Positions 1 through 64,000 of a stretch of 64,000 bases of DNA are shown one piece after another. The stretch comes from Zarea fungicola. Taxonomy: Eukaryota > Ascomycota > Sordariomycetes > Hypocreales > Cordycipitaceae. Each line of letters begins with the position of its first letter. Positions within the stretch are counted from its first letter, which is position 1. The position numbers were made by a program, and so were the translations under genes. Below the pieces are notes generated by a model. It was not told the origin of the DNA. It worked only from the letters and a program-made list of their open reading frames with translations, and made no database searches. The stretch is taken from the NCBI GenBank assembly GCA_900169235.1, contig FWCC01000164.1, positions 186,001 to 250,000 on the forward strand, written 5' to 3'.

Positions 1-863
1 TATGAGCCTAATAGAATCAAAGCAGTCGCTAAGAAGAATGGAAGCCCAATCTAGGGATCATCCCATTGCATGCCCTGACGGAGCGCTGCGGAGAGCAATG
101 GCGCAGCCAAGCAACATTGCCAGCCTAAGGCATGCTCATCGTTGTGCATACAACGCTAATGTTGGCTTCATCTGCTCCTTGCGACAGTAAGCTGCGCATA
201 CTGAACTCATACCCGCTCGTCAATGTGCCGAAGCTGACAAAAGCCATGAGAAAAGCTGAGCGATTTGCAACGACTATACCAAAGTCGCTCATTGCCATAA
301 CGGCGAGGGATGCCTGGGCAATAAAGATGTCCGTTTCAAAAACCGCTCCTGCCAGCTTTCTGTGGAGCAAGCGATACAGTGGCGGAATGATGAGAGAGGT
401 TGTGACCAAAACAATACTCCGATCAAGAGTACAAAGCAGCCCTGGCTCAGGCCATGTCCAGCCGAACCTTGACCTGACATACTGTGCGAGACCAGGGTGG
501 CTGTCTCATCAACTGTGGTGAGCATGTGATTGGGTACGAATAACGTAGCAAAGGTCTGGTTGAGCAGCAACAAGACGTCCTTTAGCAAAGGGTGCGTTGA
601 AGATAGCCTTTTTGCTATTAATTCCTGCGGATAATTTCTTCTGTAACTTGCGCGGCAGCCAGAGCCACCAACACAGTGCAAAACGTCATAAAGGACATGG
701 CCAATATGCATAGCGCGAATATGAATAGGCTACTGTCAGATAGCGTGACTGCGGTGGCAGGTATACTGGCACCTGAGGCGGTCGACTCAGCATAATTGGT
801 GCGCCACCGGTTATTCTCGAGCAACAGCGTGCGCTCGTCGACATTGGTGCAATTTTCGCTCAT
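1..863 (-). pseudogene. Degenerate MFS (drug:H+ antiporter-like) transporter, runs off left edge
   Basis: Remnant of a major facilitator superfamily transporter. An ATG at 861-863 opens a soluble N-terminus and a first membrane helix (to 618) ending in EEIIRRN, which in fungal MFS proteins lies just after helix 1. The next recognisable block, near LLKDVLLLLN, belongs to the middle of the protein, so about helices 2-6 are missing. Near 485 a frame shift is needed to continue as RFGWTWPEPG and on through the helices ending near 125. A further shift is needed near 130. A TAG stop at 51-53 stands where the family usually has Trp, directly before IGLPFFLATAL. Deletion, two shifts and a stop make a pseudogene far more likely than sequencing error. 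Family membership is inferred from remembered motif order. Confidence 0.75.
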
Positions 864-1034
864 TTCTAGCTTTTTTCTCGAACAAAGAGAGGCAGGCTAA
901 CTTTCCCGGAAATTTTGCGATCAAGGTAGGTGTTGGTGGCTCGAGTGGCCAGAGGCTTCGTCTTGGCTAAGCGCAGTAATTCATAACCGACGACCGAGTT
1001 GGCTCTACCCAACAGGCTTCAACGGTTGGCGCAG

Positions 1035-1250
1035 AGTAATTATAGGTCGAGCTTATATTTAGTGGTAGCGGAGCTCACTACACAGAAGAAAAACGAACCA
1101 TAGGGTAAAATAAATATAAAGACTATTCCCTATTCTTCCATAAAACGACAACCTAGCTAGGAACACCTACCCCTACTTATAGGTAAAATTCTTTATTTTC
1201 AAGTTCATTTTTAGGTATTTATTTATTTACTTTTTACATCTATTAATTGC
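1035..1250 (+). repeat. Dispersed AT-rich repeat, copy A (second copy at 18133)
   Basis: This stretch aligns by eye along its whole length with 18133-18345, in the same orientation. Shared blocks in the same order include GGTCGAGCTTA, GCTCACTACACAG, CTAGCTAGGAA and TATTTATTTAT. Divergence is substantial, with many substitutions and small indels. No coding capacity or terminal inverted repeats were seen. It is probably a decayed LTR or a non-autonomous element; the class is not certain. Confidence 0.7.
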
Positions 1251-1316
1251 TACGCCTTTTTATGAATAGTTTATTTAATCGCAGGGCTAATTATTGATAC
1301 AGTGTTATGGAAGCGC

Positions 1317-1351
1317 GGGGGGGGGGGGGCTTNNGGGGGGGGGGGGGGGGG
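1317..1351. other. Poly-G run interrupted by NN (assembly gap)
   Basis: A run of about 13 G, then CTT, then two undefined bases (1333-1334), then about 17 G followed by CTTGTCC. The motif G-run plus CTT appears on both sides of the NN. This suggests two contig ends that overlap at the homopolymer and were abutted rather than merged. Confidence 0.85.
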
Positions 1352-2331
1352 CTTGTCCACAAAAGAGGCAAAAATGAGATGATCCAATAAGTATTGGTTT
1401 AGTTTGCAAGCTATTCTTAGCTAAAAGAAACTCGAATATCTATTTGCACACTTTATACGGTTGGCTGGCCTTGCATGGGTGGCCTTGCGTTGGTGGCCTT
1501 GCGTCTGGATGACCCCGCGTCTGGCCTTGGGTGTGCGTGCGTTCGTCTTTTGTTTCCCTGCTGAAAGTATTTGTCTCTGTCTTCTAGCTAATAATCTTGG
1601 AAGCATAGCAGTAGGGTACGTCTAATGATGAGTTGCTTGGCTCACAATGGTATCGAATCAGATCACGAGTGGACAAAGTTGCCGTTGCAATGTACGGATT
1701 CAACATCAAGCACCGACCACCAACATACGTAGCCGCATTTGGTTGTCACCTCAGTCATGCTAAAAAGGCCAAACCTGACCGATTTGTGCTCGAATTCCTC
1801 TAACCTGTGTTTGAGATGGTGTATTACCCCTATTGTACTTGTGCTAGTATACAGCGCGGCCTTGTACTGGCCACTTGGGGGGTATTGCCTACAGCGCAAG
1901 TCTGTCACTTGTTCACCGTGTACGCAATCCAAGGTGGATGACGGTTGGGAGTGAGAGTTCATTCTTTTTCTGGGTGTGAATGTTGATATTGAATCGACAC
2001 CATAGGGTTCCGGTCATAGTCGAGTGGATTTTGTTTCATCCAGTGGGTAAGGGACAGAGGGCCCATTTGCGAGGAGCAAAAAAGTAAGAATAGATAAAAA
2101 GGATACAGTAAATAGAAAGATAATATATACAAAGGAACAAAGAAAATATTCTATATTCTGATCATCACATCGTTTCTCGTCTAATGCTGTACCGTTATCG
2201 TTGTGCAGAAGATGCCAAAGCACGTTCGTGAGTACGCAAAGTTCACCTTAAACCGCAGCCTGTCAATACTGAACAAACCATCGTGTAATGGTTCCATCCG
2301 GGCTTCAGATGTCAGGAATGATTGTGTTTCT

Positions 2332-4533
2332 CTACCTTGAAAGTAAACCGACATGCGCCTCAATTCCAGTTCGTCCGTGTCTATAACCGTCTACAAAATC
2401 GCACATTTTTCTTTCATCGCAGCCGATTTCCCCCAGGCAACACTGGAGCAATTGCAGCTTGTCTTTGACAATGTGCAGTAGCACCCGTCTCTCCATTCCA
2501 GGTAGTAGCTGGGGACTATCGGATACTAACGCTTCCAAGTCCACAAACGCTCGCGCAAGCCCCAGCAAAAATGTCTGGTTCTTCTTTGGGTGCGCCGACC
2601 AAGACAGCAAAGAGTACACAAATGAAGTGGAATCGGCGCCGGGATGGCTCCTTGTCCCGTAGCATTGGTCTTGGTCGAGATTGGTTTCATCTGGCGTTGC
2701 ATCGAACAATTCACCCAAGCAGGTAGGAATCGGCGTGCCGCATTTTCGAACCATGGAGAGTCCAATAGAGATGACATCTTGATGATGGTCAGCACAGCGC
2801 TGCTCATCGACTCCCGCAACACCAGAACACTTCCTTTTATAACCCATATCTGCTCGTAGGAGCTGTAGACTAAGTGAGTTAAGCCTCGTTATCGTCTGAT
2901 AGGGAGAGGCCACAGTATTCTCCAACAGGCATGGGTGGGCGAACCACAGCTGAGTGAGAGCGTGAACGGAAAATGTGTCGCCAAAACGGAGAGGCGGATA
3001 GGCAGTGAATATGGGACAATTGCCGAACAAACGGGGAGGCATGGGAGCAAAAAATGGGTGCATGAAGGCAATATCCTGTCTTGGAGGTGATAATGCCTTC
3101 GCGGTAGATTCGTTGCCCCCTACACGCTTCCAGTAGACAGCAGTGTCATCGACAGCAGCCGGTAAATTGTCGATCCAAGCACAGAGCAGCCGAGTCTCCG
3201 AGTCAGTAAAAGCGCCAAACATCTTTCCTTTCCACGCGAGCTCCCGAACCAGTTGGCTTTTTTCACTATTTCCTCGGTATACCCACGGCTTGGATCCAGC
3301 CAATGCTGTGATGAAGCTGTCTCTCCATGCATTATCAACGCACCCAGCCTCTGCCGCCAGCGAGAACCAGTCCTTGATTTTCCTCTTGCCGATGAGCGCC
3401 TTGCTGTTACAATGCATCATCTTGGCTAATAGTGACTTCCTGCGCAGCATCTCGACCACCTGATCTTCGTAATCGGACACGGTGAGATCGTCGGCAAGAC
3501 TTTGAGACAGCAAATACCCGGCTTGGATTCGTTTCCATGTAGTTTGGTAGTCCAGGATCGCAGTCTCCTCAATCGTCCTCATGAAATGGATGATGGTCTC
3601 CAGCGCCATGGCAGAATGTCCCGAGTCGGCGTTGTCGATCGAAATATGCAGTAAATAATAATACGCCGAGATTCCAAACTCTGGTAGCTCTCTCGTCGCT
3701 TTGAGGTCGGACGCTGAGAGAGATTCGAAGTGGAGGTTGAACCCGAGGAGTTCAGGAAGAAACTCATTACTCCACAGGGAGATAAGAAGTTGTCCAGTTG
3801 CACTTCTCCAACTTTGTTCGTACTCCATGTCGTGTCGAGCATGTGTAAAATCAGCCGAGTCTGCGTCTGGCAGTCTAATATCGTTTTCGCGTAACAGCTC
3901 CCGAAAGACGTGAACGTGGTTCTTTTCCACGTCACCGTCTCCCAGTTCTTCGGAGAGTGTTTGCCATAGATCCCTGGTGATGTGCCGCAAGAAGAATGGC
4001 GTCGTGATCCTGTGCACGCGCGACAGCCAAGCACCATCCACAAGGTTGAGAGGTGCTCGACGCTTCAGCCAGTCCAGGGCTTCATCGCGCGAGCAAAACA
4101 GCTCTGGCCCGCCTCCGGCTAGACGACGATCGGAATATGATTCGAATTCGTCCAAAATTACCTGGCGTTGTGCTTTGAGAAGCGTCCTCAGGTGCTCTGG
4201 CGAAAATTTGTCGATTTTTAGAATGCATAACTCTTCGTCTCTGTAGTGTGCTATGGATAACCCGCTGTCGAGTAAGGAGAGGAGCAGGTCTTTGGCGGCC
4301 GGCAATATTTCAGGGAAGTCTTCAAGATTTTGCAGTTGGTGGTACATGCTCTTGTAGACCATCATTTGCTGGGACAATTTTTTTTCAGTAGTCTTGCTCC
4401 GTAGCTTCGTGGCAGGCCTTGTAGGTTGGCCGTGAGGTCCATGGCTTTTTTTACTAGCGGTCCAAGAACCTCCCAAAAGGCAAAGTATAAGTGCGCAGAA
4501 CAAGAGAGCGAGGCCAGCATTTATGTGGCTCAT
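2332..4533 (-). CDS. Membrane-anchored haem-oxygenase-like diiron oxidase (HDO; iron-containing redox enzyme family)
   Basis: Single-exon gene, 733 aa. The start is the ATG at 4531-4533, which has A at -3; upstream frame has only non-ATG codons. Residues about 6-22 form a hydrophobic signal anchor. The central part (about 190-320) matches the haem-oxygenase-like metal-oxidase fold (Pfam Haem_oxygenas_2 type): a helix with EELGDGDVEKNH, a later helix with NEFLPELLG, and a last helix with YYYLLHISIDNADSGH. His296, Asp300 and His306 are candidate iron ligands, with acidic residues near 195 and 257-261. Known HDOs use two irons and O2 for N-oxygenation, decarboxylation or C-C cleavage. The long C-terminal half is not recognised. 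It diverges from the synthetase-like gene at 5243 across 709 bp, implying co-regulation. The family is fairly sure; the substrate is unknown. Confidence 0.75.
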   Translation of the reverse strand: MSHINAGLALLFCALILCLLGGSWTASKKSHGPHGQPTRPATKLRSKTTEKKLSQQMMVYKSMYHQLQNLEDFPEILPAAKDLLLSLLDSGLSIAHYRDEELCILKIDKFSPEHLRTLLKAQRQVILDEFESYSDRRLAGGGPELFCSRDEALDWLKRRAPLNLVDGAWLSRVHRITTPFFLRHITRDLWQTLSEELGDGDVEKNHVHVFRELLRENDIRLPDADSADFTHARHDMEYEQSWRSATGQLLISLWSNEFLPELLGFNLHFESLSASDLKATRELPEFGISAYYYLLHISIDNADSGHSAMALETIIHFMRTIEETAILDYQTTWKRIQAGYLLSQSLADDLTVSDYEDQVVEMLRRKSLLAKMMHCNSKALIGKRKIKDWFSLAAEAGCVDNAWRDSFITALAGSKPWVYRGNSEKSQLVRELAWKGKMFGAFTDSETRLLCAWIDNLPAAVDDTAVYWKRVGGNESTAKALSPPRQDIAFMHPFFAPMPPRLFGNCPIFTAYPPLRFGDTFSVHALTQLWFAHPCLLENTVASPYQTITRLNSLSLQLLRADMGYKRKCSGVAGVDEQRCADHHQDVISIGLSMVRKCGTPIPTCLGELFDATPDETNLDQDQCYGTRSHPGADSTSFVYSLLSWSAHPKKNQTFLLGLARAFVDLEALVSDSPQLLPGMERRVLLHIVKDKLQLLQCCLGEIGCDERKMCDFVDGYRHGRTGIEAHVGLLSR

Positions 4534-5242
4534 TGTGTCGCGCTTGACGCTGACTTGACTGTGTAATGTCGACCAGTGAAGCAAAAGAGTGCGAGCGAAC
4601 GAATGCAGACGGAATTTCACTGAGGATAAAACGGGGTACGTAAATCGATTAGCGGGTTTAACGTATTAGTGACCTTATATGTTTGCTTTATGAATGTCTC
4701 AAAACATTTCCCCATGCCGGAGAGTCCCTTCAAAAGCCACGACACTGAATGCTGGCCTTGCTCACATCTTCCCCACAATCTGCTACCTGCAAGCAATGTG
4801 TTAGTGGATGACTAGAACAAGGTGGCGCTCGCCTGTGTACCTTAATTACTGTCTTGGTCGGCAGCTCTGCGGAACATGAGCATGGACACAAGTCGCCACG
4901 TTAGTGGCTGCTGGAGCGGCTTCGGTGGCCTTGCATTAGCTCGTCTTACAATCGGGGTTCTTGTAGAAGTGGACGCCTGAAGTTCTGCATTAACAGTTGG
5001 TTTGTGACCAGTTATGAGTCACTTTTGGCTGTAAATGGTTAACCATTCGCTTCATCGGAAGGAATTCTACGCCGAGCGGAAATACAACGTTTAACCCCAT
5101 ATCTGATCTTTGGATGTGCTCCCACGAGAAAAGAAGGATATGCGGATACACCACTCCGCCAATCTCTTGCTCATTACGTTTACCCTGCTAAAACCCGCCA
5201 GAAGGTCCTAAAAGTTTGTATAGGCGGCGAACCCAAACCATA
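4534..5242. promoter_or_regulatory. Shared divergent promoter of the HDO and synthetase-like genes
   Basis: A 709-bp gap between the start codons of two divergent genes. I see no third gene and no convincing TATA box. Joint control of the two genes is inferred from layout only. Confidence 0.5.
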
Positions 5243-6553
5243 ATGCCGAAATTCGAGGCTGAAGATTCACGCTCGGGAAGCCCTGCGTTCACTGCCGGCA
5301 GTTCAAATGAACAGCGACTTGCAGAAAAGTCACTGGACATCGGCGCCGCTACTCCCGCAGATATCTTCAAAACGTTCTCGGTCGTCCATGATCTCGCCGT
5401 CAAATTTCTGGCCCGCCGAGACTTTTGTCGCATTGCTACTCCAAGCCTGATTGGTTACATGTACCCAGGCGAGGAAGATGATCACTTTGCAGTCCCTTAC
5501 TTTGACCAAGGCGCATGGCTGGCGCCGACGGGAGAGGTGCACCTTGGAATGGCCCTCGTAAGAAAACTAGAGCGAGTGTATGACATCCATAACGTTTTCC
5601 GCCGAGAAGAAGTCGTTGACAGCCGGCATCTGACTGAAGTAAGTGTTTTCGCACCCCCTTGGAAATGTATAGAAGTTAGACTTTAGCTGACACTACAAGA
5701 ACACAAGTTTACGATGCTGGAACTTGTATTTTCTCTCAATCAAGACTGGGAGGAGATCCTGACAGTGATGGACGAATTATTAATTTTCATCATTCAATCC
5801 ATACAGCAGAACTCAAAGTATGCGGCCCTTTTCCAGAGAGCCCAGCTTCTTGGCTCTTGCGCTGAACCCTTCCAATTGGGACTTGCTGAGAAAAAGCTGT
5901 GTCGAATTTCCTTCCATGAGGCCAAGCGTGTTCTTCTAGACGTTTTGAAAATCGAATCAGGCATGGACGATGGTCTAACGTGAGTTTTTGGTCCTTTTTC
6001 TCGGCATCCACAACGAGCCACCTCGAGTGCCAGGTATGTACATGCTGATCATGTCCATGAATAGACCCATGGAAGAAGCTGCACTTGGACGTTACTTCTC
6101 GCGTGACGAAACCTACTTTGGTCAGCGTACCGACATATTTGTTATTACCCGGTTTCCAAGGCACATTCGCCCATGCAACGTGTATCCATCAAACGATGGC
6201 AAAACCACGCACTCCTTTGACGTCATCATGCGTGGGCAGGAAATCATTACCGGATGCCAGTTACTCAACTCACCTGAAGACCTGCGGGCTGCCTTTGCGA
6301 CGCGACATCATCCAATTGACCCCGACTCTCCCGGGTGGCGTCCTTTTATGGCTGCGCATGAGGCTGGTATGCCACCATGGGGAGGTTTCGGCAGTAAGAA
6401 TTCCCAACCAGCTTTGCCATATAATTGAATTTACATCGTCTAAACACTCTTATTTTAGTGGGACTTAATCGGTTTGTTCAGTCGCTTCTCGGCCTGGGCG
6501 ATATTCGTGAGACTACCTTATTTCCACGAAATGCCTCGTGTCTTCTGCCATAA
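5243..6553 (+). CDS. Stand-alone AspRS/AsnRS-like class II catalytic core (no anticodon-binding domain)
   Basis: Exons 5243-5638, 5708-5979, 6065-6393 and 6459-6553; 363 aa, all phases consistent, first ATG at 5243. The protein follows the aspartyl/asparaginyl-tRNA synthetase core: motif 1 region with IATPSL, motif 2 FRREEVVDSRHLTEFT (joined across intron 1), the MRGQEIITGCQ segment, and motif 3 GGFGMGLNRFVQ then GLGDIRETTLFPR (completed by the last exon). Real enzymes carry about 100 or more residues of OB-fold before this core; here only about 30 non-domain residues precede it. Such truncated paralogues include the archaeal AsnRS-related asparagine synthetase, which makes an aspartyl-adenylate and transfers it to ammonia rather than tRNA. 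The usual SPQLYKQ-like binding loop reads APTGEVHL, so the substrate may differ. Inferred role: ATP-dependent amide or ester formation in the cluster. Family sure, reaction unknown. Confidence 0.85.
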
Positions 6554-6659
6554 GAGCCGTGTATACATCAAGCTTAGACCTATTACTTTGACGAATCCTT
6601 AGTTTTTAATATGCTCAGCGTTTTGTAAGGCACTATTCTCCTTTGTGATAACTCTAGAT

Positions 6660-8772
6660 CTATGATCTTGTTCGGACCTTTATCGGAAGAACGTCATCTG
6701 GACTTCCCGGCCAACACTTCTCGGCCACATTACGAGGTAAAGCAGTGAAGCGATATCGTAAAATAATAGCGGCCAAGATGTGTTGCATCACTAAAACAGT
6801 CAGTACTCAGCACAAGATGCAAGGTGTTCACCGCTCCTTTCCCCTTTTTAAGACTCGTAGACTCGCAAAGTGTGGGAAAGATTTACCAGGTCAGAGGGGC
6901 AAGAGGGGAGGGGGGGACATAAGGTGCTCAGAAATGTGTGGATTTATTGACTTACTGTAATATGTCAAGTTGTTACCCACACAGACTCGCGGTCCGCTTG
7001 CAAAGGGCCAAAGGATGCCGTGGTCATCTTTTGCTTTTGTGGAGGAGAAATCAGCTTTTGCGTCCTTCTTCAACCACCGCTCGGGCTCCCATTCATTCGG
7101 GCGATCCCACTTTGTTTCATCGCGGTGAATGAACCACTGGAAAGTGTTGATTCTGGTGCCAGGTGGGATGTCATTGATGCCGGCTACGGATACAGGTTTT
7201 CCCTTTGGTGTTACTCTGGGTAGCGGCGTGCTGGTAGGTCGCATCCTCAGCGACTCGTTGATGACTGCTCTTAGATATGGCAAGGCGTCGAGCTGAGTTG
7301 CCAGTCGAGCATGGTGCCGCTCGCCGTTACTCTGACGATACTCTTGCACTGCTGCCTCGCTGTTAATGTCCGGGAGATCCAAGTTAGCCCCAGAAATTTC
7401 ATGATACAGAGTCTCCTGAGCATGCGGGTGCTGGGCCATGAACCAAAAGGTATACGCGAGAACGAGGCCTACAAAACACGACAAAATCAGTATTCAGAAC
7501 CATTGCATAGTCGCCTTACGGTGTTACATATTTGGTGTATCTTACCTAGAACTTCTCGAGATGCGGCTGTCGACATATTTTTTGTGGCATGAGTGGTGCT
7601 GCTGTTGGCGCAATGGGAAGCTCGCAGGTAAAACTTACAGATATGGTCAAACATCTCGCTGGCAACCTCCAGCCTCTTGTCGCGGCTACTCAGATGGGGC
7701 GAGTCTTTTTCCACCATCTGCTTTGTTTTAGCATAGACCACAGGCTCGTCCTCTGCCGCAATACTCGTGTTAGTGGCGGCCAGGGTTTTATCGGCTTTGG
7801 CGGACAGCTTCTCTACCCAGTCTTCAAGAAAGCGCTTTGAATTTTTGTAACTGGCTGGAATCAAATCAATATTGAATGTCTTGAGCATGGTGTACAGCCA
7901 CGGCGTCTCCTGTAGGAAGAACAATTGGTCACACATGGAGTTCTCGTAGTGCTGGCGCCAGACATCCACAGCGGCTTTTGGCTCCTTGAGATAGTTTGAA
8001 CCATTGCAGTAGCCAAATAAGAATGCACTTAGATAGTCTGCACAGATACAGTAGCTGAGGTCTAGGCCATCTATTATTCCATTTTTATTGGCCGCTCCGT
8101 CCAGACGTGGGATAAGCTTCGTCGTCAGGAGTCTCTGAGTTATTTGTTGAAGATGCTCGGACTGTTGAAGAGCCGTCTTGGAGTATAAGGATGCTGTCCT
8201 TCGGCGTCTCATACCATGGTCATGTCTATCCAGGCTTGTGAATGCGTTACGTTGACTATTTGTTGATGCGCGGTCAGTTTAATGTTGTAGGTGTTGGCAG
8301 AGTGGACTGAGAACGAAAGAGGGAAGAAGCAAGGAAAAGGCGACCAGAAAAGACAACAGAAATGAGTTGGAAAATACCCAAAATACTGAAATGGTGCGTA
8401 AAATGCCCCGGGCTTGGGGAATCCGGTGTCGTAAACTTTGCGAACACCATCATGGAAGGAATGCACGCTGAGGTCTCTAGGCCCTACTAGCAAGATGGCG
8501 CCGTGCTCCTTGTGTGCGCTCATGAGAGATGAAAGTTCTCTTCCGTTATAACGAGTCCAGATAATCCATAGCGAGCTGTATCTTGCAGACCAATGGGCGG
8601 AAGGCACAATGGATAACGGTGACCAGAAAGTAAGAACAAGGAAGTAGGATAGAGCCCACGCCAGGACTGCCCCGGCAGACAAAACCATGAACATGGTGAC
8701 TCCTAGCTGCTCACGCAAAGAAATTGCAACGTGTGTTAGCTGATAAGAATTGAGCTTTATCTTTTTGGACAT
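6660..8772 (-). CDS. Cytochrome P450 monooxygenase
   Basis: Five exons read on the minus strand: 8378-8772, 7639-8255, 7546-7566, 6956-7468 and 6660-6790; 558 aa, all junctions in phase. An N-terminal membrane helix (about residues 31-50) points to the ER. K-helix ExxR reads NESLR, the PERF region reads EPERW, and the haem loop is FASGPRVCVGNN with the axial Cys. The third exon is only 21 nt and completes the I-helix as HISASREVLGLVL. The usual acid-Thr pair there reads Glu-Val, so the oxygen-activating Thr is absent. The last exon supplies the helix after the Cys (MMQHILAAI). The gene converges on the synthetase-like gene with 106 bp between stop codons and diverges from the ABC transporter. 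Likely oxidises the cluster product; substrate and CYP family not assigned. Confidence 0.9.
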
Positions 8773-9344
8773 ACATGCTTGCACCAACTCGGTGGGAGGG
8801 CCGGATGCGGCATCAATAGTGATATAGCTTCAAAGGGTAGGGTCACTTTTGCTGTTGGCTCACTCATAGTGGTTGGATCTTGGCAAATCACAATTTCTAC
8901 AACAAAGGGCTACTGATTTTAAGCCTATTGGAAATCCATGCGGATATTGGTCTGGAAAGTACCAAATAAGCCCATTGCTGCGCGCCGAATGGACAGCTGC
9001 TGGCGCCGTCATGCAAGGCCACCCATACTAGCTTGAAAGCGTCCACTTTATTATACGTTCGAGCATATATTGACCCAAAGTTCCTTTCCCGGCGCGTCGC
9101 TATCTAACCCCTGGCTATGGTCCTCTGCTGCCCAGATTCGAAATGCCCAGATGTGCTGCGACGAGAAGTTGTGATTATTAACAAATAAAAGCCTAGCGAT
9201 AGACACCGCAGAGTGCTGAGAGGCTCTCCTCGCCCACAGGCAAAACTACCCGATTTAGTTTCATTAATTAGACGCTGTCGTTACCTTTATTGTCCATTCT
9301 CTCTGGCAATCTTGGTCAGGCTACTGCCGCCAGTCATAGCTTCC
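8773..9344. promoter_or_regulatory. Divergent promoter of the P450 and ABC transporter genes
   Basis: 572 bp between the start codons of the P450 (minus) and the ABC transporter (plus). A TATA-like CATATATTG lies near 9065. No gene is seen. Confidence 0.5.
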
Positions 9345-12300
9345 ATGAGCTGCCGCAACGACGACAGCTTCGGTCCCGTGGTCCAGCGCTGCCGTGGTGA
9401 CTTTGACTTCACCCAGAAATTCGAGAGGATTTTCTTCTGGATTGTTCCGGCAGCACTCATTATACCGCTGGCTATAGTGCGCATCTCTCAACTCAGAGGG
9501 GGGCCGCGACTTGTGGACGCTCCACGTCTGAAGTGGCTCAAGACTGTAAGTGCCTGCCCTGTTGACGTTCCTTTCGCGGATAGCTGTTCCCTCGTCGTTG
9601 CGTTGTGGCCTGTTGAAATTTAGCATTAATCATGGTGAACCAATCTATATAGACCATCATCGTCGTCTATGCTGCCCTTCAGATAGCTCTTCTGGCCTTG
9701 CACTGCGCCACCGATACCTTGGCTCTCAGCAGGTTGTCAACCGCTGGTTTAGTGCTCAGTCTCGCCACTCAGCCTTTCCTGCTGGTCACCTCGCGCTGGG
9801 AGCACGAACGAAGTAGACGACCGTCATTCTTGCTTAACTTCTATCTGGCTCTTACGCTGCTGCTCGACATCGCGCATGCGCGTACCTTTTGGCTCTCTGC
9901 GACGAGCGCGGTTGGCGGGGCCGTCTTTGCCCGCGTCTTTACCACGTCGGTTGCAGTCAAGCTGCTTCTCTGCTGCGTAGAGGCTTGGGGAAAAGGTCGA
10001 TGGACTTCCCCAGATGGCAAGGACCACAGCCCTGAAGAGTCGAGCAGTGCTTTCAGCATTGCCACGTGCTCGTGGCTTTGGCCTCTCTTCTTGCGCGGCT
10101 ACCGAAAGACGCTGGCCTTGAGCGACATCTTCGCCCTCGACCACTCGCTCAGCGCGCAGACTACTACCCCTCGTCTCTTGGAGAAACTTCAGCACCAACG
10201 CCAGGCCAAGCGCAAGAACGCCCTGCTTTGGGCCCTGATCTCGGCGTTCCCCTCGATTTTTGCGCTTCCCATCGGTCCTCGAGCGGCGTTAGTTGGCCTC
10301 CGATATGCCCAGGCTTTCCTGCTCCAGGCTCTGCTGCACAACTTGGAGCAACCTGCAACGCAACAAACGCGAAACAGCGGATACGGGCTCATCGGAGCCT
10401 GCGCTCTCACTTACGGCGGCATGGTCATGAGCACGGCATATTACGGCTACTGGAATAATAGGATACCTGCGGTCGCCCGGTCCAGTCTCTGCGCTGCGAT
10501 CTACCAGGCAAGCACTGGGATGGATGTTTCCAAAGCATCCGAAGCTGCCTCTCTGACTCTCATGAGCACGGACGTGGCGCATATCGAAACTGGTCTGTTG
10601 CAGATGCACCAGCTATGGGGCGGGCTGGCCGAAGTGGCCTTGGGAAGCTGGCTTCTCTACACCAAGCTTGGTCTTGCGTTCCTCGTCCCCTTTGGTCTCA
10701 TTATTTTCTGCACTGCTGTCCTCGGCTGGACCATGAGCTTCATTGGACATCGCCAGACTATCTGGATGGAGAAGATTGAGGAGAGGGTCGCAGTAACCGC
10801 CAGCGCCATCTCCGACATGAACAAACTTCGTATCTTGGGCGCTGTGGAACGCGTTGGCGACCTGATCCAAAAGCTTCGCGCTAACGAGATTCATGCCGGT
10901 AACCAATTCCGTAAGCTTGTTCTGGTGTCTATTGTCCTCTCATACATGTCCATGTCTCTGTCCCCGGCTATTGCATTCGCGGCTACTTCTAGGGACTTCA
11001 ACACCTCGACACTATTTGTGTCTGTTTCCTTTATCATGCTGTTTTCCAGTCCTCTTCTCAGTCTATTTCAAGCCTTGCCAGTTTTTTTTGCTGCGCTCGC
11101 GAGCTTCCAGCGCATTGACCTATATCTATCGCACCAGCCTCGAAAGGAATTTCGCACCCTGCAGCATGGTATCGAAGGCAAAAGCAGTATTAACTGTAGC
11201 GACAAAGATAACGGTTTTCAGGGCCAATGTTCCGCTACCGTTAGCTTTCACAGCGAGAAGTTGGACGGTAGCCTGCCCAGTCTAATTTCCGAGAGTGCAT
11301 TTAGCTTGAAAAATGCTTCATTCGGCTGGGACGAAGGTAAAATGATCCTTCAGAACCTCAATCTCATCTTACCTAAAGGCAAGTTTAGCATAGTTTTTGG
11401 GTCTGTTGCATCTGGGAAGTCGACATTATGCCATGGCCTGCTGGGCGAAGTACCCTTTGCAACTGGTGAGGTCAACGTTAACCTATCGGGGTCTGCTATC
11501 GGCTACTGTGCACAGACGGCATCCTTGCCAAGCGGGACAATCAAAGAAAATATCGTCGGCTTTAGTCCGTTTTCCCAAAACCGGTACGATTCTGTCATTG
11601 CAGCGGCTATTCTAACCCCAGACATATCTCAGCTCTCTATGAGCCAAGACACAAACATCGCAGAACTAAGTGGCGGTCAGAAGCAGCGCGTCGCGCTCGC
11701 CCGAGCTCTATATCTCGAAACTGACACTACGCTTTTCGATGACGCACTCAGTGGTCTCGACATGAACACGGAGGCAAGCATCTTCCACAATATCTTTGGT
11801 CCTGCCGGACTTGTTCGCCAAAGAGGAGCCACTGCCGTATATTTTACTAGCTCAGCACGGCACCTTGCCTTCGCAGATAATATTGTGCGCCTTGACAAGT
11901 CTGGCATACTCGTGTCTCATGAAGATGGAGAGCTCCCGTTGGATGGTGGCAAGACAGTGTCTCCCATCGAAGCGAATATAACCATTAAAACAGGTTCACG
12001 TCAAGAGGGGAGCATTGGTACTCCTACCGACAAAACCGTGATGGGCAGTGCCGATACTGGTGGAAGTCAAAGTGATTGCAATACCGCTGAAGATGAGGCA
12101 AGAACGACGGGGGATTTCACAATCTACATGTTTTACTTGCACAACACCACCGTGCTCTTAAGTGCGCTTGTCATAGCTTGTAGCATTTTTACTGGGTTTT
12201 GCACCAATTTCTCCAATGTCTGGCTTTCTTACTGGGCTCAAGATTCCTTTGACCAACAAAATTCATTCTACTTGGGCATCTTTGGAGCGCTACGCAGCTC

Positions 12301-14103
12301 AGAGCTTCTTGGTATCGGTGGCGCCTCAGCTGCCCTACTAATCGGAGTCGTGACCTCGACCGGAACCAATCTTCACTCTCGTGCCATCAGAACCGTCATG
12401 CAAGCTCCGTTGAGCTTCTTTACCAATACTGACGCGGGCACAGTGACGACATTGTTCTCTCAAGATATAACTATTGTTGACGGAGAGCTGCCAGTTTCGA
12501 TGCTGAATGCTTTGCTTGTCTTGTTTGATCTTCTTGGCAACTTTTTTGTCATCGCCGTCGCTTCGCCATTCATTATTATCAGCTATCCAGTTCTCGCGGC
12601 CATTCTTTATCTCATTCAAATGTTCTATCTCCGAACTTCACGACAGCTGCGGCTGTTGGATCTAGAAGCCAAGGCCCCATTATAGTGAGTTCATTGTATT
12701 GAATTAACTGCTTTGAGAACAAGGTCTAACAATCGTCCCTCACAGCTCACACTTTCTCAACACAATCAACGGGCTAGCTACCATCCGCGCTCATAAAATG
12801 GAAGTACAAAACATCTCCAAGTACAACAAAATTCTCAACGACTCACAGCGGCCGGCGTATTTTTTGGCCATGATTCAGCTGTGGCTCTCCACTATTCTCT
12901 TGGTTCTAGTGGGAGTGGTAGCCGTCATCATTACGACCCTCGCAGTGCATCTCAGGACAGACTCTGGATTTACGGGCTCAAGCTTTGTGACGCTACTCAC
13001 TCTATCATCCGCCATATCGGAGTTGATGCAGTCCTATACCCTGGTGGAAACATCTATTGGAGCCGTCAACCGCCTTCGAGCATTTAGCCGAAACACCAAG
13101 CCAGAGAACGAAAACGACGCTGATGCGCCCGTTCCTGAGCACTGGCCCGCCAACGGAGACATATATTTGGCCGCCGTGTCGGCTTCTTACTGGTATGATA
13201 TGTTGGCAAAAACTCTTTGACAAGCTTCATTTGTCTCTTTGGAGGGGGGGCTCTATGCTAACATGAGTTGCACCAGCGTCAAAAAAGGTACTGAGAGGGG
13301 CACGGAGGCTCTCGCCTTGAAGGACCTCTCCATCACGATTCAGCCGGGCGAAAAGATTGGTGTTTGTGGCCGGACAGGCAGGTGAGTTGTTTTTTTACGA
13401 CGCAAGCCAAGCCATTTTTTTCTTGCACAATATTAACAATGGTAGCGGGAAATCTTCTCTCATGATGCTGCTTCTGCGCATTCTCGATCCTTTGCCGTCA
13501 CAATCTTCAGTCATTCAAATAGGCGGCATAGACCTCAACCGAGTAAATCGCACAGTGGTCAGGCAGCGAATCATTTCCATTCCGCAGGAGCCCATCTTCC
13601 TCCCGGGGAGCGCGACTATCAAAGACAACCTTGACTACCTCGGTGAGGCGGCGGTTGACGACTGTATATCGGTGCTGGCCACCACGCGACTTGACGAGTT
13701 TGTACGCGAGTCGGGTGGGATTGATGCCGTCATGAACGCCCAGCAGCTTAGCTCTGGCCAAAAGCAGCTCTTCACCCTCGCTCGGGCCCTGCTTCGGTGT
13801 AGAGTCGGGGAGAAGAAGAATGCCAGTGGCGCAGGAGGCCTTTTGCTCATTGATGAGCTCAACACGCGACTGGACGAAGAAACGGACTCTTTGATTCAGG
13901 ATATAGTAGAGACTGAATTTTCTGCCTACACAGTCGTCATGATTGCCCATAATCTGGGCATGGTGATGAATATGTGTAACAGGGTGCTTGTACTGGACCG
14001 GGGCGAGCTTGTCGAGGTGGGTGATCCAAAGACGCTGGTGGCGTCTGAGCAGAGTCACTTCAGCAAACTTTATCATAGCGTTATAGCTGAGGAGGCTACC
14101 TGA
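9345..14103 (+). CDS. ABCC-type (MRP-like) full ABC transporter
   Basis: Exons 9345-9545, 9653-12684, 12746-13192, 13277-13381 and 13446-14103; 1480 aa. Architecture is N-terminal extra helices, TMD1, NBD1, TMD2, NBD2. NBD1 has Walker A GSVASGKST, signature LSGGQKQR and Walker B TLFDDALSGLD. NBD2 has Walker A GRTGSGKSS (restored across the 63-bp last intron), signature LSSGQKQ and LLLIDE. As in many ABCC proteins NBD1 is degenerate: Asp stands for the catalytic Glu, and the H-loop His reads Ser (FTSSARHL). NBD2 keeps the His (IAHNL). The acceptor of intron 3 could be 13267 or 13276; I prefer 13276 because a CTAAC branch site lies only a few bases before 13267. Plasma or vacuolar membrane exporter, probably for the cluster product or self-protection. 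Confidence 0.9.
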
Positions 14104-14162
14104 GAGTCTCTGCAGAGGAATCTAATAGAAAGTCACATTGAGGCGGAGTTATCGTGTACCTG

Positions 14163-14478
14163 TGTTGATTGATGAAGTTTCATTGGATGGGCCTGGCGCA
14201 CAGCAAATCCTAGGCCGCTCGGTCTTTGCAACGGTTAACGCCGTGACCGACAGTAGCGTGCTATGGATACAGAGTCATTCCAGCAGCCGAGGAGAGACAA
14301 GAGATTTACCATTTACTATCTGCTTTTCTTAAATTCTATCTATAGAGGAGGAGTTCCTTCCCTAGCTATAGCTACATTCCTAATATTATTAAAATATTAT
14401 TAACTCATAATAAACATACCTATTTAGAGACACACCCTCTGAGTACTGTGGCTTCTAACTGCTTGTGCTCGTACCAAC
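14163..14478 (+). repeat. Decayed LTR copy related to the solo LTR at 38300
   Basis: The 316-bp length matches the 315-bp intact LTR. It starts TGTTGATTG and ends CGTACCAAC. Inside, in the same order, are GTGACCGACAG, CAGCCGAGGA and a TATAGAGGAGGAGTTCC block that parallel the intact copy. No target duplication is visible at its edges. It lies just 60 bp after the ABC transporter stop codon. Confidence 0.55.
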
Positions 14479-14738
14479 TTCACTAGTAGAGGCCATACCC
14501 TATACTCTGTGCCACGACAAACATACCAAAAGAAATAATAGACGTTAAAGAATACAAATACATACATACAAATACAAATACATACCAAAAGAAATAGATT
14601 TAAAAATCTTGAACAAAAATTGAAAATAGATCAATGCTTCACTATCACGTCATGTGTTGGGTCAATTAATGATTATCTTGATATGACTGTTGTTAGGCTG
14701 GCAGGTTGGGAGTGGTGGCCAGTCGAGATTATCTGGAC

Positions 14739-15703
14739 TGTTGCGACCACGGAGTCAGGTCAAGCAACTCTTCCTGTGAGACCAGTACAAAGCGCTCCCA
14801 CCCGTCATCACGCTACTGCGTAACGTGCCGTAGTTTTCTCCTGCAAGTCTCAAGACGCGCTGGGCCTGGCTGAATGCTGCGAAACTGGCGCAGCAGAAGT
14901 GCAGCAGAGAACAGACCGCTGCTTGATAAAGCCTGCCCGCGCCTGATTGTTCGGATTTTGCCGGCCGGCAGCCTGTGGCCCAGAAATAGCGTGGTCTTGC
15001 TGTTGTTAATAAGGTTCAACTGGTGTCACGCCATAATATGACCAGCCACAAGCGCGGTTGGCTTATATCCTATTTGTCGGACAATAGAAGTATCTCGAAC
15101 CTACTTTGTCAGCCTTTTGCCTGTAATGGACTGGCCCGATAGGGGCGGTAGAGGGTCACTAGCCACTACGCCTTGTTGTGTCGAAAACCGCACCGCGCGC
15201 ATTCCGCGCAGCCAAAATGATGTTATTTCAGTGCCGGTTACGGAGTACCTGGCCGTACTTTACTACTAGCGCGTTTTGTTGTTTATGCTTAAAAAAATGG
15301 ACAGAGGTCGGCTTATTCCGTCTGGCCTGGCTCGTTACAGATTGGCGGTGTCATCATTCCTATAATTTCAGCGCTGTTGTTAGCTTTATCACTAGTGCTT
15401 ATGCGGGGTGAACAAAATACTATGCGTGTACTGCTGAAGATCTTTGAGTGTAAGACTGCAATTAACCTATCAATTAACCTATCAATTTAGCCTTGCGTGC
15501 AGCTAGCATGTCATGTCTTGGATGCGTGGGTTTGGTTTGCGTAGGGCGCGCGCCTTGAGCAGGCCCCTCCTGCTGCTTCCGCCCTGGAATTCCTCCTCTA
15601 CCAGTAGCTAGATAGAATATCATCAAGTTACTAACAACATACCTACTGAGAGACGCCAGTCTCAGTGCTTGTGCCTTGTAAACTGATTGTGATCGTCCCA
15701 ACA
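14739..15703 (+). mobile_element. Remnant of a deleted LTR element of the same family
   Basis: The left edge TGTTGCGAC...GAGTCAGGTCAAGCA matches the first 30 bases of the solo LTR at 38300. The right edge (about 15575-15703: GGAATTCCTCCTCTA, AGTAGCTAG, then GTCCCAACA) matches its 3' end. A TGGTGTCACGCC stretch at 15021 could be a primer-binding site after a short 5' LTR. No reverse transcriptase or gag frame survives. The five bases flanking each side do not match. The element structure is inferred and may instead be two separate fragments. Confidence 0.4.
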
Positions 15704-16918
15704 GAAGCTTTCATCAGATGTAGTCTCTAAACGGCGTATCTAGGACGGTGCACATTGTAGCAGACCCCTCGGATGAATTGGATGAATCGGATATCGCGGT
15801 GTTTTCACATCGCCACATCGCGCCGCTCACGCCACTGGCGCCAACTTGCGCTGGTCGTGGGGAATCGCACTCCACTTGGCCACACACACGTTGACGGGCA
15901 ACTACCGATTGGTGGTCAGAATGTAAGCCCATGTATCAATATGTAAGCAGGTGTATTGGTTCAGCTTTCCATCATTAGAACGCCGACCGAGAAGGTTAGA
16001 GGTTCCGCCCATACGATTGGGTAGTGTCAATGACGCCAGTTACGCACGAGTCGTTCGTGAGGCTGATCCAGCCCGCAGAACTGCAGGGCTAGCTGAATCG
16101 TGGAAACCGTGTTCCGGGACCACGGTTCGGCAGTTCGGCAGTTCCTTGCATTGACTGGCGTTTAATGCCAATATCGGGCTTGCAGCTGCTTGGCCGCAAA
16201 TGTTCCGCTGCCATAGGTTCTAAAATTGGCTCGTGACAGAATGAAAGCAATGCTTAGCGTAAAACTAGTGCTTATCCATACTGACTTGGCCGTCCTCTCG
16301 CATTTGCCCCATCAGATCAATATTAGTACCACTCTCAGTCGTATGCAGATCAGGGTGTCACGACAAGGGTGCGAAGGAGTAGGTAATACGTGTCTGGCGT
16401 GAATGTAAGTGTGTTTATGGCCCTTCAGTTCTTGTGAGGCGATTTTTCGCCTTTTTTTTTCTTTTTCTTTTTCTAACGCCATCTACTGTACGTACGCGTT
16501 GAAGGGGAAAAAGCAATGAGAAACACACACAATGTTCGCATTACAAATTAGCAGATGAGACTGCGCCTACATGCAGATTAACTTGTACCAAGTGTAATTC
16601 TTCTTTCATAGACAAGATTGGAAACAGAAGCAAACACCATACTACCTATTGCTAGCACATCGCACGCGATCATGAAATATTTTACCATTCCGTATAGAGT
16701 TGCAGCGAGGGAGCTATACGCAAACAGCTGAATTGATATACACAAAAAATATATATTAGACCTTAGGAGAGTTGTTAAAAGTGATGAGAACTAGCATCAA
16801 GTTGACCGTACAAAGGAGCCAAGCCGATATCGCCACAATATCTACAGCATATCCTGCAAGAACAGAAAATTGTACAATTACATAAAAATTATTCAGTTTC
16901 AGTCATCCAAGAAAGCGG

Positions 16919-17749
16919 CTAGTAGGGATGCAGCTTCCGACGGTGGCTGAGCAGATTGTCTTGCCGGCTAAAGATGCGACCGCAAATGTTACAGACAATG
17001 GATGGTGCGTGGCTACTCTCGTGCCTCCTGCGGTCCTTTGCGGTCGCAAAGGCAACCAAACAGCCTTTGCCCGCGGGTGTGCGGCATGTATATGTTCGCA
17101 GGTGCAGATGGAAGTGCTTGTTGATGTCGCACTGCCGCGTGAAGAGCACCCTCGACGTGCACGCCGGGTGCGGGCACCGCTGGGGCGTGATGGCGCCGTT
17201 GGCGTTGGTGGCGGAAGCAGCGTCGTCATCGGACGCGCTGCTCGACCAGCCCAGCTCCGAGGTGAGTGAGTCGGCGGCCGAGCCATGGCTTTCGGCCTCG
17301 AGTGAGTAGGGATCCGAAGACTGGGTGCTGAACTGCGGCGACGGGATGGCGGCGGTGCTCAGGCTAGGCAGCGGCGGCAGCCATTCTGAGCCACCCAGTG
17401 GGGTGTCCGGGAACCAGTCATTGGCTCCGACGCACGTAGACAGGAACAGCGAGCGCTCGCACGACCCCAGAAAGTGAAGCTCGGGCCAGACCGTGTGTTG
17501 TGCCATGCTGTGGCATGACGCCGTCGTATCAAAAGTACCAAGGATCGTGGGCGCCGCGGCTGCGCGTCTGGAGGACTGGGCACCTGCGGGCAGTTCCATG
17601 AGGTTAAACTTCCAGGCGTGCTCTTCAAAAGAACCTGTGGCGCCATGGAGATTCTCAAAGTACGATTGCATGTCACCATATATGTCAACGAGAGACTCTG
17701 GAGCGGGCACTGGCAGGTTGCTACTGGCGAATTCCGTGTAGGAATTCAT
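16919..17749 (-). CDS. C2H2 zinc-finger transcription factor
   Basis: Single exon, 276 aa. The start ATG at 17747-17749 has A at -3; frame upstream contains no other good ATG. The N-terminal two thirds are low-complexity, Ser-, Ala- and acid-rich, as in activation regions (SSSASDDDAASA). The last about 85 residues hold Cys/His pairs forming about three fingers: CPHPACTSR...HFHLH, CRTPAGKGC...RRRH, and the canonical CNICGRIFSRQDNLLSHRRKLH. Likely nuclear DNA-binding protein. A TG microsatellite (about 17797-17815) lies in its 5' leader. It is the nearest regulator to the HDO/synthetase/P450/ABC block, about 2.8 kb beyond it, so it may control that block; this is inference from position only. 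Confidence 0.85.
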   Translation of the reverse strand: MNSYTEFASSNLPVPAPESLVDIYGDMQSYFENLHGATGSFEEHAWKFNLMELPAGAQSSRRAAAAPTILGTFDTTASCHSMAQHTVWPELHFLGSCERSLFLSTCVGANDWFPDTPLGGSEWLPPLPSLSTAAIPSPQFSTQSSDPYSLEAESHGSAADSLTSELGWSSSASDDDAASATNANGAITPQRCPHPACTSRVLFTRQCDINKHFHLHLRTYTCRTPAGKGCLVAFATAKDRRRHESSHAPSIVCNICGRIFSRQDNLLSHRRKLHPY

Positions 17750-19133
17750 GCTGACCTCGGAACTGCGTATCGCTGAGCTTGAGAGGTGGGAGTTTGGTAT
17801 GTGTGTGTGTGTGCGTGTATAAAAGAGAGAGAAGTAGACAAGATATGAGCAGAGTAAAGTTTGAGTCCTCAAAGTCTTGGTAGGGAATTCTCGAGCATTA
17901 AAAGGGTGACGGCTTGCCTACCGCCCAGGATCCAACCCATCCCAGGCTCTTGGATCAACGCAGATCGATGGAAGCCCCCACAATGGAGCAACTCCCATCT
18001 TTGCATGATAAAGCTGCCACGATGGAGTGCTATGGTCCAGGGCTATACTGGACCGCGTCCATTGACATACGTAATGTGAGGCTTACTGTAAGCGCAAAAT
18101 AGATCGCGTGCCTGGAAACGGAAATTGTTGCTAGTAATTGCGGGTCGAGCTTACAATTGGTGATTGCAAAGCTCACTACACAGTAGAAAGAAGAACTGTG
18201 AGGGCAAATGAATGGAACATTCTATTCCTTACTCTTCGATGAAAGAAATAATCTAGCTAGGAATATCTATCTCTATTCATAAGTAGAGTCCTTTTTTTAT
18301 AACGTCTTTTTCTAGCTATTTATTTATGTTTTATTATTAGACCTCCTTGTTGATTCTTTGGCAGTTTTCTGTGGCTGGTAGTCACACACCATCCTCGGCA
18401 ATAGCAATTCAAAGTGCCGGACCATGTACCCGACTTGTGTAGAACCTCATTGCCGAGTGTATCTCGGAACAATAAAGGGTTACATGGATTAAGCGGCCGG
18501 CCACTACTTCATTCAGTAATGAGTCCTTTTTATGAAGACGGCTTGCGGCTGAGTGGAAACTTAAGATTACAGTCTAGTGTGGAGGCATGTGGGGAGTATC
18601 ATGACAGGGCGCATATCCATACTGCCACCCACTGTACTTGTAATAACTCTATCTATCATTGGAGAGGACTTTTTCCTCTCCAGTACACATTACGCCACCG
18701 TCTCGTCTTTTATTCGCCGTCTTCTAGCACGTGATGTGACATGAATCGCGACACCTTGGAAGCAAGAGGGCACTGGGAACAAGAGAATAGACATGGAAAC
18801 AAGGAAGGACTGGGCCACGAAATGTTTTCAACGGCTTTATCTCTGTATATTCTCACACCTGGCGGCCATTTTTCCTTGAAACAGGTTAACCCTCTCGTTT
18901 TCCACGCATAGTTGTTTCGGTAGACAGGCTGAGCCTGGTTTCAAGGCCTCACAATTCAACCGTGGAAAATATAAATCTTGATTTTTTTTCAAGAGAAAAG
19001 GATAAAAGCGTAGATGTAGTGTTTTTATATTTAAAACAGTTAATTGATCTGTAGGTGTGCGTACCACGAGATGGCTACCACCTGAAGTAGTATCACGGCA
19101 AAGCTCGGCAATGGTGTCGTCTCTTACAGTATT
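17750..19133. other. Intergenic with dispersed repeat copy B, no gene
   Basis: Carries the promoter of the C2H2 gene, repeat copy B (18133-18345) and the 3' flank of the MFS transporter. No coding signal was seen. Confidence 0.6.
18133..18345 (+). repeat. Dispersed AT-rich repeat, copy B (pairs with 1035)
   Basis: Same family and same orientation as 1035-1250, with shared ordered blocks GGTCGAGCTTA, GCTCACTACACAG and CTAGCTAGGAA. A TGTTGCTAGTAATTG just before it could be an LTR start, but no matching 3' end was found. Confidence 0.7.
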
Positions 19134-20932
19134 CTAGACTGATTTTGCGGCAACTTCAGCAACCTCGATACGAGTCTGCGCAAATTTCCGGGCCGATACT
19201 CTCTTCTCGAACAAGAGGTCAAGCTCCGCAACCGTCCTGTCCTTTGGCTCCGGCACTACAAAGTATGCAAATGTCACGCCCAGAATACAAGACCCGCCCC
19301 AAAAGAAACCCGATTTCGCACCCCAGTTCCAAGCCGACGGATTCAGTTGATATGGCGTGATGACATTCGCCGCTATGTTGAGCACGGTGTACGAGAAGCG
19401 AGCCGTAGCAACGGACTTGCTGCGAAGAAGGGAAGATGGGATCTCGGCAACAAGTGCAAAGATGACGGGAATACTGCAGACGTACGAAACAAAGGCAGAC
19501 ACTACGAGGAGCGATGCAATGGCCCATGACAAGCTACTCGTTGGATGGGGAACGCCGAGACCACCGATGATAAAGTCCAAGATGCCGACGATGATGAGGC
19601 CTGTAATAAAAAGGGTTCGCCTTCCTATATACGGCATCAAGCACCACTAGAGACGCAAGTTAGACATGTTAAACTAGTGTGTTTGCGCAAGAGCACAGTG
19701 CAAGAGATTGAAAATACCGTAACACATGTTCCACAAAAGCTGAGAACGTAGGTGACAATTGACATGTTGAATGCATTGGTGGTCGACAAGCCAGCTTGCA
19801 CAAAAAAATATGTCGAGTATGCACGGAGCGTGGTGCCAGCAATAATCTGCATACAATAGCAGCCCATAACAATGACGGTGCGGCGAAGATCTGTGCCGCG
19901 GAAGCAAGCTGCAAAGGATGTGCTGGAGCTCACTTCACGCTCGTGGTCTGTTGTCAGAACCATGAGATTCACAATCTTGTCAATGTCGTCCTCGCTTTGC
20001 TCAACCGTCAAGTGTTGCAGTGATATTTTGGCTTCTTCAATTCGAGATTGCCGGACGAGCCACCAAGGGGATTCTGGGGCAAAACAGACGATAATGAATA
20101 CCGGTATAGGCCAGAGCCATCTAAGGAGCTTAGCATGGTGGAATCGTATGTTGAATTCACGGACTCACTGTACGGCAAATGGGATTCGGTATGCCCAGGG
20201 AGCCTGCATGTTGACGGTGCCACGAGTTACACACGATGCGATGATTTGTCCAATGACCTATGAGTTTGAGTAAGTGGTGAGCCCATGTGAGAAAGCTAGC
20301 CAGTCCGCACCCAATTTTGGCTGACATAGCTGGTCAAGTAAGCCCTGAGGCAGGTTGGTGCTACCTCAACAGCGTAAACACAGGTGATTGTCTCGAGGAT
20401 GCCCAATGGTATGCCTATAATTAGTTGGCAGATGTTCTCCAAGAACGTAGTGGATGCAAGAAGGCCCACCAAGTAAGATTTCGCCAATCTCAAGAACCCA
20501 TAGATTCGGGGCGAAGAAAAATATAAAGATGATGGCGGGGATAACTGCCAAAGTCAACATCATGCTCTTGCGAAAGCCAAACCTGTCGCTTAGATATCCA
20601 GCCAAGAATAATCCAATCATTTGTCCAATGTTTGATCCATTAGTAAGTCCCGATTGCCACGCTGCTGAGATTTGGTATTTGCCATTTGACTGAAGCTTTC
20701 CATACTTTTCATTGAACGCGGCCTGGGCGAGCAATAAACCAAAAAGCTTAAAGTCATAGCCATCCATAATCAGGGCTGCGGACAGGGCGGTACTCCATGC
20801 GATGGCTTTGCCGTAGACCTTGAAGCTTCGCACGATGGTGAGCTCATGGTCCTTGTCAGTCGCCTCGTTGATCGCTGGTATGAGGCTTTCAAGGTGAACC
20901 GGTGGCGCATCAGACTTTGTAGATGCTTCCAT
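19134..20932 (-). CDS. MFS sugar-porter-family transporter
   Basis: Exons on the minus strand: 20470-20932, 20311-20414, 20169-20257, 19718-20120 and 19134-19646; 523 aa, phases all agree. About twelve hydrophobic segments. Sugar-porter landmarks: MDGYDFKLFG in helix 1, GYLSDRFGFRKS in loop 2-3, ETITCVYAVEVAPTCLRAY in the central part, PESPWWLVR before the central loop, and MPYIGRR in loop 8-9. The MDGYD form resembles fungal alpha-glucoside/maltose permeases. Intron 2 has a weak donor (GTGCGG) but gives the expected SQNWVIGQ join. It diverges from the glycerophosphodiesterase gene over 735 bp, so it could import a glycerol- or sugar-containing substrate used by that enzyme. Substrate not determined. 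Confidence 0.88.
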
Positions 20933-21667
20933 GATGGGTGAAAGGTCAATATTTGAGAGAGAATGATGATCTGCTTGGTCTCGGAGGCAAAGCTGTTTTC
21001 GAAAGACGCCAGAGAGGCCAGGTTGGAAGCTCTTATACTTGTCGCTAGCGATGAATCCTACAATGAAGGCGATACATCCTTAAGGTGCGTGTCATTGCAT
21101 TTAGCAATGATTGGCCGCCCGGGTCCAACATTGACCATAGAAGGTTGTGCGATGAAGAGGCCGGAGAGTGCTTGAAATGACTAGTGCTTTAACGTGGCGT
21201 TCAAAGCTACCACCGAGTCAGCGCACAAAATCCACTTTGACGGTCGGCAAGCGATAGGAATCGGTAAGTGATAAGGACGTGGATACTTTTGACCCAATTC
21301 ATCCAATAGGCTTCACACGTTTATGCATTAGGTTTCCGATGCTGGCCGGGGTGACCACCCTTTCACTGATCTCGCCAGTGTTCGTGGCTGTTGAGATATT
21401 TGCTGAGTACGCTTTTCGATTCGCGGGGTAGGCGATCCGAGGCAAAGGCCGGTCTGAGATAATGCCTTTAGATAAGAGCGGCTAGAGATATTACTACGGC
21501 CGGCTGGAGATATCACTATACCTCGCTAGCGACATCGGTAGCACCATGGTGTTTATATCTGGGTGACGACCATTGCCGCATTTTCTATTTCTTTTCATCT
21601 TCTGAAATAAAATACAAAGAATACTCTCTTTTAATTTTCAAGGTTGCCCTTAAACCAAGCCGACACC
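20933..21667. promoter_or_regulatory. Divergent promoter between MFS transporter and GDPD gene, with direct repeat
   Basis: 735 bp without a gene. Two 17-bp near-copies, GGCTAGAGATATTACTA at 21480-21496 and GGCTGGAGATATCACTA at 21502-21518, lie in direct orientation 22 bp apart, about 150-190 bp before the GDPD start. They may be a factor-binding pair. This is sequence observation only. Confidence 0.45.
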
Positions 21668-22480
21668 ATGAACCCGCTGAGAATGACACCCGACAAGATT
21701 CGGATCGCTGGCCATCGCGGTCACAGCATTGGCGCCCCGGAAAACACCCTGGCAGCTTTCCGCCGAGCGCATGCGATTGGCGGCGCGGGTGTTACCTGTG
21801 AAACGGATTTAGCCATCACCAAAGACGAGGAGCTCATTTTGATGCACGATGCCACCGTGGATCGAACTACCAACGGCCACGGTCTGGTGCGCAGCATGAC
21901 CTATGCTGAAATCGCTTCTCTAGATGCCGGCTCATGGTTTAACGAGACCTTTGCTGGCGAGAAAGTGCCTCTTCTCAGGGACGCCGTGCTGTTAGCTCGT
22001 GACCTCGGCATTTTCTATCAGCTCGAGCTGAAGATTTACAATCAAAACGAGTTGATATTCCGAAAACTGCGCTCTCTTATTGATGAGCTCGGCTGCGCGA
22101 AACTTCTGCAATTCTCATCTTTTAACTTTGTGCAGCTTAAAGAGCTCAAATTGACCTTTCCAGAAATTCCGACTGTATCACTATCGTATTCGCGCTTCAT
22201 TAACCCGGCGGCTCAGGCTCGTGAATCCGGCGTCGATGCTGTGAATATTGAAATCCAGCATTTTCCAAGCGGCGAAGCACACCAGCTGCGAAAGGAAGGG
22301 CTTTCTGTGTGTTTGTTCGTGCCCAGTGGGGTTGAAGCTGAAAAGCTCAAGTCTTACGGGTTTGATATCGAGGCTGCGGTTGTTGATTGGGTCTGTCAAG
22401 GGCTGTTGGATCAGATTGTCAGTGATGATGTCGCCTTGATGGCCAAGATTGTGAGAACAGCACGCGAGCGGATGGATTAG
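21668..22480 (+). CDS. Glycerophosphodiester phosphodiesterase (GDPD family)
   Basis: Single exon, 270 aa, ATG at 21668. Typical GDPD core: GHRGHSIGAPENTLAAF near residue 17, CETDLAITKDEELILMHD (metal ligands Glu and Asp, then His) near 47-64, VDRTTNG, and later LELK. The family hydrolyses glycerophosphodiesters to glycerol-3-phosphate and an alcohol, using a divalent metal. No signal peptide, so probably cytosolic and acting on imported or internal substrates. Short single-domain length resembles bacterial UgpQ rather than the large SPX-type fungal enzyme. It lies between a divergent MFS transporter and a convergent Zn2Cys6 regulator (stop codons 102 bp apart), which suggests a phosphodiester- or polyol-phosphate-use module. 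Confidence 0.92.
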   Translation: MNPLRMTPDKIRIAGHRGHSIGAPENTLAAFRRAHAIGGAGVTCETDLAITKDEELILMHDATVDRTTNGHGLVRSMTYAEIASLDAGSWFNETFAGEKVPLLRDAVLLARDLGIFYQLELKIYNQNELIFRKLRSLIDELGCAKLLQFSSFNFVQLKELKLTFPEIPTVSLSYSRFINPAAQARESGVDAVNIEIQHFPSGEAHQLRKEGLSVCLFVPSGVEAEKLKSYGFDIEAAVVDWVCQGLLDQIVSDDVALMAKIVRTARERMD

Positions 22481-22582
22481 GAATAGATGTAATGAGATCT
22501 TAGCAATCAATCTACAACGCAATTTAATTGCTATATCGATGCCCACATTGAAATTGACGATTCCAAGCCATATGGACACCGA

Positions 22583-24193
22583 TCATAGAACTGGAGGTGC
22601 TACACCGTATTCCTGGTAGCAGAACCACCTTGTTGTACATCGCCTCCCCTTCATCGACTGCTGCTCTGTTAGTTTTTCTGCGTATGAGGCAAAAAAGTCG
22701 CTATGAGAGATGGGGTCTCGAATTTCCCGCATCCGGGCCACCGCCCACCGCGTATCTTCAGGACGTGTTGCCTCAATTGCGTACATGAACAGAGGACGCA
22801 AGAAGCCAGGATTTAGAGTTTGTTTAGGAAAGGAATTCCGTTCCCCTTCAACAAGACATCGTATTTGATGCATCGCCCTTTGCGCCTCCGGGATCGCGGG
22901 CTGGGGCTCATTCAGCGTGCGGGCAACTTCCAAGAGCTCGGTATGATATGCCGCTATTGAAACAGTGACAGCTTCGACCAAGGTACCATTTGCGGTGGAC
23001 AGTATTTGAGCGCGTATTTCGCCTAGCTCGCATTGCATCAATGCTGGTCTTGAAGTCCATAATGACAGCAATTCAGCCTTGATGATGGACATCAGTTGAC
23101 TGACTTCCTCTTGGTCAGTTCCTGTACTTCGGGAACGATGGTAGTGACTGAGGTTGGCGATTCGTAAAGATAGGCGCTGTAGTTGGCAGTAAAATTGAAA
23201 AACAAGTTCACCATCGTATTCTTGCGTGCCAAGTGGAACAAACGTTTCTTGTGGCCGGAGAGGCAAGATTGAGGTGTCTGTCTTATCTGAAAGCAGAATC
23301 ATGGCTTCGTCTGACATGATTCCACGGTTTCCCCCTCTTCTTGCTGCCGCATGCATAATCTGGAGCCAGGAGGAAATGCGAGATGTGATTATGGTTTTCT
23401 GGTCGCTGTTTAAAACACATGATTTCAACTGCGCCATATATGGGCCAGTCGACTGCCTAAGAATACAGTCTTCGCCACCAAAAATCACGAGGGAAAATAA
23501 AGTATTAATGAAAATGTTGACCAAAAGTGTCTCAAATTCTATGGCGTTGTTGCCAAGGGTAGCTTCGAGCATATTTTTTGCAATCTCATATCGAGATATA
23601 GCAGTCATCGCCGGCAGAGAATTGTGTTGAGCCTTGAATAGCAGCTGCAACGCGGAGATGGCCATTGTGATAGGCTTATGCCGGCTGGAAAGTTTAATTG
23701 CATGACGCTTCATGCGCACCCAATTAGCCGAATCACAAGACGTGATCATAGGCAGGTTGACCTCCTGGAGAAAGTAAGGGAACGAAAGGTCCTCATCTGC
23801 CGCAAGCCAGTCAATGGTAGTACACAAGTGTATATCTTGCGAGATCATCTGCGAGATGACACTCTCACTGGTCGCCGGTCTTTCGCCAATCTGGCTGAAG
23901 TCTGGAATGCTGTGCAGCTGTGTTGTCTCCCACCCCGGTGAAGGAAGACGCGTTTTTCTGCGCTCCAGCAGCTGAAATCCAGTTTTATCCATCAAAGTCA
24001 TCGCCTCTTGTCGGCGAGTTGGACTTTTGTAGCAACATTCTCTCTTTAATCGGATGCATCGTTTGCACACTGGTCGGTATTCGTCACATTTTACTTTGTG
24101 AGAGCGACAGGTGAGACAGCCGGTTCGCACACGGCCGCGGTAATGAGGATTGCGGTTGGCGACTGGCGCACCACCAATCCACAAATATTCCAT
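22583..24193 (-). CDS. Zn2Cys6 transcription factor
   Basis: Single exon, 536 aa, ATG at 24191-24193. The N-terminal binuclear zinc cluster has all six Cys: GCLTCRSHKVKCDEYRPVCK followed by RCIRLKREC at residues about 25-53. The rest is largely helical and resembles the poorly conserved fungal-specific middle homology region (Fungal_trans_2-like). It is convergent with the GDPD gene and likely a local regulator of the transporter/GDPD pair; inferred from position. Confidence 0.9.
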   Translation of the reverse strand: MEYLWIGGAPVANRNPHYRGRVRTGCLTCRSHKVKCDEYRPVCKRCIRLKRECCYKSPTRRQEAMTLMDKTGFQLLERRKTRLPSPGWETTQLHSIPDFSQIGERPATSESVISQMISQDIHLCTTIDWLAADEDLSFPYFLQEVNLPMITSCDSANWVRMKRHAIKLSSRHKPITMAISALQLLFKAQHNSLPAMTAISRYEIAKNMLEATLGNNAIEFETLLVNIFINTLFSLVIFGGEDCILRQSTGPYMAQLKSCVLNSDQKTIITSRISSWLQIMHAAARRGGNRGIMSDEAMILLSDKTDTSILPLRPQETFVPLGTQEYDGELVFQFYCQLQRLSLRIANLSHYHRSRSTGTDQEEVSQLMSIIKAELLSLWTSRPALMQCELGEIRAQILSTANGTLVEAVTVSIAAYHTELLEVARTLNEPQPAIPEAQRAMHQIRCLVEGERNSFPKQTLNPGFLRPLFMYAIEATRPEDTRWAVARMREIRDPISHSDFFASYAEKLTEQQSMKGRRCTTRWFCYQEYGVAPPVL

Positions 24194-25765
24194 TACTTTG
24201 CGACCGGCAGGTTGGGTTTATCAAAGTGTCGTTGATGCCGATGCCTAGGTCAGCCTCCAGCGGATCGCGACATTTCCCACGGATGTTGGTATGTCACGTG
24301 TATAATCTAATTGGCGTGGTGTATCATCGCATAGACCAGTTATCAATAGAACTTCCTTGAATAATTTAAATACTTGAAGAAAATAGGAAAGAGATTAGAA
24401 GTTTTAAAGCTTCTCACCTGCTACAGCTAGTCCCTGATGTGATTTTTTTTTTCGGCCGAGTGTATCGACTGCTAATTGTACTGCCCGTGGTGGAAAATCT
24501 GGTCGCCTCGAGAGAAGCTCCAGGCATATTAATATCGTGTCGGACTAACGAGTCATGGTTGTGCAGGCTCACCAGAACCACCGCACTTATAAATGGTTCG
24601 ACAGGCCACCTTTTGCTATTAGGGCGTGATTATCTATTCTTCCGATTTAATACATTCTATTTATTCAATTCCAAATCTATACTTCCTTCCGTGCTGAGTA
24701 TGTAGTACCAACTACTCTATGCTTGTCAATTTTGACGCATTAGTTCCAAGGTCTTGAACTATTTCTGAACCTTGGAGAATCTTCAAATTGAGTGGATCAT
24801 GCGATACCTAATGTAAATGTCAGATTGGCTACACTCCTTCCCTTAAAAATCTCGAATTTTGAAATTGTGTATGTCGACTGTGTGGTCGCTAGCTTACCCG
24901 GTACTCAACTGTTCCCTGTAACAACTGTCTATAACTGCTACGCCAGCTAGCAAAAGATTGGCATTGATACTATTCGGGTATCAATTAGATAACTATAGCT
25001 TGTAACTGTAACTTCGTTACATTCTCTTATTGAGGTCAAGCCACGGGGCGGCTTCACCTTCATACAATTTGTCTTCCACATTCACTGAGCGAGCAATTTT
25101 GTAAGTGAGGTGAGATCCTCATTAAGGACTTCTAATCAATAACTAGTTCGTCTTGCCGGATTCTTGTTTGAGCCTAAATGTGATAAAGAAAAAAATTTAT
25201 TGGTCAGTATAGGCTGATTCTTATTCCATGCAGCCAGCCATATATTATATACCGATTGCCGTAAATGTTCACTATCACTGGCATTGAAGCCCTATGGTAG
25301 TATATTTTCGTTTTACAATCATAGTGTAAACACAATGTGGCGGGCAAATTCCATTCCTATTCAAGTTCTGCACAGTTGCTTGTCATGCCATTTGAGCCAG
25401 TGTTGCCTTACAACGGCATTTCTGGCTTTCTGTGTTTACCAAATGTTCTATTATAGTTTAAAATACAACCCAGACAGCATAAACTACCAGATTCAGCGTA
25501 TGCAGCAAACCCAACTCAAGATATTGACTGTAGCTACGTGGTAGTTGGCTTGAGATTGAGCTTATTCGGCGGCGGATTTAAGCAAAGTCCATGCTTGCCA
25601 TTACATCCCAGTGCTTGCTTCGAAATGGGCCATGTAGATGCAGTCAGTGTTATATGGGAAAAGGGAGTTAGGCAAACATAGGGTATATATCCTGTGAAAA
25701 ATCTGTTTGCTTCTTATTTCCACGTTCTGCTAAACAAAGATACCTCATTAACTTCTAGTTTTTAT
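24194..25765. other. Intergenic, AT-rich, no supported gene
   Basis: About 1.6 kb separating the Zn2Cys6 gene and the 3' end of the next transporter. Open frames are short and hydrophobic by AT bias. No repeat copy was recognised. Confidence 0.6.
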
Positions 25766-27330
25766 CTAAGGCTCGTCAACATTTTCCACCTCCATCACGT
25801 CCATCTTGTCAAATACAGCACCGCGGGCAAGGTCAACCCGGCGCTTAGGCTGCCACTTGGAATTCGGGACAAAGAGCGGCGAGTTTGTGAACAAGTCATC
25901 CATATCCTCCAAGTTCAGCCCCTTGGTCTCGGGGAGGAAGGCCCAGAAAAACAGCCCGTTGGTGACATTGCACACAATGAAGATGATGTAGAAACGCCAA
26001 CCAATAGCCGGGATGGCGATGGGGGTAACTTGACCAATCAAGGTGTTGAATGCAAACGAGGTCATGGCACCCAACGAGACGGCCTTTGTGCGGTAGGCAG
26101 TCCCCCATAGCTCCGGAGGAATTGCCCACGACAGCGGCCCAGAAGATATGAAGAAGAAGAAGTTGAACACCCATGTCATGACAATGAAGCCCCAGTGAGC
26201 GCCAGCATTCGGGGCGGAGGCGGGGAACTTCTTAATCAAGATGGCGTTGACGAGGAACGTCGCAGCCATGATGTATGAGCCGTAGATTTCGAGGGGTCGT
26301 CGTCCGATGATGTCGATGGTCCAGAGACACAACGCTGTCCCGCACATGCCGATCAGAGCGTTGATGGATACGAAGAGGAGGGTAGAATCAGTAGAAATTC
26401 CGAGCTGAGCAAAGATCTCGGGCGAGAAGTACTGGATGGCTGATACACCAGTCATTTGGCAACCGCACTGAATCATCATAACCAAGACGGTACGACGGAG
26501 GTTGGCAGGCGTGCGGACGAGATCAAAGTATGTGACCTTCTTCTGTGCGTGTTCCTCGGCAATCTGGGCCTTGATGAGCAGGTACTCTTCCTGAACATAC
26601 TCGTCGTTTTCATCACCCTTGGCATGTAGACGAGCCAGTGTTGCGAGTCCGTCCTCGTGTCTGTCATGATCGCAGAGCCATCGGGGCGATTCGGGAAGGA
26701 CAAAAACAAAGGCAACGAGGAGTATAGCCGGGATGATTTGGATGGCTAGCGGTACGCGCCATGAACGGCTATCGACACCATTCCAGGCTGAGTATGCACC
26801 AAAGGAAGTCCATGTTGCCGCTACTTGGCCGAAAGCAGAGAAAAGTTGTTGCAGGGTTGTTATGCGTCCTCTTATATCTCGATGAGCAATCTCAGATTGA
26901 TAGACGGGGATAATCATCTATCACTGTCAGCTGATTCCTCCACGTTGATTTTGTTTCCTCAGACAGGTTCACTTACAACGAGGAAACCAATTCCAAAGCC
27001 GGCAATTAGACGTCCGATATACAGCATTTCAACAACAACACCCGCTGTCTGGATAATGCCGCCAATAATGAAGATGATGGATGCCATGAGAATGGTGCCA
27101 CGCCGACCGAGCCGGTCAGTGTAGCCAGCACCAAGCGCGCCAAAGAAGCATCCTCCAGTGAAGAGAGAGACAACGGTTCCAGTTCGTGATCCTGCGTTGG
27201 CAGTCAGGAACTTGTTCTTGAAGTCGTCGGTGGCGACAACCTCAGCAATGACACCCAGATCGTAACCAAAGAGGAACGATCCAAATGCCGCAAAGGAACC
27301 GAGCAGAAACTGATAGATTCCCGGCTTCAT
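25766..27330 (-). CDS. MFS sugar transporter
   Basis: Two exons, 26977-27330 and 25766-26917 (59-bp intron, phase 0); 501 aa, ATG at 27328-27330. Sugar-porter signatures are complete: FGYDLGVI in helix 1, DRLGRRG in loop 2-3, PVYQSEIAHRDIRGR, LPESPRWL at the end of the N-half, DIIGRRPLE in loop 8-9, and PETKGLNLEDMDDLF after helix 12. It belongs to the group that holds fungal hexose, lactose and quinate permeases; the exact sugar cannot be read from sequence. Plasma-membrane H+ symport is known for the family. No obvious partner gene adjoins it. Confidence 0.92.
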
Positions 27331-28701
27331 TGTGACGAAGAGGATAGTTGAGTAAGGATGTGAACGTGCAAAGTTCTAGTGTGTGTGACTAAGGGTATAG
27401 ATGCTTTTAGGTTGCTATCAAGAGCGGTTTTCCCGTTGAGGTAATAGCCTCTAAAGAGTCAGAACGGATGGTAGCGCGTATACCCAGTGCTAGCTACCGG
27501 AGAACGCAAGCCGACAGTCTTTATACACGTGGTTGAAGCTCGGGCGATTCGGTATTGAAAACCCGAACGAGGGATGGAGGCTCAACGGTGGCTGAAGAAG
27601 AGTCTGTGGGAAACTGACTTTGGCATGAACAATACACTCGTTCCAGGCTCTAGTGGTTTCATGAATCTCTCGCCTAATTCCGACGGGTTTCTCCATACCA
27701 ACTTTTCTCCATACTTTGGAATCAGGCTAACTCCAGCTATCGACCCGCCCCCGCAAAGCTATCCCCCACTCATTGCACTGCCTCTGGTAGGAATGTGGAG
27801 AGATTGCGGGGGTCAAACAATATCTTCGGACATTGTGGTAACTACCTGATTCGTGGGAATGTACTTTTGGAGTCGCGATGATATGTACATCCGGCTAGGC
27901 TGCTGAAAACAAGTATTTCCGGCAGTTGACAACTTGACGTGGCCTGACAAGGTCAAGTTGGGGTAGGATCGACGGCTAGCTACCAATAGTTCACGCCACA
28001 GCAAACATTGAGCAAACACAACGCCTCCAGAGCCACTTAGTGCCGCGGAGTAAAAGCCGGGTACCACACCAAGTGTTGATGGGTCAGGTCTTATTGTCAC
28101 GCAGACCAGTGATTTGTCATGGAGTAAGAAGTGGCTTGTAGTACACCCGAGGGTGGCCGTGGGAGGATGCTAAAGTTACAATGTGGTTTACCTGCAAAGG
28201 CAAAGGATCCATCCAAACGAGACCCATAGTTACGTTTAGAGTCACACGCCGCCTGACACTTGCATACTTGAACAGCTAGAAAATACTAGGTATGTTTAAA
28301 CAAATCTTACCCAATTTAGCGAAAGTATTGCTATGGCTGACCAAGGGGCAGCGCTTATCGAGTATAGTTTTCTAGACAATTAGGCGGTAAAGAGCAATTC
28401 TTGCTTGATTGGGTGCTTAGGGCTGAATTAAAACGTTGAGGGGGACATGGCTCAGATTAAAATCTCACAGCACTATGCATGTATCACAAGTTAGTAGCCT
28501 TCTAGACAAGTGACATTTCGAGGTAACGTGTCCAGCACTCAATCCCGAACGCCAATTTACCACGTAACATCACACCTCTTCTCCATATTAACTTTTCAAG
28601 AGAAGAGTCATAGATATGGAAACACAAAGTTGACCATTTTTTATCTATGTATCTAGTTTTGATTCATCTATCAAGCAGCTTGCGGGCGCAAATCGTCTCA
28701 T
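27331..28701. other. Intergenic, promoter side of the sugar transporter; no gene
   Basis: About 1.4 kb. The transporter promoter occupies the left part. The 91-codon plus-strand frame near 27574 overlaps a minus-strand frame and shows no domain. Nothing further recognised. Confidence 0.55.
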
Positions 28702-30017
28702 CTACAACGAAACCTTTAGCTTCTCATTCTGGATAATTTCAATCCAGTATCCATCAGGGTCAAGAACAAAGGCAATATCGCGCATGCGCCCATCTGTGAG
28801 CCTCTTCTTCCAGTTGACGCCAGTCTTTTCGAGTCGCGCACAAGCTGCGTCGAGGTCATCAACCGAGATACCTGCATTCACAAAGTTAGAAATGCAATAG
28901 AATACAGCTGTGGTTGTCCTTGGTTGTCTTACAAATATGTCCAAAGCCTTGAGGTTCAGCATTGCCGTTGTGGTAGCTGAAGCTAGCATCGTCCTCGGTA
29001 CCGTGATTCCACGTAAGCTCGAGGAGGCCTTCCCTGTACGCAGTGTAGTGGGGAGTAGACTCGTGTGGAATCGGGTATGCGGCGGGATAAGCCAGGAAGT
29101 AGTTGGTAAACTTGGCGGCGTTATTCTCATACGTGCTGATCAGTGTCATGCCCATGACGTTCTGGTAGAAGTCAAGCGTCTTTTTGGAGTCCTTGCATCG
29201 TATCATGGTGTGGTTCTGGCATTCAATAGTCAGTGTCGTTAATTGGAATTTAATGAGCAAGCATGCTTACCATGCGGTAAGTAGAGACATCAGTCGTAGT
29301 GACATTCTCGGTGGTCTCGACAGGCTTCTGCACGATAATCTCGACCCTGCACATGTCTGTCAGTGGTGGCGGAAATGAATTCAGCTCATCCATTAGCGTA
29401 CCAGTATCCATCGGGATCCAGCGCAAACGCAATGTCCCTCATAGAACCATCAGTCAGTTTCTTCTTGAACTGGTATCCCTCATCCTCAAGGCGCTTGCAG
29501 GCAGCCTGGATGTTGTCCACTGAGATGGCAACATGTCCAAAACCGCGGTGTGGCTCAGTGTTTCCATTGACCACCTTGTAGTCGGGATCATCCTCGGTGC
29601 CATAATTGTGCGTCAGCTCAATTAGGCCCTCGCGATCAGAGCGGACGGCGCCAGCCGATGCAGCGCCTGGCGCATCGTAGGCGAGAAAGTACAGGTCAAA
29701 TTTGTTCTCGGGATTACGGATCGTCTCAATAACCTTCATGCCCAGGAACTCATAAAACTTGACTGTATTCTTTGTCAGTGACAATCTATGGAAGCCTTTT
29801 GGGAGCAGTCGCCAAACTGCACCGCATATGACTTACCTGACTTCTTGGGATCCTTGACTCGTATCATCGAGTGATTGAGCTTGTATTTGGAGGTATCGGT
29901 CGCCATTGTTGCGAAGGAAGCAGTTCCAAAGATGGAAGGGAATTGTCGTGATAAGGTGGATAGAGTGTGAAGCCTGTTCTGTGCCAGGGCGGGTGAGAGA
30001 AACGCGACCCTCAACAT
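28702..30017 (-). CDS. GLO1: Glyoxalase I (lactoylglutathione lyase), two-domain, probable mitochondrial and cytosolic forms
   Basis: Exons on the minus strand: 29837-30017, 29402-29762, 29271-29346, 28933-29215 and 28702-28871; 356 aa, phases agree. Two tandem glyoxalase/VOC domains: NHSMIRVKDPKKSVKFYEFLGM ... RGFGHVAISV ... ALDPDGYWVE (first), then NHTMIRCKDSKKTLDFYQNV ... QGFGHICISV ... VLDPDGYWIE (second). The Glu after DPDGYW is a metal ligand in the family. The enzyme isomerises the methylglyoxal-glutathione hemithioacetal to S-lactoylglutathione. The first ATG (30015-30017) gives a basic, hydroxylated leader like a mitochondrial presequence; a second ATG (29904-29906, MATDTSKYKLNH) directly before domain 1 would give a cytosolic form. 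Confidence 0.93.
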
Positions 30018-31247
30018 GTACAGGCGGTATATATGAAGATACGAAACGAGGAAAGTAAATAGAAGCAAAGATCATATGTCGCAAAAAGAGGAGAAATAAT
30101 TCAGACGTCACAATTAATGAGGGTCTAAAACTTCATTTTTGGACTTTCGAGCCCCTCCCCCGCCTCCGCTTACCCCAACTTCCCCAACTATTACTAGTCA
30201 CGCAAGCCGCACCGGATAGTGGATACACTGTTGGATAAGACGGACTACAGCCAAGCATCCTCGGTATCGCTCGGGCAACTTACCACGAGCTGATTTCGAT
30301 ATATGACAGAGCGGAATCGCAGAAGCCGAGCCGTCACAAAACATAGGAGGGTAAGGCTCGCCCTCGCTGACACACATCTATACTAACTGCCGATTGGTAG
30401 CAGTATGTGATTTGATCAACACTAATCCATGACCCCCACGCCTGCAAGCCATGAGGCGTTTCTCCATTAATCGCACATTTCCGACTTCACCTAGTGCTTC
30501 TGATTTGCGTCGCAGCTGATCAAAAGTGGCAACTTAAGCGGACACTCGAGTCCATAATAATCTGAATATAGCAAGTAAGCTACGTAACTAGTCTCTTACT
30601 AATACTATTGTTTGCTATTTGCTATGACTCTTAGCTTGGTATTGTTATTCAACCCCGCACTTCCGGTAATAAAGTGAATGCCAATCGGATCCCGTATACT
30701 GCTTTGGGAAAGAGGCTGTTTTCCACTTTTGTGCATTCGGCATCGCTTCCGTCGGCAGCACGGCACACTGAACGTGGTGAATTTAGGAGCCGACAATCTG
30801 GCCGATTGCCTTTTAGGCGAACTTCTGCTCCATCAGTGTACAGGATATACCCGACTCGGGCTGCTTCGGGCTTGATAGCCGAGGCAGCACTGCTGTAAAA
30901 GCTGAATGACACACATTCTCGCAATCTGAGTGGTATGTTCCTATTCATACTCTATGAGCCACCCCCTCATCCCCCACGTATGGAGTCTGCCTGGCACGAG
31001 CGGAGAGGATTCTGCCCCAGGTTTTCAGCAGTCTCGGTGTTTGTTATCCGAAATCTGGCGAGATTTATATCATATGATATGTCCTATAGCGAAAGTTGAA
31101 ACACGTACAGTCATAGTCCAGGCGAGTCTGGAACTTTTTCTATCGATAATTTAGTCACTCCGGCTTTGCTGAGGATTCTCAGTAACACGGTGCACAACCT
31201 TCCGCTGCTGATCTTTTGGACCATGTACTCAGTGCATATTGGGCACC
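30018..31247. other. Divergent intergenic between glyoxalase and dehydrogenase genes; no gene
   Basis: About 1.2 kb between divergent starts. A pyrimidine-rich segment lies near 30150-30190 in the glyoxalase promoter. Overlapping frames around 30600-30950 have no recognisable domain. Confidence 0.55.
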
Positions 31248-32374
31248 ATGCAGTCTGTACAGCCGTTGTCAAGCAATGGAGTCTCTAAACCAATCATCCT
31301 ACACATTGGTGACCCAATCAAGTACAATCTTGAAGAGTACCAAAGATTCTCGACCCAATTCACCATCATCCGGCCAACAGTGCAAGAGCGTCAGAGACCA
31401 GAGTTCATAAGTGCCCTAAAAGAGAAACGTTGGGGCGACTTCTCTGCCATCTACCGTCCATTCTGGAATACAGGTGGCGAGATGGGTAAATGGGATGACG
31501 AATTGATACCATTACTGCCGAACTCTGTACAAATCTTTGCCAGTGCCGGTGCAGGTTACGACTGGGCTGATACTGAATTACTTGCAAAACGTGGTATTAC
31601 CCTCCGAGATCCTATGAATTGATGTTTTCAAACTAACTGCCTTGAGGTATCCTATACTGCAATGGCGCCAGCGCCTCGTCAGAAGCTGTCGCGGACATGG
31701 CTATATTCCATATCATTTCCACCTTTCGTAACCTAGCCTGGTCGCAACTTGCCGCTCGCTCTCTTGACCCTGTACGCTGGATGGATGCGCACGAAAATGC
31801 TGCCGCAACAGCTTTCAACCCGCGTGGTCAGACTCTCGGCATCATAGGCATGGGAAATATTGGATACATGATCGCTGTCAAGGCACATACGGCCTTTGGT
31901 ATGAAGATTGCCTACTATGATATCTACCGCAAGTCTGCGTCGCAAGAGAAGGCTGTCGAAGCGAAATTTTATGAGGACATGGATGCCCTTCTTGCCGCGT
32001 CGGACTGCGTACTCACCGCCACACCATTTGCAGGACAAGTTTTAATAACAAAAGAACGGCTAACCAAGTTTAAAGATGGCGCAAGATTTGTAAACATTGC
32101 AAGAGGGTCGCTTGTGGATGAGGACGCCTTGGTTGAGGCATTGACAAGTGGGAAGCTAAAGGCTGCAGGGTTAGACGTGTTTGCCAATGAACCACATGTT
32201 CACCCCGGGCTGGTCAAGATGGAGAATGTGACACTGACGTGCCACAATGCAGGGGCGAGTCTGGATACCCATATTGGATTTGAGAAGTTGGCCATGGAGA
32301 ATATTCAAGGATATTTGTTGGAAGGCAAGGCCAAGACGGCAGTCAATTCGCATCTCATACCATCTAAGATCTAG
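31248..32374 (+). CDS. D-isomer-specific 2-hydroxyacid dehydrogenase (glyoxylate/hydroxypyruvate reductase-like)
   Basis: Exons 31248-31593 and 31647-32374 (53-bp intron); 357 aa, ATG at 31248. The join restores YCNGASASSEAVADMA, a hallmark of the family. NAD(P)-binding Rossmann motif GIIGMGNIG; catalytic Arg in NIARGSLVDED, Glu in FANEP and His in LTCHNAGAS. Family members reduce glyoxylate, hydroxypyruvate or other 2-oxoacids to D-hydroxyacids. Length and motif order match fungal glyoxylate reductases; the substrate is inferred. Divergent from the glyoxalase gene, so both may serve short 2-oxo compound detoxification, which is only suggestive. Confidence 0.92.
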
Positions 32375-33863
32375 TAGATGTCTAATGTTATTCAACAAAA
32401 TGCTTTTTAGCCGCCATGCTTGCAAATAGTATATTATTGACGAATCATTTGATTGTTTGATTGAATATTATTAGTCTCCTGCCTAGCTTTCTTTTAAAGT
32501 AGCCGCTATAATTTGTAGCCAGAACTAGGTCATTGAACGCGCCACACAGCAAGCTCGCCCAAATAATTACTGATTACTGACAGTCGCCCCGTAAACTGGC
32601 GGCAGCCTTGGACTGGCTGAGACCTGCATGCGCTGAATGCCATCAGTGTTTCGCAACCCGGAGCTTGGCCCCAATCAGGTGAAGAACGAGGATGCAGTGA
32701 GGCGCGCTGGAAAGTGCGCCCCGGAAAATACTGGCATAGTAAGGAAAAAAGGGTGGGCAGGGGAGAGAAGAGAGGAGAAGAGAAGAAGGAAGAGGTAGGA
32801 AGAGTGAACAGGAGTGTCTGGCAAGGCGACTAGCTCCTGTTCTAGCTTCTCCAGGCCGATCGATCTTGTGGAGTCCCATACTTTGGTCCCCTGATGCTTC
32901 CTTTACCTGACCACAAGCTCAGACAGGGGCAGCTCAGCTCGGGATCACACTGCTACTGACCTGAGCAACCTTGCCACTAGTTAGGCATGGTAGGGTGAGC
33001 GAGCCTTTCTTGTTATTTTTGGTACTATTCTTCCGTAAAAATCGGATTACATACGTGTCACGCGGAGCATCCAGTCGCCAGAGTCTGATGTAGATTGTGT
33101 ACAATGCCACGGCTGCAAGACTGCCAGGACAGGCCTGTAATTTATTCTAGATACTGGGCTAACTAAATACGGCATATGAGTACGGGAGAGCCCGTGTTTA
33201 GTACATTTTCAAGGACGGGATCCTGAAGACTGGCCCCGCTGACATACGGAGAGACGCGCCGTGGCGCAATCCAGTGCATGAGGCTGTGGAATACGAGTCA
33301 CACTCGACAGTCATCATCAATCTAATTATAAGGCATGATTTAGGGCAAAAAGGTGCCTATGCCGTGATACCGGAGTGTCAAAACCCCGCACCCGACTTAA
33401 ATAAAGACCTTCTAAATATATCTCCTTCTCGGCTAGTGGCCTACCACCTGTACAGCTGTGTCCCCCAGCTTCCCAGGCTGACGGCGTGTATGGTAACGAA
33501 AGTCGAAGACACCGGCCAACTAGGATAAATTGTAACCGGCTTGGTGCCCTTTAAAGTGTCTTGCCCCAAATCCTGTCCCCACTACAGTTGCATCAACCCC
33601 GAAGCAATCTTCCACTTTACTGTACTTCCTTTTCATGCCTTTGTCCAGTTCATCACTGCTTGCTCTCCTACTTGTTTGCTCATATCACACCCGCTAATTC
33701 ACAAGGCCAACTTGCGTTCTTGTCTGCAAAATCTTGAAGTGGGCTTGGATCGCAAACGTCACAGCCCCGGCGTGCAACCCCCTACAGGTGGCTACATATT
33801 ACGGTACCCTTACAGCACAAAATCATCAACTTCATCTTTGCCCGCGATACCGAAGTTGTAGCC
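32375..33863. other. Intergenic with purine-rich tract; no gene
   Basis: About 1.5 kb. A strongly purine-biased stretch (GAGAAGAGAGGAGAAGAGAAG type) lies at about 32735-32815. The right end is the promoter of the ankyrin protein. No domain-bearing frame was seen. Confidence 0.55.
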
Positions 33864-36800
33864 ATGACGATGTACTGGCTCATCGTGCTCACCACTATGG
33901 CTCCTCTCGGCGTGCACGCTAATGGCCTAGACGACTTTTCCAACAACTTGGCCACCGACTTGGGTCCCCTCATTGTCCTTTTTGGTGAGGCAATGACGAG
34001 ACAATATCTGAGCGAGTGTACATCCTTTCTTGACTATTTCATCTTTGCCATGGCGCCGATTGGCGTGCTCACCGCCATGTCCTCCGCCATCCGTGTCTGT
34101 GGGCATTCCGCACTCCGCGCCTTTATCGGCAGGTCGCAGGAGGGCCAGGGTGCGGTTGAGGCGGAGCTGTGCACATCCACGAGCCGCGATGTCTGCGAGC
34201 TGTTCAACCGAGGAGGCATCACACGTGTTCTCGGTCGCCCTAGTATTCTCGAACTTGTCTATATCCCTAGCGGCAAGGGACCGGGAAAGACGGCCGGCTT
34301 ATATTCTTTTAAAGAATGGGTTGAAGGTAGTGGTGAAGATTGGTGGAAAAAAATCGAGAAACAAAAGACCAAGTATGATAATAAGCTTGATTCAAAAGCC
34401 AACTCGGATGTTGGTACGGAGCCTAGCTCACACCCACCCAATATCTCGCTAAATGTTGGTATCATTAAGCGCCCGAAGTGGCTATTCAGAGCGGTGGCTG
34501 TGGTAGGCTTCATCCTCCAGGCAGGTCTCATTGTTCTGGCCGGTGTTGGAGCATGGAGGCTTGGTTGGACCAAGATCCAAGCAGGAAGTCCCTCGTCTAA
34601 GAACTATGCACCAATCATGTATATCATCGGGACCTTTCTCATGTCGATTGGCATGTGGGGTTGCGCAACGGTTATCGGGCAGACAACAGACGAAGTGCAA
34701 TACAGACGGCTACCAACGGAGCCAAAGACCCGAGGAACGCGCCTGTTCTGGCTCCAACCCGGTCCGCAATTTATTGGCGACCAATGTTTCGATCCATTTG
34801 CATATACTGACAAGGAGAAAACTCCGCTGATGGTTTGGACGTCTTCGACCAAGAATTACAACGCAGGTTTTGGGTTTCTCAGCACCCTTGCCGTGGCAGC
34901 GACCCTTATCGGCTATATTATGCAGTTCATCGGTCTGCGAGGAATGAAGGCGTGGCTTTCCCTTGCACAGCTAGCTGCTACAATTTTGATGAGCATGCTT
35001 CGCGGAGGGCTTCGTGCGCAGCGGCTTGGCCATGATGCTAATCGCCTGACGGAAAATCCCAGAGCACCTGATGCTGTCGCCGGCCACGAACTGGACTGGA
35101 TGGCCTTTGAGATTCTGAAACTGGCGCCTGAAGAACAAAAAGTATCAGCGGTAAAAGAGGCACTTTGGTACATTACTGGCCAGTATGAACAGGCTAAAAA
35201 GGCAGCCGCAGGAACAAAGCTACGTTGGCATATTACCGGTCAGTACGAACAGGCTTTGGAGGTGGACCGCCCTCAGGTCAAATCCTCTTTGTCCAGTAAG
35301 CAATCATCCACGCAGACGGGAGTCATAGAGGATTCGAGTAGCTACATTCTGGTAGAAGTTAATTCTTCGACCCAACCACCCGAAATCAGTGACGGTGGCT
35401 CGAAGATCTCATCGGCATCAGACAAGCCCGGAGCCGTGATCACTCCGCCTTCGATGGACGGAAATCACGGGAGTAAAACATCAACAAATCGAAAAGAGGG
35501 CCTAATTGAAAGCATTGCTGAGATTCATTCTATCAGTCCAAACGCGTCACTTGGTGGAAGTGCTAAGGGACCCGAGACACCGTCACCTTTAGATTTGAAA
35601 ACGGATCTCCAGCACAGCGCTCTACCGGACCAAGCAGAAAACACAGCAAATCGGAAACTCTCGTCATCCATGGATTCAAAAGACCGTGCGTTGCACAATA
35701 AAGCGCGTCTGCCATCGCCGCACGTTGATGCATATCAAATTACATGTGAAGACTTGCTCTGCCTTCGGAGTCGACTGGCGAATTTGACAGGACATTCTTC
35801 CTTTGGCGAGACGACAGATGGCGAGAGACAGTGGAAGAATGACTTTGTCAAAGTTCGTAGCAAAGCCAAGCAGATATCTTCTGCTATTTGCCAGGCCGCG
35901 GCGGAGCTGCGGCCCAAGCCAGATGCTAAACAGGATATCTTGCTTCGAGTCATTGCAACTATGTCAGTCCACGACGAGAAGCAAGCAGCTGACTCAAACC
36001 ACTGTAACCAGACAATCGGCATTACTCTCAAACCACCACCTGAGGAAACGCGTGTCGGGTGGCAAGTCGACTCAGCACGCGTGGAAGCCATTTTGGGACT
36101 TTGGATGTGGTCGATGATATCTGACGGGCGCGAGGTTAAAGACGTCCCAGTCGGCAACCTGAAAATCCCTATCGAGGGTATTGTTTCAGCTGGCACTGAT
36201 AGACAGACTGATAGACAGCAAGAGATGGATTTTTGGCTTGGTCCCCAGAGCGTGATGTTCAAAGAAACCGCCTGCGAAATTCGTAGACGAAGTTACGGCC
36301 TCATGAGTCTATGGGAGGACAAGAAATTGGAAAAAGAGTATAAAGATGCGCAACAAGTTCAAGGCAGGGACGATCCAAAAGATGGAACCAGCGATTTAAA
36401 AGTTCGGCTCTGTGGCTGGAATCCCGTCTACGAAGCACAGGCTGACCGAGCCGAGGCGGTCGAAGCCACGACGCCAGAAACGCAAAAGAAGAAATCGAAC
36501 GATGCTGAGGATGGGAGTTCATTCAATTGCCGAATTCAGACGTTTCCGGCCTCTGGTTCACTGTTGGAAAGCTGTGCTCGAGAGCTCTTTGTTGCTCTGG
36601 CTGCATCACTTACAAAAATTGTCGAGATTGCTGCGCCAAGCTTCGATGCTACGGAGGGTGGCGGCGAAGTTCTGCTTAGGAGCGAGACCGTCACCACTCT
36701 CACTAGGGCGTTCACGGAAAACGGGTTGGGAACTCGTGCGGACGCACTGCTGAGCATTATACCAACACTACGAGTGCACCTTGGGTTTCCGGCGGAGGAT

Positions 36801-38003
36801 ATACTGCTTTCCGCATGCATTACGAAGGCTGAAGCATACCGTCGGCAAAAGGAGTGGACGCGGGCCGAACGGTTGCTGAAGTGGATATGTACGCGTCACT
36901 CTTCACCTGACAACACACGGAGTACAGGTTCAACAGCTAGTGGTGGCTTGCTATTAGAAAAGGCCATGGGTGCTATAGGAGAGCTATACCGTTGGTCGTT
37001 CAAAGAGAAAAGGTCCGCTGCCAACATGAAGAAAAACACGTTTGGAATGGATGGAATCGCGTGGATGGCGAAGAGTATAGAGTCTTCTGATCCAACGATC
37101 GCACGAATTGTGCGTAGCTACGAATACGTGAAGACGATGATGAAAAACGGTTCAACCTTGGGCGACAAAGACATAGCTAGTAAACTAATCAACGCGCTGG
37201 AGGAAGGGAAGGACAGAGACGGGACGGATAGTGACACTCGCTGTAAGACACTATATTACCTTTGTGTGATTAAAGATTGCCGCGCTAGAGCAATGCAGCC
37301 TGCGTTGCGTTTAGCTACTCGGAATGGGTGGACCGAGGTGGCATTGTCTGTCATGGAGATGGGAGGAAACGTACACGATACGGATATGGACGGCTTAACT
37401 CCGCTACATTGGGCTGCTGTGAACGGGGACGAGGCGGTGGCGAGGGAACTTCTTAATAACGGGGCACTCTATGACAAGGAGAGTAACCGACACCACGAGG
37501 AAGGACGTGTTCCACTCCACTACGCCGCTATGAACGGACACAAGGCGGTCTTGGGGCTTCTACTTAAGAATGGTGCTGATGTTGAAGCGAAAGATGGCAA
37601 TGGAAGGACGCCACTCCACCTTGCTGCTGAGAACGGGCAGGAGGCAGTGGTATCGATGCTTCTCACAAATGGCACTAACATTGAGTCTCTGGCATCATAT
37701 TGGCAGACACCCCTTCTCCTTGCCGCCCCGAAGGGACACACGGCGGTAGTAAGGCTGCTGATAGAGAATGGTGCTGAAGTTGAAGCCAAAGATTTTGGCA
37801 TCGAAACATCGCTTCACTGGGCTGCCCGCAACGGTCATCTGGCGACAGTAAGGTTGCTGCTTGAAAATGGTGCTGACGTTGATACAAAGAATATGAGTAG
37901 CCAAACGCCGCTTCAGGTCGCCGAAATGCAAGGGGTTAGGGAAAGCGCCAAAAAAGAAACGTACAAGGAAATAATAGGGCTGCTTCGTAAAGTAGAATCT
38001 TAG
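33864..38003 (+). CDS. Large multi-pass membrane protein with C-terminal ankyrin repeats
   Basis: Single exon, 1379 aa, ATG at 33864. A signal-like hydrophobic start (1-19) precedes an N-terminal region with about five predicted membrane helices (roughly 57-78, 207-231, 249-271, 336-357, 363-380). The block LGPLIVLFGEAMTRQYLSE and the following FIFAMAPIGVLTA recur, as I recall, in many unnamed fungal ankyrin proteins. A 20-residue tandem repeat with W-ITGQYEQA occurs twice at about 435 and 455. A long polar, probably disordered region follows, then about seven ankyrin repeats at 1152-1365 with TPLHWAAVNGD and TPLHLAAENGQ. Function unknown; a membrane-tethered scaffold or sensor is possible. 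Not an NLR: no NACHT or NB-ARC motif found. Confidence 0.85.
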   Translation: MTMYWLIVLTTMAPLGVHANGLDDFSNNLATDLGPLIVLFGEAMTRQYLSECTSFLDYFIFAMAPIGVLTAMSSAIRVCGHSALRAFIGRSQEGQGAVEAELCTSTSRDVCELFNRGGITRVLGRPSILELVYIPSGKGPGKTAGLYSFKEWVEGSGEDWWKKIEKQKTKYDNKLDSKANSDVGTEPSSHPPNISLNVGIIKRPKWLFRAVAVVGFILQAGLIVLAGVGAWRLGWTKIQAGSPSSKNYAPIMYIIGTFLMSIGMWGCATVIGQTTDEVQYRRLPTEPKTRGTRLFWLQPGPQFIGDQCFDPFAYTDKEKTPLMVWTSSTKNYNAGFGFLSTLAVAATLIGYIMQFIGLRGMKAWLSLAQLAATILMSMLRGGLRAQRLGHDANRLTENPRAPDAVAGHELDWMAFEILKLAPEEQKVSAVKEALWYITGQYEQAKKAAAGTKLRWHITGQYEQALEVDRPQVKSSLSSKQSSTQTGVIEDSSSYILVEVNSSTQPPEISDGGSKISSASDKPGAVITPPSMDGNHGSKTSTNRKEGLIESIAEIHSISPNASLGGSAKGPETPSPLDLKTDLQHSALPDQAENTANRKLSSSMDSKDRALHNKARLPSPHVDAYQITCEDLLCLRSRLANLTGHSSFGETTDGERQWKNDFVKVRSKAKQISSAICQAAAELRPKPDAKQDILLRVIATMSVHDEKQAADSNHCNQTIGITLKPPPEETRVGWQVDSARVEAILGLWMWSMISDGREVKDVPVGNLKIPIEGIVSAGTDRQTDRQQEMDFWLGPQSVMFKETACEIRRRSYGLMSLWEDKKLEKEYKDAQQVQGRDDPKDGTSDLKVRLCGWNPVYEAQADRAEAVEATTPETQKKKSNDAEDGSSFNCRIQTFPASGSLLESCARELFVALAASLTKIVEIAAPSFDATEGGGEVLLRSETVTTLTRAFTENGLGTRADALLSIIPTLRVHLGFPAEDILLSACITKAEAYRRQKEWTRAERLLKWICTRHSSPDNTRSTGSTASGGLLLEKAMGAIGELYRWSFKEKRSAANMKKNTFGMDGIAWMAKSIESSDPTIARIVRSYEYVKTMMKNGSTLGDKDIASKLINALEEGKDRDGTDSDTRCKTLYYLCVIKDCRARAMQPALRLATRNGWTEVALSVMEMGGNVHDTDMDGLTPLHWAAVNGDEAVARELLNNGALYDKESNRHHEEGRVPLHYAAMNGHKAVLGLLLKNGADVEAKDGNGRTPLHLAAENGQEAVVSMLLTNGTNIESLASYWQTPLLLAAPKGHTAVVRLLIENGAEVEAKDFGIETSLHWAARNGHLATVRLLLENGADVDTKNMSSQTPLQVAEMQGVRESAKKETYKEIIGLLRKVES

Positions 38004-39577
38004 GTGAATATTTCTGCCGACTACAAGCAGTAAAAGGTTTAATAGCCGACCTGAACTGAGTGCAAGAGTCGGGCACATTATCTTCGACGCGATTGCCTAT
38101 TACCCTCATCATTCTCTGCATTAGGTTTAGTGTCATGTCACATTTTTATTATTTCGGATTCATAATATCTACTTTAACAAGTGTCCTTTAGTTCTATTCT
38201 ACATTTGTGTTTAGTAGATTTAGCGTTGAACACAGCTTGTGAAAATAGGGTAGATAGACATTTGCCGAAATTGGCGCGGTCAACTCCAATAAGTGCTAGT
38301 GTTGTGACTGCTGAGTCAGGTCAAGCAGCGCTTCTGATGAAGCCTGACTCCTGCCGCAGCAGGCTTCCGTCGGTCAACCGGCCTGACCGACAGCAGCCTG
38401 CCGTCAACACGAGGCCATCACGGCAGCTGAGGAAAGAGGAATCTTTATTGTTTGTTGTTTGCTTCTCCTGTTCCTGAAGTCCTGTATATAGAAGAGGAAT
38501 TCCCCCTCTATCCGTAGCTAGATTTTTAGATCAATCACAACTTGTTACAACCTGCATATACTGGGAATAGCCCTCCTAGTACTGTGTTTCGTAACTGTTC
38601 GTGATATACCAACAGCTAGGAATGGGAAGATAGGCGGTAGACAGAGCCAACATCGAAGAGCCGAGGAACCATAATCTCCTCACGAGGGCTTGGAAAATTC
38701 TAGGGCGGTTAGGTTTATTAGTAGTTTATTGTCGATATAACATGTCAGATATTACGGCTAGCTATAATCTCTAATGCTACGTTGCTTAGAATTTACCAGT
38801 CAGTTTGCTCTCCACAGTCAGTGGCTGACACTTTACTTCCATTTAGAAGTCCTCGCCAGGCTGTGTCGGACTGCCACCCAACATCCTCAGGTTTCTGACC
38901 AGCGCCGTGCAGACAAGCCCCGTCAACTACGCTGCCTTGGTAGCTTACTGAGTCTAAATCTACCGCAATTTACCCCCCTATGAAACTACTCCTTACAGCA
39001 AGTACACACTGGCGCCTTTGGACTTTGTTTTTTGCATCTCTACCCATAATAACATGCGGCGTTCCTATGCATTTGCAAAATCAATAAATAGATAGGACTC
39101 AGTTGATGAAGTGGCGCAACGGAAGTCGGCCACAGTTCGCCGACGCCACTCTGGTGTGAGTTTGCATCTAGTAGTTCGGCGGAATACGATTGGCTTTTCC
39201 ACTTTGGATGCACCGTACCTGGTAGTTCGTAAGGAGCACCATACGGCTGCTATGAAAACTACATGCATGGCGCGGAAACTCCGCCGCGACGGGGAACTGC
39301 ATTCCTGCTTGACCGGAAATTATGCTGGCATTATTTGAGGCTCGCTTCCACGGCAATGCGGCACAACGCCTCGCCAGCTGAAGATGGTATCTCACCAAGA
39401 GCAGTGATCGAACATTAATTATGCCACAGCTACTCCGTCGTCAACCGGGTAAATATGCCTATCGATTGAGTTGACTCGAGCGGGAGCGGTTTATAAACCG
39501 TTGGTCGCGCCCATCGAACCCTCGTGCGAAGAGTATTATCCGCTTTGACAACCCGATACCCATTTGACTTTGTGAAC
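38004..39577. other. Intergenic with solo LTR; no gene
   Basis: Apart from the LTR at 38300-38614, no coding frame is supported. The short overlapping frames at 39065-39400 show no domain. The right end is the promoter of the GPI-protein gene. Confidence 0.6.
38300..38614 (+). mobile_element. Solo LTR with 5-bp target-site duplication
   Basis: A 315-bp element beginning TGTTGTGAC and ending ATATACCAACA, so its ends form the short inverted repeat TGTTG/CAACA usual for LTRs. It is flanked by perfect GCTAG copies at 38295-38299 and 38615-38619. No internal retrotransposon sequence adjoins it. Related decayed copies lie at 14163 and 14739. This is the signature of LTR-LTR recombination that removed the element body. 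Confidence 0.88.
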
Positions 39578-40606
39578 ATGCTCCTCCAGGCCGTGTTCCT
39601 TGCCGCCATTGCAGCCGCGGCGTCGCTGCTAGTGGGAAATCTCACCAGCACAGGATGTGCCGATGTTTCCGGCTTCCAAAAGTGCCAAAACGACGCGAAT
39701 GAGAAGAGCAACGCCTGCTTTGCAAAGACTGGTGGCGATGTCGCGGCCCAACAAGCCTGCGCCTGCGAAACTTATATCCTCAACTACAATTGCTACGCGA
39801 CGTCGTGCTGGAATCGCGTATGGGAGTGCGAATATCAGTCATACATTATCTCATACCTCTTGTATTGCCCGACAGCGAAACTGCCGGTACCATACTTTCC
39901 CATACCGGAAGGTGCACAAGACGCGTGCAGCTGCAATTATGGTCAGATCTATCAGGCTATAACCGACAGCCTGGCCCAAGGCACGACGTGTATAAAGAAT
40001 AATCAAAATTCCGTCCTCAAAGCTGCGGCTTGCAAATGCTGTGAAATAAGCGGCATGCAGTCAAGGTAAGAGGAAATCAGGCTTTTTTTTTACCTTTCCA
40101 TTGTCTAACCAAGCTCTTTTTCGAATTGCAGCATCTGGGAAACCTGCCCTGACGTCGATCCGAAACTGGCGGGACTCGACTACGTGTCGCAAGCGGAAAC
40201 GAATCTGGACGTCTCGTTCAGCGAGTGCTCTCCAATGACGCAGGTTAACTGCGCGTCCGATTTCCGATTCTCGCTCGCCGGCGTGAGCACATACTACGCG
40301 CCGAGCCAGTTCCCTGCGAGTGGCACCGCCAAGCCGTCCAATAAGCCGGGCTCCGTGACGTCTCCTGCGAGCGGCTCCGTCTTTACATATAAAAATGGCG
40401 GCGACAAGGTGGCCTATACAATTACTGCGGCCGCATTTAACGGAAAGGATGCGTCTGGCGGTAGCTCCGGCGGCTCGGCCGGCACAACGTCTACAGCAAC
40501 AGGGGCAGCGCCGACGCAAAGCAAAAAGAATGCTGCAGCGGAATCACGACCGAGATACATGATTGTCTCGGTGGTTACTTTGCTCGCTGCGATTTTTGTG
40601 CTATGA
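39578..40606 (+). CDS. Cysteine-rich GPI-anchored extracellular protein
   Basis: Exons 39578-40065 and 40132-40606 (66-bp intron); 320 aa, ATG at 39578. N-terminal signal peptide MLLQAVFLAAIAAAASLLVG. The mature part has many Cys, mostly in pairs (CACETYILNYNCYATSC; CSCNYGQ; CKCCEISG), then a Ser/Gly/Thr-rich linker (about 255-295), and a C-terminal hydrophobic tail after a basic PRYM that fits a GPI-attachment signal. The Cys spacing is not CFEM as far as I can tell. Likely cell-wall or plasma-membrane surface protein of unknown function. The Cys pattern resembles unnamed fungal secreted proteins. Confidence 0.82.
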
Positions 40607-41306
40607 AAAGCCGCTGTTTGCCGTTCAAATGCCGAGGTTGGTCGACCCATAAGCGCTGCGTCGAAGACATGGGCCAATCCGATGACTCGGTTGTCAATAA
40701 TGATGTTGTTGCGCCATTTACGGCCGTGGCCATTATACAGATAGCCAAAAATCAGTGCTGGAAACTCTTCCTCGTGCATTCAACTCCCAGAAAGAACAGA
40801 CTTGTAATAGAGGCAGCATAGAGGCAACAGATAGGGCTCGGACAGTAGCTTAAATCAGACCCGCCGAGCTGGGAGTATATCAGCGATGAATTATACAATG
40901 AGATCGTGTTTATATGCATTGCTGCAAGCCATACTTCATACGGAATGGAAGTAATAGTAAAAGTGGAATAATGTTACAATCGGCCGCGATTGCTTTTATT
41001 TCAAAATTGAGTGTGACACAGTGCACTCTACTTCTCACCAAATTTCATTACAGCTGTATGCATAGATGGCAATCAGTCAAAGAAACAGTACAACAAATAC
41101 ATTAACATAATTTATTATTATAATTGCCATTATTTCTAGGAGCGCTTTATTTCTGGTGACGCCATTCCACCTCACGCCCACATCAATAGTTTTGAGACAT
41201 ACTAACACAAAGGGAGAACTTGAACCTTGCCAAATCTCATCTCCCGCCACCAGCCAGTTGGACTGAAATCTCTGTCAATCTCTTGAATTCTCTGATCGAA
41301 ATACTC
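40607..41306. other. Intergenic, no gene
   Basis: 700 bp between two convergent genes. AT-rich around 40960-41140. Nothing recognised. Confidence 0.6.
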
Positions 41307-42065
41307 TTACAGGCCCATGGCTTTGCGAATTGCCACATTCGGTACTATCCAAGACGGTCCCAAGCGAAAGGCCCCGCTCGCCTGCAGGCTGGAGTCTTTT
41401 GCCCCCAACGCCATTTCCGTCAAGAAGCTACCAATCATCGGCGTAGGCGCATGGCGGTCCGCCATGAGGCCTCTGATCACGGGAAACAGCAGCGGCGTTG
41501 CGGCATTGTACAGAAAACCCTTATCCGGGATATAAGGCTTGATGGAGTCATGGTGCGACGCATCCACGGCTCCGATTCTAACCGAGTCGGCTTGCAGCGT
41601 GCCGTTGGACTTTTCTGTTACATTCGCGAGGGCCTGCTCCGTCTCGCCCTTGACGCGCGCGAAAATGGCGGCAAACCTCCCCGGGTCCTGCGTCGCGCCT
41701 TCGCCAGACACGTAGATGAAGCGAAAGGGCTTGCTTGCCTCACTTAGCGTCGCAAAGGACTCGGCGGCGTTTAAAGCATAGTCTTTTGTGATTTTTGTGT
41801 ACTCGTCCTTTCCAACCTGCGTCTGGCTGATTCCCAACGCCCACACGCAGCCCTGGGCTCCGGTCAGCTGTTCCAGGAGGCTGGCGTTGTATTGATTGAA
41901 GTCTTTATGGATAATGACGTTGACTTTGGGGCTTTTGGCGTCGTCGGCTTGGGGAATTGGTCGTCGGCTGATGACGGAAATTTTGGTCACGTCCTTGGCT
42001 TTTATCATGGCCTCCAGGACAGCGGACCCGACGAGGCCAGTAGCTCCAGTAAGAATGAGATGCAT
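41307..42065 (-). CDS. NAD(P)-binding Rossmann-fold oxidoreductase (atypical SDR, HTATIP2/NmrA-like)
   Basis: Single exon, 252 aa, ATG at 42063-42065. It begins with the NAD(P)-binding motif LTGATGLVGSAV at residues 4-15, then a conserved ISRRP after strand 2 that suggests NADP preference. FIYVSGEGATQ takes the place of the catalytic Ser strand, with a later KGETEQAL. This order matches the atypical SDRs related to HTATIP2 and fungal NmrA-like proteins, which may bind cofactor without a classical Tyr-Lys active site. Substrate unknown. The neighbours do not suggest a pathway. Confidence 0.8.
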   Translation of the reverse strand: MHLILTGATGLVGSAVLEAMIKAKDVTKISVISRRPIPQADDAKSPKVNVIIHKDFNQYNASLLEQLTGAQGCVWALGISQTQVGKDEYTKITKDYALNAAESFATLSEASKPFRFIYVSGEGATQDPGRFAAIFARVKGETEQALANVTEKSNGTLQADSVRIGAVDASHHDSIKPYIPDKGFLYNAATPLLFPVIRGLMADRHAPTPMIGSFLTEMALGAKDSSLQASGAFRLGPSWIVPNVAIRKAMGL

Positions 42066-43043
42066 TTTGAAAATTGGCGGGGTATTAGGCGATTATGAGA
42101 AACGAATGCTTAGAATGTTGTCGAGTGATGGTTTGACGTTCTCATGAAACTGCATCACTTTTCTGGATTACGCGACGAAACGCGAGCCCTGCGTCGACCT
42201 AAAGATAAAGTCGCACTACGGAGTACGGAGTATAATTAAACCACCGCAAGCATCAGCATTCTCGGGTGATGGACACGACTAAATATCGTGGCTTATAGCC
42301 CGATCCGGCCCGTTTGGGTGGAGTCGGACCAGTTTTGTCTCAAGCTCATGTCGTGGCTTTCAACCCGTCCACCTTTGAGTATTCGCCAGTTAAAGAACCA
42401 ATAATGGTGTGAGCTTGCTGTGAATAGCCGGTGCGCGTCCGAGATCTTGCTATTATGCATGTGCCGAACAGGGCTGAGTGTGGAGTTATTGTGATTTTCA
42501 CGCTCGGTATTTCGGCCCGGTTGTTACAGCAGTGGATTCGAATTCTTCGCCCCGTAGTTACTCCGCAAAATCTCTCCGTTCCATAACTGATGGGAAGTTT
42601 TTCGAATTTCTTCGTATTTTATGGAAAGGTAGCGCACTGTGAAGATCAGTAACTTCAGAGAGTATTAACGGAACCAAGAAGCCACTGCCGCGGCACGTTA
42701 TCGACAGGTTGCATGTGCGAGCGACATGCTAACCTATCAACGGCTCCTAAGCGGCGGACCTAGAATAAGTTGGTCGCATTCTGAATCGCGATCTTTTTAT
42801 GATTGCTAACATTGAACAAAACTCAAGGGCTGCCGGGATGACGACTGGTGTCTTGCCAAGTGCTGTTGCTCTGGAAGACAGTTCGAGTAGCATATTAATT
42901 AACAGTATCTTTTTAGCCAAGATGATGCCCAGATAAAATGTGGATTCATGAGCGAAAATAAGTTTCAGGATAATCAGCAGAGTGCGACCACAGATTGTGA
43001 TGAGTCGCGCATCCTTACAAAAATAGGCGATAGGAGTTAATTA
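42066..43043. other. Intergenic, no gene
   Basis: About 1 kb on the promoter side of the SDR gene. A CGGAGTACGGAGTA tandem sits near 42222-42235. No coding frame is supported. Confidence 0.55.
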
Positions 43044-43455
43044 TCACAAAAACTTCAGTAAATCTTTATAGAATTCTAGCCTCTTGTACATGCAAGGCAT
43101 ATGACCACATTCCTCATACACAATGTGTTTGGCACTCGACGCAATTTCCTCATGCAGAAACTTGGCCGCTTCCACATCGCATACAAAGTCATCTGCACCG
43201 GAGAAGAGAAGAATCTGTGTGGTAACCTCGCCGAGGCCGTCAATCAGAGAAGTTTGAGGCTGTCTGTCAGCTAACGATTGCTCTTGCATCGGCCCAGTAT
43301 TGCAGATTGAAAGACCCGACTTGCTCAGCAATTACTGGAACCCCAGTGCGTGGTTCAAGAAATAGAGGCTCAGACCACTCCGCAAGCACTCGGTGGCTGA
43401 ATACGTGCTGAACTGTATGAATATATTCACCGCATTGTATTACGATGGCGATCAC
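43044..43455 (-). pseudogene. 3' fragment of an alpha/beta-hydrolase gene with frameshift
   Basis: Only the C-terminal part of an alpha/beta-hydrolase fold is present. The upstream half reads SFNLQYWADARAI and then hits a stop at 43267-43269. The sequence continues one frame over as SLADRQPQTS and then LLFSGADDFVCD (acid-strand region) and EECGHMPCM (catalytic-His loop), ending at 43044. No intron of workable size joins the frames. The nucleophile elbow and N-terminal half are absent upstream. Probably a decayed relic; alternatively a misread base in an already truncated copy. Confidence 0.55.
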
Positions 43456-44243
43456 TTATCCACTTGGCTGACCCGACTCTGGATTAACAATGGCTCGTGT
43501 CCTGCCAACCACAAGACGCATGCGAATGCAAGATTGCGCATAGATCGCAGTTCTTGATAATGACACCATCTTTGAGTTATAACTACAATACTCAATTGGC
43601 AACAAGAAGTCGCTAGTTTGGGTTTATGTCGACTTGCTGTGCTGTGAGAGAGGGCAGCCAGTACAGAGGTGCCTCGGCGCATTTAATATTGCACGCCGTG
43701 CTAACTAATGGTACCGCGCGTCCCCCGTCCAGGGTCCTAAGCCACATCTTGGCTTGGTTGAATCTGGCTGTAAGCCACGAATTTTAGGCAATGGATGACT
43801 CTTATGCACGGCTGACTTACTGAGGCAGCCTGAGCCGAAGAGGATAACATGAAGTCTCAAATCTGCATTAGTTGGATTGGTCAATGAATTTGAAACTATT
43901 TATAGACCGTGAGCGGCTTTTTGCGCCCCCGACTAGGTCTCCAATCTTCACGTTTCTATTTCTAGCCGACTCAAATAGCCACAGCACGTTATCTGACTGA
44001 CATGCATAGCAATCATGCTTTAAGCTTATAATAACGGTAATAGTACTAGTAGTATCATTCTTATTGGTGGTGGCTGTAGTGGGCGAGCCGTCCCGTTCCG
44101 CAGCCAGCATCCCGATTACTCCAAGGGCAATAGTTTAAGTACCAGTGCTCCTCCGCCCACAGGTAGTCAATTTTCTTGCTTCTTTCTACCATTTCACTTT
44201 CTATGGGCCATCCATACCATCACGAAAAGAAGACCCATGAATC
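43456..44243. other. Intergenic, no gene
   Basis: About 790 bp, including the promoter of the multi-pass glycoprotein gene. The 80-codon minus-strand frame at 43868 is low-complexity at its start and not supported. Confidence 0.55.
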
Positions 44244-46059
44244 ATGAAGTATGCCGAACTGGCTGCTACTCGCACAGGAGAAGGCGCATCATGGTCGGAC
44301 AAGCTTCTTGTTATCCCAGGGCTCATCCTTAGCAATGCACTGGCGCTGAGTCTACTTTTGCTGCATCATTTCAGATGGGTGAGCTCCACTCGCAGTGCAA
44401 CCTGGATAAGTCAAAATGGAACTGCGGTCGGCATAATTGTGCAGCTCATCTCACAGCTGATGGGGCTGGCAGCTACGCAGACAATATGTAGGTTCAGCTT
44501 GTCGCCACTTTGCACAACTGCCTCGTCCATAAATCTTACCGTATTACTATCAAGGCAGTTTAATTAGCCTACGCTCAAGAACAATTCTGGCCCGAAATGG
44601 CCTCCAGCTGCGAACCTTGAAGCTAATCAACGCCATCTATAATGCACGTATGGACTTTTCGCTGTCGCTTTGGCAGCTGCTCATCCTTTTGCCTTACCTC
44701 ACACTAACCTTAATTATCTCGGCTCTCTGGGCTGGTGCTTTGACGCCAGTCTTGACTACATCTTCATCCATTAGCTCAATATCTATTCCATCCTACAGCA
44801 ACTCAAGTCTCTTGACCGCAGGCCTTAGCTTCGTTGACAACGGAACATTTACGCAGACAACGCGGCTTGGCACGTTTACATTCATACCGGAGGCACATTT
44901 CCCGGGATTCATTCTCAATAACGCCCAGCAGGCATTCAATCCGTCTACAAACGTCAGCGTTCATCGGAAACTTGACGCATCTGGGTATCTGTACTCAACC
45001 AGGAGCTTTGGAGTGGGCTCCTCCGCGGGCTTGACGGATTCTTTCACCGACTCGGTTAAATCGTACAACTTTTCAGAGAACGGCCTGAGGGCACGAGTTA
45101 ACTGCATTTATAATGAGTCTACACAGTATAGGCTCGAACCAATGATAGCTCCATCAGGCTGGAGCCTTCGCGTCTATACCGCGTTCGGGCTTTTACCAAA
45201 CGGTGTCCAGTCTGTCTATGCTGCTGCTGGATTAGGCGACAGTGAAGTCATGGCAGTGACCGGGGGCAGCAATAATGGTACACATTACGTTGCCTTTGCG
45301 ACGATGCGCTCGACAAATTATCCATGGCTGTCAAAGATGCAGTGCCAAGTCTTCTATGAACCCACACGTTTCCTTGTGCGCGTCAACGTCACCGCCAAAT
45401 CAATTGCTGTTCAACCTGCGAGCAACGCGACTGTGCAGATCCCCAACCAAGACTTGCTCGCCAGAATTGCCACGTACAAGATTGGGCACCTTGGCTCCAT
45501 TTTCAGCTCCACGCAATTTACTTCGGTCATCGGCGACACATTTAATCGAAACATCGAAGCCGTCACCGACGCGCGAGGCGGGGGAAACGCAACTGCTTTG
45601 ACGGCAGTTTCTGTCTCCTTGGAATCAATGTTGGACAGCTTCCTCGAGGCGCTATCTTCCGCTCAGCTGCAGCTTGCGCGAAACTCGGCGAGTGCTGACG
45701 TACAAATGCAGTCACTGGCGTTTGCGTTTGGAAGCGAATCTTACATCTATGCTGTTTTTACCATTACTCTGGCTGCAACATTACTCTATCTTGGCGAGTT
45801 GGGCTGGACAAGGGCATGGGTTAACGCGCCCGCGTTTGACTTTGGCAAGATAGAGCATGTCATCATCGCCTCGTCGAGTGGGGGTAGCAACCTTGCGGAA
45901 AAGTCTAGGCAGATGGCTGAAAAGGGCTCAATTGGGAGGATGACTGTAACTTTGCTTGATCAAGAAAACTCATCGGCCTTGGTACTTCTGGAAGACGATT
46001 CCAACCCCCAGGCTCTAATGCACGAGTCTTGCGACAATGAAGATCCCGACACGAGTTAA
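44244..46059 (+). CDS. Fungal multi-pass membrane glycoprotein of unknown function
   Basis: Exons 44244-44487 and 44555-46059 (67-bp intron); 582 aa, ATG at 44244. I chose the acceptor at 44554 because it keeps the frame and gives QTICSLISLRSRTILARNG, as in related fungal proteins. Hydrophobic segments at about 22-40, 57-77, 115-135 and 475-495 flank a large central domain rich in NxS/T sites (NSS, NGT, NVS, NFS, NES). That domain therefore probably lies outside the cell or in the lumen. The C-terminal about 90 residues are polar and cytosolic. It resembles a large family of unnamed ascomycete proteins. It converges on the lipase gene (stops 176 bp apart). No function can be assigned. Confidence 0.75.
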
Positions 46060-46235
46060 ATTCAATAATGGCAGTTCTTTTCTTACTCAATTTATAGTTG
46101 AATATTTATCAATTCTGGTACTTGGTCCTGCAGCAACTGCTCTTTTCCTCATCGGCAAATTCCACCTTCTCTGGACTGTCTCCCAAATCCCGAACCCTGT
46201 GTGCATTTCGACTGCTTGACAAATCTTATCCACCG

Positions 46236-47609
46236 TCACGATCGTGTGCTGAGGTGCTTACGAACAAGATCAATAAAGTCGCTGAGTTGAGCGCTGCGAA
46301 ACAAATTCCATCCTGAAACATCAAAAAGAGACGAATCCACAGTCGTAGTTGAGCAATTCAAGGCTAGAGTCCTTTGCTCGAAAACGTTGTTCAGCCAAGA
46401 AAGGGCAGTTGGCGCGGCGAAAACAGTCATCGGACCATGGCTGGCCAAAGAATCACGGTAATACTGAACCATGGCGCCGTTCCTGCAGTAGTTATCAACA
46501 AGAGCATCGGCGTCTTGGTAGGAACTGACTTCATCCTTCATGCCCTTGTAGACAAACATTGGAATTTTAGGGGTCCTTTGCCCAAGAGAGTTCTCTTGCA
46601 TTATTTTTAAAATCGTAGGGTTCGTGTAGAAAACATCTGGATCCTTAAACATATCCAAAACATTTCTGTTTGCGAATTGAACGAGGTCTGCGAGGATGCA
46701 CTGGGAGTTTGCCCTGAAAAAAGCGTCCTTGAATGGGGGCAAGATCTGCTCCTCAATAATAGGGGCCAACTCCGGGTACTGATTCATCAAGCCAAGTGTT
46801 GCAGAAGGGATCAGCCCTGCCAACAGCCCTTTGTTAACAGTGGCCATAACTGTAGAAAGATTGGCAATGATGCCACCGACGGCGGCACCAGCGATCGTGA
46901 GCTCCGGTGCGTAGGTAGGCTGAATCTCTGCCGCCCACATGGTAGCGAGACTGCCTCCAGAGTAACCCCATATGGCAATTGTAGGGTTTTTATAGATTCC
47001 TGTAAAAGAGGTTGACGCTCTGGCGGCCCGGATACCATCAAGCACCGCCTGCCCGGCAAGGGCGTTGGCAAGGTAAGCTGAGCGCGGTCCAAGAAAGTCT
47101 GGCACAATCACGACCCAACCCATGCCGAGCGCCGCCTGTATGCAGAAAATCTCTTCTCCGGACACTTGGGTACCGTCATTCGCATGGCCTCTCTGTAAGC
47201 CATAAGATGGAGCGCAGTTGACATAGCTCGAGTCCGTGGCAATTTGGTACGAGAGTACTTTTGTGAAGTCGGCGTTATGCGGGACCAAGACAGTGAGAGC
47301 CGTCGCCGTTGCGCCTCCTAAGCTATCTGTAGTGCGGTAGAGAATATGGTGGCTGCTGACCAAATTGATAGGGTCGGAGGCATAGCCGGCGATACGATTT
47401 TGCGGTGACCGGTGGCGGATGATGGCGCCCGGTTCGTAGCTTGTAATATTCTCCGGAACTTTGTACCATGGATCAAGATTTGGCGCTATTGGCGTTGTTA
47501 AATTTGCCGCAATGCCTGATCCCTGACATTGAGTTGGCGATGCGAACGCCATGGGACACATTGCTGTGGCCCAGACGGCAATGTTGCGCGAGATTGAAGT
47601 TATCTGCAT
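46236..47609 (-). CDS. Secreted lipase (LIP family, PF03583 type)
   Basis: Single exon, 457 aa from the ATG at 47607-47609. This start gives a signal peptide (MQITSISRNIAVWATAMCPM... cleaved near AFASP). An upstream in-frame ATG at 47729 would bury it and is less likely. Alpha/beta-hydrolase with nucleophile Ser217 in IWGYSGGS, an acid residue around GMKDEVSSYQDAD and the catalytic His in SHGP. Sequences such as ALGMGWVVIVPDFLGP and RSAYLANALAGQAVLDGIRA are typical of the Candida LIP-like secretory lipases of fungi. Several N-glycosylation sites. Likely hydrolyses extracellular triacylglycerols or esters. Convergent with the preceding gene. Confidence 0.9.
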   Translation of the reverse strand: MQITSISRNIAVWATAMCPMAFASPTQCQGSGIAANLTTPIAPNLDPWYKVPENITSYEPGAIIRHRSPQNRIAGYASDPINLVSSHHILYRTTDSLGGATATALTVLVPHNADFTKVLSYQIATDSSYVNCAPSYGLQRGHANDGTQVSGEEIFCIQAALGMGWVVIVPDFLGPRSAYLANALAGQAVLDGIRAARASTSFTGIYKNPTIAIWGYSGGSLATMWAAEIQPTYAPELTIAGAAVGGIIANLSTVMATVNKGLLAGLIPSATLGLMNQYPELAPIIEEQILPPFKDAFFRANSQCILADLVQFANRNVLDMFKDPDVFYTNPTILKIMQENSLGQRTPKIPMFVYKGMKDEVSSYQDADALVDNYCRNGAMVQYYRDSLASHGPMTVFAAPTALSWLNNVFEQRTLALNCSTTTVDSSLFDVSGWNLFRSAQLSDFIDLVRKHLSTRS

Positions 47610-48419
47610 GGCTAAACGGACTTGGACTATAAAGACTGAAATAATTTCCGTAAATTTTAAGTTGGAAGTAGAGATTGTAAAACACGACCTCGGGAAACCA
47701 TCCCAGCTATATATGTAAACTTCAATCATAGTCAATGGCTTTAAGCAAACAAGTCAACCTCGGCAAGTGGAGTTACGGGAAGCGCATTGCGTACCGTTTG
47801 TTGAATTATTACGTATCTTAGTCTGGGGATGTCCTTGCACACGCTGGCCTAACGCAGTCAAAGTAGATCAACACCTAGCCACCGGCTCAACCTGGTGGAT
47901 CTTTGAATCGTGGAGAAGTCCAAGCGGGACGAAAAGACGAGCACGGAGTTCCATCGTGTATATTACTCCGCAAACTCCGCTATGTCGGATGGCTTTACTT
48001 TAGTTGTATTGCAATTTGGCTGTAGTATTACATGCATATAAACTGACCGTCTAAGTATCATCCAGAATGCAAGGAACTTTTATTGCTCTCATGGTGCAAG
48101 AGGTAGACGAAACAAAACTCGTGGCTTACACCTTAATCAAGAATAGTTCACTGTGGCTCATCTCGGCAGGTTATGGCGTCCGATCCCGACCCGCCGACAG
48201 CCCGGATTAAAACTTGGCCGGCTGAGCCCTCGTCGTTGCGCCAACAATAAAGTTTCCGCTGATTTCTATGAACGATTTTTCAGACACACAAAGCATGGCT
48301 CTTTCTGGTCAGCCCTCCCGCTACATTCCCTCCTTAGCCGAGGCAGGATATAATGGGGCAAGCTGAACTTGGATGTCTTCTGCATGTCGCCAATTGAACT
48401 TGCAGCCCTGGCCAGCACC
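47610..48419. other. Intergenic, no gene
   Basis: About 810 bp: lipase promoter, then the 3' flank of the Cys-rich membrane protein. Nothing recognised. Confidence 0.55.
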
Positions 48420-49604
48420 CTACCCACTCCTATACCTTGTGCTTTGAAGCGCAGTCCTATCGTCTGCAGGAAGCTCAGCTATAGGTATCGCTCGTTCTAG
48501 TGCCTCCACCCAGTTGGGCGGCCTCTGCATCTGCAGAGGGCTATTTCCATCCACTTCCGACGGGGCTATTGCTCCCCAGCCAGTGTTTGGAAATTGGGTT
48601 TCCCCTCGGGGTTGTGCAATTTCGAATGGAGTCATACGAAAATGTCTACTATCCAACTCAGACTTGCTTTCGGCTTGAGGACTATCGTTGTGCTCGATTT
48701 CCTGTATCGATATTCCGTGCCCCGGTTGTTGTTCCTGATTTTCCGCTGTCGTGGTTTGCGTTCGCCGCTTCCTGCGTCGTAACAGGATCAAGATGGGCAA
48801 CCCTATAAGAAAAAGCAGCACTATTCCACAACCAACGCCTATCCCAGCATAGGCACCAGTAGACAGGCCGCCAGAGGATTCCCTAGTCGCATTCACGGCG
48901 TCCGATTTCCTTTGTGCAAGCCGTATGATTTCGGCGAAAGCGACGTCTGTTTGGGCTGTTACTACAGAGGTTGTAGTATGCAGCGTGGTGGTAGAGCCTG
49001 ATTCGCATTTGGAGATGGTTCCCGTTATCGTTGCACCCTGTTGCGCAGTCGAATAGCAACCTCCAGCGCCGTCATCGCAATCATATCCGCTAACGTATTC
49101 AACAACGTCAGTAGCTTGATCAAGCACATGAAATTTCTGGAGCAGTATTCACCTCGGGCAGCATCCAATAGCCGTCTCGCCTGGACTAAGGAGTGACCAG
49201 ATACCACTTGGCGCTCCCGGTGGTAGAGGGAGATCGGTCTGTCTCGCCACTGCACAAGCTGTGGTATAGCCAGCGGGACATATGAGACCAGGTGAGTAGA
49301 AATGCACCGGCCCATATGGCGATGGTGGTGCTAGAGGATCCCAGCTGGTCCACTGATTCATATAGGACGCGAAGCCCGAAGGGAAGCATGATTCAGCGAG
49401 GATCGCCCGCTTAAAAACTGATGAAGTGACAGAACCGCTGGTGGAGTATTTCTCTAGTCTGCATTGTAACGTATTGGCCGGATGGCCGTACCAGCCATCG
49501 GTGTAATCATACCACAGCAAGGATGAGCAGTCGGACGGCCGAGTAAAGGTCGTGGTCAGAGGGCCAAGCTGGCTTCGAATACCAATGGAGGTTGTTGCTG
49601 ACAT
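48420..49604 (-). CDS. Single-pass Cys-rich membrane protein without signal peptide
   Basis: Exons 49153-49604 and 48420-49089 (63-bp intron); 373 aa, ATG at 49602-49604. The chosen splice joins AIGCCPSGYDCDDGAGGCYST, keeping a Cys spacing common in fungal proteins of this layout (GCCPSGY-x-C). N-terminal half: Cys- and aromatic-rich, with GPLTTTFTRPSDC at its start. A single strong membrane helix (about 215-240, GIVLLFLIGLPILILL) followed by RRRKRR fits an outside N-terminus and inside C-terminus. The tail of about 130 residues is polar and Pro-rich. No cleavable signal is seen, so insertion would depend on the internal helix. Similar unnamed proteins are frequent in Pezizomycotina. Possible cell-surface sensor. 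Confidence 0.75.
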
Positions 49605-51515
49605 GTTCAAGGACGAGACGGATATTTGGGTGTTGAGAAACGACTATGAATCAGAAGTGTAGTGTGAAGTCATTGATGGTAGGAGCTTGCATGTAGAAGC
49701 TAGTGTTATACCTTTTAGGAAAGGGGTGACCGAGCCAACTCTGCGCACACGACCTCGGGACGAAACGAAAGGCAACGACTTATTAGAGGGGCTGGTGACC
49801 GATCGAACTTTATTAGTAGCCAGTGTAATAGCTTCAGCTATATATGGCGTTGAGTTTTGTATTCCTTAGCAAGGTGGATCTGCTAGGCATTTATTGGGGG
49901 GGTTCGCAGACGATTGAATGAAAATTAACATGAACTGACTCGTTGTTCCTCGCCTATTACTGGCTGAAGCGGATACCACAATTGTTCAATGGCTCAGGGA
50001 TTGAAAGCCTGGACAAGGACTTGCAGAAGAGGCGTCAGTGAAATCAGCCAAGGCTTTCAGCACGAGTGTCAAGGCAGAACGGCACGTCCCCGAGCGAAGA
50101 GTTCTCAAAGATTTCGGCAGCTCTGATCGGAAATTGAGCCCTCACTCTTTTGTCGTTCTAATTTAGCTGGTCATAGATCGTTTTTTAATTAAAATTATCT
50201 GGACTGCATAGGTCTGACCTCGCGTGACTAGCTCGGTAATGCGACCGTCTGCTTTGGGCAAGGAGCGCGACAGCCTCATCCCGCCTGTCGGAAAATTTTC
50301 ATCCCTGGTATCCTCTGCTTAGTGAGCGGGACACGACGATGCAATTGCTGGCGACGGGGTTTGTTAGGACTTCACGCTGTTCTGCCGGTCCGTCTCTGCA
50401 CCATATAAGTCGCTGATTGCATTAGTAGCTGGCCTCCCAAAGAAGGCATAGCAAGTGGTACGTTCGTCAAAAGTAAGATATAAAAGAAGGCCAGGCAGGC
50501 GGCAGTTAGACTGAAGCCTCCATGGAGAAAGTTCTGAAGATCATGAAGCATGGCGTTTTACTACCTACAGGTAGAAGAGATGACCGCCAATTGCCCCCGT
50601 ATCGCGGCCTTCTCACAAGCCGATTACCGTTAGCTTTGCGAGCCAGGCTGTTAGCTTAGGCCAGATTCAGCTGTTCCAGAGTAGTAACCGACTAGGGTCT
50701 ACCAACGGCGGAAAAGTTAGTCCAAAGTACAATTCTGTCGCCTACTAGTTAGTGCTGATGTTTGCTACACTAATAATGACAATGAGCCATCCAACTTTGA
50801 AGTCCACCAATCCATTCTACCTTTGTACGAACCCTGAACTTGGCGGCGCCACTGCCACGATTTTGCCCAATGCAGTTAATGCCGAGCCTCCACCTCCAAC
50901 TTGCTCGTTCAAATAGTTATCCACTTCATGTCAGAACCTCTAGACAGCTTTCCGCCTTTTTATTAGTCGAGAATGTTAGCGACGCCACTGGATCTCATAC
51001 TTTCTCTTTTCGACAAGGCTACCGGGGTGGGCGGCATTGCATTCCACACCAAGGGAACGGGTCGGGCCTGCTACTCTTGAGGCTAGTGTTGCCAATCTTC
51101 CAATTAGGGTTAATAACAAGTTTGCAGAACGCGGGCCAGAGCCGAGAGCAGTCGCGGAGCGGTAAGCTTTGGCTGCTCGCTCAGCTGCGGCTGAGAATAA
51201 CAATGTCGAGGTCCATAGTTAATTCCTCTGTGATTCAAATGCAAGGCTGACTGGGACAGAGTGCAAGGCGCGGAAAGTGGGCGTGAACCGATGAAGTGTT
51301 GCAGTAACTGGAGATTTCGGCATGCTTTGTAAAAGTTATACATCTGGCGCGCCCGGCTCCTCACATCTGCTCATCACTGACGACTGCGTCCGCTATTTTT
51401 CACCAAATTGAACTGCTTTTAACAACAGGTACGATTAACTCGCTCATTTCTCTCGCTGTGTTTTCTTAGAACGTACTCCTTTTAACTCGATTTGCCGCAT
51501 AGCACCCGGTACACA
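49605..51515. other. Intergenic, about 1.9 kb, no supported gene
   Basis: I read both strands for domains and splice-linked frames and found none. Overlapping frames at 50840-51360 occur on both strands with no domain. No copy of the repeats found elsewhere was recognised. Confidence 0.5.
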
Positions 51516-52046
51516 ATGCACGTCTTAACCTACATGCTCACCGTAGCCGCTATGGCTGACCAAACAATCTTGATTGCTCATGGCAAGATATACAAACCCA
51601 AGGCACCTATGGGCAGCCTCTCGTCGGACTTGGTGCGCCATGAGTCCGCGGTTACTTCCCACGAGCGCCGGTCTGGCTGCGGTCCCGTTGAGAAGAAATG
51701 CAACGGAGACTGCGTTTTTGAAGGAGATGTTTGCTGCGACGGTTTCTTCTGCCAGTCTATGGAAACATGTATGGATAACGGCGGTTGTTGCCCGCTTAGC
51801 CCCTTTGGCAGCGATTGCTCCGATTCTAGCTCAAGTTCGGCCAGCTGCAGAAGCGGCGAGGAGCACTGCGGCTCAAAATGCATGCCTGCGGGCAGCGTCT
51901 GCTGCACCGATTCGCCCGGTTATTACTGTCCTGCAGGCACTAGGTGTAGTGGCAAGAAGTGTCTCGAAAGCAGGAGTGGTGATGCGAGCGTCGCTGATGC
52001 GCAGGTTGCGGCCGTCGTTGTTGCATTGGTGGCTGCGGTTCTGTAG
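51516..52046 (+). CDS. Small Cys-rich, probably GPI-anchored secreted protein
   Basis: Single exon, 176 aa, ATG at 51516. A short hydrophobic start (MHVLTYMLTVAAMA) is a plausible but weak signal peptide. Residues about 55-145 carry some twenty Cys in repeated CxxxC and CC spacing (CNGDCVFEGDVCCDGFFC; CGSKCMPAGSVCCTDSPG), as in small cystine-rich fungal secreted proteins. The C-terminus SGDASVADAQ followed by AAVVVALVAAVL fits a GPI signal. The last 25 codons and the 3' flank are duplicated at 53767. Function unknown; a surface or effector-like role is possible but unproven. Confidence 0.75.
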   Translation: MHVLTYMLTVAAMADQTILIAHGKIYKPKAPMGSLSSDLVRHESAVTSHERRSGCGPVEKKCNGDCVFEGDVCCDGFFCQSMETCMDNGGCCPLSPFGSDCSDSSSSSASCRSGEEHCGSKCMPAGSVCCTDSPGYYCPAGTRCSGKKCLESRSGDASVADAQVAAVVVALVAAVL

Positions 52047-52132
52047 CAGTGCAAGTGTGCATGATCCTGAAATGAATACATTCAAGCGAGCGGATTACTA
52101 TTCCAATCTATCATAAAACATCAAATTTGTTA
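51970..52132 (+). repeat. Duplicated 3' end of the Cys-rich GPI gene (copy 1)
   Basis: Near-identical to 53767-53919, sharing GCAGGAGTGGTGATGCGAGC and the sequence through the stop codon into the 3' flank (ATCCTGAAAT...AAAACATCAAA). Divergence is modest with a small deletion in copy 2. Confidence 0.85.
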
Positions 52133-52270
52133 ACACAAATGCGTCCCACTTTAATTTGCCAACTCACAAGCAGCCACACAAACTTTATTTAAAGTGAAAG
52201 TCACCCACCTAACGCAATATTCGTCGCCGCATCATTCATCGCCGCACAATCAATTATACCGTCTTGCAGA

Positions 52271-53554
52271 ATGAACGATCCAAGTGCAGCCGGGCTCTAT
52301 GATGCCCTTGGCACCTTTTTACAGGGAAACCCATCCGCTGTGGATAAACAAGCCCTTAAACGGTACCTGGAGTCGAACCCGTTTCGTGCCGACTACTCAA
52401 TAATTCTTCCATTGGATGAGCTTGAGCGGAAGCTGGAAGCCATTAATAGAATGAAGACTACTTTCGAATATGAGACTGGCCGGCCATTTCAACGTGTACA
52501 GTTCGCTGTACTCCTTGCAGCACCGTTAGGTTTGTTGGAAGAAATGTCACATTTTTCTAGCAATCTTGTCTACCGTGCTGCGGATTTCTTAGAATGGTGT
52601 ATGTATTAAATCACTCCCATGGCATTAGCATACACAGTATTACTAAATTCTTCATCATACTACAGACACCCAATCAAGTACCCTTGGTGTAGAAGCCACC
52701 CTACCCCGCCCTGCATCCTCTACAGGGACTGGATCGACTTCACGAAATGAGACGCAGCGAAAGTTGGTAAGCCTTTATTTTAAACTCTTCACCTTTAATA
52801 GCTAAGGCTAATATAATAAATACTATAATAGTGCCTTGATAGGGATGGCAGGAAATGTCTACTTACGCATACCCCCTTCCCTGAAGTATGCCACATTATC
52901 CCATTCTCCGTGAACGCCCATCCGGGTAATATTGATCGCCAGATGGACTTTATAGACCATGTAAAGCTCTATCTTGACTCGACTGAACGTCACCTCTTTA
53001 GGCAACTACAAATCTTTAGTGGCCCACGAGGCGCAGATAAAGCATGGAACTTGCTGTCCCTAAGTCCGGTAATGCACAACTGGTGGTCAAAATCGCTCTT
53101 TGGGCTTAAAGTTTGTGGATATCGACCTTCCTCCAACGACAAATCCACTATTACACTACAATTTCATTGGCTTCAACAAAACGCGCTTCTTGGGGTAGAT
53201 GTTGTTCAGGCCACAAGAGACGAAATTGAGCGAATGATTGCAGTTGACTATACGTCAGGTGGAAGTCGCTGTGTTGATACAAATGAGGCCACCGGCCGGA
53301 AACTTCAAACCGGTGATTGCATTGAGATTGAGATGAAGCATGATGAAATCAAAAACATGGCCTGTATGCTCAAACTCGTGTGGCACCTGAATCTAGCGGT
53401 GCGGCTACGGGGACAGGCGCCGGTGCCTGACAATTATGAGGATGACGACCAAGATGATCAGGAAGATCAAGGAGTTTTTGCACAAGAGGCTGATCCTGGG
53501 TTGCTGGACTGGCTGCATGACGTCGATGCACAGAGAAATCTTCAGCGCAAGTAG
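52271..53554 (+). CDS. HNH-nuclease-domain protein
   Basis: Exons 52271-52598, 52666-52766 and 52832-53554; 383 aa, ATG at 52271, phases agree. N-terminal about 110 residues are helical and unplaced. The spliced middle gives CLDRDGRKCLLTHTPFPEVC followed by HIIPFSVN, the zinc/His block of the fungal HNH_2 (PF13391-type) domain. The later NLLSLSPVMHNWWSKSLFGL corresponds to the conserved Asn/His helix. An acidic run (EDDDQDDQEDQ) precedes the C-terminus. Such genes are numerous in some ascomycetes and their role is unknown; nuclease activity is inferred from family. It lies between the Cys-rich GPI gene and an orphan copy of that gene's 3' end. Confidence 0.82.
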
Positions 53555-54117
53555 GAAGCCCCGCTAAGATCTCCCGCTGACCTTGCAGAAAACATGCGAC
53601 CTCCAAGGCCAGATGCCCCATCTACGGACAAGCTGGCAGAGGTATCTGCTGTCACGGCGGCGACAGTGACAGGGACAGAGACAGCTCAGCAAGAAGACAC
53701 TGAGGTGTCTCAGCAGTCCAAGCAGCTCCCTCTCCGATCTATTGGCAATATTCAACGTGGTTGAAGGCAGGAGTGGTGATGCGAGCGTCGCTGATGCGCG
53801 GGTTGCGGCCGTCGTTTTCGCACTGCTGGCTGCGGTTCTGTAAGAGTCATGATCCTGAAATAAATACAATCAAGCGAGTGGAGTGCTATGCCAATTTATT
53901 ATAAAACATCAAAATTGTTGCCGGGTACGCGCATAACAGGGTGCCGGTTGTGAAGCTATTTCAACGTGCAGGGCATTACCTGGCCAATTTTTGTTGGCAG
54001 GTGGCACAGTAGGAAGAAGTTCTGCAGAAAACACGAGTTGATGAAATGATCTAGCGGCTTGGAATGCCTGACTTGTTTGCTCTAGTTTAATATAGTACCC
54101 GCTGCTCTAAAAAAATA
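53555..54117. other. Intergenic with orphan GPI-gene tail; no intact gene
   Basis: Holds the duplicated GPI-gene 3' end (53767-53919) and the 3' flank of the AtuA-like gene. The plus-strand frame entering the tail is open for some distance, but it lacks the Cys-rich domain and a signal peptide. Confidence 0.55.
53767..53919 (+). pseudogene. Orphan duplicated 3' end of the Cys-rich GPI gene (copy 2)
   Basis: Copy of 51970-52132. Its frame still reads RSGDASVADARVAAVVF and ends in a stop codon, so the GPI-signal peptide is intact at protein level. The Cys-rich body and start are missing. It suggests a tandem duplication later broken or overwritten on its 5' side. Confidence 0.75.
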
Positions 54118-56271
54118 TTACTGCGAGAAATATGTCGCTGGCAACAAGAGCTTGGCAACACCAGTATGCTGTTGCGATCCGTGTACATCATCTTCCATAA
54201 AGCCACCCGCGGCAGTCCTCTTACCACCTCTATATCTCGGAATAGTAACTTTGAAAGCCAGCGCCGGCTCAAAGAATCCCATCCAGATGATATCCGCAGG
54301 GGACACGTTGAGGGCTTCCGCGACAGTCTCGTCAGATAAGAGGCCGCTGTTTCTGACTTTATCGTAAATCTCCCGCGTGAAGAACAAAACGTCGACAGTG
54401 ATCTCAAAGGGACCTGCATTCTTTGAGCGCAAGATTCGCGACACATCGGCCAGCGTTTTGGGGTCCGTCGGTGGCAGCAGGGCTGCGGCTTGTGTTGCCT
54501 TTCCATTGTCCTTGCCGTTTTTTATGGACATGCCAGATACTCCCTGCTCCAAAGCATCACCGTTCACTTCTGCACCGTTGGGCAAAGCATCACGGGTTCC
54601 TCTGCCAATCAGGGAGACCTTGGACCGAATCAGGGGGTCGCGATCAGCCGCGTCGCCATCTGCGCGTAGGCGTTCCTCACCCGCGTCAAGGTCCATGAGA
54701 TGGTAGATGCAAAACTGCGCGCAGAGGCCCATTTCAATTTCCATTGCGCCACCAATGCCGAAGCCAAAGTTTCCAGATGTTGCTTTCTGGCCTGGATATG
54801 GACCATGCTGTAGGGTGTTAGAATACTGTCTGGTACAAGACAGGACGGGAACGGTACTTACAATCATGGCAATTCTCGCCTTTGAAGCGAGGCTAGTGGC
54901 GAGTTCTTGTGTTGGCGCCAACGTTTCTGCCACAATAAAGATCTCCAACGGCGGTGTCGAGCCGACTTGTTGGTTTCCGTAGATGTGAAACTCAAGCTCC
55001 CATTTTTCTTGTACATGACGATGATGCATCTGAACAAATTGTTTAATACGACCCATGAGCGAATCAATCTGCTGGATCAAAATCGCTATACTAGGTATTA
55101 GCATTGGAGGTGAAAAGATTTATCCAAATTTCGGTATTTGGTGTGGTCATACCATCGCGGACTTTTCCCATAAACATGGTACGGTACCCAACTGTACGAG
55201 CAGCTTCCAGCTTAAGCTGGTACGGTTTTCCGTCCTGCTTGGAGCTTTGGAATCGGCTGCCTCTGACTTTGACAGTTCGACCGTCGTCCAGCTGTTCATA
55301 TTCCGAGTCTTTCAGATGCAAGCTACCGCCCGGTCCATAGAGAATATCAGGCCTCGTATTCTCATACAAGACGTGGGCCGCAACGGATATAGGCGTGCAA
55401 CGTGATGAGGGCTCGAGCGGCCAAACATGGAAGCTGCCGTCCTCATATGCTGTGGCAGCGGCACCACCGCCCTTGGGCAATGCGCAAAGACCACCGCACT
55501 CGAGTATTTTACCCATGTGCAGGATGCCACCCAACCGTGTCTCGATTTCAGTATGGGTTAGTGCTGGATATTTTCGCTTTAATTGAAAGACCGTGTAAGC
55601 GACGTATGGCGCTGGGTCGTAGGCTCGACCGCTGACGATAATGTCAAAGCCGGGATCCTGCTCCATTGCATCGAGAAAAGGTTCAAATCCAACTTGCGCC
55701 ACAATACGAGCTGCAGCGTCAATGTCGTCTTCTGTAAGCTGTGGTACGCATGGCCCGCACGCTGTGACACGTCCCTGTTTGAAACGGGACAAAATGGTCG
55801 CCTTGCTGATGCTAGAATACAAAGAAAGCACCGTGAACTTGTAATCTCTGGTAATGGAATGTTGGTAATAGTTTGAAAAATTAAGAAAGAAGGGAAAAAT
55901 GCCCAGAAGGGGTCGGCTTACTCATTTTCCGCTTGGGCTGTGATTTCCTCAATTACATCCAACATTGTCTGCACGTGCTCATCTGTCCCGTCGCCACCGG
56001 CCGAAGAAAATATTAATGGCACACGAAACTTGTGCACAAGAGCAAGCAGTTTTGTGAGGTCGTTCATATAAGACGATCGGGGGCATGTCATGGAACCGAA
56101 TGCCAGTTTTCCTGGTCCGCTGTCGGTTGAGCCGGAATCCAGGATGAGGGCAGTGGGGATGCCATTCAGTGTAAGTCGTGCAAGCTCATTCGTGGTAGCA
56201 TTTTCATCGAAACCATAACCCAGCATGCCAACCGGCGTAACAATCTGGCATATGGGGCTGGGATCGGTCAT
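54118..56271 (-). CDS. AtuA/DUF1446-family protein fused to a DUF4387 domain
   Basis: Exons on the minus strand: 55922-56271, 55153-55811, 54862-55085 and 54118-54807; 640 aa, phases agree. The chosen ATG (56269-56271) precedes MTDPSPICQIVTPVGMLGYG; earlier in-frame ATGs give an unlikely basic leader. Residues 1 to about 440 follow the acyclic terpene utilisation protein AtuA (DUF1446): LILDSGSTDSGPGKLA, SSAGGDG, ISKATILSRFKQGRVTACGP, DIIVSGRAYDPAP, GGAAATAYEDGSFHVWPLEP and the GYRTMFMGKVRD turn. The last about 115 residues (DVSRILRSKNAGPFEITVDV on) are DUF4387, a separate small gene in bacteria. AtuA takes part in citronellol/geraniol catabolism in Pseudomonas; the chemistry is unresolved. 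It shares a divergent promoter with a Zn2Cys6 gene. Confidence 0.88.
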
Positions 56272-56739
56272 CTTGACCAGTGCAGAGTGCTTTCTGTTTT
56301 GTCGGCCAAGGATTCTTCCAGTTCGATAATTATCGGCATTTTCCTCCGGCCCTTGACGGGCGAGGTGCGGTTTAATATAGGTTGCCACATGGGACTTCTC
56401 CGGCCGATCAACGCCCGACCCCGGCCGATGCATCGAGCCGAATTTCGCATGTCGGCGCGTCTTTAGCTCGGCAGTAACAGCAGTCACTCGTTGCAGCAAC
56501 TGACAGCTGCTAAACCGTAAATTGTGGAGAGGGTCAGCCGAATTAGCAGGAGTAGGCACGTAGCGCATTTCGGCTTCGGTGCCGCATTTCGCTCGAGACA
56601 TTCGAGACATCGCGAGCTAGCTACACGTGACTGGAAAGGCATTCATCATCCTTGGCAAACCAAGTCTGGAGACCAACTCGGATCTCGCAGCCGACAAATC
56701 CACCGTGCAGGGACCTTGCACCTCCACCCACTCACCGTG
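56272..56739. promoter_or_regulatory. Short divergent promoter of AtuA-like and Zn2Cys6 genes
   Basis: 468 bp between the two start codons. Upstream in-frame extension of the AtuA-like gene into this stretch is possible but has no family support. Co-regulation is inferred from the shared promoter. Confidence 0.5.
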
Positions 56740-58805
56740 ATGACTTCAACGGGGTCAGAGTCTACAGGCGTGCGCCCGGTGCGAGCATGCACCGAGTGCA
56801 AGCAATCCAAGGTATACCAAAGTTGCCCCGGCTTCCCTATGATTTTTCTCTTCTGATTATTTGACAAGCTCAAATGCGACTCCAAAGAAACATTTCCCAA
56901 TCCCTGTTCCAGATGTCGTTCAAGACAGCTGGTGTGCAGGGTGGATTCATCATTTCGGAGGACGCCGGCGCGAAAGTAAGCGCATGAAAGGCTCAGACTG
57001 GTCAATTGTGGCTAATCATCACTGATGTAGGCGGGTTGAAACCATGCGCAGGGAGTTGGAACAATTGCGCAGCCAACAAAACACAGATTACGCCATGCCA
57101 GCCTCCGAATCTAGCCTTGAACAAGACGGTGAACGCCAGTCTACGCGGATGGCCGCCCCTGCATCCAGTCATGACTTTGATCTGAAATGCAACGGCGCTG
57201 TGTCGCTGGATGGCACTATGCTTAGCTCTTCTTTGGCAGTTGATGCCTTGAAACTGTACGTCGTATTTTTCACTCGAACATGGGCGGATCTCAAGACATC
57301 TAAACTCATGTCGCCTTGTTACTTAGGTTTGCAGACTTATTCCTTCCTCAATTTCCAATTATTGGCGCCATCTCGGCAACAGACATGTACACGCGGCGGC
57401 ATCTGTTATTCTGGACGATATTGGTGATTGTATTCTCCCATCATCGCGTAATGATAGACGAGGATGTGTTTGAGCCTCTGCTCGCGTCCTTTACTCGACA
57501 AGTGCGCAATGAGAGTACAGATGCGCCTTTGCCTTTGTTCAAAATCCATGCTCTTTTGCTGTTGACCATGTGGCCTTTGCCTGTCATATCGCAGACTCGT
57601 GATCCTGGCTTACTCTACTGCGGGATAGCAATCCAGGCTGCTCGCTATATGGGTTTGGACCGCAACCAAAATGTCCCGTCGCTGTGCAGCATTGGTGTCC
57701 CTGCCGGCCACATTGACACGAGGATCAATACTTGGATAGGTTGCTTCTATGCGACTACATTGTAGGCTCATTTTCTTCCCTAGCTTCACCCTCCAGCCCC
57801 CAACGACACATATCATGGAGAGCCTGCTTACGCTTTGGTAGACTTAGTTTGCAGTTGGGTCTGCGTCCGACGATTGACGCCGACATTGACCTGACGACCG
57901 TACAAAACTTCCTGGCGCGCAATACTCTAAGCCACGAGTTTCAAACTCTTGTAAGAATTCAAGTGGTGGTTGCCAAATATTCGGGTCTCCTGTCCCACGA
58001 TACCCTCAATCAGAGCGGATATGCGTCCATTATGAGATTGATAGAGAGCGAGCTGGACGTGCTCCAAGCGGCCGGCCAAGAAACGGGCACAATAACGCAA
58101 ACAATAAATCTGAGCATCCTCGACGTGAAGCTGCATTTCTACGCATTCCTCATGACGAGGCTGTCATCCCAGGCGCCGTCGCAGCAGGTCACATTCAAGA
58201 ATGGGCTCGCCAGCGCTGTGCGAATAATCCAGCTCGCAAACTTGCCCGAGACCAGCAGTGCAGACAATGAACGTGACTCGAGACTGCAGCGGCGTCGGTC
58301 TCGCCACAAGCATCATTTTCGGAGCCTGTCATTTGCGACGGTGATTCTCCTCAAGTTCTTTTACCTCAACAGCTCCACGCCAAAGGAGGAACAGGAGGCC
58401 GCCCTTACGCACATTGGCATCGCACACACCATTTTTAACTCGTGCTCGGAGCGCGAGAATGACGAATACCACCGGGCGGCGCAGTTTTTTGAGTGCCTGT
58501 CTCATCGCCGCCAGGGCACATCCAACTACCAGACGTCACTGCGACTGGACCATCTCATGGGCGTGTCGATTCTCTTTGATGCGTTGAGCACAGCTGCCGA
58601 GATGCGCGGGAGGCCCGTGGAGCTGTCGGAAGCCGTGGTGGGAGACGGCGAGGCCGAGTTTACCGCGTATGACGACCCCGGCGGCGAGCATATGCTTGAG
58701 GGTGGAGCGTACCCGGGGGATCAGGTGGATTCGACCATGGCGTTTTTGACGGAGTTTTGGGAAGGGCAAGTTACGGACTTGATGGTTGGTGATATTATGC
58801 TGTAA
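56740..58805 (+). CDS. Zn2Cys6 transcription factor (Fungal_trans type)
   Basis: Exons 56740-56811, 56869-56975, 57031-57255, 57327-57761 and 57848-58805; 598 aa, ATG at 56740, phases agree. The zinc cluster is split by intron 1: ACTECKQSK then LKCDSKETFPNPCSRCRSRQLVC, giving the six Cys. After it come a basic stretch and a coiled heptad-like linker (RRELEQLRSQQ). The middle homology region (about 150-430) includes FADLFLPQFP and RDPGLLYCGIAIQAARYMGLD. The last junction is the least certain; I chose the acceptor at 57847, which yields ATTFLQLGLRPTID. It diverges from the AtuA-DUF4387 gene and is probably its regulator. Confidence 0.88.
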
Positions 58806-59806
58806 CGTGAAGCAACCACGACTCATCTCGGATTGCTAGACTCGCAGGGGAGCTGCTCCTTGGCGACAAAATAATGAGGTAGATTGACTGCGACAATTAA
58901 TTAGGATAACAAAACATCAGCGCATGTGGACGCCGACGTGTCAGAATCAAATATAGCTACTTATATAATCATGAGCTTGGTGCAGTTTTTGGGATTAATG
59001 AATTGCTATCCGAAGAAGGGCACTACATTGTATGTTGTAAACCGAGGCATTACGATTGTTCGCCAGGCCATGTAACGGCCCTCATGCCGCCGCACCAACT
59101 CCAGTAGAAATTAAATCCACAGAGAGCATCAACACAGAGAGCAATTACATCTTACAACTGTAGTGCGAGTACCAAATTGGCTTCTCGTTGCAATTCAATT
59201 TTGGCTGTAGGGTAGGTCCGGTCAATGGTGCATCGCAGCAGGGCAGTTAAAGTTAAATAAATGCTATTTTAGTATTATCTATTTTAGTAATTATTTAGTA
59301 CAGGGTATTACTATGTTTCTAAAAATAGTGGTATTATTCCCCCTGCCTACAGACCTTTCTTTTCCATTTTATAGTAGAAACTGCGGCGTTCCTAACAGCT
59401 CTACCATGATAAGTATATTGCACTTCTATATGTTACCGCTAAAATACAGGATAGGGCGCTGTTTTGCTGTTGCGCTAGAAAGTGGCCAACCACAGCCAAG
59501 GCTTGATTAATATCCCATATCTGCGTGATAATTTGACTCCCTCCCAAGGTCAGCTCGCTGCAGCGGGCACCAATCAATGGCTATGAAACCCCTCCCTCAT
59601 GCAGGTGAGGCGCCAGCATGAAATCAGGAGGGATTGCGCGGACTGTAGGATTTTCATTCTTCTTCTGCTTTTCTCAACAAATAATACTCCGACCCCTGTT
59701 CCTGCCGTCTGCTCATTAAATAATACAAACAGTACAGGACCAGGGGACGGAACCAGAGGCAGGTATTTCAAGTACCAAACCCTGTCAACCACGAAGCGGA
59801 AGCGCA
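58806..59806. other. Intergenic, partly AT-rich; promoter of the NLR gene
   Basis: About 1 kb. An AT-rich patch spans 59240-59450. No repeat family or domain-bearing frame was recognised. Confidence 0.55.
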
Positions 59807-62800
59807 ATGGGTCCGCCACCACAGGATGCGTACCAGATCGGTTGGATATGTGCTCTGCCTATCGAGGTTGCGGCTGCGAAAGAGATGCTCGATGAAAACT
59901 TCGGCACCCTGGACGAACAGGCCATAGAAGATTCGAATTCGTACACCTTGGGTCGGGTTGGCAGACACTATGTTGTGATTGCTGGTTTACCTAGTGGGCA
60001 ATACGGTACTACATCAGCTACAACTGTGGCGATCAATATGATGCGGACGTTTTCCCGATCGTTGCGCGTTGGGCTGATGGTCGGCATTGGAGGAGGGATC
60101 CCCTGCGTCGACCATGATATACGTCTTGGAGACATTGTAGTGAGCCGTCCCGAGGGCACCTGCGGTGGCGTGGTTCAGTATGACATGGGAAAAGTTGTCG
60201 AAGATGGCGAGTTGAACCGGACTGGTTCCTTGAATAGCCCGCCTCGTTCTCTCTTGACTGCAGTAACAAGCATGATTGCAGACGCGTTCGGTAACGATCC
60301 GAGCTACCCCAAATATTTGGATAAGGCAGTGCGAAGAAATGACAGGACGCTGCGGAGTTTCGGCCAACCCAATAGGGACACAGACCGGCTATTCAAAATC
60401 CAGCACGACCACCTCACAACCGCAACCACATGCGACAACTGTCCACCAGAGTGGGAAAAAACCAGGGATACTCGCGATGATCCCAACCCACAAGTATTCT
60501 ACGGTATTATTGCGTCTGGTAATAAGGTTATAAAACATGGAGCTACCAGGGAACGCCTTCATAAAGAAACTGGGGCCCTTTGCTTTGAAATGGAGGCCGC
60601 CGGTCTTATGATGGATTTTCCTTGCATAGTTATCCGTGGGATCTGTGATTATGCCGACTCACACAAAAGCAAGAAATGGCAGGGATATGCTGCATTGGCT
60701 GCAGCGTCTTATGCCAAAGAGCTGCTCAGTTATGTCCCAGTCGGGCAAATATCTCAAGAAGCATTAGTCAAAGAATTGTGCAGTAGGTGACAGGTTTGGC
60801 AATCTCATGCCCTGAATGTACAACAGCTCTGACTCTTTTACCTAGTTGAGATGATTGACCAAGTCAAAATGATAAACAGACACATTGAAAAAACTTCTCA
60901 TCAACAAGCAGATCATCATCGCGAACGGATGACATTGGAATCAATGACGAGGCAGGAACAGTGTCACCAAGCATTCAAGACCTCTACATACGAGCAATAT
61001 AAAAATATCAATCCAAACCGTGCAGATGGTACCTGCCAATGGATACTCAACGACCGTCAATATCGTGATTGGTACGAGAGTAACCACAATGACTTACTCT
61101 GGATATCGGCTGATCCTGGATGTGGCAAATCGGTTTTTGCAAAGTCACTCATTGATGTTGATCTAAAGATGTCGGCATCGACTTGCATCTGCTACTTTTT
61201 CTTCAAAGATAACGAGGAACAGAATAGTCTTGCCACAGCGCTATGTGCTATACTCCATCAGCTATTTAGTGAACAGCCTGGCCTAATACGTCATGCCTTA
61301 CCATTCTGGACAAGAAACCACGAAAAGCTACAGCGAGAGACTGGTGACCTCTGGCGCATCCTCGAGGCTGCCATCTCAGACTCGGCATTTTGCAGCACAG
61401 TTTGTATTTTCGATGCGCTAGATGAATGCGAACGGAAGGATCAATCTCTGCTAATAGAGAAACTGCGAAACTTCTATTCAAAAAGCCATTGCATAGGGAG
61501 AAGCAGCTGGTTAAAGTTCCTGGTTACCAGCCGGCTCTATGTCGAGATCCAGGAGGACTTTTGGGCAGCCACGAGAAGATTTCCTCATATCCACGTGCGT
61601 GGAGAGGACATGAATGAGCAGATTCATGAAGAGATCAACTTGGTCGTGAAAATGCGGGTGGCAGAACTTGAATATCTAAGCGAACCAACACGGCTACGAC
61701 TACAAGAGCAGCTTTTACGGATGGAGCACCGAACCTACCTCTGGCTACATTTGGCCATGGATGATATCCGTACAATGTTTCGCTATAGCTTAACACCAGA
61801 AGAGGAATCAGAGTTAATTCCCTTGATTCCCGAATCGGTTAGCTCTGCATACGAGAGAATTTTGCAGCGGGTACCGCCCGACAAAAAGTTGGACGCCAAG
61901 TTGATCCTTCAGATGGTTGTTGCCGCGAGACGTCCATTAAAGATTGAGGAATTGGCGATAGCCTTTGGAGTAGCCAAGTCTACCAAGTCTGAGGTGAAAC
62001 CCGAGGTTCTGCGTGATAGAATCCGCCAGTTATGTGGACTTTTTGTCTTCATCAACGGCTCAGGAAGAGTCTTCTTGATTCATCAAACCGCGCGGGATTT
62101 TCTTACCAATACAGACATGATTTACATGTCAGAAAATGAGCGACAATATTCATCAGTAGTTGACACTCACCGCACAAGGCACCCATCGTTGCTTGAGTTG
62201 CATGCCATAGAGTGGAAGTGGTATTACATGACAGAAGACGAGGCGAATCTCCTCATGTTTAGAATATGCTTTGCATATCTAACTCTAGACAAGTTCGAAA
62301 ACGCTGGTTTGGTCGTCCAACGCGAATCGCACACGCAGCGTTTGCTTAAAGTCTCCACCTCGGATCTGCACGATCACTTTCTGCAGCGTCGGTTTTTAGA
62401 GTACTCATCGGAGGCATGGGATTATCATGCGATAAAAAGTTATCCGGCCGTTCTGGGAAGCTTTGCCGGTTTCGCACAAAAATTTGCCACTGAAGAAACG
62501 TTTCGAGATGCTTGGTTACTCGAAACGGTCAAAGAAGGACAGGAAGAAGTTGCCCAACTACTACTTGGTAGTGGCGCTGACATAACTATGAGAGATCGGA
62601 ATGGTCGGACCTTGGTGTGGTGGGCAACTGTCAGGGGAAGTGTGGAAGTTCTCAAGCTGCTGCTCGACAGGGGCGCCGCCATCCAGTTGACAGACGAGTG
62701 TGACGGTGCGGCAGTCTTATGGGCATGTTTAAAGGGGTATGAGGATGCAGCTAAGCTACTGCTTAAGGGTACCCAGTACGGTGAAGAATATTTTTCTAGG

Positions 62801-63646
62801 ACTGCTCAAGATGGCTCTACACTCATAATCAGGTCGCTGTTGGAGATTGGCGTTCCCATCGATATCAAGGAAGAAAATGATTTGACTCCACTCCGGTGGG
62901 CTGCTGCTGAGAGAAGACTAGAAATTGTCAACCTATTGGTAGGACTCGGCGCCAATATTGAAGAAAGGTGTAATAAATGTACACCACTTTGGTATGCAGT
63001 TGCTGAGGGTCATGAGGATATGGCTAAGCTATTGGTAGGACTTGGCGCTAATATTGAGGAAAAGTGTTATGACTGTACACCACTTTGGCGCGCAGTTGAT
63101 GAGGGTTGTGAGGATATGGCTAAGCTATTGGTAGGACTTGGTGCTAATATTGAGGCAAATTGTTATAAATGTACACCACTTTGGCTCGCAGTTGATAAGG
63201 GTTATGAGGATATGGTTAAGCTATTGGTAGGACTTGGTGCTAATATTGAGGAAAAGTGTCATGACTGTACACCACTTTGGCACGCGGTTGATAAGGGTTA
63301 TGAGGATATGGCTAAGCTATTGGTAGGACTTGGCGCTGATATTGAGGAAAGGTGTTACGACTATACACCACTTTGGCGCGCGGTTGATAAGGGTTTTGAG
63401 GATATGGCTAAGCTATTGGTAGGACTTGGTGCTGATATTGAGGCAAATTGTTATGGATGTACACCACTTTGGCTTGCAGTTGAGGAGGGTCATAAGGATA
63501 TGGCTAAGCTATTGGTAGAGCTTGGTGCTGACATTAAGGCAAATTGTTATGGGCGTACACTGCTTCAGAAGGCAGTTGATGAGGGCCATGAGGACATGGT
63601 TATGCTATTATTAACGCTTGGTGCAGATGAGCTATCTTTAGCCTAG
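59807..63646 (+). CDS. NLR-type receptor: PNP-like domain, NACHT, ankyrin repeats
   Basis: Exons 59807-60782 and 60846-63646 (63-bp intron, donor GTAGGT); 1258 aa, ATG at 59807. Residues 1-310: nucleoside-phosphorylase-like (PNP/UDP) domain starting YQIGWICALPIEVAAAKEML, with GLMVGIGGGIP, RPEGTCGGVVQYDMGK, and the catalytic-type FEMEAAGLM and ICDYAD motifs. Residues about 410-700: NACHT NTPase with Walker A ADPGCGKS and Walker B CIFDALDECE. From about 885 come ankyrin repeats; the last ones (from about 1022) are near-identical 32-residue units. This is the usual fungal NLR plan: effector, switch, sensor. In bacterial Detocs and related fungal NLRs the PNP-type effector is known to cleave ATP; the same activity here is inference. 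Probable role in non-self recognition. Confidence 0.93.
62933..63628 (+). repeat. Tandem 96-nt repeats encoding ankyrin units
   Basis: The marker CTATTGGTAGGACT recurs with exact 96-nt spacing at 62933, 63029, 63125, 63221, 63317, 63413, 63509 and, more diverged, 63605. Each unit encodes 32 residues of the form CTPLW-AV--G-EDMAKLLV. Framework codons are almost identical between units, while the few codons after NIE, after LW and after AV differ. This is an in-frame minisatellite inside the receptor gene. Confidence 0.95.
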
Positions 63647-64000
63647 CCTATACCACTTTCAATAAAATTACAATATTAGCTGCTTCACGGACATAGCTTA
63701 TGGTATACCGCCTTGTTGTCCGCAACTGGTCGTATGAAATGTGCCGCTGATTGAGTGAGGCTAGATGGCCGTGGTAATGTCAGTGACGGACACAATTTGG
63801 ACAACTATGTGGGTGTACAGTTTAATAACCTGGCTATTTCATGCTGTCGGTTTATGCTGCAAGCCTTGAACAAAAGATCAAAGACGGCATCCGCGGTGGT
63901 TGCTTTGTAGTTGGCAATGGACCTTGTCGGGCATTTCTTACTTTTTTAATTTCTTTTTAGTGACAAGTCGGGGAGAAAAATACGAAACCAAGCCGTGTTG
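63647..64000. other. 3' flank of the NLR gene, no feature to window end
   Basis: 354 bp without a supported frame or repeat. Confidence 0.6.

What the first reader, a model, noticed from the sequence alone, without database searches (positions are those of the whole stretch)
2332..14103. Candidate new biosynthetic cluster: aminoacyl-adenylate-type enzyme, HDO, P450 and ABCC exporter
Four adjacent genes alternate in strand (-,+,-,+) with short shared promoters (709 and 572 bp) and a 106-bp convergent gap. They encode an HDO, a bare AspRS/AsnRS core, a P450 and an ABCC exporter. There is no PKS, NRPS or terpene synthase, so ordinary cluster finders would miss it. HDOs are known for N-oxygenation and oxidative C-C cleavage of amino-acid-derived substrates, and AsnRS-like cores can make aspartyl-adenylate. 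Together they suggest a pathway from Asp or a related acid to an oxidised, exported small molecule. Gene identities are seen; the joint pathway is inference.
Basis: partly seen in the sequence, partly recalled or inferred. Interest (0 to 1): 0.88.

Follow-up and report, generated by a model that had tools for sequence, protein, structure and literature searches.

The report
Fungal oxygenase and rewired tRNA-synthetase pair
Two neighbouring fungal genes, an iron oxygenase and a stripped-down copy of the enzyme that normally loads aspartate onto tRNA, stay together in many fungi and probably make an unusual nitrogen-oxidised building block; here they sit near a giant peptide-making gene.

The parts
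2332..4533 (-). HDO gene, single exon, 733 aa: N-terminal hydrophobic helix, HDO domain, second heme-oxygenase-like domain; the one PF14518 match found in this genome
3487..4389 (-). HDO (N-oxygenase-type) domain, model residues 51-351; conserved candidate iron ligands E196, H206, E261/E270, H296, D300, H306 (CDS numbering)
2344..3012 (-). tentative second heme-oxygenase-like helical domain, model residues 510-732
4534..5242 (.). 709-bp divergent intergenic region between HDO and AspRS-type core
5243..6553 (+). AspRS-derived bare catalytic core, exons 5243-5638, 5708-5979, 6065-6393, 6459-6553; 363 aa; no anticodon-binding OB domain
5543..5545 (+). codon of Leu101, equivalent of the Asp side-chain-binding Lys (yeast K306, number recalled)
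5639..5707 (+). intron at the same codon boundary (TE|FT, phase 0) as in the genome's own cytosolic AspRS gene
6261..6263 (+). codon of Leu289, equivalent of the Asp side-chain-binding Arg (yeast R485, number recalled)
6660..8772 (-). cytochrome P450, exons 8378-8772, 7639-8255, 7546-7566, 6956-7468, 6660-6790; intact; not found to follow the conserved pair
9345..14103 (+). ABCC-type exporter, exons 9345-9545, 9653-12684, 12746-13192, 13277-13381, 13446-14103; 1480 aa; conservation untested

Best explanation
A conserved two-gene natural-product module. (a) The HDO, probably membrane-tethered, uses iron and O2 to N-oxygenate an amine-bearing amino-acid-type substrate. (b) The AspRS-derived core, having lost the anticodon domain and both Asp side-chain ligands, uses ATP to make the adenylate of a different, probably neutral or hydrophobic, amino acid and hands the aminoacyl group to a small-molecule acceptor (a hydroxylamine or amine) rather than to tRNA(Asp). 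In this genome the module has a P450, an ABCC exporter and, identified by eye only, an MFS-like and a thioredoxin-reductase-like gene beside an 11-module NRPS, so it may supply or tailor a unit of that peptide. Shown: gene identity, intactness, pair conservation, pocket change, N-oxygenase-type fold (prediction), NRPS neighbour. Well supported: origin from cytosolic AspRS. Inferred: substrates, order of steps, acceptor, link to the NRPS.
Against: No substrate, product or expression data. A shared fold shows no function; plain Foldseek gave the HDO model no PDB match at E <= 0.001 (best SznF 6vzy_B, E 0.014, probability 1.00). Third-helix spacing is H-x3-D-x5-H, not SznF's H-x3-D-x2-H. The genome's own AsnRS shares Leu at the K306 position and Glu at the D342 position with the core, so Asn is excluded only by the lost Arg. 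HDO hits (748, 120 listed) far outnumber core hits (74), and several listed HDO species (for example Sclerotinia, Talaromyces, Fusarium avenaceum) have no named core hit. In two Rhypophila genomes the listed core and HDO lie on different contigs (V8F06, V8F33). In at least five fungi one or two unidentified genes separate the pair. Whether other loci adjoin an NRPS could not be tested; 5.8 kb separate NRPS and HDO here.
Confidence: 0.48

Rival explanations
1. The AspRS-type gene is a self-resistance duplicate: the cluster makes an AspRS inhibitor and this copy is the insensitive target.
For: Shares an intron position with cytosolic AspRS and lies in a biosynthetic neighbourhood.
Against: It lacks the anticodon domain and both Asp side-chain ligands, so it should not be able to replace AspRS; a cytosolic AspRS gene exists elsewhere in the genome (L007).
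Confidence: 0.07
2. A stand-alone asparagine-synthetase-A-like or Asp/Asn-activating enzyme: it still makes aspartyl- or asparaginyl-adenylate and gives it to ammonia or an amine.
For: Nearest profiles and folds are AspRS; bare-core AS-A enzymes are known (PMC9437257, passages); at the K306 and D342 positions the core has the same residues as the genome's own AsnRS.
Against: The Arg that binds the side chain in AspRS, also kept in the own AsnRS, is Leu in 33 of 33 relatives that reach it; AsnA NCBIfam models score far below cut-off.
Confidence: 0.17
3. The four genes are simply accessory tailoring and transport genes of the 11-module NRPS cluster and the HDO/core pair has no independent role.
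For: NRPS, P450 and ABCC genes, plus TrxR-like and MFS-like frames seen by eye, within about 57 kb.
Against: The pair keeps together in named fungi of several genera, in one named lichen assembly and on unnamed metagenome-type contigs, where the P450 does not follow it; NRPS linkage elsewhere is untested.
Confidence: 0.23
4. A decayed or regulatory relic without catalysis.
For: The window core is shorter than 34 of the 36 relatives and has a longer end branch than its sister (0.43 against 0.13).
Against: Intact frames and splice sites; ATP-site residues kept; HDO residues E196, H206, E270, H296, D300, H306 identical in 52 of 52 aligned sequences.
Confidence: 0.05

Closest known systems
Cupin/MetRS-like hydrazine synthases with an N-hydroxylase (Spb38/Spb40, s56-p1; azaserine azs cluster)
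   Same: N-oxygenase plus an aminoacyl-tRNA-synthetase-like enzyme used for small-molecule chemistry instead of translation (PMC10445470, passages).
   Different: Bacterial; MetRS-like domain (class I, recalled) fused to a cupin; different N-hydroxylase. Here class II AspRS-derived, no cupin found in the four genes, HDO-type oxygenase, fungal.
SznF / RohS / HrmI N-oxygenase HDOs
   Different: 10-17% identity; H-x3-D-x5-H third helix; extra C-terminal domain, tentatively heme-oxygenase-like; no cupin; N-terminal hydrophobic helix.
ErdS (AspRS-DUF2156 sterol aspartyltransferase)
   Same: Fungal AspRS paralogue recruited outside translation (PMC9437257, passages); two ErdS-type copies in this genome (L001, L002; DUF2156 part recognised by eye).
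   Different: The ErdS-type copies keep the Asp-binding Lys and Arg and carry a C-terminal half; the window core has neither.
Asparagine synthetase A (AS-A)
   Same: Bare AspRS-type catalytic core making an adenylate without tRNA (PMC9437257, passages).
   Different: AS-A activates Asp; here the Asp ligands are gone and AS-A models score far below cut-off.

Membership tests
Aspartyl-tRNA synthetase (class IIb, functional) | class II core with motif 2 and 3 Arg and ATP/Mg residues | tested here: met
   PF00152 E 4.9e-43; R120, D275, E282, R337; kept in 35 of 35, 33 of 33, 33 of 33 and 27 of 28 relatives that reach the position
Aspartyl-tRNA synthetase (class IIb, functional) | Lys and Arg that bind the Asp side chain (yeast K306, R485; numbers recalled) | tested here: not met
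   Leu101 and Leu289; Leu in 35 of 35 and 33 of 33 relatives; Lys and Arg in 3 of 3 own AspRS-type paralogues
Aspartyl-tRNA synthetase (class IIb, functional) | OB-fold anticodon-binding domain | tested here: not met
   no PF01336 in the window protein; 1 of 32 rows of A2, the outgroup; no recognisable upstream exon
Aspartyl-tRNA synthetase (class IIb, functional) | scores above the curated AspRS model cut-off | tested here: not met
   best 173.7 bits against cut-off 353 (NF003483); these models are for bacteria and archaea
Asparagine synthetase A | scores above the curated AS-A model cut-off | tested here: not met
   best 36.5 bits against cut-off 309
ErdS | AspRS core fused to DUF2156 | tested here: not met
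   only PF00152 above its cut-off; gene ends after the core
Heme-oxygenase-like diiron oxygenase (HDO) | HO-like helical fold with PF14518 signature | tested here: met
Heme-oxygenase-like diiron oxygenase (HDO) | six ligands in the SznF pattern E-x9-H, E, H-x3-D-x2-H | tested here: inconclusive
   E-x9-H, E270 and H-x3-D identical in 52 of 52, but the last His lies at D+6, not D+3 (SznF list)
Heme-oxygenase-like diiron oxygenase (HDO) | binds two iron ions and activates O2 | not testable with these tools
   needs purified protein
Cupin/aaRS-like hydrazine synthase system | cupin fused to MetRS-like domain plus N-hydroxylase | tested here: not met
   no cupin match in the proteins scanned and a class II synthetase core

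The most novel reading that the evidence does not exclude
A fungal system for N-O or N-N bond formation: the HDO N-hydroxylates an amino acid, the re-specified AspRS core activates a second, non-acidic amino acid and esterifies the hydroxylamine without tRNA, and the second heme-oxygenase-like domain rearranges the ester to a hydrazine- or hydroxamate-type unit. It would be a eukaryotic, independently evolved counterpart of the bacterial cupin/MetRS-like hydrazine synthases, built from a duplicated cytosolic AspRS.
Probability: 0.13. Interest if true: 0.88.

Novelty: new variant of a known kind. Interest (0 to 1): 0.62.

Why it matters
A synthetase of the genetic code that has been duplicated, stripped of its anticodon reader and given a new amino-acid pocket, and that stays beside an N-oxygenase-type HDO in many ascomycetes, would be a widespread fungal biosynthetic module. 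Cluster finders that anchor on PKS, NRPS or terpene synthases would see it only where it happens to lie next to one. In the database listings the two are mostly called aspartate-tRNA ligase or hypothetical protein, which hides them. The pair gives concrete handles (synteny, Leu/Leu pocket signature, H-x3-D-x5-H HDO signature) for genome mining and for testing whether fungi make N-O or N-N bonds by this logic.

Tried and rejected
Rejected: four genes as a conserved unit (the P450 family shares no contig length with the core or HDO lists). Rejected: no NRPS. Rejected as most likely: Asp as the activated substrate; Asn is less firmly excluded, because the own AsnRS has Leu at the K306 position too. 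For that reason I moved the Asp/Asn rival from 0.15 to 0.17, the best explanation from 0.50 to 0.48 and the NRPS-only rival from 0.25 to 0.23 (the last only to keep the sum at 1) on re-checking. Rejected: the bare core as an artefact of a missed N-terminal exon. Tblastn with ten relatives matches the core from window position 5282-5309 on in nine; the tenth (P0005) is aligned from 5123, through an in-frame stop at 5189-5191, so a relic of the lost part is possible but no intact exon.

Full report
What was checked. The window is G000:C97:186001-250000 of a 43.1-Mb fungal assembly in 456 contigs. Spliced models were built from the sequence. HDO: 2332-4533, minus, one exon, 733 aa. AspRS-type core: 5243-6553, plus, four exons, 363 aa. 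P450: 6660-8772, minus, five exons, 558 aa. ABCC: 9345-14103, plus, five exons, 1480 aa. Pfam agrees: PF14518 (4.8e-30) and, for the core, PF00152 alone above its cut-off (4.9e-43); PF00067 (8.2e-40), and PF00664 and PF00005 in two ABC pieces.

What the window hid. On the same contig, to the left, three overlapping open frames on the minus strand (C97:142731-182558) carry 11 A-domain, 11 T-domain and two epimerase-type motifs; Pfam on a 2184-aa stretch finds two AMP-binding, two condensation and two PP-binding stretches. The NRPS start lies about 3.4 kb left of window position 1 and about 5.8 kb from the end of the HDO. A PKS (ketoacyl synthase and acyltransferase in the piece scanned) is at C97:116156-123392. 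Between NRPS and HDO, six-frame translations show a thioredoxin-reductase-like flavoenzyme (CLFCHG) and pieces that read like an MFS transporter (both by eye; Pfam found nothing in the one TrxR exon tested). So a cluster finder that sees the whole contig should flag this region.

Conservation. A search of about 5.8 billion proteins with the core gave 74 hits. Of the first 36, 35 carry a fungal species name (the name of P0031 is cut off) and 35 are 361-517 aa long, one 229 aa; all list only PF00152. They come from Trichoderma, Colletotrichum, Podospora, Pestalotiopsis, Coniella, Periconia, Dothidotthia and others. P0037-P0071 are 35 short pieces of 230-312 aa, nearly all without a species name, one from a lichen assembly (Diploschistes). 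The HDO gave 748 hits, 120 listed. Comparing contig lengths, 18 of 74 core entries coincide exactly with one of 119 HDO rows (12 of the first 36), while the P450's 42 rows coincide with none of either list. Locus tags of five of the 18 agree: TgHK011_003447/003449, PFICI_10845/10847, TrVGV298_006285/006287, LQ340_000632/000634 and PWT90_06034/06031. Colletotrichum truncatum has both (68% and 60% identity), contig of the HDO not shown. Podospora QC764_503120 and PODANS_5_3110 suggest direct adjacency but come from two species. Against: in two Rhypophila genomes (V8F06, V8F33) the listed core and HDO are on different contigs, and several listed HDO species have no named core hit. The P450 belongs to a coherent family (Pochonia 66%, Xylaria, Nemania, Aspergillus, Penicillium, Trichoderma) with another species distribution. 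So the conserved unit found is a pair and the P450 looks local; the ABCC is untested.

Mechanism. Most likely the HDO N-oxygenates an amino-acid-type amine and the core activates a second, non-acidic amino acid as its adenylate for transfer to a small-molecule acceptor. Bacterial precedent for this logic is the N-hydroxylase plus cupin/MetRS-like pair Spb38/Spb40 (PMC10445470, passages). In this genome the NRPS next door is a possible consumer. Substrates, products and the NRPS link are inference. Known AspRS paralogues tabled in PMC9437257 (passages) are AS-A/AS-AR and ErdS. Ten paper searches listed no report of the pair in the open-licence library.

Verdict. Good observation, half-right interpretation. 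The four-gene Asp pathway without NRPS is not supported. A conserved HDO plus re-specified AspRS-core pair is, and it is an unusual, testable fungal module.

Noticed in passing
G000:C97:142731-182558 (left of window): 11-module NRPS on the minus strand with two epimerase-type motifs, start about 3.4 kb before window position 1; PKS at C97:116156-123392.
   Followed up: partly
G000:C97 about 183.2-184.5 kb (L010): Thioredoxin-reductase or GliT-like reading frames with a CLFCHG motif between NRPS and window; identified by eye only.
   Followed up: partly
window 1-870 (minus): Frames resembling part of an MFS transporter, continuing left of the window; by eye only.
   Followed up: no
L019:7704-15600 and L020:7794-15604: Bacterial HDO relatives start a run shared by both loci: HDO, small methyltransferase, Mur ligase (561 aa), S51 peptidase (cyanophycinase-like), cyanophycin-synthetase-like ligase.
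   Followed up: partly
L013 (G000:C309:95001-98500): A second stand-alone AsnRS/AsnA-like core of about 414 aa in the same genome.
   Followed up: no
L001 and L002 (G000:C85, C78): Two AspRS-DUF2156-type genes (ErdS-like) in one genome, both keeping the Asp-binding Lys and Arg.
   Followed up: partly
window 16919-17872 (minus): C2H2 zinc-finger protein to the right of the exporter, a possible cluster regulator.
   Followed up: no
Sclerotinia SS1G_07963 (P0140): HDO family member with values 4.0 and 8.5 in the last two columns of an infection-transcriptome table, labelled there as an ABC transporter with iron-containing redox enzyme (PMC5372324, passage).
   Followed up: no
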